Below are positions 1 to 49,180 of a stretch of DNA of 49,180 bases, one piece after another. The notes beneath the pieces are model-generated. The model was not told where the DNA came from. It saw only the letters and a list, made by a program, of their open reading frames with translations, and made no database searches. The stretch is from a virus. The stretch is from IMG/VR virus record IMGVR_UViG_3300001097_000008, positions 1 through 49,180 of that record; one strand, written 5' to 3'. Each line of letters begins with the position of its first letter. Positions within the stretch are counted from its first letter, which is position 1. Made by a program: the position numbers and the translations under genes.

Positions 1-1858
1 GATTAGTTAAATCGTTATTAGTACGTAAATTTAATTTTGTGTTTAATTCATAAGTTTGAGTATTTATATTTATATCAGTATCTAATATGAAATTAGAGTT
101 AGGTTGCTCTAAATTTACTGGGTCAATAGTTTCACCACTAATAATTAATTCATTAATAAAATCATATTCACTCCAACCATTACTAGAAGGTTTCTCACCC
201 TCACCCACAATTTGATATAAAACCTTAAATTTATTTGCATTAAAACCTCTACCATCATAATCAATTTCCTCAATTTTTCTCATATAAGGAAATTTATCAA
301 TATCCTCTACATTAAACTTAACATCTTTACTACATGAAGTTTCATTTTTTATTTTAGAATAATTAAGACAAGGTAAGCTATACCCCAAAGTATCAGATTC
401 TAATGCATACGTAACATACATTTCTTTATTTTTACCTAACAATCCACCAGTTTTACCATTCTTTGATGCAATTAGGCTAACATCCAATTCTGGTAATGTC
501 CAATTCCTATTAGATTTATAAGACATTGCAGCCAATATCTCATCATCTTCGATTAATATTATCTTATGATCAATTAATATTTTACCAATGATTTTTGGTT
601 TACCACTTATCATATCAGGATCTTCAACTAAATCAACATACCTAATATCACTATATTTAAATAAATCTGTATCACGTCTTTTAGCTGCTGCTGGGTTATA
701 AACCTCCTCAATCTCTATATTTTCAATTCTCTTTATCTCACCATAACCAATAAACTTCATACCCATTTCAGTACCTTCCCCAGTACTAAAACTCCTATTA
801 TGGTACATTAAATTAGGAATATCTAACACTAAGTTTTTATTATCTTCTTCCTTTATGTGAAAAAATTCACCGTAACCATTACTTATTGAGTTGTTTGTAT
901 AGTGAATAATACCAACCCCATTATCTTTACCCTTATATTCATCAGTACTATTAAATGTGTCGTAATAACCGAATAAAGGTGATTTACTACCTATATAATC
1001 ATTAGAACCATAATTATAATACTGTTCATGATCATCTATATTCAACCCTACCATATTATCACCCCAAACTATATTCATATTTAGAAAAGGTACGTCATTT
1101 GTTGTAACATCATCACTAGATTCAAAAGCCAAGGTATTCGGATTCCAGTAAGGTGTAACAAGATTATTTGCCATCCCATTTTCATATACCTCACCACCAC
1201 TATAAAAGAAATAGTGGTGAATTAATCCACTATTATTTGGGTAATTAGGTAAATTTCTATCTAAAATATATTTATTACCATCAATTTCTATTATTTTATA
1301 CCACATATTGGGTATTGGTTCGGTATTACTTACATTAATTTCACCTACCTCTGGTGTACTAACCTTTAATAATATTAAATCACCTACCACCATTCCATTT
1401 CCAGGGTCAGTTTCAGTGACATTTAATAATTCAACTACATTTATATTAATACCATTTAAATTCATACCATCGGCACTAGCAAACCCCTTAAGATGTGGTG
1501 CTTCAGTGATAGTACCATCAATATCAAAAAAACCTCTCTCCTTTGCCTCATTATTAACAATAGCTTGTATTACTTCAATATCATCATCAACCAAAACATT
1601 ATATATTTCCGAATTTGATTTAGTTATATGATATCTAAAATTTGGTTCATTATCTATAGGTTTTAAAATCCTAGAATCACCATCCAAAGTTTCATCACCC
1701 ACTGAAATTTCTTTAATTTCCTCGTAACTGTAATTGATTTCACTATCACCTAAACTCCAAAACTTAAAATTTAGTTTTCCTTTAGCTAATTTTTCTCGAC
1801 CACTATCCGTTAATTTAGCATTAACGAAGGGACTATTTTTACCTATAATATAACCCAT
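1..1858 (-). CDS. Virion structural protein, N-terminal part (runs off window)
   Basis: Open frame of 619 codons from an ATG at 1858 to the left edge, with no stop, so the C-terminus lies outside the window. The protein begins MGYIIGKNSPFVNAKLTDSG and continues with REKLAKGKLNFKFWSLGDSEI. From memory, that opening (a KLT-GR-L-G-LNF-W-GDSEI pattern) is typical of large tail or baseplate-associated virion proteins in T4-like phages of Bacteroidota. I cannot name a function. No signal peptide or membrane segment was seen in the part I translated. It is the last visible gene of the baseplate/fibre block, 54 bp after its upstream neighbour. A candidate late promoter motif (TATTTATAA, 1886-1894) and an AATAAATAAATA tract precede the start. 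The frame is certain; the function is inferred from position. Confidence 0.85.
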   Translation of the reverse strand, partial: MGYIIGKNSPFVNAKLTDSGREKLAKGKLNFKFWSLGDSEINYSYEEIKEISVGDETLDGDSRILKPIDNEPNFRYHITKSNSEIYNVLVDDDIEVIQAIVNNEAKERGFFDIDGTITEAPHLKGFASADGMNLNGININVVELLNVTETDPGNGMVVGDLILLKVSTPEVGEINVSNTEPIPNMWYKIIEIDGNKYILDRNLPNYPNNSGLIHHYFFYSGGEVYENGMANNLVTPYWNPNTLAFESSDDVTTNDVPFLNMNIVWGDNMVGLNIDDHEQYYNYGSNDYIGSKSPLFGYYDTFNSTDEYKGKDNGVGIIHYTNNSISNGYGEFFHIKEEDNKNLVLDIPNLMYHNRSFSTGEGTEMGMKFIGYGEIKRIENIEIEEVYNPAAAKRRDTDLFKYSDIRYVDLVEDPDMISGKPKIIGKILIDHKIILIEDDEILAAMSYKSNRNWTLPELDVSLIASKNGKTGGLLGKNKEMYVTYALESDTLGYSLPCLNYSKIKNETSCSKDVKFNVEDIDKFPYMRKIEEIDYDGRGFNANKFKVLYQIVGEGEKPSSNGWSEYDFINELIISGETIDPVNLEQPNSNFILDTDININTQTYELNTKLNLRTNNDLTN

Positions 1859-1912
1859 TATACATTTATTTATTTATTATCTTACTTATAAATATCTGAT
1901 TGTAAATAAAAT

Positions 1913-3292
1913 TTAATAATTATTACTTATATCTGTCTTAATTTCAAATCTTATTGGTACACTCATCCTATTATTCTCTAACACACTACCAGCAATGGTT
2001 GTATATTTTTTATTATTCTTAATTCTATAATACAAAACAGTTCCATAACCATAATTCAATGCCATTTGTTTAGTATACACCTTTAAATTATCCTCATATT
2101 CGACTATCTCCTCATCTAATATGGTATTAAAATTTTCAGTATCTGATATTTCAACAGTAAAAAACCCTAAACCCTCATTAGTTACACCATTAACACGCCA
2201 AGAAATATCAATAACATTTCCATTTATTATGTTCGAAGTGTTATTACCAGTATCATATATTACATTGATCATATCCCCAATTGCTAGAGTACCTTTTAAT
2301 ATTATCCTTCTTTTATTTGTTTTAGATATCATAAAATCAATATCTTTGGTTAATAAAATACCATTTAATGTTAATAATAATGTCTCACCATCCTTAATAT
2401 TCTCATTCACATATATCTCATAAGTCTCTTTTGTCGTATTAAAATAACATTTTGATTTACCTTGCTCATCAATTTTACCATTTAAAATATATCTAACCTC
2501 AATATGCTCACTTTTTAATGTATTGTTTATATTATCACCATAAAATATATAGTTGAGTATATCACTACTCTTTAAATCACCTATAAGAGTAATTAAATTA
2601 TCTTCAATATTATAATCCAAATTTTCAGTTAAAATTAAACCATTCAGTGTAATTAAAATAGATTTAGCATCTCTAGTATTTAAAGGATAAGTCTTAACCC
2701 CATCTTCAATATCTATTGTGTTAAAATTAAAATTATTATTATTTTTACCTTTATTAGTTTTTATTATGTCTATTAAAGGCTCTTCTGGTTTATATAACAA
2801 AACAAAATATTTATCAAGTTTTTCATCATAATTCATAGGTAGGTGATCACTCAATGTATTGGTTACTATTTCCTTATTTAACCTATCAAATACTTCTAAG
2901 TTTATTGGGTGTTTAAATTCAAATTTAATGGCATATTCACCCTCCTTTAGGTTGTTAGTATTAATACTATTAATAAAATTATTTGGTTCTTCATATTCAG
3001 TTATAAGGGCATCATTAATATCAAAATTTTCATTTTCTTTATCATATGGTACTAAATATAATCTATATTTAGTTTCAGGGTTAAACGATGTTACATTTAA
3101 AAATGTAGTTTCCAATTCTAACATAAAATCATCATCAACCCAATGTAAAAAATCACTATCCTCTGTTACTACTGACATTTTATCTGCACCACTAACATTA
3201 TTATCTGGTATTTTAAAAAAAGAAATATCTGAATAAGCTTTAATTATCTCCCCATTAAATGTTTTTTGATAAAATTTAACCCCTTTACTCAT
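1913..3292 (-). CDS. Virion protein with two adhesin-like ITLNG repeats
   Basis: 459 aa from ATG at 3292. A TTG two codons earlier is possible but less likely. The ATG overlaps the upstream stop by 8 nt (ATGAGTAA), which suggests translational coupling. Two similar segments lie in the middle, at about residues 200-255 and 290-350. Each has a YxLN/YxIYVN strand, then ITLNGLILT or LTLNGILLT, then DYNI or DFMI, ILKG/LIGDL, and an IxVIYDTG or LNYIFYGDN end. This is the beta-rich phage fibre/decoration repeat built around an (I/L)TLNG(I/L)xLT core. The flanks resemble no family I recognise. Location at the distal end of the baseplate/fibre block suggests an exposed tail-fibre or baseplate-decoration protein; this is inference. 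Confidence 0.85.
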   Translation of the reverse strand: MSKGVKFYQKTFNGEIIKAYSDISFFKIPDNNVSGADKMSVVTEDSDFLHWVDDDFMLELETTFLNVTSFNPETKYRLYLVPYDKENENFDINDALITEYEEPNNFINSINTNNLKEGEYAIKFEFKHPINLEVFDRLNKEIVTNTLSDHLPMNYDEKLDKYFVLLYKPEEPLIDIIKTNKGKNNNNFNFNTIDIEDGVKTYPLNTRDAKSILITLNGLILTENLDYNIEDNLITLIGDLKSSDILNYIFYGDNINNTLKSEHIEVRYILNGKIDEQGKSKCYFNTTKETYEIYVNENIKDGETLLLTLNGILLTKDIDFMISKTNKRRIILKGTLAIGDMINVIYDTGNNTSNIINGNVIDISWRVNGVTNEGLGFFTVEISDTENFNTILDEEIVEYEDNLKVYTKQMALNYGYGTVLYYRIKNNKKYTTIAGSVLENNRMSVPIRFEIKTDISNNY

Positions 3293-3563
3293 AATCAAAT
3301 TTAATTATTTTTATTACTTTATTATTCTTATAACCATAGTTATGACCTTTAAACGGTAATTTATTAATTTCACTATTACTTAAGTCTAATATAATATTAT
3401 TATCATTAAAGGGATTATTGTTGGAGTTATTACCCCCATTATCATTAGGTTTATTTTTATCACCTGACAAAAATAATAACCCATTTATATCACTAAAACC
3501 AAACATTTCTGCTACTATTGGTTCGGTTAATGAAACTTCTATTTTTTTTAAAAATTTACCCAT
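3285..3563 (-). CDS. Small Asn/Gly-rich virion-block protein
   Basis: 92 aa with an ATG start at 3563. The N-terminal part (MGKFLKKIEVSLTEPIVAEM) is followed by FGFSDINGLLFLSG and a low-complexity linker rich in Asn, Asp and Gly at about residues 36-55. A short ordered-looking C-terminus ends KVIKIIKFDYE. It sits 7 bp after the 636-aa gene and overlaps the next gene by 8 nt, so it is an operon member of the fibre block. I do not recognise the family. It could be a small adaptor or fibre cap, but nothing in the sequence proves that. Confidence 0.75.
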   Translation of the reverse strand: MGKFLKKIEVSLTEPIVAEMFGFSDINGLLFLSGDKNKPNDNGGNNSNNNPFNDNNIILDLSNSEINKLPFKGHNYGYKNNKVIKIIKFDYE

Positions 3564-3570
3564 CGTTTAA

Positions 3571-5481
3571 TTATTCACTTAAATATGTTACACTCCCCAC
3601 ATTTTCTACATTCCCTAGTTCTGTGGATCCGTAACTAATAAAATCTATTGTACTCGCATCATCATTATAACTTTCAATATACACTTCATTACATTTTGAT
3701 TGGTTATTATATCGTTCAACATTACGATTTTTCTGTAAATAAGTTTGTATCACTTCAACATCTTCAAACCCAACATTAGATGCTATTTTTGTTGATTTAG
3801 ATTTACAAAATTTTAATGAATATCTTCTATATTTAAATTTATTATCATTAAATATCATATTCTTTATTATGTGCGACCCACCCCATAAGGTTGTTGCTGG
3901 TATCACTTGTTCAATTAAATCAACCCAATAATTACCCAACAAATCTAAAAACTTATCTAATATTCTATAATCATAAGAATTACTCTTAAGACCACCCAAA
4001 TAATATTCAGAATTTAAATACCTTTCATATATCATCTTTAAAATCGGATAACCACTTATAACCTTTCTACTTTTAACATCAATAAGTTCACTATAAAAAA
4101 TTTTAACAATATCTTTAATAAAGGTTATATTTTCCACTTTTTTTGAAAGTAGTTTAGTTAAACCAATCCCACTATAAGTATCACCCCCATCACCAATTAA
4201 TATACCTGGGTTATTTTTAATGAATAGTGAAACATCTTCCTCTATAGCATTACTAACTGATGTCTCTAAATCAATTTCCTTTGTGTTTACAACTAAACGC
4301 TCATCAGTAATAGAATAATCAGTATCTCTATATGGTAAATCAAAAATACGGTCTTGCTTTGTACTTACCCAACTTTTCTTATTATCAATGGTTTTTACTA
4401 GATCATATGTTGGAATACCTCTCTTTACCTTTTCACGTATTAATGTGTTTTCACAAACCTTATCTAATACAATATTATCCATTTCAATAGAAAAATCAAT
4501 TAACATGTTTTCAACTAAAATACTAAATTTTATTTCTTCATCAATAATAGCATTTATTACCGCTTCATCCTTTATATTTACATTATAACTAATTAAATCA
4601 CCTTTAACTATATTAACCCTATCATCTTCATTCAATAAACTATCCCCATCTAATAAAGCATTTATGGTACTGTTTAAGCCCTCGATTTTAATTCCACAAT
4701 CATTATACCCATCATCACCATTTAACTCATATAAATCACCCTTAAGGATCGTTTCTAACCCATCAGGTACTTTCTTCTCAATGAGTAGACTTAATTTTAA
4801 TTTATCAATAACATTACTCACACCTAATCTTTTTGTTAGAGGGGGTAATTCATTGAAATAATTGGTTATGTCTTCAACAAGGTAACTTATTAAATAATCA
4901 AAACTTAAATTTAAATAGCAGTTTTGGTCATATCCTGTAGTAAAAACCAAACCACTCTCACCATTAACATTAAACACTATTTTAATGTTTTCACAACCAC
5001 GCTTATAATAACATTTATTTTTATTATAATCAAAAGGATAACCTAATTTATCACAACATTCTGGATCTAAATTAAATTTTGCTACTTTAACATTCCCAAT
5101 TTTTTCATCTTTCCTTGTTTTTTGGTTGTTGATTGTAGTGTTATTTGATTCTTCACTCATATAATACCCATAAACCACCCCATCTTCATCGAAGACGAAT
5201 TGATTTACCCAATTACCATTAATATCTTTACATAAATTATTCTTATAATAACACTTACCAACAGAATTATCGTATATGTGACCTAATTCAGAACAACATT
5301 CTTCATCTAAGTGTTCACTACTTTCCCTTATGGGTATGTTATTATTTGATTTATCAGTAATATCACCCTTTGTTAATAATGTAAGTCCATTATTTGAGTC
5401 TGCCGTATATACACCCATAATGATACCATCATCACCATAATTATATTTAATATATTTGTTACACTTTCGACCCATAATCAT
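3571..5481 (-). CDS. Cys-module baseplate/fibre protein, downstream half
   Basis: 636 aa from ATG at 5481; a second ATG two codons on, at 5475, is equally possible. The first 145 residues hold two copies of a four-Cys module (EECCSELG...GKCYYK-x3-C and ECCDKLG...NKCYYK-x2-C), the same module found four times at the end of the upstream gene. The middle is unrecognised. The C-terminal third contains LDLLGNYWVDLIEQVIPATT followed by LWGG, which I associate with large baseplate or fibre-attachment proteins of T4-like Bacteroidota phages. The start overlaps the upstream gene by 17-23 nt. Reading the junction in the +1 frame completes an interrupted Cys module, so this may be the second half of a single ~1700-aa protein (see findings). 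Confidence 0.85.
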   Translation of the reverse strand: MIMGRKCNKYIKYNYGDDGIIMGVYTADSNNGLTLLTKGDITDKSNNNIPIRESSEHLDEECCSELGHIYDNSVGKCYYKNNLCKDINGNWVNQFVFDEDGVVYGYYMSEESNNTTINNQKTRKDEKIGNVKVAKFNLDPECCDKLGYPFDYNKNKCYYKRGCENIKIVFNVNGESGLVFTTGYDQNCYLNLSFDYLISYLVEDITNYFNELPPLTKRLGVSNVIDKLKLSLLIEKKVPDGLETILKGDLYELNGDDGYNDCGIKIEGLNSTINALLDGDSLLNEDDRVNIVKGDLISYNVNIKDEAVINAIIDEEIKFSILVENMLIDFSIEMDNIVLDKVCENTLIREKVKRGIPTYDLVKTIDNKKSWVSTKQDRIFDLPYRDTDYSITDERLVVNTKEIDLETSVSNAIEEDVSLFIKNNPGILIGDGGDTYSGIGLTKLLSKKVENITFIKDIVKIFYSELIDVKSRKVISGYPILKMIYERYLNSEYYLGGLKSNSYDYRILDKFLDLLGNYWVDLIEQVIPATTLWGGSHIIKNMIFNDNKFKYRRYSLKFCKSKSTKIASNVGFEDVEVIQTYLQKNRNVERYNNQSKCNEVYIESYNDDASTIDFISYGSTELGNVENVGSVTYLSE

Positions 5482-8400
5482 TATTTATTTTACATTTAAC
5501 ACCCCCAGAAGTATATTCTGGAGTACTAATTCTAGGGCAACATGCTGGGCTATTAACAATATAACTCATCATACCATTCTTTAAAAAACCTACATACCCA
5601 TTCACATATCTATCAGTAACAGTAAACCCATCACAAAACTCGAAATCACCATTTTTACACTTATAACCACCCTCACTTCGTACCGCTATTAAATTATTAT
5701 TTGTACAGCATTCAGGTGTTGATACTATTGTTGTCGTTTCTGTACTACTTAGATCTGTTTTAAATAAAGCATATTCACCATTATATTTACCAGTTAATAT
5801 TTTACAATCATAAGGATTATATTCTTCCTCTTCATTAGTTTTTTTACATATAAACCCTTCTCCACTTTTAATTGGAATCCCACCATTTGATCTACAACAT
5901 TCGGCAGTTGGTACTATTTCTGTTTCACCACCAGTTTTTATATTTTTAAACTGTATGTATGTAGTTTTACTTGGATTACTAAGTACGTTAGACGTATCAA
6001 TTGGGTGATAATTAGAGCATTCATCTTCAATATATTCTTCTTTCCAATAACATTTATTTAATGCGTATTTTTTTGAATCTTTATTGGTTGGTTGTTTAGA
6101 TATAAAACCTAAACTTTCACAACACACTTTACTTATGCGTGAATTCTTCGCACCATCACTATGTGTGAAAATAACCGTACCATCACCATCTAATTTAAAA
6201 GAGGTAAACCCACAACCTAAAATTTGATAATCTGATTTAATCTTTTCAATTCTTATTTTATATCTAGAATCACTACAAGTATCACATTCCTCATATTCAT
6301 CTTTTTTTATCTGTATAATTTCATCCGTAACTAAAAAACAACTATCAACACTAAAATTATCTTCATCTAAAACCTCAATAAAAGATTCTATTTCACCATC
6401 ATCCCTTTTAAATATATCCTCACCTATTAAGGTAATTTCTCTACAATTAATAGTTTCTAAACCATCACAAATAGCACCTATTTTAACTCCTATTTTAAAC
6501 TCAATTTTATTATTTTCATAAATATTAATATCATCACATAAATTACCCTTTACTAAAATTTTATATTCATCATCTTCAACAACATGAGTTAAATCCAATT
6601 CAACTATTAACCTATCATACGCATCTTTTAAATCCTCCATAGTGGGGTGAATATTATCACTAACCACAATTTCATCTATTTTGATTACACTACCATCAAT
6701 ATATGTAAATAAAACCCATTCAGTAGTAATCTCACAACTACCATCAATATCTTTACAATTTTCTACCCCCTCGGTATATAAACTTTCAAAATCAACATCT
6801 AAAGGAGCTATAGCCACTAAATCATTAGTATATAACCCATCAAAAACACCATTATTATAATTTAAATACCCAGTTGTTCTTGTTATTACATTTCTAACAT
6901 CTCTAATTGTTCTACTACTACCCTCATTTATTAGTACATTGTATTGATTTATATATTCATAACCTCTATCATATGGACCAATATGTGGATTATTACCACT
7001 TAGCACATCAATATTACTATTAGGCCCTCCAGTCTCTCTATACCATAGACCACCCTTCTGAAAATACATTTCAGGGGTATTCGGTAATATTCTAGGATAA
7101 CCCTCTTCATCAATAACTGAGGTATTTTCATTATATTCTAAACCATTTTCAGATAACATCTTTTTATAGAGATTGATATCTACTTTATTATGTGAATTAT
7201 AAATATATTCATTAAATTTTACCAACCCTTTTGGGGTACCAATAAATTTTAATAAAAATTCAATAACTTTTCTAGTACCTTTAGATTTCCATATCCAAGG
7301 ACTATTTAAAATTAATCTTCGCCAAAACTCTATTTCAGATTCAACTGGACTTAAATTTAATTCACCACCACTATAAAAATCTTCATTAAAATCTATATTA
7401 AATAGTGACGTAGTTAATTCCCAACCTAACGTTCTAGCTAAATTCTTAACTAATCTATCAGGTACATTATTTTGTTTATTATATGTAACAGTATTAATGT
7501 ATTTAATGCCATCAATATAATTTTTTATATCATCGAAATTTCTACCATATATCCTAAGCGTTTTACCTATTTTTTCCTCAATAGTATCAAACTCCAATAT
7601 TGATTTACTCACCAATTTATTAATTATTAGATTAGAGCTTTCAATGTCACTTACCTTCGCAATATTTAATAACTTAATGACATACGTATTATAATCATCA
7701 CTATCATAATCTATATTATAACCATCACTTACTGGCCAGATAACATGTTTTTTACCAATAATTGTTTGACCGTTATCACTTTGATATTCATATGTAAACT
7801 CACCCCTATATTTAGGTGTTGTTTTATTATTTAATAAATTATTCTCAAAACCATTTAATTCATGATAGAATTTTTTAATTTTCTTAGTATTTGGTTTGAT
7901 GTGGTAATTAGTAATATTATTCTGATTTGGGAATGGATTACCTTCAACTTTTAAAATTATGGGTTGGTCTGACGTATCATTTGGCTCATTTAATTCATTT
8001 ACAACAAAACCATCAAACTCTTTTACTTGATATTCCAACTCACCTATCATTAAAACATAATCACCATATGATAAATTAAAATCCCTTAACTTATTATTTT
8101 CATTAAATGTATTAAGATTATTACCACCCTCCTTTATATTAATACCAAACTTATTAACTATCGAATTAAATGGTATTTCGAATGAAGTAGTATTGGTTAT
8201 TGGATCGTATACATTATTATCATAAATTGAGTTTGTCGTTGTTGGGTTTATTTGATTCGTTTCTGTTATGAATAAAGATGCGGGCCATTTAGTAATTATG
8301 TTTTCTAATGACACTCTAACAAATTCCCTTAAAGAACCAAAATAAGCGTAGTTAGATAGGTCATTATCATTTAAATTTAATTTGATTTTATTCTCACCAA

Positions 8401-8659
8401 AACCCATTAAATTTAAATCACTATCAATTTTAAGATTATTTAAATTATAAAACTTACTAAAAGCACCTGTTTGGTAAATTTTATTGTATTTACTATCTAA
8501 ATTAGTTGTTACCCTAAAATTACCCATAGTAAATAAGGCAGAACCACCGTCCTCAGTAAATTGATTACCAACTAGGTTATCTGAAAAATTTCTATACTCG
8601 ATACCATTATTATAGAAATCCCTCTTAGCATAACCAATTACCTTTACCTTATTACTCAT
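5459..8659 (-). CDS. Large tail protein (P2 gpI-like region plus Cys modules)
   Basis: 1066 aa with ATG at 8659 overlapping the upstream stop (TAATG). Around residues 440-490 it reads EFWRRLILNSPWIWKSKGTR followed by KVIEFLLKFIGTPKG, which resembles the tail-protein-I/gpI-type baseplate segment in which an SKGT motif precedes a helix ending FIG. The last ~250 residues contain four tandem Cys modules, each CC-x(13-20)-C-x(5-14)-C, with starts such as CCESLG, CCRSNG, CCTNNN and CCPRIS. The fourth module lacks its last Cys because the ORF stops (GSKV-stop). That Cys appears immediately in the next gene when read one base forward. Probably a baseplate periphery or fibre-attachment protein in the virion. 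Confidence 0.87.
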   Translation of the reverse strand: MSNKVKVIGYAKRDFYNNGIEYRNFSDNLVGNQFTEDGGSALFTMGNFRVTTNLDSKYNKIYQTGAFSKFYNLNNLKIDSDLNLMGFGENKIKLNLNDNDLSNYAYFGSLREFVRVSLENIITKWPASLFITETNQINPTTTNSIYDNNVYDPITNTTSFEIPFNSIVNKFGINIKEGGNNLNTFNENNKLRDFNLSYGDYVLMIGELEYQVKEFDGFVVNELNEPNDTSDQPIILKVEGNPFPNQNNITNYHIKPNTKKIKKFYHELNGFENNLLNNKTTPKYRGEFTYEYQSDNGQTIIGKKHVIWPVSDGYNIDYDSDDYNTYVIKLLNIAKVSDIESSNLIINKLVSKSILEFDTIEEKIGKTLRIYGRNFDDIKNYIDGIKYINTVTYNKQNNVPDRLVKNLARTLGWELTTSLFNIDFNEDFYSGGELNLSPVESEIEFWRRLILNSPWIWKSKGTRKVIEFLLKFIGTPKGLVKFNEYIYNSHNKVDINLYKKMLSENGLEYNENTSVIDEEGYPRILPNTPEMYFQKGGLWYRETGGPNSNIDVLSGNNPHIGPYDRGYEYINQYNVLINEGSSRTIRDVRNVITRTTGYLNYNNGVFDGLYTNDLVAIAPLDVDFESLYTEGVENCKDIDGSCEITTEWVLFTYIDGSVIKIDEIVVSDNIHPTMEDLKDAYDRLIVELDLTHVVEDDEYKILVKGNLCDDINIYENNKIEFKIGVKIGAICDGLETINCREITLIGEDIFKRDDGEIESFIEVLDEDNFSVDSCFLVTDEIIQIKKDEYEECDTCSDSRYKIRIEKIKSDYQILGCGFTSFKLDGDGTVIFTHSDGAKNSRISKVCCESLGFISKQPTNKDSKKYALNKCYWKEEYIEDECSNYHPIDTSNVLSNPSKTTYIQFKNIKTGGETEIVPTAECCRSNGGIPIKSGEGFICKKTNEEEEYNPYDCKILTGKYNGEYALFKTDLSSTETTTIVSTPECCTNNNLIAVRSEGGYKCKNGDFEFCDGFTVTDRYVNGYVGFLKNGMMSYIVNSPACCPRISTPEYTSGGVKCKINNDYGSKV

Positions 8660-9957
8660 TATATATTATTTATTTCATTAAATTCTTTATTAAAATCAAT
8701 ATTAACCCTTGCTTCCCTAACCTCATACAATGGTTTACCTGAGAACTCTTCTTTAATCTCAAACATATTATATTGTTTATAAATTTCATTATTAAAATTA
8801 TAAATAGTATAAATACCATCCTCTAATGATTTGGTTTGACCACCAAAAATACCATAGGCTATAGTTTCAATATCATGTTCAACCATTTCAATCTCTAACA
8901 TAACTGGATTAAAAAATGTATTAGTTAGTATTATATCTTGATTTGGTTCACCAATAAAAGGTGTTACGTTAGGTTTAACACTATTACTACTACTAGGTGT
9001 TAACGTTGCAAAAATTAAATTAGAATTATCATTAAATCTATATCTAATTGCTTTTTGGTTAGTATTAGTTAAATTTTGATTAACTGGTTCTGCTTTATTG
9101 TTCGAGGTTATTATTCTAAATAAATTATTAATCTTATTACCACTATTTTTTCTAGGTGTAATTGTCGTACCTGTTGATATTATAGGTGGTGTTGGATTAG
9201 GATCGATTGGTTCTAAAATATCACCATTATTAGGTGGTTCAGGATCAGGATCATTAGGTGGGTTGTCAGGATCGTAAGATGGTGGATCAGGATCAGGATC
9301 ATTAGGTGGGTTGTCAGGATCGTAAGATGGTGGATCAGGATCAGGATCCTGATCATAACCTTCATCACCATCTTCATTATAATCGGGTACCCCATCACCC
9401 CACCAGTCTGTTGGATCTAAAGTACCATCACCTCCTGTAGGATCGGGTCTTCCACTTAAACCTGAAGGTCTTCCACCTGCTGTAAAACTATTATCGTTAT
9501 CAAAACCAAGAGTGTTTAATGTACTAATTTGAGGTGAAGCACCAACTCCACCATTAAGATATTCCACCCTATAACCAATTAAACCATTATTTTTAAATTT
9601 ATTAATTAAGTTACTTTCAAGCCCTGAAGGGTCTATAACAATACCCTTTATGTCACTCTGAGACGATAATACACCAACATCACTAATTTTAGTTCTTATT
9701 TCTATAGGTCTTATTAATATAGTATAATACCCTTTATAACCAAATATATCTGTAGGTAATTTTAACGTATAAATACCACCCAGAATTTCATTAGCACCCC
9801 CATTAGGGTTTTTATTAGTCATTAAAACATCTTTAGTATTCAATTTAGTAAATGTTTCATCACCAATACTACCTCTGGATGGTGTGAAATGTAATAACAC
9901 TTCAACATCACCCAATTCCACATCAGCACCTCTTTTAATACCATATATACCACTCAT
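8659..9957 (-). CDS. Virion protein with Asp/Pro-rich repeat linker
   Basis: 432 aa, ATG at 9957. The N-terminal domain (about 1-150, starting MSGIYGIKRGADVELGDVEV) and the C-terminal domain (about 290-432) look folded. They are joined by a low-complexity Asp/Pro-rich linker at about 170-260, in which a 16-residue unit (DPDPDPPSYDPDNPPN) is present twice plus a partial copy. At the DNA level this is a 48-bp tandem repeat. The gene overlaps its downstream neighbour by 1 nt (TAATG). I know no family for the two domains. An extended acidic proline-rich linker between virion domains suggests a spacer in a fibre or adaptor. Unit number could vary by slippage. Confidence 0.85.
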   Translation of the reverse strand: MSGIYGIKRGADVELGDVEVLLHFTPSRGSIGDETFTKLNTKDVLMTNKNPNGGANEILGGIYTLKLPTDIFGYKGYYTILIRPIEIRTKISDVGVLSSQSDIKGIVIDPSGLESNLINKFKNNGLIGYRVEYLNGGVGASPQISTLNTLGFDNDNSFTAGGRPSGLSGRPDPTGGDGTLDPTDWWGDGVPDYNEDGDEGYDQDPDPDPPSYDPDNPPNDPDPDPPSYDPDNPPNDPDPEPPNNGDILEPIDPNPTPPIISTGTTITPRKNSGNKINNLFRIITSNNKAEPVNQNLTNTNQKAIRYRFNDNSNLIFATLTPSSSNSVKPNVTPFIGEPNQDIILTNTFFNPVMLEIEMVEHDIETIAYGIFGGQTKSLEDGIYTIYNFNNEIYKQYNMFEIKEEFSGKPLYEVREARVNIDFNKEFNEINNI

Positions 9958-9963
9958 ATCACT

Positions 9964-10692
9964 TTATTTTATTACGTTAAAATAGTTATTATTATAATTT
10001 TCTAAATGATTAATGGTTTGTATTTCATTAATTCTTAAATGTTTCTCAATTATATTATGACCACCTCTATCTATAAATACATCATTTATTATTTCTGGCT
10101 TATTAATTATACCTAATAAATATTCTTCTTTACTTATTGCCGATAAACTCGCATTAGTTTCGTTAATACCTTCGGCATTATATTTAACTACGGTATCATT
10201 TCTAGTATCAGTATATTGTAACCCACTTTTTTGTGTTGTAGTACCCAAAAGACTATCTTCATTACCATCAAAAACATAGGTAATTAAATAATTACTTTTA
10301 TATGTTAATCTAGTAACACCATTAACTAAATCACCCCTATAATTTACATAACTACCTTTTTCAATATCCAAACCAACTTTAAACCTATCACTCTCCTTAT
10401 AACTTTTTAGACTATTTAATTTACTATTAGTTTTACTTATTATTTTATCACCTTCTTTAAACCACTTATCTAATCCAATTCTAGGTCTATAATTAGATAA
10501 TAAATCTTCATATGAATATTCCCCATATTCTTCACTCTCAATAAAATTAAAATCAGTAAATAACCCTAAATTATCAATGGTTTGTTCTATGTTAATTTTA
10601 ATATAAATATGGTCACTATCATACATACCATATTTTTTTTCCTTTCTATTGGTTATTTCTTCTAATGATATTTGTTTTTTTATTATTTCCAT
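9964..10692 (-). CDS. Baseplate/fibre-block structural protein, unknown
   Basis: 242 aa, with its ATG overlapping the upstream stop (TAATG). The N-terminus has a Lys/Glu-rich helix (ISLEEITNRKEKKYGMYDSD) followed by HIYIKINIEQTID. The C-terminal 50 residues (INDVFIDRGGHNIIEKHLRI, then NEIQTINHLENYNNNYF) carry a pattern I have seen at the ends of virion proteins in related phages: an FIDRG turn, then a helix, then NYNNNYF. No membrane segment, signal peptide or catalytic motif is visible. It belongs to a run of overlapping genes (13131 down to 5459) that probably encode a joint baseplate-periphery assembly. Function unknown. Confidence 0.82.
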   Translation of the reverse strand: MEIIKKQISLEEITNRKEKKYGMYDSDHIYIKINIEQTIDNLGLFTDFNFIESEEYGEYSYEDLLSNYRPRIGLDKWFKEGDKIISKTNSKLNSLKSYKESDRFKVGLDIEKGSYVNYRGDLVNGVTRLTYKSNYLITYVFDGNEDSLLGTTTQKSGLQYTDTRNDTVVKYNAEGINETNASLSAISKEEYLLGIINKPEIINDVFIDRGGHNIIEKHLRINEIQTINHLENYNNNYFNVIK

Positions 10693-11492
10693 TAAGTGAT
10701 ATTTATTTCATATAATTTTATTGTTGTATGATCACCATTACTATATATATTATTAGAATAATTAGTATCAATTTCATAAAAATACACACCACCATCACTC
10801 TTTAGGTCATATTTAATATGTAATTTACTAATTATTGTATTAACGTTTTGTACATCGTTTGATGTAATTAAATCAACACTAACCCCAGTTTTAGCGTTAT
10901 TATAATTAGAACGCATATATAGGGATGTTGGTAGGTTATTATAGTAATACATATAATATCCATCAGAAAATTTACCATTTATTTTATTCGGGTTTTCAAT
11001 AATATATTTTATTGGTATTTCGTTAACACTTTTAGCCACTCCACCAATAATATTAGTATCATTTTCTATTAAATCAAATCGACTAATCCTATTCTGTAAT
11101 TCAATGGTTGATATTAGATTTTGATTCGTTATCATATCACTATCAAAAAACATTAAATTTAAGAATGATTTTTTAAAATTGTTTCGCTTATATTTAATAT
11201 CATCATCATTAAACCCAATATCACCATAATAACTAATATCTGGAAATTCATCAACACCATTCTTAAAGATTACCTCATAATCTAGTCGATTAATTTTATT
11301 TCCATTAACTTGTGGTTCATATGATATTTTATCGGAATCGATAATATCATTGATACTATCAGAAACCCCAATATCAACAAAATTAGTTTTTATTAAATCT
11401 GTTTGACCAAGAACATCACTTTCCAATGTAATTGGTATTTTCACATATTTATCTTCATTACTTAATTTTATTTTAATTTTTTTAACATCCAT
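10692..11492 (-). CDS. Baseplate/fibre-block structural protein, unknown
   Basis: 266 aa from the ATG at 11492, overlapping the upstream stop by 11 nt. An in-frame ATG at 11522 would add ten residues and overlap by 41 nt; I prefer the shorter form. It then begins MDVKKIKIKLSNEDKYVKIP, whose KIKIK-x4-EDKYVKI pattern closely matches the start of the 835-aa protein at 15625 (MDKNIRIKTTPGGEDKYVKI). This shared N-terminal segment suggests a common docking peptide. The rest is beta-rich and unrecognised. It is coupled to the next gene by TAATG. Confidence 0.82.
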   Translation of the reverse strand: MDVKKIKIKLSNEDKYVKIPITLESDVLGQTDLIKTNFVDIGVSDSINDIIDSDKISYEPQVNGNKINRLDYEVIFKNGVDEFPDISYYGDIGFNDDDIKYKRNNFKKSFLNLMFFDSDMITNQNLISTIELQNRISRFDLIENDTNIIGGVAKSVNEIPIKYIIENPNKINGKFSDGYYMYYYNNLPTSLYMRSNYNNAKTGVSVDLITSNDVQNVNTIISKLHIKYDLKSDGGVYFYEIDTNYSNNIYSNGDHTTIKLYEINIT

Positions 11493-13131
11493 CACCACTA
11501 CTTTTAATTTTATCGTTTTCATTTACCTCTTCACCAGAAATATCTCTAAATAAATGATCTGGATGACCGAAAATTAGATTTTCTTCATTGAATGGGTCTT
11601 GCCTTTTAACACTTAACATTATATCTTCATATATGTAACTACATCCATTTGTAAATGGATAATCTAAATCATCCACAGTCATTAAATCTCGCCATATATA
11701 TTCACCGTTGGCTAATTGTTGTGCATAATTAGGGATTCCATACGTATTATTATCCCCCTTCTCAATATAATTAGAGAATTCCTTTAAACGTATCATATGA
11801 AATGGTTTGTAAATGTAACCCTCATGTCGCTTACCTTCTCCAAAAACAAGGTCATTTGATGGACTTTCTCTATTTATCGTATTAAATCTATGCATCATAT
11901 CACATAATATAGTTTCCTTTAATACCATTTTATTGTATTCAACTAAATCACCAATAAACTCATCATCACCTATCTTTATATTATTACTTATGGATATGCT
12001 AGGAGTGAACGGTTGATCGTCAACACTATTATGTACCCTATAGATATTAGGTATTTCTGGGTAATTAACAATACCATTTATATGGTTTATATCTAACCCA
12101 TTCGAAATTTGACCAAAACCCTTATTATCCTTTTTGATTATAGTAAAGAATATTTCTGTTAATGGTCTCCTTAAATTATCAAACAATCCCTCTACATCGA
12201 CATCTTCTTTAGTAATGAATTGTGTTATCGAATCATTATAAATATTTTTACTAAAACTTAAATTAGATATTTCTCCACTTTTCGTATTGAATTTATTACC
12301 ATTAATCGTATTAATTGGACTTAATACCTTAAAATAGTAAACACTCTCAACACCCGAAATGATTTTACAAAATTTAGAGTTATTACCAATAAAAATATCT
12401 TCAATATTTAAACTAAGGGCAAAGTAATTATCCTTATGGTTAGAATTTAAACCAACCCCCTCAACTTGATATATACCATCAGGACCAACACCTTTAAGTT
12501 TTACTTTATCACCTATTTTTAAATTGTGTTTATATGGTGTACCAAAACTAACCATTACTTTACCACCTACATTAACTTCCTCGTAGTCAATTATTGATAG
12601 ACCTCCATTAATTGTTGCGTTCATTATATTACGCTTAGGGTAACATATTATAATATCCCAATTATTATCACCTTCACTAACCAAATTAAATTTATCTCGA
12701 CTTGGTTCAATATCATTAAATTTATACCTATTTGAACTGTTTATTGCTGGGTCATAATAACCAAACCACCCATTAACCTCTTTTAAGTGGTAATTTATTG
12801 ATTCACTAATACTGAAGTCTTCAGATTCGTTAACAGATATTTCATTTGGTGGGTAAGACCTATCCCTCATTATTGGTTTGGTAAATGTTTCCCAACTATT
12901 TTCACCAGTAGCATTAAACAACGAATTACTTATTAAAGTATCTATTTTCACCGTTAATCTATATTTTGTCGATTTTAATCTTTCTTGATCAAATACCTCA
13001 TTTTCATTAACAATTTTATTAATTTTATTATAGGGTAGTTCTTTAGTTTTACTATCTAATTGTATTTTATTATATAATACCCCATTTACAGAATTAACTG
13101 ATTCACTTCCATTTAGTTTATTCTTCCCCAT
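11482..13131 (-). CDS. Baseplate/fibre-block structural protein, unknown
   Basis: 549 aa, ATG at 13131, overlapping the 835-aa gene by 14 nt. It reads as a soluble beta-rich virion protein. A segment at about residues 190-240 (KVMVSFGTPYKHNLKIGDKV, then KLKGVGPDGIYQVEGV) looks like a small barrel domain. The C-terminal part has QQLANGEYIWRDLMTVDDLD followed by YPFTNG, a pattern I associate with large structural proteins of Bacteroidota phages without a known function. No membrane segment. The next gene begins inside its last codons. Probably part of the peripheral baseplate. Confidence 0.83.
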   Translation of the reverse strand: MGKNKLNGSESVNSVNGVLYNKIQLDSKTKELPYNKINKIVNENEVFDQERLKSTKYRLTVKIDTLISNSLFNATGENSWETFTKPIMRDRSYPPNEISVNESEDFSISESINYHLKEVNGWFGYYDPAINSSNRYKFNDIEPSRDKFNLVSEGDNNWDIIICYPKRNIMNATINGGLSIIDYEEVNVGGKVMVSFGTPYKHNLKIGDKVKLKGVGPDGIYQVEGVGLNSNHKDNYFALSLNIEDIFIGNNSKFCKIISGVESVYYFKVLSPINTINGNKFNTKSGEISNLSFSKNIYNDSITQFITKEDVDVEGLFDNLRRPLTEIFFTIIKKDNKGFGQISNGLDINHINGIVNYPEIPNIYRVHNSVDDQPFTPSISISNNIKIGDDEFIGDLVEYNKMVLKETILCDMMHRFNTINRESPSNDLVFGEGKRHEGYIYKPFHMIRLKEFSNYIEKGDNNTYGIPNYAQQLANGEYIWRDLMTVDDLDYPFTNGCSYIYEDIMLSVKRQDPFNEENLIFGHPDHLFRDISGEEVNENDKIKSSGDGC

Positions 13132-15625
13132 AATATTTATTTTTAGTTAACACACACGGTACAAAATATTTCTTATTCATCTTTTCAATAGCCGTTTTAT
13201 TAGGTTCAGTACCAAAATAGAAATAAAATGAGTTTTCTGGTTGAGCTAGAATATCATTAACCCTACCTCTATAATTATTATAATGTGAACCATCAAAATG
13301 ACTATTTAAACCATTATTACCAACTAAACTAACGTTACTATTTAACGCAATTAAACTATCTCTAACAAATTGCCCTTCAATATCCTTAATTGTTATCCCA
13401 CCATCATTATTATAACCACCAGGTTCATCACTTCTATCTTCATCAAGTCCAACACCTATCTCACATAATCTTTTTACGTTTCTAGATTGTGTAGGTGTTA
13501 CACTTATTTTAAGACAATCAATATCAAATAATAACCCTCTAACACCTCCATAATCAACCATAGGTGTCATATCACTACCTTCATAAATAAGTGGCGGTAC
13601 TTTATAAGTGGTTGGTGTGAAGTTCTCATGTATTGATTGTAGTCCTTGCCAATCATATTTATTTATTGTACCTAAACATATTATGTCAGTCGCTAATATT
13701 TTATGACTACCATTTCCTGTTGTTGCTGCATAATACAATTCACCATTATATTCTTTTACAATACCATCATCAACATTAAAAACTACCGATCCATTATCAT
13801 CAAAATGATCATGTGACATTGTATCCATTAAATAAGTCCCCTTATCTTCATCTACATCACAAAATTTATCATCACCATTTTTTTTGTATTTATATTTAAT
13901 TAAAGGACCATATAAAGTACCATTTAACCAATCATTATAAAAATCAAATTCATAAACATTTAACGCTTCAGCTAAAGCTATTTGATAACAATCTAATGCA
14001 CTACAACCACCATCAACACTACAACTATCATTAATACCTTCACTATGTCTATAACATCTACCCCCACTACTTTTACAACCAGGTCTATATATTTTATCCA
14101 AACATTTTATCATAATACAATTAAATAACCCACAAAAAGGTCTAAAACGTACAACAATACTCCCAAGCGGCAATGGTATTCTTATACGTACCTGCCAACT
14201 AATTATTTGATTAATAAATGTTAGTAATAATAAAATAAGACTTATTATTATACAAATAACCACATATAGTGGGTTAAGATCACCATCTAACCTATTAAAT
14301 GGTATTGGTGTTTTATTACCAACACAATCATCAACATCTTTAAGACCTAGAAAATTTCGATTATTTTTATTTGAGTTTGTTTGCATCCTTGGAATGAAAT
14401 TTTTAACTGTATAAATTTTATTCCAATATAATTTAGTAAAACTACTATCCTTAGTATTTTCACCAAACTCATAATCAATTTCACTCAAATTTTTAGGGTT
14501 ATGGGGTATTAGGTAGTTGGCTCTGGTTCTTAATCTATCCTCACCACCACTACTATTTGGATCTATTTTAAATCTAACATTTGAACTTGTAGGAATACCT
14601 TTATTAGGTTCTTCAGTAGGGATTAACTTACCAAATTCATCAGTGATCATATAATCCAAATTCATAGGTATTTGGTAAGCCCACACACCGTTATCATCAA
14701 TTAGATCACCACCATCAACATTAAAATTTTCAATTTGACTATCTAATGTTTTTCGCACCATTTCTAATCTACCACCATTCGGTACTGTATCACAAACTTT
14801 ACCAGTTTTTTTACGACTTTGACAATTTTTGTTAACACTATTTTTATCATCATCACCGAACATAGAACCAATAAACATAGCTTTTGGTTTAATATCGTAA
14901 TTTAAATCAATATCAATCCTAGTTATACCAACCTCATTTTCTTTATTTTCACCCCAAAAAGGTAGTACATTGACACCTGTTTGTTGGTTCTTGACTTGTG
15001 TTAAACTATTTAAATTTTTACTACTCTTAAATTGTGTTGTACTTTTGAATTGTTCTTGTGGGTTACCCTCACCAATAAAATCATATGGTTTTTGTGAAAA
15101 AATACCTATATCAGATAGATCAACATCCACATTCATAATATGATTACCTACTGGTACGCCAAATAACATAAAATCACCAGCACTATTTGTTGTTGCGGTA
15201 TATTTATAGTATTTATTAAATATCTCTAAATTAATATCATTATCTAAAATATCTCTTTTATTTGGGAATGATCCGACTGGGACGTGACATTTATTTTGAT
15301 TATTCTTTGGTAATAAATTATACCTTAACCCATTTTCATTTTTATCTAAAATATTATTATAAGGGTATAAGGATTTAATCTCATCTCTTTCATTAGGATC
15401 AATGGGTATGAATATTGAAATCTTAGCATTAGGAATCCCTAAACCATTATTACATATCACTCTACCAACTACAACACCGTAATCAGAATAAAACCTTCTA
15501 TAGACATCCTCTTGTGAAATTTTTAATGATAATATTTCTAGAAAATCAAAATCTTGTTCTAAATTAATCTTAACATATTTATCCTCACCACCAGGGGTTG
15601 TCTTAATTCTAATATTTTTATCCAT
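13118..15625 (-). CDS. Virion protein with Cna-B/carboxypeptidase-regulatory-like domain, internal TM helix and Cys-rich segment
   Basis: 835 aa, ATG at 15625. The N-terminus carries the EDKYVKI segment shared with the gene at 11492. Residues about 45-180 (VVGRVICNNGLGIPNAKISI, later TATTNSAGDFMLFGVPVGNH) fit the carboxypeptidase-regulatory/Cna-B-like beta-sandwich often seen in baseplate proteins. At about 451-475 there is a strongly hydrophobic stretch (YVVICIIISLILLLLTFINQ) long enough to span a membrane, followed by a basic WQVRIRI turn. A Cys-rich region comes next (about 485-540: CGLFNCIMIKC, GCKSSGGRC, CSVDGGCSALDC). A membrane helix inside a large virion-block protein is unusual. It may act at the host membrane during infection; that is inference. 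Confidence 0.85.
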   Translation of the reverse strand: MDKNIRIKTTPGGEDKYVKINLEQDFDFLEILSLKISQEDVYRRFYSDYGVVVGRVICNNGLGIPNAKISIFIPIDPNERDEIKSLYPYNNILDKNENGLRYNLLPKNNQNKCHVPVGSFPNKRDILDNDINLEIFNKYYKYTATTNSAGDFMLFGVPVGNHIMNVDVDLSDIGIFSQKPYDFIGEGNPQEQFKSTTQFKSSKNLNSLTQVKNQQTGVNVLPFWGENKENEVGITRIDIDLNYDIKPKAMFIGSMFGDDDKNSVNKNCQSRKKTGKVCDTVPNGGRLEMVRKTLDSQIENFNVDGGDLIDDNGVWAYQIPMNLDYMITDEFGKLIPTEEPNKGIPTSSNVRFKIDPNSSGGEDRLRTRANYLIPHNPKNLSEIDYEFGENTKDSSFTKLYWNKIYTVKNFIPRMQTNSNKNNRNFLGLKDVDDCVGNKTPIPFNRLDGDLNPLYVVICIIISLILLLLTFINQIISWQVRIRIPLPLGSIVVRFRPFCGLFNCIMIKCLDKIYRPGCKSSGGRCYRHSEGINDSCSVDGGCSALDCYQIALAEALNVYEFDFYNDWLNGTLYGPLIKYKYKKNGDDKFCDVDEDKGTYLMDTMSHDHFDDNGSVVFNVDDGIVKEYNGELYYAATTGNGSHKILATDIICLGTINKYDWQGLQSIHENFTPTTYKVPPLIYEGSDMTPMVDYGGVRGLLFDIDCLKISVTPTQSRNVKRLCEIGVGLDEDRSDEPGGYNNDGGITIKDIEGQFVRDSLIALNSNVSLVGNNGLNSHFDGSHYNNYRGRVNDILAQPENSFYFYFGTEPNKTAIEKMNKKYFVPCVLTKNKYYGEE

Positions 15626-15630
15626 TTACT

Positions 15631-15918
15631 TTATTTAATATTATTATTCGTCATAACCTCAAGACTATCAAAATCTAAATCTTCTTCTGGAGTTTCACTT
15701 TTATTTTTCTTTTTACTAAAAGATTTAATAATTTTATTTATATCGAAACCACTTCCAATAGTTCCTTGGTACACTGCTATAACTAAAATTACCCACATAA
15801 CGGGTATTAATATTACTGTCATTATTGTTCCAAAAATAAAACTAAGAATATCAATATAATCAAAACTTAAAGTACTTACTTTCTTTTCTTTACTATCACT
15901 ACTACATTTACAACCCAT
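15631..15918 (-). CDS. Small membrane protein in the baseplate operon
   Basis: 95 aa, ATG at 15918. Residues 1-13 are polar with two Cys (MGCKCSSDSKEKK). Residues about 21-51 form one long, or two short, hydrophobic segments (FIFGTIMTVILIPVMWVILV followed by IAVYQG). The C-terminal ~40 residues are charged and end in an acidic tail. It lies 5 bp before the 835-aa gene, which also has a membrane-like helix, and 14 bp after the gp6-like gene. There is no canonical signal peptide or lipobox, since the Cys at position 3 follows only Met-Gly. Its place between baseplate genes suggests a partner of the 835-aa protein or a virion membrane-contact protein. Holin is an alternative, but the position argues against it. 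Confidence 0.8.
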   Translation of the reverse strand: MGCKCSSDSKEKKVSTLSFDYIDILSFIFGTIMTVILIPVMWVILVIAVYQGTIGSGFDINKIIKSFSKKKNKSETPEEDLDFDSLEVMTNNNIK

Positions 15919-15932
15919 AACTTTATTTATTT

Positions 15933-17747
15933 TTATTTAATTCGGACACGAACATCTTTTTCGGGGTGTTTTACTTCAAACATTGAATTTGGTTCTCCGA
16001 ATAAAGTGAATTCACCTAATAAATCAATTTGTTTTGTATCTTCATCTAGATAAGGTTGGTTAATCTCATTTAAAGAGTAAACCCCACCACCTACTTTACA
16101 AAATACTTTTAAATCAACAACATTAAGAATACCCTCAATATTATTGATTACCTCATATAGTTGTGATAAATATATGTTAGTTCCCATAACGTGCTTATTT
16201 ATATCCATATGTTCAGTTATTAACTTTATTGTTTCCGATATAATTTGTGATTTTGGTTGATTTTTATCAACAAACAAATCAATATCAAAACCTATATTAA
16301 TTACCTTACCATCCACAATTTGCACATAATCATTAATTGCTCTATAATCACTTAAATATTCAGATATATTATTTTTTAATGTGTCAGTTGATTGATTACT
16401 TAACTTACCATATCGATCAATACCTAAAATAGCAATAACCACTTTATTTTGTTGTTCAGACACATTAGACCTAAACGGCACTCCAAACTCACCTGGCATT
16501 AAACCTATTCTACTATGGTAGTCTTTAATCGTTATTGCTCTATTTTGTGAAGAATAATTATATTTAATTAAATATCTTATTTCATCTACCGATGGACTAT
16601 TTTTACCTCCCATTGCTGGTAGTGGGTTATTTACAGTTAACGATTTTTTTACTGCTACATTTTTTGAACTTTCAGGACCATTAACGAACATATCCACTAA
16701 ATCAACACTCTTTAGTATATTTGGACCAATATTACTATTAACACCACCACCTACTCTGTACTTAACAAACATGGTTGTATTTAATACTGGTTTTAACCCC
16801 AATGAACTGTTATTTATAAAATCACCAATTCTATTTATTAAAGTATTACCAACGCCAAATTCTTTTAAAGAATTAACATCCGAAGAACCCGCACCAAAAA
16901 TTAATTTAGTAAAACCATTATTAGTAATTTCTTTTATGAATTTTTTATCAACTCTAACCCATTTACCAGGTTTAATCCCTGAATTATCAGTTATTTTATT
17001 AAAATCTTCAATAAAAACCATATCTTCAGCTAAAGCTTCCATTTCAAACCATCTATTTTCAACGTCATAAAACTCATTATGTGATGGTTCAACATCGTAA
17101 TCATCACCATCAACCATAATAACAGATTCAATTGATAGAACATCATCATCTGGTAAGATCACTTCAGAAAACGGTTTTACGTCATTAGCCTTTATTGTCT
17201 TCTTATAAATTTTAGTTGTTCCGTTTATAACAATTTCACGTTTCGTTAATTTATAATCCTTAATATTCTGATTGGCATCTCTATTTGGTATAATAATTAG
17301 GTTTGGCGTACCACCAGAATTAAAGGGTGAAGAAAAATCAATATCATCAACAGTTTCAAATACACTATTACCACCAGATATTCTACTACCTCGTCTAATT
17401 AGAGGTGCATATCTTACATCGTATTTATCACCAGAAACTGGTACTATTACACTAAAATCAGTTATTGTTATTGCAGGTCGCTTACCAGGAATGTTCAAAC
17501 CAAATGTTCTAGCCATTGACAGAATGGATTCCTTTTCTTGAGCATAATCTAATTGTGTTTCTTGGAAGGACTTGTCAATATTGAAACTTAAATTATCACC
17601 TATTGCTGCATTCAATTCCACTAACATCATACCAATAGAACTGTCATTGAAATCTGACATGATATCTGGATAATATTGTTCTATATAATTGATTAGACTG
17701 GTTCTGTAGTCAAGGAAATTTCTAGAAGAGTAATTAATTTTACGCAT
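15933..17747 (-). CDS. gp6: Baseplate wedge protein, gp6/J-like
   Basis: 604 aa from ATG at 17747; a longer TTG start at 17765 is less likely. The N-terminal 60 residues (RNFLDYRTSLINYIEQYYPD, IMSDFNDSSIGMMLVELNAA, IGDNLSFNID) are the classic opening of baseplate wedge gp6/protein J, which dimerises around the central hub and triggers sheath contraction. A run at about 395-420 (GGKNSPSVDEIRYLIKYNYS then SQNRAITIKDYHSRI) matches the conserved core of the family. The gp25-like gene directly upstream is the usual T4-like partner. T4 gp6 is about 660 aa, so the length fits. A candidate late promoter (17763-17771) precedes it. Confidence 0.93.
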   Translation of the reverse strand: MRKINYSSRNFLDYRTSLINYIEQYYPDIMSDFNDSSIGMMLVELNAAIGDNLSFNIDKSFQETQLDYAQEKESILSMARTFGLNIPGKRPAITITDFSVIVPVSGDKYDVRYAPLIRRGSRISGGNSVFETVDDIDFSSPFNSGGTPNLIIIPNRDANQNIKDYKLTKREIVINGTTKIYKKTIKANDVKPFSEVILPDDDVLSIESVIMVDGDDYDVEPSHNEFYDVENRWFEMEALAEDMVFIEDFNKITDNSGIKPGKWVRVDKKFIKEITNNGFTKLIFGAGSSDVNSLKEFGVGNTLINRIGDFINNSSLGLKPVLNTTMFVKYRVGGGVNSNIGPNILKSVDLVDMFVNGPESSKNVAVKKSLTVNNPLPAMGGKNSPSVDEIRYLIKYNYSSQNRAITIKDYHSRIGLMPGEFGVPFRSNVSEQQNKVVIAILGIDRYGKLSNQSTDTLKNNISEYLSDYRAINDYVQIVDGKVINIGFDIDLFVDKNQPKSQIISETIKLITEHMDINKHVMGTNIYLSQLYEVINNIEGILNVVDLKVFCKVGGGVYSLNEINQPYLDEDTKQIDLLGEFTLFGEPNSMFEVKHPEKDVRVRIK

Positions 17748-17799
17748 TATATTTATCTTTAACAATAAATATAAACATAATCCTTAATTTGTAAATAAT

Positions 17800-18180
17800 T
17801 TAAAATTTGATTATTAACTCATCATCTCTTTCAAATACACCCTCACTTATTGTGTAGTAAAATTTAATCATCGCAAAATAATCATCATCTTCTTTATATT
17901 CTATATTAAATTCGTTTACAATTAAATTTGGTATGTATTTACTTATTGCTTCGTTAATCTCACTTTTTATCTCACTATGTGTTATATCATCGTTAGGTTC
18001 AAAGATGTGTTTACGAATATTAGTTCCGTAGTCTGGTAAGTAATACCTTTCACCCACATTAGTTAATAATAGGTGCATTAGATCGGACTTTATTGCCGAA
18101 TCATCATCTTCATTCATTCCAAGAAAAAAACCCTTAACACTGTCTTTAAATGGAAATTTAACGTTTATTAACTTACTCAT
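17800..18180 (-). CDS. gp25: Baseplate wedge protein, gp25-like (GPW family)
   Basis: 126 aa, ATG at 18180. FPFKDSVKGFFLGMNEDDDS and AIKSDLMHLLLTNVGERYYL followed by PDYGTNIRKHIFEP are the hallmark of the gp25/GPW fold (inner baseplate wedge, lysozyme-like fold without enzyme activity). Its length matches T4 gp25 (132 aa). It is the first gene after a strong terminator and carries a candidate late promoter (18203-18211), so it probably starts the baseplate transcription unit that includes gp6. Confidence 0.95.
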   Translation of the reverse strand: MSKLINVKFPFKDSVKGFFLGMNEDDDSAIKSDLMHLLLTNVGERYYLPDYGTNIRKHIFEPNDDITHSEIKSEINEAISKYIPNLIVNEFNIEYKEDDDYFAMIKFYYTISEGVFERDDELIIKF

Positions 18181-18202
18181 ACGTATTTCTTTATTATAAC
18201 TA

Positions 18203-18211
18203 TTATAAATA
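18203..18211 (-). promoter_or_regulatory. Candidate late promoter motif TATTTATAA
   Basis: TATTTATAA about 22 nt upstream of the gp25 ATG, directly after the terminator. Related TA(C/T)TTAT(A/T)(A/T/G) motifs lie before seven other genes, mostly virion genes. In such AT-rich DNA single matches mean little; the evidence is the recurrence. Inferred, not proven. Confidence 0.35.
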
Positions 18212-18228
18212 TTTAATTAAAAACAAAA

Positions 18229-18252
18229 AAAAATAGGGTTTCCCCTATTTTT
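18229..18252 (-). terminator. Intrinsic terminator between helicase and gp25 genes
   Basis: A stem of AAAAATAGGG paired with CCCTATTTTT, with a short GAAA-type loop, is followed on the minus strand by a T tract of about nine. It lies just after the helicase C-half stop (18275) and before gp25 (18180), and so separates the replication and baseplate transcription units. Confidence 0.85.
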
Positions 18253-18274
18253 AATGATCAACATTTATTTATTA

Positions 18275-18742
18275 TTAAGTAGTTTTTTTATCTTCATCCA
18301 ATCTCTTAAGCATATCATTTAACTTATTCTGACTTTCAACAGTTTTATGTTTTTTAGCTTGTAAAAAGGTTTTACCGCCAGATTCTGATAAATCAATAGT
18401 AACAGTTGAATTATCAAATATTACATCTTCAAAGGTTATCCCATCGTCACCGAACCTAGATTTTAAAACTGCTACATTAGCTGTTTTATTTTCTTTCTGT
18501 TCTAATGACTTAGCAACAGATAATATAAAGTGACCTATTTGGGCTTTTTTAATTGAACCGCCCATTTGATCCGCCTCCACATATTCGGCACTGATGGATG
18601 AATTATGTGTATATATATCATTAGCAAAAAACATATGCGTATCTTCAACAGTTATATCTAAAGTTTCTTCTTCTCCAATTAATTCAATAGACTCAATTTC
18701 ATCTACCTCAACTTCATTTAAATTTAAATTGTGTTCTCTCAT
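18275..18742 (-). CDS. gp41: Replicative helicase C-half with C-terminal split intein (IntC + C-extein)
   Basis: 155 aa. Residues 1-47 are a split-intein C-fragment: an acidic lead-in, then EEETLDITVEDTHMFFANDI and YTHN, matching intein block F and block G with the penultimate His and terminal Asn. Splicing would join after Asn47, with Ser48 as the +1 nucleophile. Residues 48-155 are the missing end of a DnaB/gp41-type helicase (SSISAEYVEADQMGGSIKKA, later LKSRFGDDGITFEDVIFDNS). The ATG overlaps the stop of the N-half gene by 1 nt (TAATG) and has its own AAATAAATA start context, so both halves should be made from one mRNA and joined by protein trans-splicing. The C-half alone lacks Walker motifs and cannot be an active helicase. 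Confidence 0.95.
   Translation of the reverse strand: MREHNLNLNEVEVDEIESIELIGEEETLDITVEDTHMFFANDIYTHNSSISAEYVEADQMGGSIKKAQIGHFILSVAKSLEQKENKTANVAVLKSRFGDDGITFEDVIFDNSTVTIDLSESGGKTFLQAKKHKTVESQNKLNDMLKRLDEDKKTT
18602..18742 (-). other. Split intein, C-terminal fragment (IntC, 47 aa)
   Basis: Codons 1-47 of the helicase C-half gene. Block F is TLDITVEDTHMFFANDI; the end is THN followed by Ser. From memory, it resembles the C-fragment of the gp41-8 split intein found in marine metagenomes, in length and in the EETxDIxV...(L/M)FFANxIxTHN-S pattern. Confidence 0.93.
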
Positions 18743-20124
18743 TATTTATTTTTTTTTAAAAATTTTTTTATTTCTTTTTCTTTATTTTTTATAAATAATT
18801 TATCACCCACTTTTAATCCACTTGATATTGACTTAAGCTTATTATAATGGGTTGGGAATTCATGTTTAGCCGAAACTTTAATTTCTTTACCAGATTTAAG
18901 TTTTATTTTATATACTGGTTGTTTCTCAATAGGAAAAACATGTTTTATATTTTTATAACCATCATGTGTTAAAATTTTATCTCCAACAATAACATTTTTA
19001 ATTAATGTTTCACCTTTTCCCTCTAACTCAACCTTAGTATCTAATGCTACACAGCGATTTCCTTGTATCGGAGCCCAACCTACCATATCCATTTCATATA
19101 ACATAGACTCAAATTCACGCATAGTAGCACCCTCACCAACATTTTCATCTTTATGTAACCTAGATGCTTGAACAACATCCATATAATCAATTAGTATCAT
19201 ATCGGGTTTAAACCCTGAACTTATTAATTTTTTAACATATTTTCTAATTTTAGGTATAGTTGTAGTAGAACTTGACATTTTTTTCAACTTTAATTGCCCA
19301 CCACTACTCTTCTTGGTTTCATTTATCGCCAATATAGCATCCCTATTTTCGGGCGAACCTAAATCATTTATTGGTATTCCACTCCAACATGCTAAATGTT
19401 TTCTCTGTATTTGTTTAGGCAAATCTTCAAAGAATATTTGTAAGACCTTATATCCCATATCTTTGGCTGTACTAGCTATTTTGGTAACAATAGTAGTTTT
19501 ACCCACACCTAATGGTGCTAATATAATCCCTAATTCACCTTTAGCTAATCCACCATTCATTATTGGATCTAACCCTTTTATCCCAGTAGGTATTGGGTGT
19601 CTGTAATCTTCTTTTAATACTTCTTCAACATTATCAGTAACATTTAAACTATCATCTTTATTATCACCTGCCTCTAAAGCACTTTTAATAATTTCTTCAC
19701 ATTCTTGGTACGAATCTAAATCACCCTTTTGTATAATAGTATTTATTAAGGTAATAGCTTTTTTTAAATTCTGTTGCTTAAAGAATTTCATTGCAACATC
19801 TTGTACATTTTGAGAATCATTACAATCTACCTCACTAATTAATTTAATTAGTGCTAAATTTTTCTTCTGAGTTATTTCACTGTTAGTTGAATTCGCTAAT
19901 CGTATTTTTAAACTTTCAATATCTAATACAACCTCAGACTCCTCATACACATCAACCATTTCAGAAGCGATGACCCTTAAACTAGGGTCATCGAAATTAC
20001 TTGGATTAACAATATCTAAAATACTTTCAGCAAAACGTCTATCAGTTAGTAATTGATTTACTAATCTTCTCTGATATTCAATCCCTAAATAACCTAAAGT
20101 ATCTTTATTTACCTTCACACTCAT
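18742..20124 (-). CDS. gp41: Replicative DNA helicase N-half with N-terminal split intein (N-extein + IntN)
   Basis: 460 aa, ATG at 20124. Residues 1-357 are a DnaB/T4 gp41-type helicase: a helical N-terminal domain; Walker A APLGVGKTT with Lys209; a Walker-B-type strand MILIDYMDVVQ; and the DnaB H4 strand ending QGNR. Right after QGNR, Cys358 begins an intein N-fragment of 103 aa: block A CVALDTKVEL, block B GKEIKVSAKHEFPT with its His, then SGLKVGDKLF and a Lys-rich tail. The ORF stops there. The rest of the helicase is in the next gene, joined by TAATG. Mature spliced helicase would be 357 + 108 = 465 aa, the usual gp41 size. It unwinds DNA at the fork and works with the neighbouring gp32 and recombinase. 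Confidence 0.95.
   Translation of the reverse strand: MSVKVNKDTLGYLGIEYQRRLVNQLLTDRRFAESILDIVNPSNFDDPSLRVIASEMVDVYEESEVVLDIESLKIRLANSTNSEITQKKNLALIKLISEVDCNDSQNVQDVAMKFFKQQNLKKAITLINTIIQKGDLDSYQECEEIIKSALEAGDNKDDSLNVTDNVEEVLKEDYRHPIPTGIKGLDPIMNGGLAKGELGIILAPLGVGKTTIVTKIASTAKDMGYKVLQIFFEDLPKQIQRKHLACWSGIPINDLGSPENRDAILAINETKKSSGGQLKLKKMSSSTTTIPKIRKYVKKLISSGFKPDMILIDYMDVVQASRLHKDENVGEGATMREFESMLYEMDMVGWAPIQGNRCVALDTKVELEGKGETLIKNVIVGDKILTHDGYKNIKHVFPIEKQPVYKIKLKSGKEIKVSAKHEFPTHYNKLKSISSGLKVGDKLFIKNKEKEIKKFLKKNK
18745..19053 (-). other. Split intein, N-terminal fragment (IntN, 103 aa)
   Basis: Residues 358-460 of the helicase N-half. Cys1, a block A of CVALDTKV, the GYKNIKHVFPIEKQPVYKI strand region, and block B with SAKHEFPT are visible. 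The pattern FPIxKQPVxxIxLKSGKxIxVSAxHxFPT and SGLKVGD closely recalls gp41-8 IntN. A basic tail (KEKEIKKFLKKNK) pairs with the acidic start of IntC, as in split inteins that associate by charge. There is no homing endonuclease between the halves. Confidence 0.93.
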
Positions 20125-20142
20125 ATTATATCTACTTTAATT

Positions 20143-21690
20143 TTATACTAAAACTTCTTCTTTAGCAGGTGTATACTCATTTAAACTCATATAATTAATT
20201 ATTTCAGTTATAATATAGGGTAGTATATATTTAATGTTAACCGATTCTCTCAACCCAAACGGGAAATAATTACCACAAAAAGTTGATTCAGCGACAATGC
20301 GTTTATCCACTTTAATCTCAAAAGTAAAATTATCCTCATATTTAAATAAATCCCAATCACTAATATGTTCCTCCTTTTGGTCATAGAAGGCATCAAAACT
20401 ATTCCATAATAAGCGGATATTTTGTAATTTAAAACTATTTGGTATCATACCTAATTCACCAAAAACACCATTATTCATACCAGTAATATTATCCATTAAT
20501 TCTTTCATTTCCATCGAATTTAGGGAATCCTTATTATAGTTCGGTATATAAAAAAATCTTTGAACTATTATACCATCGTTTTTTTTGAAAACTAATTCAA
20601 ATCTTTCTTCTTTATATTTATTCTTTTCCATTATTTGTAAGTTTTTTTTTTCTCTTTCTATTAATTTTTTAAAGGGCATTAAATATTCTATTGAGTAGTT
20701 ATTAATAAGTTTATCAATTCCATCTCTTTTCATTAACAAATAAGCGTTTTTAATACTCCTATTATCTTGACAAAATTCGCTACTCATTAAGTTATTTATT
20801 AATTCCTTACTATCCTCAGTTAATAAAGGTACTGATAAGTCAATTAAACATCTATTAACATCATACAATTTATCTCCTTGGACACCATCAGTAATACCAT
20901 TAATTATATTATTTAATGATTTGAGTGGTTTCTTTTTTTCAATTAACCTCTCATCTTGTAATTCTTTACATTTATTAATTACTTCACTCAATTCAACTTT
21001 TTTTGTTGCTATATCGGGAAAAAATTTAATTAAGGTTGGTTCACCTACACCCTTAACACCTTTTATTGAATCACTACTATCACCAGATATCATTTTAACT
21101 AATACGGTATTACTTTTATGGTATTTAAAAAATTGATTATGATTTTCCTCATTTACGTATACTTTTTTATCACATAAATAAATCCTAACATTTTCATTAA
21201 TCAATTGACATAAATCTCTATCACCACTAACAATCGTAATATTTTCAATATCTTTATTCTTATTGCAATAATACGCAATAAAATCGTCAGCTTCAACGAT
21301 TGGGTGCTCTAATTGTCGAATAAATAATTCTTCTAAATATTCTTGAATTTTTATTCTCTCAATTATCTGATCTCTATCTTCTTCGGGTTTAGTACCATTA
21401 ACATAGTCTTTTCCCCTACTTATTTTATAATCAGAATATATATCAAATCTAAGGTTACCACTATATTCACCATCCCAAAACACATAAACTTTTTGATATA
21501 AAGTTTCATTCAAGAATTTACGTAACATCGTAATAAATTGATATATACCACCTATATGTTCACCTTTTTGATTAAATTCGTCTTTAGCACCGTGATAACC
21601 AGTTTTATATAATGAGTTACCATCAATAATTAACACATTATCTTTTTTATTGATGGTAACACTATTATTTCTGGGTGGCATCCTACCCAT
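20143..21690 (-). CDS. 5'-3' exonuclease / flap nuclease with C-terminal extension
   Basis: 515 aa from ATG at 21690, which overlaps the recombinase stop by 8 nt (ATGGGTAG). A GTG two codons upstream is possible. The nuclease core (about 1-320) has the metal-binding acids of the FEN/T4 RNase H family: LIIDGN, VEADDFIAYYC, IVSGDRDLCQL, and the helix-hairpin-helix region ISGDSSDSIKGVKGVGEPT. Such enzymes remove RNA primers and trim 5' flaps during lagging-strand synthesis. T4 RNase H is 305 aa; here about 150 more residues follow (FELVFKKNDGIIVQRFFYIP ... NYFPFGLRESVNIKYILPYI) that I do not recognise. The gene lies between recombinase and helicase and ends 18 bp before the helicase start. Confidence 0.92.
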   Translation of the reverse strand: MGRMPPRNNSVTINKKDNVLIIDGNSLYKTGYHGAKDEFNQKGEHIGGIYQFITMLRKFLNETLYQKVYVFWDGEYSGNLRFDIYSDYKISRGKDYVNGTKPEEDRDQIIERIKIQEYLEELFIRQLEHPIVEADDFIAYYCNKNKDIENITIVSGDRDLCQLINENVRIYLCDKKVYVNEENHNQFFKYHKSNTVLVKMISGDSSDSIKGVKGVGEPTLIKFFPDIATKKVELSEVINKCKELQDERLIEKKKPLKSLNNIINGITDGVQGDKLYDVNRCLIDLSVPLLTEDSKELINNLMSSEFCQDNRSIKNAYLLMKRDGIDKLINNYSIEYLMPFKKLIEREKKNLQIMEKNKYKEERFELVFKKNDGIIVQRFFYIPNYNKDSLNSMEMKELMDNITGMNNGVFGELGMIPNSFKLQNIRLLWNSFDAFYDQKEEHISDWDLFKYEDNFTFEIKVDKRIVAESTFCGNYFPFGLRESVNIKYILPYIITEIINYMSLNEYTPAKEEVLV

Positions 21691-22798
21691 CTTCACCCCC
21701 CTTAATTACTTCACCTTCATTATTCTCATAAACCACATTAAAATCTTCGGTACCAGAACCTAATTTTTTAGAAATAAATTCTTTATTATCTTTCTTATAC
21801 TGATCTAATTTTTCTGGGTTATAGAATCCATGTGCGGTACTAGCTATTTTACCTTTTAATGTTAAATTCGTAACATGATTTTTAAAAACTTCAATTTTAG
21901 ATATACTAGCAAAGGTATATTCATTACCTTTATGTGTTGCTTTCTTTTTATTTGAACCTGACATTATCTTACCACCTAAATGGAAGATCATTCTAGCGAA
22001 ATAAAGAAAACCTTCACCTCCACTATGCTTAACTGATGGTTGTCCAATTGCATTAGCTTGTAACCATATCTTATTCACTACTGCAAAGGTATTTGTGTAA
22101 GGTGAGGCTTCTCGTTTTGAGTCTGGTATCGCTGAGTGCATAATACTAGTAAATTGTTGTTTTAACGCACCCGCATCCCACATATTATTACTAGATCCAC
22201 TCATTTCCGCTTTGAAACAACCAATTGAACCAATTGAATCCCATAGAAATAATATATCTTGTTCAATACCACCATCCATCTGTTCTTTTAAAATATCTTT
22301 AGTGAATTTAGCAACGTCCTCTATTACTGGGTTTATCCTTAAATCCTTTGTACCAGATTTACCACTACGATAGTCAAATTTAATATACATTCTAAGTAAA
22401 TCACTACCGTTTACATACATAAAATTACCTTCATAATCAATAATATTACCATCATCATCTTTGATTTCCGTAAATTCCATACCAACATCCTTAGCACGGT
22501 CAAATTTAAAGCTACTTTCAGTATCTATTATCACTGGAAATGCACCTATTTTTTGTGCACCTACAACCGATTCATAAATAGCTGTAGACTTTCCAGTATC
22601 TGAGAAACCTCTAAATAAACTACATTCACCTTTAGGTATTCCTGGTAATCCCGTAGCTTCAAACCAAGAATCACTAAATGGAATCCATTCAATATCTTTA
22701 TTTTTGATAGGTTTATTAGCACCTAATTTTTCTTTAAGGCTTTTTATATCAAACTTTTTCTTAGTTATACCACTTTTTTTTGGGGCTTTTTTTGCCAT
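21683..22798 (-). CDS. uvsX: UvsX/RecA-like recombinase
   Basis: 371 aa, ATG at 22798. It has a RecA-type ATPase core: ECSLFRGFSDTGKSTAIYES (Walker A, Lys70), FPVIIDTESSFKFDRAKDVG, a Walker-B strand DILFLWDSIGSIG, and NTFAVVNKIWLQANAIGQPS before a loop and FARMIFHLGG. The length is close to T4 UvsX (391 aa). UvsX forms filaments on ssDNA and drives recombination-dependent replication, helped by gp32, encoded next door. The basic N-terminus (MAKKAPKKSG) may help DNA binding. The 64-bp leader contains an imperfect stem (about 22813-22843). Confidence 0.9.
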   Translation of the reverse strand: MAKKAPKKSGITKKKFDIKSLKEKLGANKPIKNKDIEWIPFSDSWFEATGLPGIPKGECSLFRGFSDTGKSTAIYESVVGAQKIGAFPVIIDTESSFKFDRAKDVGMEFTEIKDDDGNIIDYEGNFMYVNGSDLLRMYIKFDYRSGKSGTKDLRINPVIEDVAKFTKDILKEQMDGGIEQDILFLWDSIGSIGCFKAEMSGSSNNMWDAGALKQQFTSIMHSAIPDSKREASPYTNTFAVVNKIWLQANAIGQPSVKHSGGEGFLYFARMIFHLGGKIMSGSNKKKATHKGNEYTFASISKIEVFKNHVTNLTLKGKIASTAHGFYNPEKLDQYKKDNKEFISKKLGSGTEDFNVVYENNEGEVIKGGEDG

Positions 22799-22862
22799 AT
22801 TTTTTTTTTATAAAGGAGTGAATATTATTACCCACCCCTTTGATTAAATATTTTTTTTTTAA

Positions 22863-23846
22863 TTAAAAAGGATAATCATCCTCTTCTTCTTCATTAGAAG
22901 GTTTAGCTTCCTTAGTTTCAGTCTTAGGCACTTCCTTAGTTTCAGTCTTAGGCACTTCCTTAGTTTCAGTCTTAGGTGTTTCACCAGTTTCTGTCTTAGG
23001 CACTTCCTTAGTTTCAGTCTTAGGTGTTTCACCAGTTTCACCACCACCAATAGTTAATTCACTGTTAAGATCATCATAATCATTATCATCTGTATTCTTA
23101 TCAGCATTTTTATCAACATATTTTTTAGCATCTCTGTCCCAAGTTGGTTCACCACCTTCTACTAAGATTCTAAGATAATCATAACCTTTAACAGTATAAA
23201 CATCTCTCCAAGTTCGAGAATCATTTGTCCATACATCTTCTTTAGACTTATCGTCACTTAATGGTGTTACACCATCGTAAGATGTTACAATACTACTAAC
23301 AATTGGAATATCACTAGAATTTCTATTTATTGATAAAATTAAATCAATACCATCTACTGGGTCAGTTAAATCTTTTCTAGATAATTTAAAAAGACTAATA
23401 ATTTTATCATAATTACCTTCTTTCTTAAATGAGTGGTTAATTCTCCAAAACTTAACACCTTCATCTTCTTTATCTCTATCAATAACCTTTAAAATATACC
23501 CTTGTTTAGGTTTATATTTATAAGATAATTTCCTATCCTCGTCTGTTTTTTTATCTAACAATAACGTATTTGCTTCACAAAAAGGACAATCCTCACCATC
23601 CATTTCTTTAGGACACATAAACTTAGGATATCTACCATCCACCTTTACAGTGTGATAGAATACTTTTGTAAATGGTGTCTGACCTTCATCTGGTGGTAAT
23701 AACCTAATACGTTTAACTGCTTCATTAACACCTTTTGGGATAAAGGTGCTGAAGTAATTGGTTAAATCTACTTGACTTCCTTTACTTCCACTTGTAGCTT
23801 CACTATTTTTATTATATTCAGCTAAAATTGCATCTAAATTACTCAT
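22863..23846 (-). CDS. gp32: Single-stranded DNA-binding protein, gp32-like
   Basis: 327 aa, ATG at 23846. The gp32 zinc site is clear: His65-x12-Cys78-x8-Cys87-x2-Cys90, nearly the same spacing and positions as T4 gp32 (His64, Cys77, Cys87, Cys90). Core strands such as QGYILKVIDRDKEDEGVKFW fit the OB fold. The C-terminal ~60 residues contain a tandem 8-residue PKTETKEV-type repeat and finish with NEEEEDDYPF, an acidic tip like that of bacterial SSB (DDDIPF) and unlike T4 gp32. The tip probably recruits partner proteins. The gene has a near-perfect Bacteroidota promoter upstream, so it is probably read by host RNA polymerase early in infection. Confidence 0.95.
   Translation of the reverse strand: MSNLDAILAEYNKNSEATSGSKGSQVDLTNYFSTFIPKGVNEAVKRIRLLPPDEGQTPFTKVFYHTVKVDGRYPKFMCPKEMDGEDCPFCEANTLLLDKKTDEDRKLSYKYKPKQGYILKVIDRDKEDEGVKFWRINHSFKKEGNYDKIISLFKLSRKDLTDPVDGIDLILSINRNSSDIPIVSSIVTSYDGVTPLSDDKSKEDVWTNDSRTWRDVYTVKGYDYLRILVEGGEPTWDRDAKKYVDKNADKNTDDNDYDDLNSELTIGGGETGETPKTETKEVPKTETGETPKTETKEVPKTETKEVPKTETKEAKPSNEEEEDDYPF
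22907..23040 (-). repeat. 24-bp tandem repeat in the gp32 C-terminal linker
   Basis: About 5.6 tandem 24-bp units (22907, 22931, 22955, 22979, 23003, 23027) encode PKTETKEV/PKTETGET octads. Copies are nearly identical, so unit number is likely to vary by slippage. The unit keeps the frame. Confidence 0.92.
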
Positions 23847-23904
23847 TTCTCATTTTTATTAATTAATATTTTTTTATCTAAATAACCGAAATTATTTATT
23901 TATA

Positions 23905-23935
23905 CAAATATACTATACATTAATAGATTGACAAA
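23905..23935 (-). promoter_or_regulatory. Bacteroidota-type (sigma-ABfr) promoter for gp32
   Basis: On the minus strand: TTTG at 23935-23932, a 19-nt spacer, then TATATTTG at 23912-23905. This matches the published Bacteroidota housekeeping consensus TTTG-N19-21-TAnnTTTG exactly. Transcription would start near 23898, giving a leader of about 50 nt before the gp32 ATG. Confidence 0.8.
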
Positions 23936-23946
23936 CCTTTTACATG

Positions 23947-23979
23947 AAAAAAAGATAAACTTTTAGGCTTATCTTTTTT
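23947..23979 (-). terminator. Intrinsic terminator after the 256-aa gene
   Basis: AAAAAAGATAA pairs with TTATCTTTTTT across a 10-nt loop. On the minus strand the stem ends in a run of seven or more T. It sits just downstream of the gene ending at 24005 and just upstream of the gp32 promoter, so it insulates the two units. Confidence 0.8.
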
Positions 23980-24004
23980 ATTATATAATTATGTGATTAT
24001 TATT

Positions 24005-24775
24005 TTACGGTTTATTGAAACTGGATCTTACGGAACTTTCACTATAATCAGATTCAACCTCATCTTTAGTTAATACATATTCCTCATCCTCTTTTTTGGT
24101 AAGTTCTTCACCTTCATCACCAATATCATAATTATCTTCTTTATCATTCCAATAATCAGTTAATTTTAAGTTATAAGGGTATGAATTAAAAGATCTCATC
24201 TCTAATTTTTCAACCTCACTAGGATTACGCTTAATAACGTCATTTTTAATGTCCTCTAATTTAGTACCTATAACACCATCCATTTTAGTCATCCTATCCT
24301 CTAGTTCACTAAATTTATTCATTATATCACTTAATTTGTCATTAGCTTCTTCAGAAGATTCTTTAGCTTCTTCACTTTTATTAACTAAATCACTAACATC
24401 TAATTCAATCTCATCCTCACCACCTTCATCTGAATCCTCATAACCAACATCCTCACCATCATTCGGCACATTAATTTCACCCTCTGGTTCTGGTAATTCA
24501 TCGTCAGTAAATTCGTTATCAGTAAATTCATCATTGTTTAACTCACCTTCTGGATCAGCCACATCATCAAATTCACCTTCTGGTTCTGAAGCTATGTTAT
24601 CTGGATTCCCTTCTGGTTCATCAGGTATTTCACCTTCATAATCATCAATCTCCTCCTCATCATCTTCATCCTCATCTATAATGTCCCTTTCTTTCGGTGG
24701 TATATAGAAATCATATTCACAAATTGTTTTGAATTTTTTAATTTCTTCCTCTAAAATTTTGTTTCTTTTACCCAT
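24005..24775 (-). CDS. Very acidic protein with coiled-coil segment, unknown
   Basis: 256 aa, with its ATG overlapping the stop of the 51-aa gene (TAATG). The N-terminal 27 residues are Lys/Glu-rich with ICEYDFYIPPKERD. Residues about 30-130 are an extremely acidic, repeat-like tract (EPEGEFDD, DPEGELNN, NDEFTDNEFTDDELPEPEGE). Residues about 130-180 look like a coiled coil (SEEAKESSEEANDKLSDIMN, KFSELEDRMTKMD). The C-terminus has a short conserved-looking YNLKLTDYWNDKEDNYDIGD. The pattern resembles scaffold or prohead-core proteins, or a charge-mimic protein, but no family is recognised. It ends at a strong terminator. Confidence 0.8.
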   Translation of the reverse strand: MGKRNKILEEEIKKFKTICEYDFYIPPKERDIIDEDEDDEEEIDDYEGEIPDEPEGNPDNIASEPEGEFDDVADPEGELNNDEFTDNEFTDDELPEPEGEINVPNDGEDVGYEDSDEGGEDEIELDVSDLVNKSEEAKESSEEANDKLSDIMNKFSELEDRMTKMDGVIGTKLEDIKNDVIKRNPSEVEKLEMRSFNSYPYNLKLTDYWNDKEDNYDIGDEGEELTKKEDEEYVLTKDEVESDYSESSVRSSFNKP

Positions 24776-24930
24776 TACATTAATAGTTGTCTACCATCTT
24801 CTGTTATAATTTTCTTATTAATTCTTTCAACAATACTTTTATCACCGATCAAGACTTCCTCTTGTTCCACTTTAGTTTTATCTTTTTTAGTTTCTTCACC
24901 TAAAAATTCATTTATATCTTCAATTTCCAT
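24775..24930 (-). CDS. 51-aa small protein, unknown
   Basis: ATG at 24930, stop at 24775, coupled to the next gene by TAATG. The protein starts MEIEDINEFLGEETKKDKTK and ends in KSIVERINKKIITEDGRQLL-M. An acidic N-terminal helix and a basic helix with an EDGRQLL end are visible; the latter recalls short motifs in T4-like head or scaffold genes, but this is only a resemblance. Support for a real gene comes from the operon overlap, the good start context (AATAAAAAGGTTTTT) and the candidate late promoter at 24947-24955. Confidence 0.7.
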   Translation of the reverse strand: MEIEDINEFLGEETKKDKTKVEQEEVLIGDKSIVERINKKIITEDGRQLLM

Positions 24931-24946
24931 AAAAACCTTTTTATTA

Positions 24947-24955
24947 TTATAAGTA
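24947..24955 (-). promoter_or_regulatory. Candidate late promoter motif TACTTATAA
   Basis: TACTTATAA, 17 nt before the ATG of the 51-aa gene and downstream of a weak hairpin. It is identical to the motif before the tail-tube gene (40342-40350). Confidence 0.35.
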
Positions 24956-24972
24956 ATTTATCATGTATAAAT

Positions 24973-24998
24973 ATGTGTATTTTAATAAAAAAACACAT
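24973..24998 (-). terminator. Weak hairpin, possible terminator
   Basis: ATGTGT (24973-24978) pairs with ACACAT (24993-24998), with extra A-T pairs inside. It starts in the stop codon of the 195-aa gene. The stem is AT-rich and the downstream T tract is poor, so this is a weak call. Confidence 0.35.
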
Positions 24999-25585
24999 TA
25001 GGTGAGATTATTATATAAAAATGGTATATGTGCAACATCATAAGTAATATCACCAAACTCATCACTAATCTTATTATTATCCTTAACACCTAATAATTTT
25101 ATATTAAATCTATTTAGCAATTTATCTATTTTATTATAAGGAATGTTACAAATTTTTAATGTTTCTAAATTAAACCCAAAAGTTTTATTGTCAGAATATA
25201 TAAATAACATACTATCACTAATATTTCCAACACCCCCATTTTTAATGAAAAAGTTTATTATTTTTTTTATTTTTCCAAAAGTTAAATTAAATGGGTCAAC
25301 ATATTTATATTTAAAATTATCAAATAGTCTAAGTTCACATAATAACATAAAATCATATAATTCTTTGTTTAATGTACCTCTATCCTCATCCTTACTAAAT
25401 GTCCAATATAAATTATCTTTAATCTTATTGTTACTAAAATCTAACTCATAATCCCCCTTAAATTTATGATACCCTAGTATAAGGGTTGGTCTTTTGTTAT
25501 TAACCAAACTAATATCATTAACTATATTATAGTTAGGTATTTTGAGTTCTTTTATTTTATCTAATACTATATTACCTATTATCAT
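24998..25585 (-). CDS. Hypothetical protein, 195 aa
   Basis: ATG at 25585. Soluble, Lys/Asn/Phe-rich protein beginning MIIGNIVLDKIKELKIPNYN, with RPTLILGYHKFKGDYELDFS, LYWTFSKDEDRGTLNKELYD and a C-terminal DITYDVAHIPFLYNNLT. I recognise no family. The YHKFKGDYE...WTFS-x-DEDRG-x3-KELYDF arrangement looks like a conserved core that could be tested by profile search. A TATATTTG box (25590-25597) lies 4 nt upstream of the ATG; if used as a promoter, the mRNA would be almost leaderless. It stands between virion and replication genes, so the role cannot be told from context. Confidence 0.72.
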   Translation of the reverse strand: MIIGNIVLDKIKELKIPNYNIVNDISLVNNKRPTLILGYHKFKGDYELDFSNNKIKDNLYWTFSKDEDRGTLNKELYDFMLLCELRLFDNFKYKYVDPFNLTFGKIKKIINFFIKNGGVGNISDSMLFIYSDNKTFGFNLETLKICNIPYNKIDKLLNRFNIKLLGVKDNNKISDEFGDITYDVAHIPFLYNNLT

Positions 25586-25614
25586 AATGCAAATATACTA
25601 AATATATTTTACAT

Positions 25615-28600
25615 TTACTTAACCATTGTTTTATAACTAGGATCTATTGATGTTGCAATTGACTCTAACTTACCAGACCAAGCTAAATACCAATCTTGGT
25701 TATGAATTAATTCACTAGCTTCGGAAAGTATTGGTGGGTTTCCCTTAGCATTACTATTTATAATTCCAATAGGATTTTCCATTATTTCTTTATACCCAGT
25801 TGGACCTTGTTGATGAACTAAGTAACTATCCGAAGCATTATTTATTTTATCTTTAGATATGTACTTCTGTGCATAAAAGGCAAACCCTAATGCACTTATG
25901 AAATCATCATACATCGAATTATTATCTACCGTATTAACCATTGGCTCTTTAGTCCAATTATATTTTGTAATTTTTTCAGGTATTAAAATTTTTCTATTTA
26001 TTACATCTATATTGGCAGCAAACTTATAATTAATATGATTATTAATACCTTCTGTGAAAATAATACCCTCAATTTGGTTGCGAACATCCATAGTAGCGGG
26101 CTGACCAAACTGCATTAACCCAACATAACCACTACCATTTATTTCAAACCCACCTATACCTTTATTTTTACCAACACTACTTTCTACAACTGATGTAGTT
26201 TTTATATTTATTAATGATATACCTGTTATTTCTCTTACTTTTTTAAATATTTCTTCATATGTCATAAACCTAAAACCATTACCATCTTTAATTTGGGTAT
26301 TACTTTCTCTACTAAAATCACCTTCTTCGTATGGGTTGTTTCCTGGTTTTTTGTGATAATAAAAATATTTTTCATAAAGATCAGGGTTTAAACTTTTTGA
26401 GATTAATGGCGTTCCATCTCCATTTTCACGTTTAACATTTTCCTCAAACATACTATCAAGACTACTACCCTCATTTATATTTATATTATTTAACCCACCA
26501 ATTATACTAGAAAATATAACGGCTTTGTCAATTAGTTTTGTTTTTATTCGTTTAACTCTATTTCCAACCATTTTAGTCGTCATATGATTAGGTGTTATAC
26601 TGTGGGTTACCTTTTTTATTATATACGCACCCCTAAACATAGGTATATTATCCAATTGGTAGTACATAAATGGTTGTAACATCGCATTACCTAGTAATGT
26701 AACGGTACTATTATATGCCCTGGTGGAGTAGACATTAAAAATGTTTTGCCCAATTGAGTTTATACTATTATAAGAATTGGCTATTTGATCTGTAACCATT
26801 AATGATTCGTTAGTTTCACTATATTCTGCTTGATCTAATTCAAGATCTGAAAAAATACTTTGATTTTCATCACCATATCTAACTAATATTGATGGTACTT
26901 TAGTTAAATCACTAGGCACATTATCAGGTATATTATACCCATCATCTCTGAAGTTATTATTCATATCTAAGGATTTGGAATTCTCCCCAACATATAAACA
27001 TACAAACGTGGGTTTAGATGATGTTACATTTTCATTATAACTATATGTTTTAAATAAGTTTTTAATTTCTTTTGGATCACTATAATCTATGAAGTTAGGC
27101 ATAGCAATAAAATCAAAATTATTATTATTTAAAACTCTAGAAATATGTGAATAGAAACTGGTGTTGTAGTTACTAGTTAACAGATCGGTAACATTCATTG
27201 GGTTAAGTTTAAATTCCTTACCAATATCGTTATGTCCCCTATCTAAAAAGTTAAAACTATCAATTAAATTGGTAAATTGACTTGAAGCCTCACCTATCCA
27301 TTTATCCTTTATTGATTTTATATTTTTATAAATGGTTAAATAAATATCATCCAAATTCATACCCCCAAATATTTCACCATTAAGGTTTTTTATACTATTT
27401 TTCTCATCATTCCTTAATTTTTTGAATTCTTGAACGAAATTACCTAAATAATCATCCATATCACCACCTTTAAAAGTCATAGGAAAAGAATTACCAGGTA
27501 TTTTTTCCCCTTCATCCAAATCATTTGCCCATATTCTCCAGGTGCTATTTACTAACACTTTACTTTCTTTTAAAAACTCTTTAAGTGTGTTATGTGCTGG
27601 ACCATTAGGTATTAATTCCAAATTAATATTTAATAATGAAGAGTTTGATCGTTCTACCCCCTTTATATATAATATTTTTTCGCCTATACTTTTATCCCCA
27701 ATTATAATACCATTATCCAATGAACTTATAATGTTAACTGTATATAATACATTTTGACTACTCCAAAACCCACTTCTTAATATACGTTCAAGTTTATAAT
27801 TTTTAGTCTTTATAATAAGTTCTTCTTCACCATTCCAAAACTCCTTTATCCAATACCTATATCTATCTTGTTCAGTAACATCTTCCGTAAATATTTCTAA
27901 ATCATTTTTAATTTTTTTAAAACCACTATCACTATCAACCCACTCAGTAAATAATGTAATGAATTTATTTTTTACTGATCTAGGTAATTTATTTAAGACA
28001 ATACCAATTTTTTTACTTTTTAAACTAAAAAAATCTACATAATCATCATTAATTTTATGGGTTTCTTCGTAAGGTAATAATATTATATTACCACCCTCAT
28101 CAATGAATTTTATCATATCATAATTTTCATTATAATATAATATTCCACCTAATAATAATAACCAGGAATGTGGCACTTCAATAAAAGCACTTTTTTTATC
28201 AAACAAATTTAATATTTCTTTTTCAAAAGTTTTATCCCAATTAACAGAATCATTATTTTTTAACCCTCTAAATGATATTGAAAATAAAAAAAGATATGCT
28301 TTGGCAAAAATATTATTTTGATTATAATAAAAATTAGTACCAAATAAATCATATTTAGTAGTACCATTAAATAGTGTTGTAGTAAGACTAATATTATTAT
28401 ACGTATCATCACCATTTAAAAAATCGGTAATTTTTTCATCACCATTTTTAATAAAATTAAAACTAGTATAATGAATATCATTGTTATAGAAATATTGATA
28501 AAAATCTAACGTCTCATCCCCATCATTAAATAACATAAATTCATTATTATTTAATTTACCATTAAATAACATGTTTTTAAAATCACCCTTCAAACCCTCA

Positions 28601-31116
28601 AGTCTATGAACACTTTCATTCGTTATTAAATTATTCGTTATTTGTGTACCATAAGTAGTTCCGTTGGCTTCTAAATTTTTATAATCAACAGAACTAATAA
28701 TATCTATATATGTAGCACCATCATCAGGTTTATCATTGTCAACCACATGATTACCCATATAATCACTGAAAAAAACATTCCCTTCTTCCCTTAATTTTAT
28801 TCTATCCTCTGTTGAAGTTAATTGCCCATCACTATTTATAAAATCATCACCGTGGAATCTATTTTTATTACCATTAAAATATAGTGGTAAGAAAAATCTA
28901 GTACCATCAACAACATCATCTACCCCATCATTAACCTCATGAAGATCATCAATATTATTAATCGTGTTATGCCCAGAAATATAATAATACTGTTCAACAT
29001 CTAGGAAATCTTTAGATGTATCTCCCCAAAAGGAATTCCAACTGAAATTACCAGAAACATACACAGTTTTCTTTCTGAATATACTACTGAGATTAATGTC
29101 CTCAAATCTATTAATTAATTCATATGAAGCATCTGATATTTTCTCCCTTATTGTTTTTGCAATATCTACTACTTCAAGACTACTTTCATTTATATTTAAT
29201 ATAACGTCTTTGGTTATGTCATTTTCAATTATTTTAAATAACGTATTAGCCTCTAATTTAGCCATTTTTATTATTTCCATTTTTGTTGGGTTTCTAACTG
29301 AATAACCCATAAAAATACTAGCTCTCATAGCCATTAATCTAAATATTTCACCATCTCTACCAGTACTATTACCTACACTAGACCAAACATTTTCATTATT
29401 TGTGTATTTTAATGTATCAAATGGATTTATACTATACCATTGTGTTGATGCATCAATTAATTCCTCTAAATACTCATTTTCATTAACTTTAGATTGTATT
29501 AATCCATTATATAATTCCTTAACGAAAATAACTTCATCAATATTACTATATTTACTACCAATCCAAGTATCTTTATGCACAGCATCCACCTCATCATATT
29601 CCGTATATTCTGGAAATGCATAAATTTTATCATATTTATCTGGGTTTGTTAAATCTGTAAGATTTGGAATCTCTCTTTTTAATTCTTTATTTCGACTATC
29701 ATTGTTTTCAGCCCTCAAACTAACTTCCTCAATAGATTTAATTAAAATATCTACGTGATCACTTAGTACTTTTGTATAGCTGTATATGTTGAAATCAAAT
29801 TGTTTAATATTACCATTTGCATCTTCAAAGCTTAATTTACTAGCCTCATCAAAGAATATTTTAGAGAATTCATTAAATTTACGTTTTATTAATTTATCTA
29901 GTAAAGATATTTTAACGTCTATTTTATCAAAAATATCTTTCAAATAAATTATATCAAGTTCAACATTATCACTAATACTTGGTACCCCTTTAAATTTATT
30001 AGCTATAATATTAAACTTTTCTAAATCATCCTTTAAACTTTTATTATCACCTCTATAACTACCTAATTCAATACCCTCATCATTTAAAAATTCACTTTTC
30101 TTAACACGTCTTAAATATCTAGAATCATTTAATTTAAAAATATTAGGATCAAATTTAAATTCTTCATTATCAGAATTAACATTTTCATTATAAATTATTA
30201 TTTCTTCTTTAATATTTTCTAATACAGTATTAATTTTAGTGGTTTTTTTTATGGTCTTTAAGAAAAGAAAATAACCATCATTGTTTAACCCATCATTAGG
30301 CCCATCACTTTTCATTACATCTAACACATTCTTAATCCTAGCTTTCATATCACTAAAATCATTCATTTTACTACGACCTAACGCTAATGATTCTAAACGT
30401 TCATCATTATTCTTAACATTAATAATTTTATTATTTAATATTTTAGAAAATTCATATAATTCTTCAAAGGCTATAAAATCACCCCCTTCTTCATTCCTTT
30501 CTTTAATAAGTTGGCTACCTACGGTTGTATAAGGTACTGCTTTTAAATATCCCAATAACATATCACTTAAATAGGCATACGTATATCCAACAAATGAACA
30601 TTTTATATTAAAATTACCATTCGCACTATCTAATTTTGATTTAAAATTTGTTAAGTGTAATAAATATTCAACTGGTTTACCATAATACCCCTTAACCTTT
30701 AATTCAAATAAAGGGTATGGAAAATTGAAGAATTCACTATATGGTGATTTATTACCTTTTTGGAAAAGTTTACCTCTAACATCAACCATATCAATGTTAA
30801 CTATTGGCATATATGAGGAATTGTAATCAATATCAATATTGGTTATACCTAATGTTTCATACCCTTCATTATCATTGTTACTTACATCAGTGTAATCAGT
30901 ACTTAAACTAAATTGTGAACCATATTTAGTACCTCTATTGAATGGTACTTCTTTACCTTTAATCTCTGCAATCTTACGTTGTTTTAACCCTTCATCTATA
31001 CCAATAAAACTTCTATCCCTACCGTAAACACGTAGGTCAGCTTCTATTGATAAATCCTCTAATGGTATGTTACCCCTACCTTCAGGGTTTGGGTCAATTA
31101 AGTAATCATCACTCAT
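25615..31116 (-). CDS. Giant baseplate hub protein with C-terminal lytic transglycosylase-like domain
   Basis: 1833 aa, ATG at 31116 overlapping the gp53 stop by 8 nt (ATGAGTGA). N-terminal part: NFPYPLFELKVKGYYGKPVE followed by YLLHLTNFKSKLDSANGNFN, a hub/tail-tip type beta domain. At about 1500-1560, MYYQLDNIPMFRGAYIIKKV followed by THSITPNHMTTKMVGNRVKR fits the gp27/late-control-D-type hub. The last ~215 residues look like a lytic transglycosylase: SVVESSVG with candidate catalytic Glu1645, then GSGYVGLMQFGQP (the GLMQ motif), FISALGFAFYAQKYI and YLVHQQGPTGYKEI. It would form the puncturing hub and cut peptidoglycan locally during injection. T4 does this with separate gp27 and gp5; here it appears as one fused protein. 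The middle ~1000 residues are unrecognised. Confidence 0.88.
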   Translation of the reverse strand: MSDDYLIDPNPEGRGNIPLEDLSIEADLRVYGRDRSFIGIDEGLKQRKIAEIKGKEVPFNRGTKYGSQFSLSTDYTDVSNNDNEGYETLGITNIDIDYNSSYMPIVNIDMVDVRGKLFQKGNKSPYSEFFNFPYPLFELKVKGYYGKPVEYLLHLTNFKSKLDSANGNFNIKCSFVGYTYAYLSDMLLGYLKAVPYTTVGSQLIKERNEEGGDFIAFEELYEFSKILNNKIINVKNNDERLESLALGRSKMNDFSDMKARIKNVLDVMKSDGPNDGLNNDGYFLFLKTIKKTTKINTVLENIKEEIIIYNENVNSDNEEFKFDPNIFKLNDSRYLRRVKKSEFLNDEGIELGSYRGDNKSLKDDLEKFNIIANKFKGVPSISDNVELDIIYLKDIFDKIDVKISLLDKLIKRKFNEFSKIFFDEASKLSFEDANGNIKQFDFNIYSYTKVLSDHVDILIKSIEEVSLRAENNDSRNKELKREIPNLTDLTNPDKYDKIYAFPEYTEYDEVDAVHKDTWIGSKYSNIDEVIFVKELYNGLIQSKVNENEYLEELIDASTQWYSINPFDTLKYTNNENVWSSVGNSTGRDGEIFRLMAMRASIFMGYSVRNPTKMEIIKMAKLEANTLFKIIENDITKDVILNINESSLEVVDIAKTIREKISDASYELINRFEDINLSSIFRKKTVYVSGNFSWNSFWGDTSKDFLDVEQYYYISGHNTINNIDDLHEVNDGVDDVVDGTRFFLPLYFNGNKNRFHGDDFINSDGQLTSTEDRIKLREEGNVFFSDYMGNHVVDNDKPDDGATYIDIISSVDYKNLEANGTTYGTQITNNLITNESVHRLEGLKGDFKNMLFNGKLNNNEFMLFNDGDETLDFYQYFYNNDIHYTSFNFIKNGDEKITDFLNGDDTYNNISLTTTLFNGTTKYDLFGTNFYYNQNNIFAKAYLFLFSISFRGLKNNDSVNWDKTFEKEILNLFDKKSAFIEVPHSWLLLLGGILYYNENYDMIKFIDEGGNIILLPYEETHKINDDYVDFFSLKSKKIGIVLNKLPRSVKNKFITLFTEWVDSDSGFKKIKNDLEIFTEDVTEQDRYRYWIKEFWNGEEELIIKTKNYKLERILRSGFWSSQNVLYTVNIISSLDNGIIIGDKSIGEKILYIKGVERSNSSLLNINLELIPNGPAHNTLKEFLKESKVLVNSTWRIWANDLDEGEKIPGNSFPMTFKGGDMDDYLGNFVQEFKKLRNDEKNSIKNLNGEIFGGMNLDDIYLTIYKNIKSIKDKWIGEASSQFTNLIDSFNFLDRGHNDIGKEFKLNPMNVTDLLTSNYNTSFYSHISRVLNNNNFDFIAMPNFIDYSDPKEIKNLFKTYSYNENVTSSKPTFVCLYVGENSKSLDMNNNFRDDGYNIPDNVPSDLTKVPSILVRYGDENQSIFSDLELDQAEYSETNESLMVTDQIANSYNSINSIGQNIFNVYSTRAYNSTVTLLGNAMLQPFMYYQLDNIPMFRGAYIIKKVTHSITPNHMTTKMVGNRVKRIKTKLIDKAVIFSSIIGGLNNININEGSSLDSMFEENVKRENGDGTPLISKSLNPDLYEKYFYYHKKPGNNPYEEGDFSRESNTQIKDGNGFRFMTYEEIFKKVREITGISLINIKTTSVVESSVGKNKGIGGFEINGSGYVGLMQFGQPATMDVRNQIEGIIFTEGINNHINYKFAANIDVINRKILIPEKITKYNWTKEPMVNTVDNNSMYDDFISALGFAFYAQKYISKDKINNASDSYLVHQQGPTGYKEIMENPIGIINSNAKGNPPILSEASELIHNQDWYLAWSGKLESIATSIDPSYKTMVK

Positions 31117-31426
31117 TTAAACGTTCATATTTTTTAATTTCACTAATATATCTATTTATTGCACTATCAAAGGGAAAAGGTATTCGTATAGCAGTATTAT
31201 TTGGTATGTCAAACTCTAAACCACCATGTTCTGGGTTAGCAATTAATATTAACCACCCATGATAAGGGTTTCCATAGAATTTTTGACTTAATTTATCAAA
31301 CCTATCTTTATCTTTTTTATAAATGATTGTTTTATCTGTTCTACCAACAGCTATGCGAATACCTGGAATTTGTTTAATTTTATTATTAACCCTAAATTCT
31401 TCATATCTATCTAAATAATTACTCAT
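31109..31426 (-). CDS. gp53: Baseplate wedge protein, gp53-like
   Basis: 105 aa, ATG at 31426. The core KDRFDKLSQKFYGNPYHGWL followed by ILIANPEHGG and the end of the fold AIRIPFPFD are typical of gp53/LysM-like baseplate wedge proteins (D-x-L-x3-FYG-x2-YHGWLI-x-ANP, then RIPFPF). T4 gp53 is 196 aa, so this is the short, single-domain form. It sits between the tube-cap-like gene (10 bp upstream) and the hub gene (8-nt overlap), fitting a role in linking wedge and hub. Confidence 0.88.
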   Translation of the reverse strand: MSNYLDRYEEFRVNNKIKQIPGIRIAVGRTDKTIIYKKDKDRFDKLSQKFYGNPYHGWLILIANPEHGGLEFDIPNNTAIRIPFPFDSAINRYISEIKKYERLNE

Positions 31427-31436
31427 TATATAATTT

Positions 31437-34400
31437 TTAAGTTTTAACTGTTATTTTTTCACCATTATTTAATTTAATAAAAACACTAGAAAGGTCAAGA
31501 TTATCTTCATTAACATCTTGATCATACATTATTTCTATTTGATTATTACCATTACTTTCAAGACTAACTAAACCTATATTTTGAACAGTAGACCCTTCAT
31601 CATTTAAAACCCAATAAATCCTTCCATTAACGGGTTGTTCCCAAGGCGTATTATCACTATTATTAACTATCTTAAAATCAAGGAACACATCAACCCAATT
31701 CACGTCAATTAATGAAGCTGACTTAACTAACTCTGAATCAGTATTTTGAGGGATATTAGTTTCTGATCTCTTTCTTTCATTAATAATATCGGGAATCCCA
31801 CCTTTTACCGTTTTTTCAATATCCTCACTATTTTTTAGATTTATTTTACTACTAGAATATGTTTTATTACCTTTTTCATCGTTTATGATTTTATCAGCCC
31901 TAGGATCATAGACTTCCGTATTGGAGAAGAAATTAAAGGATACTGCGTTTTGTAATTTATTTATAGGTCCCTTCAATGAACTACCACCAATCATTTTAAA
32001 AGACATATCTACATTACATATCATTGGTTGTACTCCAATTCCCTCTGGATTTAAATCCCATTGCACCATATCATAATTAAAATTAATATTATCTATAGCA
32101 ATTTTTGTATGATAAAAGTCACCAATTCTAAGAATACATATTGGTGGTCGTCCGAAAGCTAAATTATTAGCCTTATCTTCATTCTGTGTTGGTCCTTGTC
32201 TCGTGCATTGTAATAAAAAATTCAACCTACTATTAAACCCCTCTGGTGTAATTGAATGAAAAGCTGGGTGAAAAAAATCTAACTTTTCTTTAATTGATTC
32301 ATAAGCTATTGGATCCTCTTTACTTAATTTTCTGAAATAAGTTGCTTCATTTAAAAATCTTTTAGTTATTGATTTACTTAACATTTTATTACCACCATTT
32401 AATGATTGTGTTTCATATTTTTTTTCATTATCAAAATTTACATCACTATCACTTGGTAGATATTTAAAATTAACGACAGCCCTCCTAGCTTTTTTCTTAC
32501 ACTCACTATCTATGGGGTAATCTGAACTTTTACAACCAACCTCACCCATAGGTTCTTTAGATAAATAAACTTTATTTTTAACTTCAGAATTTAAATTATT
32601 ACTTAATACGCCCATTATCCCATTAGCTCTATTTATTGCTAATAATTTATTAGATTTAACATCACCATCATAACTAGCCGTACCTCTGACTATTATAACA
32701 CATGAGGGACATTCTTTAATTAATTTATTACTTAATTTTTCATAAAATTCATCATTCAAATGACTATTCAATCCACTACTCTCATATTCATCATTATAAG
32801 TTGGTATGTCATTTTCAAAATATAAACTAAATTCTTCGGGTTCTTCTTGTGGAGTATCTGAAATAGCATTATTACTACTAGCCATTTTATATTCCATTTC
32901 ACTAACTTCCGTAGGTGAGATATTTTTTAAATCTTCTAACTCAAATTCCCCAGAAATAATACTATTCATTAATTCCTTTGATACTCCTTTCAAATCATCC
33001 ATATATGATGGATAATCTATAATCATCTTAAATGAAATATTACCTATTCTCTCAGTATTATTATAAGTATATATTGGTTCACCTCTACCAATAAAAGTAG
33101 TACTTCCCCAATCAGCACTACTATTCTCACTAATATTAAGTCCGTATGGTGGGAACCACATAATCCTACCTTTTGTTCCATTAACTGGATCACCTGGACC
33201 TCTTTCTGAATTAGGTAATCTATTATAGTCATTTGAATCTGACCAAGCTAAATTTTCAATTGAAAACATAAACCTTTTTATATTAGTTGAACCAATCCCA
33301 TCTGAATAATCATCCCCTACTTCGGGTGAAATTCTAACAAATCCATTTGAATCCAATACTGAAAATTCACTAGAATTCTTATAATCTAATCCCCGTTTTT
33401 TTTGTAACTTACTAACAGCATCATATTTATTATCTTTACTAAAAACTCTACCAAATACCTTATCTGAATCTACCTCACCTAGATGCGCTTCACGAGACAA
33501 TACCCCACTCCCTTTTGACTCATACTCAGTACCACCAACACCTACGTATTGATTTATTTCACTTGACTTAGTAGATAATGATCCTTTAGTATTTAAAGGT
33601 TTAATTGTACCATCTTCAAATAATGATTTAGTTTTACCTAACATTGAATAGGAACTAAAACCTTCCATTTCATCATAAGTGGTTTCACCTTGTATATCAC
33701 TTAACCCTTTAAACCCTGGTATAACATATTCATAATCATAATCGTAAGGTGCAATAATACCATCATCATTCCTACCATCTTCGTATCTTGGAACAAATTT
33801 ATTTTCCTTTAAATTTCTAAATAATGCTTGTACTTGACCTTTACCAGTATTTTTTATTTGATTTAAGGCTCGTTGGAGTGAACTTATATCATTTTCTCTA
33901 TAGAATACTGAAGATTCTCTACTAAATAAACTTATAGGTGACTCAAAACCAGTATAATCGCCAATGAAATCAACTACTTTAGTAAATGTATTATAACCTA
34001 CAGTAATATCATAGTTAGGTCTTATAATATCATTACCCTTTAATACACTAATAGGATCTAAATCAATTTTACCTAATAACTCTCTTTGAGTATTATATAA
34101 TACCCTATTTTTAAATGCATCCATCAATTCCCTATTCCCTATCATTCCAATTGGAGAATCATCAATTAAACCCATTGCACTCAATCCTTTACCTATAATT
34201 GTATTTCTAACATCATAATTAGGTAAAATTGTACCACCATCTATTCCAACACCTTGACCACTTAATAAACTACCAGCAATATTAACACCATCAATTAATT
34301 TACTATTTCCATAGTTCAACTCACCTGAAGGTGTTAAATAAGGTCTTTGTGGGGTGTTTTGAGGGATGTTTGGTTGATTACCATCATAGTACTCTACTTC

Positions 34401-34559
34401 ACTATCAAAAGTGTACACACTGCTATTAATTTGAGTATTGAAGTAGGGTTGGTCTTGAGTACTTACTAACTCATTTACGTCAGTTGAACTCATATCAATA
34501 TTCCTACTTAGAATGGTTTGTCTTATTTGATCAGAGATAGTATTTGTTATTTCAGACAT
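31437..34559 (-). CDS. Baseplate/tube-cap-like protein with embedded OmpA-like domain
   Basis: 1040 aa, ATG at 34559. Residues about 425-530 and 760-900 resemble tail-tube-cap/baseplate hub proteins (NIKRFMFSIENLAWSDSNDY, KGRIMWFPPYGLNISENSSA, RPPICILRIGDFYHTKIAID, NINFNYDMVQWDLNPEGIGV). Between them, at about 576-702, lies what looks like an OmpA-C/MotB-type domain: SLYFENDIP start, long helix, VIIVRGTASYDGDVKSNKLLA-type strand-turn, a RANGI helix, and KKARRAVVNFKYLPS end. In bacteria this fold binds peptidoglycan. It lies between tape measure and gp53/hub genes, where T4 has gp48/gp54. A peptidoglycan-binding insertion in a tube cap is unusual. The tube-cap assignment is inference from context and pattern. 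Confidence 0.85.
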   Translation of the reverse strand: MSEITNTISDQIRQTILSRNIDMSSTDVNELVSTQDQPYFNTQINSSVYTFDSEVEYYDGNQPNIPQNTPQRPYLTPSGELNYGNSKLIDGVNIAGSLLSGQGVGIDGGTILPNYDVRNTIIGKGLSAMGLIDDSPIGMIGNRELMDAFKNRVLYNTQRELLGKIDLDPISVLKGNDIIRPNYDITVGYNTFTKVVDFIGDYTGFESPISLFSRESSVFYRENDISSLQRALNQIKNTGKGQVQALFRNLKENKFVPRYEDGRNDDGIIAPYDYDYEYVIPGFKGLSDIQGETTYDEMEGFSSYSMLGKTKSLFEDGTIKPLNTKGSLSTKSSEINQYVGVGGTEYESKGSGVLSREAHLGEVDSDKVFGRVFSKDNKYDAVSKLQKKRGLDYKNSSEFSVLDSNGFVRISPEVGDDYSDGIGSTNIKRFMFSIENLAWSDSNDYNRLPNSERGPGDPVNGTKGRIMWFPPYGLNISENSSADWGSTTFIGRGEPIYTYNNTERIGNISFKMIIDYPSYMDDLKGVSKELMNSIISGEFELEDLKNISPTEVSEMEYKMASSNNAISDTPQEEPEEFSLYFENDIPTYNDEYESSGLNSHLNDEFYEKLSNKLIKECPSCVIIVRGTASYDGDVKSNKLLAINRANGIMGVLSNNLNSEVKNKVYLSKEPMGEVGCKSSDYPIDSECKKKARRAVVNFKYLPSDSDVNFDNEKKYETQSLNGGNKMLSKSITKRFLNEATYFRKLSKEDPIAYESIKEKLDFFHPAFHSITPEGFNSRLNFLLQCTRQGPTQNEDKANNLAFGRPPICILRIGDFYHTKIAIDNINFNYDMVQWDLNPEGIGVQPMICNVDMSFKMIGGSSLKGPINKLQNAVSFNFFSNTEVYDPRADKIINDEKGNKTYSSSKINLKNSEDIEKTVKGGIPDIINERKRSETNIPQNTDSELVKSASLIDVNWVDVFLDFKIVNNSDNTPWEQPVNGRIYWVLNDEGSTVQNIGLVSLESNGNNQIEIMYDQDVNEDNLDLSSVFIKLNNGEKITVKT

Positions 34560-34738
34560 AATTAAATTATTTGAATATTTTATTTATTTGTGACATTCAT
34601 GCGCATGCGCACGTATATTACATGTATCATACATGTATATTATATATATAATTATATAGTAATGTATTTATATATATAATATTAAAAATATTAAAATAAA
34701 AATTAAATATAATAAAATTATATTATACATGTATATAT

Positions 34739-34784
34739 AAAATAAACACAATATTTATTTAATAAAAAACATTTTAATGTTAAA
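34739..34784. repeat. 46-bp direct repeat, copy 1
   Basis: Starts AAAATAAACACA and ends AAACATTTTAATGTTAAA. About 41 of 46 bases are identical to copy 2, 84 bp away. Includes the small inverted repeat AACATT-TT-AATGTT. Confidence 0.85.
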
Positions 34785-34822
34785 TTTAATATAATAAAAA
34801 TTATAAATAATCATATATAAAG

Positions 34823-34868
34823 AAAATAAACACATTATTTGGTTAATGACAAACATTTTAATGTTAAA
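34823..34868. repeat. 46-bp direct repeat, copy 2
   Basis: Same start and end as copy 1. It lies directly next to the tape-measure stop codon. On the minus strand its AACATT-AA-AATGTT stem would be the first structure after that gene; as a terminator it is weak (all A-T, short). Confidence 0.85.
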
Positions 34869-34870
34869 GT

Positions 34871-37288
34871 TTAGTTAACAGGTATCTCACTTCTTTTACC
34901 ATTCAATGAAGTTGATATTTCTTGTTGAACTAATTTACTAAGTTCTCTCATCAGTAAAGGATCTGATAAATCCATTTTAAAAGAACTACTACCACTACTA
35001 ACATTAATATTACCTTCAATCTTTAAAGGTTTATTGAAATTAACTGATACAGTATCACTTTTTGATTTTTTATTAGATTTAGTTATTGAATTATCAATAC
35101 CACCACCTTTCTTCATACCAATTAAAGTATCTGCACTACTAAAAGATATAGGATCTTTACCTGGTCTAGAAACAAAATCTTGTTTTACTTTATTTGCAGA
35201 AAACATAGTACCACCATGTGCTGAATTATTAGGGTTAGTAGTAGTATTATTTTGATTATTATTTGAGGAATCATCACCATAACCTCTTTGATAACCCGTA
35301 TATGCACCAATTCCAGCACCTAATATACCACCAACAGCCGTACCTATGGGTCCTAATAAAGAACCCATCATAGCACCAGTACCAGCGTAAGTTAAAGCAT
35401 CTCCAGCAACATTCATCATATTACTAGCTTCACTACCTTCATTAGTAACCATTCCACTCACGGCATTAACACCTATACCTATGGCACCCATACCCATACC
35501 AATCTTACCACCTCGAATACTTCTATTCGAAGTCTTACCACCTGATTTACTCCCACCACCATTAGCTCCCATTCCCATGGATTTACTAGCAACGGAATTA
35601 AACCCTGCACCTAGTAATTGACCTCTAGCCAACCATATTGCTGTTTTACCTAAAATATATGCTATACCTGATGATATTGGATTTTCAGCAATTAATTTTA
35701 CTACATTGGCACCAAAATCACCAACCCATCTACCGACATCTTGTAAGTGTTCAAAAACATCATTATTTTTAGCCCAATTAGTAAAATCATATAACCCTTT
35801 ACTAAGTGAATCTGAGAAAGCTTGAAAACCTGGTAATAATACTGATTTAAATTGGTTAATTATATTTTCAAATGTTTCATCAAATGTTTTAGATTGTTTA
35901 GCCCTTTCATTTAAACTTTCTTGTTGTTTTGCAATAATTGATAATTGGTTATTTGAAAATTTATTAAGATTTTTAATAAAATGATCACTACCATTTAAAT
36001 TTATTTTAAATTCTTTTGAATCTTGATCAAAAAAACCTCTTGCTGAAATAAAATCTCTTATATCATCATCAAAGTTTCCAGTTATTTCTGTTTTAATTTT
36101 ACTAAATTTAGCTGCTTTTCTAGCTGATTCAGTTAATTCATCAAGACTTATACCAGTTGCCTTTGAAACCTCTCTCAATCTATGTAAATCCATACTAGCA
36201 ATATCAAACTCACCAGTTTCACGATTAAACTGAGCTGTACTAGCACTAGCTTTGGTTATATCTTCAGTTAATCCAGCCATATCGGTTCTAGCTTTGAACA
36301 TAAGTTTGAATGGATCACCTAAAGTAGCCCACTTACCACCTAAAACTGATAAACTAGAAGCCATTTCGATAGCACCTTCAGGGTTAAAAACTTTTTCCGC
36401 AAAACCAGAAACAGATTCTAACTCTAATTTAAACTTACTGGCTAGGTTAGCCATTTTTTGCACACCTTTTATACCACCTTTAAAATTATATGTTTGAGCA
36501 ATTCTCAAAGATTTTTTAATATTTTCAGTAACTGAAATACTATTCAGTCCCATACTGTGTGAAAGGTTCATAGACTCCTCCATAAAGTCTCTAGAGGCTT
36601 CTACGGAATAATTGAAGGTTTCCATACTAGCAGCAAATTGAGCTGCATTTTCAGTACCTAAAATAGTTCCTTCAGCTAATTCAGCCATAGCTTCGTTACC
36701 TGATTGAGTTAATGTAACAGCCCTACCAATCTCACTACTATAAGTGGATTGCATTTTAGCTAAGTCTTTAGTGTTAACACCTATTAAATTAGTGTTTACG
36801 GATGCATTATATAAATTATTACTAAAACCTTTAGATTCATTTGATAAAATACCCATTTGTAATTGAGTCATTTTAACCGCTTTCTGTTGATTAAGTAGAT
36901 AACCAGTTTGTGCTAAAAGTTTTTTTGTTACATTACCTAAAATATTAACTGTTGTACCTATGGTAGCATTTATTTTAGTTCTAGTATTTAAAAGTATAGA
37001 TAGAGTTGCACCCTCTTTTTTTAATCCATCTACATTTTCTTTAGCTAATTTTTGTTGTTTTTTTAATAGATCTATTTGATCTGAATGGTCCTGTGTTCTA
37101 TCATTTTCTAATTCAGTTATTTTTTTAGCCCTTTTAAACATTTCCTTATCTAGAAAATCAATGTTGGCTTTCATTGTTTTAATTTTTTTTAATAAATCAA
37201 AATAATTATCAAGATTTTCACCAGCTTTATCTTGCATTTCAATGTAACTCCCTAACCTAGCAAGATCATCTTTATTATATTCACTCAT
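34871..37288 (-). CDS. Tail tape measure protein
   Basis: 805 aa, with its ATG overlapping the upstream stop (TAATG). Residues about 1-115 are a long coiled coil (LKKIKTMKANIDFLDKEMFK, DLLKKQQKLAKENVDGLKKE). The centre is helical and Ala/Ser/Lys-rich with repeated MASSLSVLGGK- and TKASASTAQF-type stretches. About 600-680 is a Gly-rich hydrophobic segment (IGIGVNAVSGMV, MMGSLLGPIGTAVGGILGAG) that could insert into the host membrane on DNA ejection. The C-terminal ~120 residues are polar. Helical character, hydrophobic segment and position directly after the chaperone genes and before baseplate genes mark it as tape measure (T4 gp29 position). It sets tail length and leaves with the DNA. Confidence 0.88.
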   Translation of the reverse strand: MSEYNKDDLARLGSYIEMQDKAGENLDNYFDLLKKIKTMKANIDFLDKEMFKRAKKITELENDRTQDHSDQIDLLKKQQKLAKENVDGLKKEGATLSILLNTRTKINATIGTTVNILGNVTKKLLAQTGYLLNQQKAVKMTQLQMGILSNESKGFSNNLYNASVNTNLIGVNTKDLAKMQSTYSSEIGRAVTLTQSGNEAMAELAEGTILGTENAAQFAASMETFNYSVEASRDFMEESMNLSHSMGLNSISVTENIKKSLRIAQTYNFKGGIKGVQKMANLASKFKLELESVSGFAEKVFNPEGAIEMASSLSVLGGKWATLGDPFKLMFKARTDMAGLTEDITKASASTAQFNRETGEFDIASMDLHRLREVSKATGISLDELTESARKAAKFSKIKTEITGNFDDDIRDFISARGFFDQDSKEFKINLNGSDHFIKNLNKFSNNQLSIIAKQQESLNERAKQSKTFDETFENIINQFKSVLLPGFQAFSDSLSKGLYDFTNWAKNNDVFEHLQDVGRWVGDFGANVVKLIAENPISSGIAYILGKTAIWLARGQLLGAGFNSVASKSMGMGANGGGSKSGGKTSNRSIRGGKIGMGMGAIGIGVNAVSGMVTNEGSEASNMMNVAGDALTYAGTGAMMGSLLGPIGTAVGGILGAGIGAYTGYQRGYGDDSSNNNQNNTTTNPNNSAHGGTMFSANKVKQDFVSRPGKDPISFSSADTLIGMKKGGGIDNSITKSNKKSKSDTVSVNFNKPLKIEGNINVSSGSSSFKMDLSDPLLMRELSKLVQQEISTSLNGKRSEIPVN

Positions 37289-38502
37289 TATGTTACGATT
37301 TTTATTTTAGAATTCTTATATGCTGTTATTTTTTGTTTTTCAGAACTATCATTATTAATGATGTGTTTAATTGATACAATATATGTATTACCTTTATTTT
37401 TAATTTTAGTTAATTGGTATGATTCACGTCTATTACTACCTAAAACCCTTATAACACTACCATTTTCCAATAATTTACCACGATATTTTTTATTCTTAAC
37501 TAAAGAAAATTTATAATCTTTTCTTATGGTATCTCCCATATATTCAAAAGTAACATAATCATTTTCATCTTTAATTCCGAGAAGTTTTTTTGATGGTATT
37601 ATACCTGTGGCATCCCTACCTAACAATTTATCTAACCAAGTCTTATTTTGCATTAGTTTCATTAGACCCTTATCTTGTAACATTGCATCAATATTATTAG
37701 GTATATCATCAGTATCATCTAACTCTAAATCCTCAATAACCTCTAACTCTATAACATCACTTAAAACAATCCTTTTATTACTTTTATCATAGAAAAAAAT
37801 ATTAAGTGCAACACCAGAATTATGACTAGTGTTTATTAAATTTTCACCTTTATAAAACCTAAATAGTTCATCACCCAAAGAAGTTAATTTTTTAGCATAG
37901 AAACCTTCCATACCAAGAAACTTACATTGTATATAATCATGACCAATATCCAAAACCATCATATTTAAGATTGAATTTTTTGTTTGATCAATTACTAACT
38001 CATTATCTTCCAACACTACTTCAGAAAGATGAATATTAAAAACATTACCAATTTCTAATTTTTCAAAATCCTTAGTTATTATTTCCCTATCAACATTAAC
38101 ATCATCCTTTAGTTGTTTTAATTTCTTAGCTTTTTCTTTACTAAAAGGTTTAAGTGGTTCTGTAGTTTCTTCTTCCTCATCTTCTTCCTCATCCTCAATT
38201 ACAGGTTTTATTATAGTGTCATCCCCACCATTTTTATGTTCAATTTTAATATAATTAAATTGAATTTTAAATGTTGATGATTTAGGGTCATTTTTTTTTA
38301 ATGATAAAACATTACCATCTATTGCGGTATCAATATTTAATTTATATACATTATTACTATCCACGGACAAGACCAACTCATTATTCATTATTTTGGTTAT
38401 TGTTGAAAATTCCATCATACCTTTATCAGTATTCATGATAAATTTATCACCAACCTCAATAGATGGTAAAACATCCCTAACACTAGTTTCTAATAAAAAC
38501 AT
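37288..38502 (-). CDS. Tail-block protein with acidic linker, unknown
   Basis: 404 aa, ATG at 38502. Two beta-rich halves (about 1-100 and 140-404) are separated by an acidic linker (VIEDEEEDEEEETTEPLKPF). The N-terminal half contains VGDKFIMNTDKGMMEFSTIT and the C-terminal half SYQLTKIKNKGNTYIVSIKH; both look like small barrels. Its place between the chaperone pair and the tape measure, with TAATG coupling to the latter, suggests a tail assembly factor or hub component comparable by position to T4 gp27/gp28, but the sequence does not show it. Confidence 0.8.
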   Translation of the reverse strand: MFLLETSVRDVLPSIEVGDKFIMNTDKGMMEFSTITKIMNNELVLSVDSNNVYKLNIDTAIDGNVLSLKKNDPKSSTFKIQFNYIKIEHKNGGDDTIIKPVIEDEEEDEEEETTEPLKPFSKEKAKKLKQLKDDVNVDREIITKDFEKLEIGNVFNIHLSEVVLEDNELVIDQTKNSILNMMVLDIGHDYIQCKFLGMEGFYAKKLTSLGDELFRFYKGENLINTSHNSGVALNIFFYDKSNKRIVLSDVIELEVIEDLELDDTDDIPNNIDAMLQDKGLMKLMQNKTWLDKLLGRDATGIIPSKKLLGIKDENDYVTFEYMGDTIRKDYKFSLVKNKKYRGKLLENGSVIRVLGSNRRESYQLTKIKNKGNTYIVSIKHIINNDSSEKQKITAYKNSKIKIVT

Positions 38503-38523
38503 ATTAATATTTATCTATAATTA

Positions 38524-38847
38524 TCATTTAATATCATCATTCCTTAATTTATTTTTTAAGGTATCACCACTAAAGGTTTTCTTTCTTGATTTTTCACCCG
38601 TTTTTTTAATAATTTCTTCCGTATCATCAGTAATTTCTTCTTCAGAATCTGATAGAAGATTTAAATAATACTTTCGTTCATATACGGGTATTGACATAAT
38701 TTCATTTCTACTCATCTTAAGTTGTTGTGTAGAATATAAAATCTCTTTAAGGTATAAATCTTTAAATTTATGATTCAGGCCAAAAAAACTTTGTGTTAAA
38801 GGGAAAAAACGTAGAAACGAGACTACCTCCTGGAGTCTCGACCTCAA
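38524..38847 (-). CDS. Tail assembly chaperone second frame (likely reached by frameshift)
   Basis: Open frame, +1 relative to the 301-aa gene, running from 38847 to 38524 and overlapping that gene for 80 nt. The only good independent start is ATG at 38715 (63 aa, MSRNEIMSIPVYERKYYLNL). That start would cut off what looks like the first helix of the same domain (KFKDLYLKEILYSTQQLK). The IPVYERKYY pattern resembles the (M/I)PVxxRxYY region of small T4-like baseplate-hub assembly proteins (gp51 position). The 7-T run at the end of the upstream frame (AAGTTTTTTTGG) is a possible slip site. I read this as the C-terminal extension of a G/GT-type chaperone pair. The independent 63-aa gene is the alternative. 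Confidence 0.65.
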   Translation of the reverse strand: MRSRLQEVVSFLRFFPLTQSFFGLNHKFKDLYLKEILYSTQQLKMSRNEIMSIPVYERKYYLNLLSDSEEEITDDTEEIIKKTGEKSRKKTFSGDTLKNKLRNDDIK

Positions 38848-39673
38848 TATTTAAATCCATACCACACTCAATAGAGTTTATATAAGTCTTAAAAGTTTTA
38901 ACATCATTCAACCTCATTTTATCAATAATATTTGAAATGACATTTTTATCAGTTTCACCATTAATATCCATAACAATCTTTTTAAGTGTAAAAGTAGCTA
39001 AATCAAAAAGAGTATCACTATCACCAATTTTTTCCTTATGTGCTTCAATATCATTTAAATCACCAACAGTTAACAATCTAAATTGAATGTTATATTTTTC
39101 TGAGGGTGTTTTAAATTCAAATAAACCATTTTCATTTGGATCAACAAGTAATTCTTTAGTTTTAATAGTTGAAAGATCAATCGTTACATCAAAATAATCT
39201 AAAGTATCTGGATCCATTACTTGTATTGGGTAAATATTACCATAAGCTGTAGCTCTTAACCATAACATAATAGCATCCCTATCACCAACCAATAAATCTT
39301 CATACTTTATATCCCTATCTATAATTTTTCTTTTAAATAGTGTATCTAGAAATTTACCACTTTTCATTAAGTGTGGGTTTGTTAAAATATTTTCATCATA
39401 CCCATTTAAAAAACTAACCATTATACGTTCCTTATCACCTGGATAAGTTTTTCCTTTAGAAGGTAAAGGTACTAAATCATAATCTGAATTATAATCTGGT
39501 TCTATTTCTGTAGGTTTATTAATAATAGGTTTTTCAGTAGTAGAGGTAGTGGGTTTATTAACCCCCTTTGACTTTTCTTCTAACTCTTTTTCCCTATTCT
39601 CTTTCATTAAATTGTTATAATATGCTTCACTATTTTTTTCCTCTTCAGGAAATACGTTTGGTTTATTTTCCAT
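38768..39673 (-). CDS. Baseplate hub/tail assembly chaperone, gp26-like
   Basis: 301 aa, ATG at 39673. A Pro/Lys-rich N-terminal ~65 residues is followed by LVPLPSKGKTYPGDKERIMV, then MKSGKFLDTLFKRKIIDRDI, KYEDLLVGDRDAIMLWLRAT and AYGNIYPI. The LPSKG-x-Y ... LL-x-GDR-x6-LRA-x-YG signature is shared with T4-like gp26-family hub/assembly proteins. It lies between tail tube and tape measure genes, where tail assembly chaperones are found. Its last 27 codons are read in a second frame by the next ORF. Preceded by a candidate late promoter (39693-39701) and a terminator of the tail-tube unit. Confidence 0.82.
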   Translation of the reverse strand: MENKPNVFPEEEKNSEAYYNNLMKENREKELEEKSKGVNKPTTSTTEKPIINKPTEIEPDYNSDYDLVPLPSKGKTYPGDKERIMVSFLNGYDENILTNPHLMKSGKFLDTLFKRKIIDRDIKYEDLLVGDRDAIMLWLRATAYGNIYPIQVMDPDTLDYFDVTIDLSTIKTKELLVDPNENGLFEFKTPSEKYNIQFRLLTVGDLNDIEAHKEKIGDSDTLFDLATFTLKKIVMDINGETDKNVISNIIDKMRLNDVKTFKTYINSIECGMDLNIEVETPGGSLVSTFFPFNTKFFWPES

Positions 39674-39692
39674 AATAATTTTTTTAATATAT

Positions 39693-39701
39693 TAATAAGT
39701 A
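39693..39701 (-). promoter_or_regulatory. Candidate late promoter motif TACTTATTA
   Basis: TACTTATTA about 19 nt upstream of the ATG at 39673 and downstream of the tube-gene terminator, so this unit needs its own promoter. Part of the recurring TA(C/T)TTAT family. Confidence 0.35.
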
Positions 39702-39784
39702 TTGTGGTATTGTAAATATTAAATAAAAATAATAACCATTAATGTTTTTTATTTAAAAATAAAGTTGTATGTGACATTAAATGA

Positions 39785-39811
39785 AAAAACCCCCATGGTA
39801 GTGGAGGTTTT
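39785..39811 (-). terminator. Intrinsic terminator after the tail tube gene
   Basis: On the minus strand AAAACCTCCA pairs with TGGGGGTTTT around a 6-nt loop (10-bp stem, one T-G wobble), ending in six T. It sits 20 bp after the tube gene stop. Confidence 0.88.
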
Positions 39812-39830
39812 AAAAATTATTTATCATTGA

Positions 39831-40319
39831 TTAATATAAAAGTAATGCTCTATCAAATCTAAGTTCAATTGAAACCTCAGCAATAGAATCATCATCCATC
39901 GAAAGATCACCAAAATCAGCATTAGTTATCATCGCACCTTCAAGTAACCATTTTTCAACAACAACACCGTTAGGGTCAATCATTTCAATTTCAACATCTT
40001 TCTTATACCCAGCAGCATAACCTTGCCTACCCGTTACCGATTCAGAATGTAATCTAACCCACTCCATAACTGCTTGAGTTGTAGAAGGTCCTATTGCATC
40101 TCTCAATACAACTGTAATTGATTCCCATATAAACCTACCAATTACCCAAGTAGATGTGTTTAAAAACTCTATTTCAGTCTCATTTTGACTTATTTTAGGT
40201 CTAGCAGCACTTTTTAATGTCCATTCTTGTATACCTAATTCAGAAGGAAAACGGAAAAACCAACGATTCTTTCTTTTAGGTTCATAGAAAATTGGCATGT
40301 TATTTAATAAATCTGACAT
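39831..40319 (-). CDS. gp19: Tail tube protein, gp19-like
   Basis: 162 aa, ATG at 40319, the same size as T4 gp19 (163 aa). KNRWFFRFPSELGIQEWTLK, RPKISQNETEIEFLNTSTWV and FIWESITVVLRDAIGPSTTQ, then WVRLHSESVTGRQGYAAGYK, are typical of the gp19/Hcp-like tube fold. Hexamers of this protein stack on the baseplate to form the inner tube. It directly follows the sheath gene but has its own promoter motif (40342-40350) and terminator, as expected for a gene needed at high level. Confidence 0.95.
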   Translation of the reverse strand: MSDLLNNMPIFYEPKRKNRWFFRFPSELGIQEWTLKSAARPKISQNETEIEFLNTSTWVIGRFIWESITVVLRDAIGPSTTQAVMEWVRLHSESVTGRQGYAAGYKKDVEIEMIDPNGVVVEKWLLEGAMITNADFGDLSMDDDSIAEVSIELRFDRALLLY

Positions 40320-40341
40320 ATTATTTGTTTTAGTTATTTAA

Positions 40342-40350
40342 TTATAAGTA
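40342..40350 (-). promoter_or_regulatory. Candidate late promoter motif TACTTATAA
   Basis: TACTTATAA about 22 nt upstream of the tail tube ATG, between the sheath terminator and the tube gene. Identical to the motif at 24947-24955. Confidence 0.4.
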
Positions 40351-40390
40351 TATTGTTTTTATAAAATATATTTATTTTTTTATTATATTT

Positions 40391-40418
40391 AAAACCCCTC
40401 CATATAGATAAAGGGGTT
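40391..40418 (-). terminator. Intrinsic terminator after the tail sheath gene
   Basis: On the minus strand AACCCCT (40418-40412) pairs with AGGGGTT (40399-40393) across a 12-nt loop, followed by TTTT. It sits 13 bp after the sheath stop. Confidence 0.75.
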
Positions 40419-40430
40419 AATTACTTTCAT

Positions 40431-42800
40431 TTAGATATCATCGAATGAAGCTCCTGAATCAGTAACATCAAACCCAATATCAACATACTCTAAAGCATTT
40501 GTTGGTTGAATTCTTATCTTACCAGATAAAGTATTTCTATCTTCACCTTCAGGTGTAGGATCTAATTTAACCTCAAATTTAGTTAAACCTCTTTTCTTTC
40601 TTATGTTATCTAATATTGGGGTAACTTTACTTAAAAATTCACCTCTTAATTTATCATCGTTTTGTTCAAATAATAATCTAATACTAACAGCAGAAATAAG
40701 TTTTCTAGCTCGTAATAATAAACGTCTAACGTTGATCCTATTTAGTGGGCTATTCCTAACTTGTAAATTTTTATTACCCATAATTTTAATTCCATCACCA
40801 CTAAATGTTACAATAGGGTTTATTCTTTCAGCGTACAAAATTTCTCTTTCTGGGTGAGTTAATTTCTTCCTAGCTTGTATAGCGTTAACGTTACCTCTTT
40901 GATAACCTGCGGTAGCATACCAAGGCGCAGCAATATTATCAGTTAATGCGATATTCTTAATAACCTCACCAGTTGCTGGTATATACACTAAAACATTATT
41001 CTCGTCATCATTCTTTTGAATCCAGGGCCAGTAAGTTGCAGTGTAGTTACTATCAAATTGTTGATATAATCTACTTGAAACGTCTTGAGCGGTCATTTTA
41101 TCACCTTCAGACATATCAGGTGTAGTTACGATATATAAACTATCAGAACGCTCTCTCTCAATCATATCAATAGTATCTTCAACTAAATTAGTATTATCAA
41201 AAGTATCAATTCCAGGTGTGGAGAAAACATTTATGTTAACTGCTTCTGGGTTTGAAAAAGTTCTAATTCCTTCAAGGAAAGCATAATAATCTGATTCAAC
41301 ACCCATATCACCATTACTTAAAGCTAAAGGGTTAAATAAATCCTCGGTGGCTGGGTTTGATTTTAATTTTTGAACAGTATATTTATCTGTGTTAGATCTT
41401 CTAGTTCTATAAATATCCCAACCATCAAAACCACCACAAGGGTTTACTGTAAATTTACGTGAATAAACTTTTTCATAAGGACCATCTACAGTATCAACTT
41501 CACTACCAAATTTCGAATTACCAGTGAAAAACAACGCTTCAGCATTTTCATCTAAAATGTTTACAGCTTCTTGATCCATATGGAAACCTTTTGTATAAAA
41601 TTCAAATGCTGAACCATCAACATCTAACCCATTAAAACTTAATATATCACGATCAATATCAGTAGTTGTACCTAAGTAAACACGTCTTTTATTTTCAAAA
41701 TCAGTGTATTCTGTTTTATATATCATTTCTGGAGCTGTAGTAATACCTAAATTTTCTCTAACTGGATAACCTTCAAACCCTGATGGGAAGGAATCTGAAT
41801 TAGGTTCATTTTCAGCCATTTCAATTAAAACATAAGAAGAAATTGCAACATAATCACCATTAGTAGTTCCAATTCTTTTACCAATAAAATTGGTAGAGGA
41901 GGGATCCATATTACATTTACTAAATCTTTCTAATTGGAGTGGATTTGCATCAGTATCACCAAATTTTCTAACAACTACATCAAACTCCCTATCATCTGGT
42001 TTAATATTACTTATTGATATTTTAATATCCTCATTAGCTGTATTACCATCAGATATGGTTTCAAATCTAAATAACCTAGAAACTTCATCACCTTTAATTT
42101 CAGAAACGATAAAAGGTGTCATAGCTGATTTATATCTAGTATTATAATTCTCAAACTCATCAACATATTCAGTTAATGAAACCACCAAGGTATCATCATC
42201 TAAAGTATCAATAAAATTTGGATATATTTCTTCAACAAAAATATCTGGTTTTGCATCATCATTAGATTTACCTAAAACTCTAGTTATGTAATTATTTTTA
42301 GTTTTATCTAAATTAATTTTATATATTTTACCTCCATCAGTTGTAAGTTCAAAATCCTCACCCATTGTAGGTGTTTCTGAAATAGTTAAATTATTACATG
42401 AGAATTCTAAAACTTCATTAGCTACGTATTTACCTCTAGACCTTAAAAGTGCTACTAATTTACCATCTACGGCTAACCCCCAAGCTTTACCAGCGTTATA
42501 ACCAGAAAGACCTAACACTCTAGAAACGTACAGTTGGTTTGAATTTGTTAAATATGATTTTGCTATATAAGGTAATTCATATCTTAATGAGTTATTATCT
42601 TTAATTTTTTCTGGATTAAGTCCACCAAAGAACTTTCTCATTTCAGCGTAGTTTGAAATGTAAATAGGTTGGAAAGCAGGTCCTTTAGTTGTTTCACCAA
42701 CCAAACCTAAACTTGTTACCCCTACGTTATTACTTACAAAAGTCAAATCATTTTCTGAAGTGTAAACCCCTGGACTTACGAATACTCTATTTGAACTCAT
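40431..42800 (-). CDS. gp18: Contractile tail sheath protein, gp18-like
   Basis: 789 aa, ATG at 42800 (T4 gp18 is 659 aa). N-terminal FVSPGVYTSENDLTFVSNNV followed by GVTSLGLVGETTKGPAFQPI is the sheath signature. The C-terminal domain (NPIVTFSGDGIKIMGNKNLQ, NRINVRRLLLRARKLISAVS, later RIQPTNALEYVDIGFDV) is the conserved polymerising part. The extra length lies in the middle (about 130-500), as expected for a larger surface-exposed domain. Sheath contraction drives the tube through the host envelope. A candidate late promoter (42842-42850) precedes it and a hairpin terminator follows. Confidence 0.96.
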   Translation of the reverse strand: MSSNRVFVSPGVYTSENDLTFVSNNVGVTSLGLVGETTKGPAFQPIYISNYAEMRKFFGGLNPEKIKDNNSLRYELPYIAKSYLTNSNQLYVSRVLGLSGYNAGKAWGLAVDGKLVALLRSRGKYVANEVLEFSCNNLTISETPTMGEDFELTTDGGKIYKINLDKTKNNYITRVLGKSNDDAKPDIFVEEIYPNFIDTLDDDTLVVSLTEYVDEFENYNTRYKSAMTPFIVSEIKGDEVSRLFRFETISDGNTANEDIKISISNIKPDDREFDVVVRKFGDTDANPLQLERFSKCNMDPSSTNFIGKRIGTTNGDYVAISSYVLIEMAENEPNSDSFPSGFEGYPVRENLGITTAPEMIYKTEYTDFENKRRVYLGTTTDIDRDILSFNGLDVDGSAFEFYTKGFHMDQEAVNILDENAEALFFTGNSKFGSEVDTVDGPYEKVYSRKFTVNPCGGFDGWDIYRTRRSNTDKYTVQKLKSNPATEDLFNPLALSNGDMGVESDYYAFLEGIRTFSNPEAVNINVFSTPGIDTFDNTNLVEDTIDMIERERSDSLYIVTTPDMSEGDKMTAQDVSSRLYQQFDSNYTATYWPWIQKNDDENNVLVYIPATGEVIKNIALTDNIAAPWYATAGYQRGNVNAIQARKKLTHPEREILYAERINPIVTFSGDGIKIMGNKNLQVRNSPLNRINVRRLLLRARKLISAVSIRLLFEQNDDKLRGEFLSKVTPILDNIRKKRGLTKFEVKLDPTPEGEDRNTLSGKIRIQPTNALEYVDIGFDVTDSGASFDDI

Positions 42801-42841
42801 CTATTATGTTTTTTATTTTTTTTACAATTATTATTACTTAA

Positions 42842-42850
42842 TAATAAATA
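42842..42850 (-). promoter_or_regulatory. Candidate late promoter motif TATTTATTA
   Basis: TATATTTATTATTAAG on the minus strand, about 42 nt before the sheath ATG. Nearly the same extended sequence (TATATTTATTGTTAAAG) occurs before the gp6 gene. Confidence 0.35.
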
Positions 42851-42902
42851 TAAAATCATTTTAGAAACGACTAACATTAATGAAATATTTTACTATTATG
42901 GG

Positions 42903-43931
42903 TTAAGTAATAGTACCATTAAGTATTAAAGAGCCTATAGTATCATCTTCTTTTAATAGTTCGACTTGTAAAATATCACTTCTTTTAAGATTGAATGGAA
43001 ATATTTCTTGAATTACCCCATTAACCTTAAAAGTTATTTCAGATATATTAAATTCATTTGATATATTATTAATTGTGGTATTTTGATTTATTATTATCTC
43101 TTGAATATTACTTGCTTTATATTTAGATAAAATTTCATACTTAACTGAATTACCATTTTTATTTATGGATTCTTTAATACTTAAACTATTAATTGATTTC
43201 CCCGAACCATCACCATCAAAAAATAAAATAGCCCTATCCTTAGCAGGGGTTATTATAAAATCTTTTTCATCCAAAATATACCCCTTAACAAGTAATTCAA
43301 AATCCATAACATAATATCTACGGCTTTCAACATCATCAATCTCACTCTCATCAGAAATAGCTTCTAAAACAACTGGCATAGGATGCCCCTTAACATTTAT
43401 ATAATGTTGTCTAGCATTAAAAGTGGTTTGTATTTTTGTGTGAATATTATTAAGTTCCACCATTCGATTACAAAAGAATCTAAAATGAAATGTTAAGTCG
43501 GTAGCTGTGGGTTGGGGTATTTTATATTTATCATAACCAACTCTACCATTTATTAAAGTGGGTACATTTCTATAACTATAAGTTCGAACACCTGGGATAT
43601 TCCATAAACCATCTTGATTTGACCCTGATTGTATATTAGGGTCTCTTACTATTGTTGAAAATGGTAATTTAACATCTTTAAATTCATCTGAAGAACCCCA
43701 AGACTTAGTAAATTCAGACCATTTCTGAATTGACATAAAAAATACTGGTAATTTCTCATCACCTACTCTGAAATCAAGCTTATTTTCCACCAAATCAACT
43801 AAAGACCTATCAATATCAGAAAAAGAAATTCCCTTTGGTAAATACGTATCATCACTAGCAATATCATCATAAACGCTTTGAATCTGTTCTTTACCAAATT
43901 TACTATTTGTTATATTAATTTTTCTTCTCAT
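42903..43931 (-). CDS. Tail completion/neck-region structural protein, probable
   Basis: 342 aa, ATG at 43931, 2 bp after the upstream gene. LPVFFMSIQKWSEFTKSWGS and LPFSTIVRDPNIQSGSNQDG, then IPQPTATDLTFHFRFFCNRM and RRYYVMDFELLVKGYILDEK, match a virion protein I remember from other T4-like phages of Bacteroidota. The order neck-this-sheath-tube suggests a tail terminator or sheath stabiliser (T4 gp3/gp15 position). The last 100 residues (ITPAKDRAILFFDGDGSGKS onward) form a separate beta-rich domain with an IEIF-like end (VNGVIQEIFPF). Function by position only. Confidence 0.85.
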   Translation of the reverse strand: MRRKINITNSKFGKEQIQSVYDDIASDDTYLPKGISFSDIDRSLVDLVENKLDFRVGDEKLPVFFMSIQKWSEFTKSWGSSDEFKDVKLPFSTIVRDPNIQSGSNQDGLWNIPGVRTYSYRNVPTLINGRVGYDKYKIPQPTATDLTFHFRFFCNRMVELNNIHTKIQTTFNARQHYINVKGHPMPVVLEAISDESEIDDVESRRYYVMDFELLVKGYILDEKDFIITPAKDRAILFFDGDGSGKSINSLSIKESINKNGNSVKYEILSKYKASNIQEIIINQNTTINNISNEFNISEITFKVNGVIQEIFPFNLKRSDILQVELLKEDDTIGSLILNGTIT

Positions 43932-43933
43932 AA

Positions 43934-44452
43934 TTATATTCCTTTAAATTCATCTTTATTTGATGGTGTACAGATGATTGTTCTGAAAGCACCTTTATAC
44001 CCCAATATAGTATGTTTATTGTCATAATTCTTAAGTCCATCATTAGCTACTGAAAAATAACGTATAGTTGTTTCATTTACTGCATAACCAATATAATCAC
44101 CATAATTAATTTCACATTTAAATTCATCTAATTGTTTTTGATATAAACCAAAACTTAAATTACCGTCTTCTAAATTACGTTGAGAACCATTAGAATTATA
44201 AGTTTTATTATCTGCTTCAGTTATAAGAGGAATTACTTTTAATTCTACAGGTGTTTTATACCTCACCCCATCTTCATAAGTTTCACCATATAGATCATCA
44301 AATAAAGTTATCTCTCTATCTACTTGAAATAAAACAACAACAAAATTACCATCTTCTTCTATGGACTCCCTACCCATTTCAATATCTAATTCAAATTCCT
44401 CTTCGGAATAAAATTTATTAACTCTATTAATTGGTATTCTCCTATTTCCCAT
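43934..44452 (-). CDS. Neck/head-tail connector-like protein
   Basis: 172 aa, ATG at 44452, first gene of the leftward tail block. FVVVLFQVDREITLFDDLYG and PVELKVIPLITEADNKTYNS, then LSFGLYQKQLDEFKCEINYG followed by DYIGYAV, give a pattern (LYGE-x-PV-x-LI-x-D ... sFg-x-L-x-E-x-GDyi-x-y) seen in neck proteins of T4-like phages (gp13/gp14 region). It would sit at the head-tail joint. The assignment is by resemblance and position and could be wrong. The 82 bp upstream is shared with a divergent plus-strand gene. Confidence 0.82.
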   Translation of the reverse strand: MGNRRIPINRVNKFYSEEEFELDIEMGRESIEEDGNFVVVLFQVDREITLFDDLYGETYEDGVRYKTPVELKVIPLITEADNKTYNSNGSQRNLEDGNLSFGLYQKQLDEFKCEINYGDYIGYAVNETTIRYFSVANDGLKNYDNKHTILGYKGAFRTIICTPSNKDEFKGI

Positions 44453-44534
44453 ATTATTTTTTAATTAAAATCTTTACTATTTAACATTTTTTGTGTATAT
44501 TGTTATATAACATATAAAATATAAATATTATGTA

Positions 44535-47468
44535 TTGATAAATATAGATAAATTAAAAAATGTTTCAGTATTAGAACTCCTTAATAAGTATAAGGGTAAA
44601 AACCCCTATTTAAAAAAACTTAGAAAAGAATATATGAAGGGGAAGGTAGCCTTTACTAATACCCAAGTTAAATATATTTCGGAATTCCATAATGTAGACC
44701 CACATAAGGTTGAAAGGGTTATCGCTATAACTGAATATCTAGGTTTAGAATTACAGAAAAAATATAGTATAAAATTTGTACCAGAAAAAATATTAATAGG
44801 TTTTATTCTTGCCGATACCGATAAAGCTTTTCATATTTACGGTAAACTAAAAAAAAATCAAGAAAATTATCAAATGTATTGGTTACCCAAAACACAAGTT
44901 TTGGATGATCCTTATTGGGAAGAACCTAATGTAGAGGTTGATTTTGATAAGTATGTTGAATTAGATAATAAAAATAGAACACCTTATGAACATCAGAAAA
45001 GTGGTATAAAGTTCTTATTATCTAGGAAAGGTGCTATATTGGCTGATGATATGGGGTTAGGTAAAAGTTATATGTCAATTGTTGCTGCGCTAGAGAGTGG
45101 TGCTGAAAGAATATTAGTTGTTTGTCCATCCGCAGTTAAAATAAATTGGGAAAGGGAAATTAATTGTTTTGATGATCAAACAGTTATAATTAATGGTAAA
45201 AAATGGGATACCAGTAAATTTACTATCATTAATTATGATATCTTAAAGAATTTCCATACAACCAAAGATAAACGAACATCCAAAGAATATATTAAAAAAG
45301 GTGGTTTAATAAATAACCATTTAGTTGATGCTAAATTTGATTTAGTGATTATAGATGAAGCTCACAACCTAAAAAATTATAAAAGTATTAGGGGTAAAAT
45401 AATGAGTGAATTAATTGTTAAGTATGGTATTGAAAGAACTTGGTTATTAACTGGTACACCAGTAGCAAATAAACCAATGGATTTTTATAACCTACTCAAA
45501 TTAGTTGGCTCTCCCTTGGTAGAAAATTTTAATTTCTTTGCTAAAAGATATTGTGATGGTAAAACTTTTTGGAAGAAATTTAAAAACGGGAAGAGTAGGA
45601 AAATATGGTTAACGGATGGTGCTTCAAATTTAAATGAATTAGCAGCCAAAACTAAAAATATTATAATAAGGCGTAAAAAGGAAGATGTTTTGGATATGCC
45701 AGAGAAAACAATCTCAACTATTTACCACGAATTAACTCCTAAACAAATTAAGGAATATACCAATATTTGGGAAGAATATTTGATTGAAAGGAAAAAGAAG
45801 AAGAAACGAGGAGCTGTAGAAAAGGACTTAGTAGAGCTTATCTTATTACGTAAGTATATTGCACTAGAAACGATACCAAAGACCATAGAAATGATTGAAA
45901 ACGCTATTGAGCAAGGTAATAAAGTAATTGTGTTCACCAACTTCCAAGATGAAATGGATGTATTGTACGATCACTTTAAAAAAATAGCGGTAAAACATAA
46001 CGGTAAAATGTCGGGTATTAATAAACAAATATCCGTGGATAGATTTCAAGAAGATGATAATGTTAAATTATTCATTGGGAACGTTATATCTGCTGGTGTG
46101 GGAATTACATTAACGGCAGCAACAACAGTAATATTCAATTCTTTATATTGGGTCCCAGGTAATATATTACAAGCGATTGATCGTTGTATTTTTAAGGGTC
46201 AATTAGTTATGACAAATAATGGTTATGTTAGTATTGAGGATATTAAAATAGGTGATATGGTTTATAGTCATGAGGGTAATTTTAAGAAGGTCGTAAACAC
46301 ACATTCACATTTGGAGCGTAAAAAATTAAGAGTTGATATAGATGCATTTGGTTTTAATAATACCTTAGCCACAACACATGACCATAAAATATATGTATAC
46401 AATAAAGAGTTTGATAGTTTTAATTGGGTAGAAGCTGGTAAGTTAGATATTAAAAATGAATTACTAACCCTTAAGAGTAATAAACAACCAAGTCAAAGAA
46501 AAGAGTTTATAACCTTAACCAAACACTCATCAAATACTTTCATTAATAATTGGGGTGTTGAACAAAGAAAAAGTGGTGTTATTTTACCAGAACAAGTTGA
46601 ACTAAGTAATGATCTATTATATGCGTTCGGTTTTTATGTTGCTGATGGTTGGTCTACAGATGGGTTATTAAAAAATGGGGCTGGTATAAATGTGGTTCAA
46701 AAAATAGATAATAAAAAAATGTATGATGCTGCTGAATATATTATGAATATTTTTAGATATTCATTTGGTTTTGAAAAACATAGTGAATATATTGATAAAA
46801 AAAATGCTAAAACATGTATGATTTATAATACCGAGTTAGCCCTGAATTTTTTAGGGTGGTTTGGTAAAGGTGCATATAATAAACAATTTCCTGATTGGGT
46901 TGATGAACTTAATAATGAACAATTAAAAAGTTTATTAGATGGGTATTACCATGGTGATGGACACCAACGTAAAAATACTCAACAAGCTACCACTGCATCC
47001 AGTAAATTAATGAGTCAATTAATGCGATATAACGCTAATTTAGGTAGGGGGGTTAGTTTACAAATAACTAATACTGGTTACTATTCAATTGAATACACAA
47101 TAGACCCTAATAAGAAAAATAGGATTTATGAGTATAGTGGATATATTTTATATCCAATAAAATCATTACATATTTCTAGGCCCGTTAAAGGTGAGGATCG
47201 TGTTTATGATTTATCCGTGGAAGATGATCATTCATTTATTGTTGGTAATTACAATGTACATAATTGTTATCGAATCGGTCAAGAGAATAATGTTTCAGTG
47301 TATTTTAATATTTTTAAAAATACTATTGATGAAAGAATATGGGAAAGATTATTTAGTAAGACTGGTATTATAGAAACAATTTTAAATGGTGAGCAGGAAA
47401 GTAATATTTTTGTTGCTGATGATAGTAACAATGAAGATGAATTAGATAAAATAATTGATGATGAGTAA
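44535..47468 (+). CDS. SNF2-family helicase/ATPase interrupted by an intein
   Basis: 977 aa. The start is probably TTG at 44535; no in-frame ATG lies between the upstream stop and codon 34 or so. Residues 1-550 carry SNF2 motifs: ILADDMGLGKS (Lys177), LVVCPSAVKINW, IIDEAHNLKN (D274-H277), WLLTGTPVANKP, VIVFTNFQDEMDVL, and ISAGVGITLTAATTVI. At LQAIDR the protein is broken by a 360-aa intein (551-910). It resumes as CYRIGQENNVSVYFNIFKNT, so the spliced product (617 aa) regains the SNF2 motif DR-C-YRIGQ. It is probably a fork-remodelling or recombination helicase comparable in role to T4 UvsW. It overlaps the glutaredoxin-like gene by 8 nt. Confidence 0.93.
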   Translation: MINIDKLKNVSVLELLNKYKGKNPYLKKLRKEYMKGKVAFTNTQVKYISEFHNVDPHKVERVIAITEYLGLELQKKYSIKFVPEKILIGFILADTDKAFHIYGKLKKNQENYQMYWLPKTQVLDDPYWEEPNVEVDFDKYVELDNKNRTPYEHQKSGIKFLLSRKGAILADDMGLGKSYMSIVAALESGAERILVVCPSAVKINWEREINCFDDQTVIINGKKWDTSKFTIINYDILKNFHTTKDKRTSKEYIKKGGLINNHLVDAKFDLVIIDEAHNLKNYKSIRGKIMSELIVKYGIERTWLLTGTPVANKPMDFYNLLKLVGSPLVENFNFFAKRYCDGKTFWKKFKNGKSRKIWLTDGASNLNELAAKTKNIIIRRKKEDVLDMPEKTISTIYHELTPKQIKEYTNIWEEYLIERKKKKKRGAVEKDLVELILLRKYIALETIPKTIEMIENAIEQGNKVIVFTNFQDEMDVLYDHFKKIAVKHNGKMSGINKQISVDRFQEDDNVKLFIGNVISAGVGITLTAATTVIFNSLYWVPGNILQAIDRCIFKGQLVMTNNGYVSIEDIKIGDMVYSHEGNFKKVVNTHSHLERKKLRVDIDAFGFNNTLATTHDHKIYVYNKEFDSFNWVEAGKLDIKNELLTLKSNKQPSQRKEFITLTKHSSNTFINNWGVEQRKSGVILPEQVELSNDLLYAFGFYVADGWSTDGLLKNGAGINVVQKIDNKKMYDAAEYIMNIFRYSFGFEKHSEYIDKKNAKTCMIYNTELALNFLGWFGKGAYNKQFPDWVDELNNEQLKSLLDGYYHGDGHQRKNTQQATTASSKLMSQLMRYNANLGRGVSLQITNTGYYSIEYTIDPNKKNRIYEYSGYILYPIKSLHISRPVKGEDRVYDLSVEDDHSFIVGNYNVHNCYRIGQENNVSVYFNIFKNTIDERIWERLFSKTGIIETILNGEQESNIFVADDSNNEDELDKIIDDE
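46185..47264 (+). mobile_element. Intein with LAGLIDADG homing endonuclease, 360 aa
   Basis: Codons 551-910 of the SNF2 gene. Splicing blocks: Cys1 with CIFKGQLVMTNNGYVSIEDI (block A), LATTHDHKIYV (block B with TxxH), VYDLSVEDDHSFIVGNYNVH (block F) and HN at the end, with Cys as +1 residue. Endonuclease blocks: LLYAFGFYVADGW and LLDGYYHGDGH, the two LAGLIDADG helices with their acidic residues. All catalytic positions look intact, so it may both splice and home. It sits inside the most conserved SNF2 motif (DR/CYRIGQ), a typical intein target. Confidence 0.95.
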
Positions 47469-47712
47469 AGTTAGATTATATACGATGGATGGGTGTGAAT
47501 ATTGTGATACCTTAAGAGATATGTTAGATGAAAAAGACGTTGAATATTTAGAGATTGATGTTTTGGATAAAAAAGAGGAATTTGAAAAAATTATTAAAAT
47601 AAGTGGGGAGGATAGTGTACCTACAATAATTGTTGGTAAACAGATTTTAGCACCTAAACAAACATTTAATACAATAGAAGAAGCTTTTAAAATTATAATT
47701 AAATTAATGTAA
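47461..47712 (+). CDS. Glutaredoxin-like protein
   Basis: 83 aa from ATG at 47461, overlapping the SNF2 stop by 8 nt (ATGAGTAA). An ATG one codon earlier is possible. MSKVRLYTMDGCEYCDTLRD has the redox motif Cys12-Glu-Tyr-Cys15. DVEYLEIDVL, then EDSVPTIIVGKQILAP with the cis-Pro loop (VPT), fits the glutaredoxin/thioredoxin fold. In phages such proteins donate electrons to ribonucleotide reductase. No reductase gene is in the window. Confidence 0.92.
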   Translation: MSKVRLYTMDGCEYCDTLRDMLDEKDVEYLEIDVLDKKEEFEKIIKISGEDSVPTIIVGKQILAPKQTFNTIEEAFKIIIKLM

Positions 47713-47721
47713 TTTAAAGTA

Positions 47722-47730
47722 TATTTATAT
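47722..47730 (+). promoter_or_regulatory. Candidate late promoter motif TATTTATAT
   Basis: GTATATTTATATATAAATA about 13-22 nt before the ATG at 47743. It is the plus-strand member of the TA(C/T)TTAT family. Its low complexity makes this a weak single case. Confidence 0.3.
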
Positions 47731-47742
47731 ATAAATATTAAG

Positions 47743-48918
47743 ATGAGCAAAATCCAAGAAGAAAGAGAAGCAATATTTAAACAATTCAAACATATGATGG
47801 GCTGGCCTATGAGAAAGGTTGAGCTTTCTGATGATATGATGGAAGGTATTTTAAGTGTTTCCATAGGTGATTATACTGAATACATATTAAATTGGTTAAT
47901 TGAACACCAATGGCAAAGTTTACTAGGAAAAGATGTTAGTAATGTGGATATGACTTTTGCCTTAACAGTTAGGGATTTTGACTATATGACAAAAGCAACA
48001 TACGCCTACTCTAAACAAGTTGGGTTACAAGCTAAAGGACCTTGGGAATTGAAAAAGGATTATATTGAAATTGAAGCAGGTAGACAAGTATATGAAATAC
48101 CTAAAGGTAGGGAGATTAATGAAGTTTTATGGATCACCCCTCCAACAACAGATATGGCTCTACTCGCTAATTTCGGTGGCTTCGATATGGGCTTCGGGGG
48201 TGGTAACGCTCAGATGGGTAGTAATAGCGGTAGCGGTGGTGGTGGTATGGGTGGAATGGGTGGTAATGGTGGACATTACATAGCCCCTGCTTTTGACGTA
48301 TTGCTTAGTGCTCAAGATTTTAATCTAAAAAATAGAATGCTTAGAGGTGATTTAGTTTATAAAGTCACTGCTGGACCAGACGGTAAGAAATTATTACATT
48401 TAATTAGCACACCAGGTTCTAAAATGACTTTTGGTGGAATTGGTGGTGGTATGGGTACCAGTACTGGTGGTGGTGCATCATCAATAGGTTTAAGAGGGTG
48501 TAGAGTTTGGTATCACTATTATGATGTAGAACAAGGGGATTTAGATGAATGTCGCAATATAAACCCTGATATTATAAAAATGCCTAATGAAGTACCTATT
48601 GGAACATTAAACTTTTCGGAATTTAATGAACCTACAAAAATATTTATAAGGCAATTATTTGTTGCTGAAGCCAAGAGAGCTTTGGCAAGGGTTAGAGGTA
48701 AATTTAGTGGTGTGGTTGGACCACCAGAAGCTGAACGTATACTTGATTACGACTCTTTACTATCGGAAGGTACACAAGAAAAGAAAGGTCTCCTAGAAAG
48801 ACTAGAGGAAAGAATGGTAAGGTTAAGTACTGAAAAACAACTTGAAAGAGGTGCTAATGAAGCGGAAAATCTTAATCGACATTTAAAGTTTAGACCTTTA
48901 GGTTTTTATTATAAGTAA
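47743..48918 (+). CDS. Virion structural protein with Gly-rich loops (neck/connector candidate)
   Basis: 391 aa, ATG at 47743. N-terminal FKHMMGWPMRKVELSDDMME followed by GILSVSIGDYTEYILNWLIE is helical. YEIPKGREINEVLWITPPTT is a conserved-looking strand region. Two Gly-rich loops follow (about 148-182 and 225-248: GGFDMGFGGGNAQMG, SGSGGGGMGGMGGNGG; FGGIGGGMGTSTGGGAS). The C-terminal part (FSEFNEPTKIFIRQLFVAEA then KRALARVRGKFSG) is a basic helical region. This organisation recalls head-tail connector proteins that bind the portal and DNA, but I cannot name the T4 counterpart (gp13 is one possibility). It is the only structural gene on the plus strand and stands between glutaredoxin-like and polymerase-like genes. 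Confidence 0.85.
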   Translation: MSKIQEEREAIFKQFKHMMGWPMRKVELSDDMMEGILSVSIGDYTEYILNWLIEHQWQSLLGKDVSNVDMTFALTVRDFDYMTKATYAYSKQVGLQAKGPWELKKDYIEIEAGRQVYEIPKGREINEVLWITPPTTDMALLANFGGFDMGFGGGNAQMGSNSGSGGGGMGGMGGNGGHYIAPAFDVLLSAQDFNLKNRMLRGDLVYKVTAGPDGKKLLHLISTPGSKMTFGGIGGGMGTSTGGGASSIGLRGCRVWYHYYDVEQGDLDECRNINPDIIKMPNEVPIGTLNFSEFNEPTKIFIRQLFVAEAKRALARVRGKFSGVVGPPEAERILDYDSLLSEGTQEKKGLLERLEERMVRLSTEKQLERGANEAENLNRHLKFRPLGFYYK

Positions 48919-48923
48919 AATTG

Positions 48924-48955
48924 GTTGTCTTATTCACTAATATTTCATATATTTG
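48924..48955 (+). promoter_or_regulatory. Bacteroidota-type promoter before the polymerase-like gene
   Basis: GTTG at 48924-48927, a 20-nt spacer and a perfect TATATTTG at 48948-48955. This fits the consensus TTTG-N19-21-TAnnTTTG with one mismatch in the -33 box. The predicted start lies around 48962, about 15 nt before the ATG. Confidence 0.65.
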
Positions 48956-48976
48956 CATTGTTTAAATATATAAATA

Positions 48977-49180
48977 ATGAATGTAGAAATAACCAATGAA
49001 GTAATATCTGATTTCCTAGAAGGTAGTGATCCACAAAAATATATTGTTTCTATTGAAGTTGGCTATGGAAAAGCTGAAGCTGATTTAATTATCAATGACC
49101 CAACTCAGGGTAAATATATCCAAAAACACAAATTCAAACCTTTTTTATGGATGAAAGAAGGTGTTGTGGATATACTTTTT
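48977..49180 (+). CDS. Probable family B DNA polymerase, N-terminus (runs off window)
   Basis: 68 codons from ATG at 48977 to the right edge with no stop. The sequence DPQKYIVSIEVGYGKAEADL, then NDPTQGKYIQKHKFKPFLWM followed by KEGVVDILF, resembles, from memory, the N-terminal domain of family B DNA polymerases in T4-like phages of Bacteroidota. No catalytic motif is visible in this short piece, so the call rests on resemblance and on the neighbouring replication-type promoter. It could be another replication protein. Confidence 0.55.
   Translation, partial: MNVEITNEVISDFLEGSDPQKYIVSIEVGYGKAEADLIINDPTQGKYIQKHKFKPFLWMKEGVVDILF

What the first reader, a model, noticed from the sequence alone, without database searches (positions are those of the whole stretch)
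18275..20124. Replicative helicase encoded as two genes joined by a split intein
The DnaB/gp41 helicase stops after a 103-aa intein N-fragment (Cys358 after QGNR). The next gene begins with a 47-aa intein C-fragment ending THN-Ser and then supplies the rest of the helicase. All splicing residues look intact and the halves are coupled by TAATG on one transcript, so an active helicase should need protein trans-splicing. From memory, the sequence resembles the gp41-8 split intein, known from marine metagenomes with no assigned phage. This locus would place that family in a Bacteroidota phage. Unlike the reported fractured genes, no homing endonuclease gene lies between the halves.
Basis: partly seen in the sequence, partly recalled or inferred. 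Interest (0 to 1): 0.8.

Follow-up and report, generated by a model that had tools for sequence, protein, structure and literature searches.

The report
Phage helicase split by trans-splicing intein
This phage makes its DNA-replication motor as two separate proteins that probably join themselves through a split intein, and comparison with about 100 related loci indicates the split is a relic of a parasitic nuclease gene that once sat between the halves and left about 14 codons behind.

Summary
Confirmed. A gp41/DnaB-type helicase is encoded as two overlapping genes (20124-18742 and 18742-18275, minus strand). The first ends in a 103-aa intein N-fragment; the second starts with a 47-aa C-fragment. 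The closest solved intein is gp41-1 (E=3e-20), and splicing residues are intact. IMG/VR relatives give 70 distinct intein variants at the same site, QGNR|S: 45 split with a ~1.2-kb spacer holding a Vsr/DUF559-like homing endonuclease (HEN), 9 with a decayed HEN, 9 (including this one) split with no HEN, and 7 fused into one ORF. 103 related loci have an empty site. The extra 14 residues of the window's IntN (NKEKEIKKFLKKNK) look like the last codons of the lost HEN fused in frame; clearer scars occur in four other HEN-less lineages. Fused inteins sit among split+HEN ones on the intein tree. Best explanation: a gp41-type fractured gene that lost its endonuclease but still needs protein trans-splicing, because the helicase's Lys/Arg finger lies in the second gene. 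Split gp41 inteins are a known kind; the HEN-less scarred state and nested fused forms are the added value. No splicing was tested, a Bacteroidota host is only suggested, and gp41-8 identity could not be tested.

The parts
19054..20124 (-). N-extein of the gp41/DnaB helicase (residues 1-357; Walker A GVGKTT, Walker B LIDYMD; ends QGNR, the conserved H3-type motif)
   Evidence: Pfam DnaB_C and PHROG_19; Foldseek top hit T4 gp41 8gao/8dtp; QGNR in 103/103 empty-site relatives
18787..19053 (-). IntN core, 89 aa, starting Cys358 (Cys1) with block B SxxH (S61, H64 of the intein)
   Evidence: Alignment to gp41-1 6qaz; conserved in 62 unique inteins
18745..18786 (-). 14-residue IntN extension NKEKEIKKFLKKNK, read as the in-frame remnant (scar) of the 3' end of a deleted homing endonuclease gene
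   Evidence: Absent from most relatives' IntN. End-anchored protein test 0/3000 shuffles and 0 of 1031 other ORF tails as good, but unanchored HMM 155/3000. DNA profile 10.4 bits: 2 of about 1867 control segments and 0/2000 shuffles as high
18740..18744 (-). TAATG: stop of the N-half overlapping the start of the C-half
   Evidence: Sequence; in relatives the IntC start overlaps or abuts the HEN 3' end
18602..18742 (-). IntC, 47 aa, ending HMFFANDIYTHN (blocks F and G)
   Evidence: NCBIfam intein_Cterm 1.6e-6; profile to gp41-1 E=3.8e-9 and NrdJ-1 E=0.0014; H46 and N47 in 62/62
18278..18601 (-). C-extein of the helicase (108 aa, Ser+1), carrying the Lys/Arg-finger motif KSRFG
   Evidence: K47 161/161 and R49 160/161 across intein-bearing and empty-site relatives
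18229..18252 (-). Terminator-like hairpin with T-run just after the C-half, consistent with one transcript for both halves
   Evidence: 2 such sites found in the region against 0.4 expected
20143..23846 (-). Upstream replication genes: gp32-like ssDNA-binding protein, recombinase, 5'-3' exonuclease
   Evidence: Pfam; same order in Flavobacterium phage immuto, where the helicase is uninterrupted

Best explanation
The locus makes the two halves of the phage replicative helicase as separate proteins, probably from one transcript. IntN and IntC fragments (class 1 by sequence: Cys1, terminal Asn, Ser+1) associate, splice in trans and leave a 465-aa helicase. The arrangement descends from a mobile 'fractured' gp41 locus (split intein + free-standing Vsr-like homing endonuclease) that entered the QGNR|S site horizontally. 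In this lineage the endonuclease gene was deleted. About 14 of its last codons stayed, fused in frame to IntN, probably because they carry the start region of the IntC gene. Without the nuclease the intein is immobile, but it is maintained because the helicase needs both halves joined. Shown: anatomy, conserved residues, relatives, purifying selection. Statistically supported: the scar. Inferred: splicing activity, need for splicing, order of events, one transcript.
For: Same-site split inteins in 63 of 70 distinct variants, most with a ~1.2-kb HEN gene between the halves; HEN = DUF559/MTES_1575 nuclease families. A graded series exists: full spacer (45), decayed (9), none (9); L084 and L082/L083 have 99-100% identical exteins and differ by about 0.94 kb deleted inside the HEN. 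HEN-tail scars (KEKIINECINFLNN*, KEQIINICINFINETT*, KQQIIDKCLNFINERT*, EENTSKCIKIIYEKS*) can be read in the DNA before IntC in L068-71, L136, L122, L028 (profile scores). The window tail fits the same profile. Splicing residues intact. Intein dN is well below dS between HEN-less loci, e.g. L075/L076 IntN 0.11 vs 0.73, and between the window and relatives. The Lys/Arg finger is only in the C-half. Horizontal entry: window intein 75% identical to L101, whose extein is 43% identical, while the nearest exteins (57%) have empty sites; at least 15 gain/loss changes on the extein tree. IntN is net positive (+13), IntC net negative (-13), which would favour association.
Against: No splicing experiment exists for this locus. 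The scar is short and Lys-rich: the unanchored HMM test is weak (155/3000), the protein and DNA tests use the same bases, and three HEN-less loci (L065, L075, L076) show no scar. No near relative of the window with the same junction was found, so the deletion itself is not seen in this lineage. One extra base in the last 5 nt before the ATG would make a single ORF, so a point error is not formally excluded. The trees have long branches and weak deep nodes.
Confidence: 0.82

Rival explanations
1. The halves work without splicing, as a gene-in-pieces helicase that assembles non-covalently (as reported for a phage ribonucleotide reductase split by a homing endonuclease, cited in PMC10448857).
For: Such split enzymes exist; the two halves are co-encoded.
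Against: All splicing residues are kept across 62 unique inteins with dN well below dS, which non-splicing fragments would not need; unspliced halves would keep intein domains at the QGNR motif and have Walker A/B and the Lys/Arg finger on different chains; 7 variants keep the intein in one ORF.
Confidence: 0.05
2. An ordinary continuous mini-intein whose reading frame is broken by an assembly or sequencing error.
For: Fused inteins exist in relatives; one inserted base in the last 5 nt before the ATG would join the frames.
Against: No single deletion within 150 nt joins them; eight other HEN-less split variants show the same design; the window keeps the IntC start region MREHNLN that fused forms lack.
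Confidence: 0.04
3. Trans-splicing occurs, but the 14-residue tail is an unrelated extension and not a remnant of a HEN.
For: Tail is short and Lys-rich; unanchored HMM test 155/3000; L065, L075 and L076 have no visible scar.
Against: Four other HEN-less lineages carry clear HEN-tail scars in the same place; the window tail beats shuffles and nearly all control segments in the DNA and end-anchored tests; HEN-bearing relatives are common.
Confidence: 0.15
4. The split is kept because trans-splicing controls when active helicase appears (a regulatory role) rather than as a relic.
For: HEN-less split forms persist with conserved inteins.
Against: Scattered presence/absence with at least 15 changes and fused and empty alleles in relatives suggest no general need for the split; no regulatory feature was found.
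Confidence: 0.08

Closest known systems
gp41-1 split intein (PDB 6qaz/6riz; cyanophage-like, from ocean metagenomes)
   Same: Intein of a gp41 helicase, block-B His, THN ending; E=3e-20 over both halves; Cys1 and Ser+1 reported (PMC11766414)
   Different: Clearly diverged in sequence; its insertion site was not compared here
gp41-8 split intein (metagenomic)
   Same: Class 1, Cys1 and Ser+1, similar fragment sizes: 94 and 50 aa reported (PMC11766414) against 103 and 47 here
Fractured genes (Dassa et al. 2009, NAR 37:2560; paper not held, known from memory and citations)
   Same: Gene broken by a split intein; most same-site relatives also have a Vsr-like homing endonuclease gene between the halves
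   Different: No endonuclease in the window; halves overlap by one base (TAATG); a probable 14-codon HEN remnant is fused to IntN
Fused mini-inteins at the same site (L108-L117, L132)
   Same: Same insertion site and intein family, about 75% identical in the intein
   Different: One ORF, no HEN; in phages with about 41% identical helicases
PolB split intein of Pseudomonas phage MIJ3 (PMC6892783)
   Same: Phage replication gene split by an intein, with a related mini-intein in another phage
   Different: DNA polymerase B, HNH-type endonuclease present
Split gp41 of Shigella phage ESh36 (ON528746, record marked UNVERIFIED)
   Same: Isolated T4-like phage with gp41 in two pieces and a nuclease-like ORF between them
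   Different: Different insertion site (SDIAE|C ... N|SAGLP)

Membership tests
DnaB/gp41 replicative helicase | DnaB-type ATPase core with Walker A/B and C-terminal Lys/Arg finger | tested here: met
Class 1 intein (HINT splicing domain) | Cys1, block-B His, penultimate His, terminal Asn, nucleophilic +1 residue | tested here: met
   All present in the window; conserved in relatives
Class 1 intein (HINT splicing domain) | Protein splicing activity | not testable with these tools
   No experiment possible
Naturally split intein | IntN and IntC encoded by separate ORFs, each fused to one extein | tested here: met
   same layout in 63 of 70 variants
Fractured gene (split intein with free-standing homing endonuclease) | Homing endonuclease gene between the intein halves | tested here: not met
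   Overlap of 1 nt, no HEN-like gene in the window; met in most relatives. So filed as a HEN-less derivative, not as a strict member
Fractured gene (split intein with free-standing homing endonuclease) | Same insertion site and intein lineage as HEN-bearing loci | tested here: met
   QGNR|S site shared; window falls among them in the intein tree
gp41-8 intein allele | Sequence and insertion site of gp41-8 | not testable with these tools
   gp41-8 is not among the PDB matches and its sequence is not in the held papers' text
Bacteroidota phage | Host or nearest relatives in Bacteroidota phages | tested here: inconclusive
   Recombinase matches only Flavobacterium phage immuto, 38% over 99%; sheath and exonuclease also point to Microcystis phage

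The most novel reading that the evidence does not exclude
The remnant of the deleted endonuclease has been put to use: the Lys-rich 14-residue tail it left on IntN acts as a docking arm for the acidic IntC and speeds trans-splicing. The same family shows a full natural cycle: split with nuclease, nuclease loss with scar, then re-fusion into a one-piece mini-intein.
Probability: 0.12. Interest if true: 0.7.

Novelty: new variant of a known kind. Interest (0 to 1): 0.58.

Why it matters
Split inteins of the gp41 type are among the fastest used in protein engineering (PMC7090010; PMC11766414), but they came from metagenomic reads with little genome context. This locus and its relatives give phage contexts for such inteins, natural same-site alleles in four states (empty, split with nuclease, split without, fused), and molecular scars that show how a homing endonuclease can be lost while the gene stays broken. 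That makes the origin, upkeep and reversal of split genes directly testable.

Tried and rejected
Exact junction search in viral contigs: no second copy. C-half against INPHARED phages: no match. N-half as a single-protein scan found only two distant loci; the C-half scan and alignment-based scans worked. Genome-contig scan: one weak archaeal MAG hit. The MAFFT alignment of L103 against L108 slipped and is not used; segment identities are used. Structure of a fused relative (L108) came out at low confidence in the intein and was not searched. Dassa 2009 and Carvajal-Vallejos 2012 are not held. Programmed frameshifting was considered and rejected: there is a C-frame stop two codons before the ATG and no canonical slippery heptamer at the junction by eye. 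An error in the A9 homopolymer was considered: it would not join the frames.

Full report
OBSERVATION. Searches confirm two minus-strand ORFs sharing TAATG: 20124-18742 (460 aa) and 18742-18275 (155 aa). Residues 1-357 of the first are a DnaB/gp41-type helicase (Pfam DnaB_C 1.9e-12; PHROG_19 1e-45); residues 358-460 are an intein N-fragment starting with Cys after QGNR. The second starts with a 47-aa intein C-fragment ending THN and continues with 108 aa of helicase from Ser. The intein as a whole is closest to gp41-1 among solved structures (E=3.3e-20). The AlphaFold2 model of the N-half (mean pLDDT 82.6) matches T4 gp41 best. A terminator-like hairpin follows the C-half, consistent with one transcript.

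RELATIVES. IMG/VR scans and one scan of bacterial and archaeal genomes gave 220 loci. Classified together with the window: 103 contiguous helicases with an empty site, 98 split, 11 fused, 9 partial. Some loci are the same contig fetched twice, so distinct DNA variants were counted: 70 inteins, of which 45 are split with a spacer of at least 1 kb, 9 have decayed spacers, 9 are split without HEN (window included) and 7 are fused. Two of the 45 have a broken HEN ORF. The spacer gene matches the DUF559/MTES_1575 nuclease families. Splicing residues: Cys1 57/57 scored, block-B His 62/62, penultimate His and Asn 62/62, Ser+1 60/60 scored. One fused copy, L113, has Tyr in place of Cys1.

LOSS OF THE ENDONUCLEASE. 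L084 has a full HEN; L082 and L083, with 99.2% identical N-extein and 100% identical C-extein, lack about 0.94 kb of it. In the HEN-less loci L068-71, L136, L122 and L028 the bases before the IntC start still read, in one frame, as the last codons of the HEN. In many HEN-bearing relatives the IntC start overlaps the HEN 3' end, a plausible reason why the tail is kept. The window's IntN is 14 residues longer than the 89-aa core, and the extension NKEKEIKKFLKKNK resembles HEN C-termini such as NKEKVIKECIKFIKNE. End-anchored scoring: 0 of 3000 shuffles and 0 of 1031 other ORF tails reach it; an unanchored HMM is weaker, 155 of 3000. A DNA profile of the 70 bases before IntC scores 10.4 bits; 2 of about 1867 control segments and 0 of 2000 dinucleotide shuffles reach it (the third control at that level is the locus itself). 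These tests share the same bases and are not independent.

TREES. On the intein tree the fused inteins of the L108 group lie among split+HEN inteins with very short branches (support 94/91 for the mixed group); L117 falls apart from them, near L101, with weak support. L103 (split+HEN) and L108 (fused) share 89.8% of N-extein DNA and 96.1% of C-extein DNA. This is best read as split turning into fused, but the tree is unrooted and the reverse is not excluded. On the extein tree at least 15 gains or losses of the intein are needed; the window's nearest exteins (57%) have empty sites, whereas its nearest intein (L101, 75%) sits in a 43% identical helicase. This fits horizontal homing.

FUNCTION. 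The C-extein carries an invariant Lys and a nearly invariant Arg in KSRFG (161/161 and 160/161), which from knowledge of DnaB-type helicases is the Lys/Arg finger. An unspliced N-half would lack it. Intein dN is well below dS between HEN-less loci and relatives (several dS values are near saturation). IntN is net +13 and IntC net -13. Trans-splicing is therefore very likely needed, but it was not shown.

ERROR CHECK. Within 150 nt of the junction no single-base deletion gives one ORF, and only insertions in the last 5 nt before the ATG do. An indel in the upstream A9 run would not join the frames.

PHAGE AND HOST. The neighbourhood is gp32-like protein, recombinase, exonuclease, helicase, with sheath, tube, baseplate and tape-measure genes. 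The recombinase's only matches in INPHARED are Flavobacterium phage immuto, which has the same order and an uninterrupted helicase. Microcystis phage Mel-JY01 also has recombinase, exonuclease-like gene and helicase in this order. A Bacteroidota host is plausible, not established. The window is an IMG/VR virus record of unknown completeness.

KNOWN OR NEW. Inteins in gp41 and fractured genes are known; the primary papers are not held. What differs here is the HEN-less overlapping layout with a probable HEN scar, and relatives in all four states at one site. I found no held paper describing that series, which is weak evidence of novelty.

Noticed in passing
window 44535-47468 (+): SNF2/UvsW-like helicase ORF (977 aa) with a second, continuous intein in motif VI (QAIDR|CIFKG ... 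VHN|CYRIGQ); HINT match at residues 557-657.
   Followed up: partly
L010-L017, L015, L019, L020: The same gp41 helicase carries an extra insert in Walker A, besides the split intein; in L010 and L015 it reads as a continuous intein, and in L015 it has LAGLIDADG endonuclease domains.
   Followed up: partly
L068 vs L069-L071; L065 vs L075: Near-identical loci (99.7% and about 95% in flanks and IntC) differ sharply in IntN alone (about 70% identical): apparent swaps of one intein half in HEN-less loci.
   Followed up: partly
L222 (Shigella phage ESh36, ON528746) 2882-5862: An isolated T4-like phage with gp41 in two pieces around a nuclease-like ORF at a different site; record marked UNVERIFIED.
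   Followed up: partly
L113 2537-4291: Intein Cys1 is Tyr in an otherwise intact fused intein; L115 is nearly identical with Cys. Error or dead intein.
   Followed up: no
L102, L103, L118, spacer after IntN: Inverted repeat CCCCCATCTAA...TTAGATGGGGG between the IntN stop and the HEN start; could be a regulatory hairpin.
   Followed up: no
L221 5001-5105: Pyrodictiaceae archaeon MAG contig with a weak IntC-like match (45%).
   Followed up: no
window 22907-23040: Tandem 24/48-bp repeats in the C-terminal part of the gp32-like gene.
   Followed up: no
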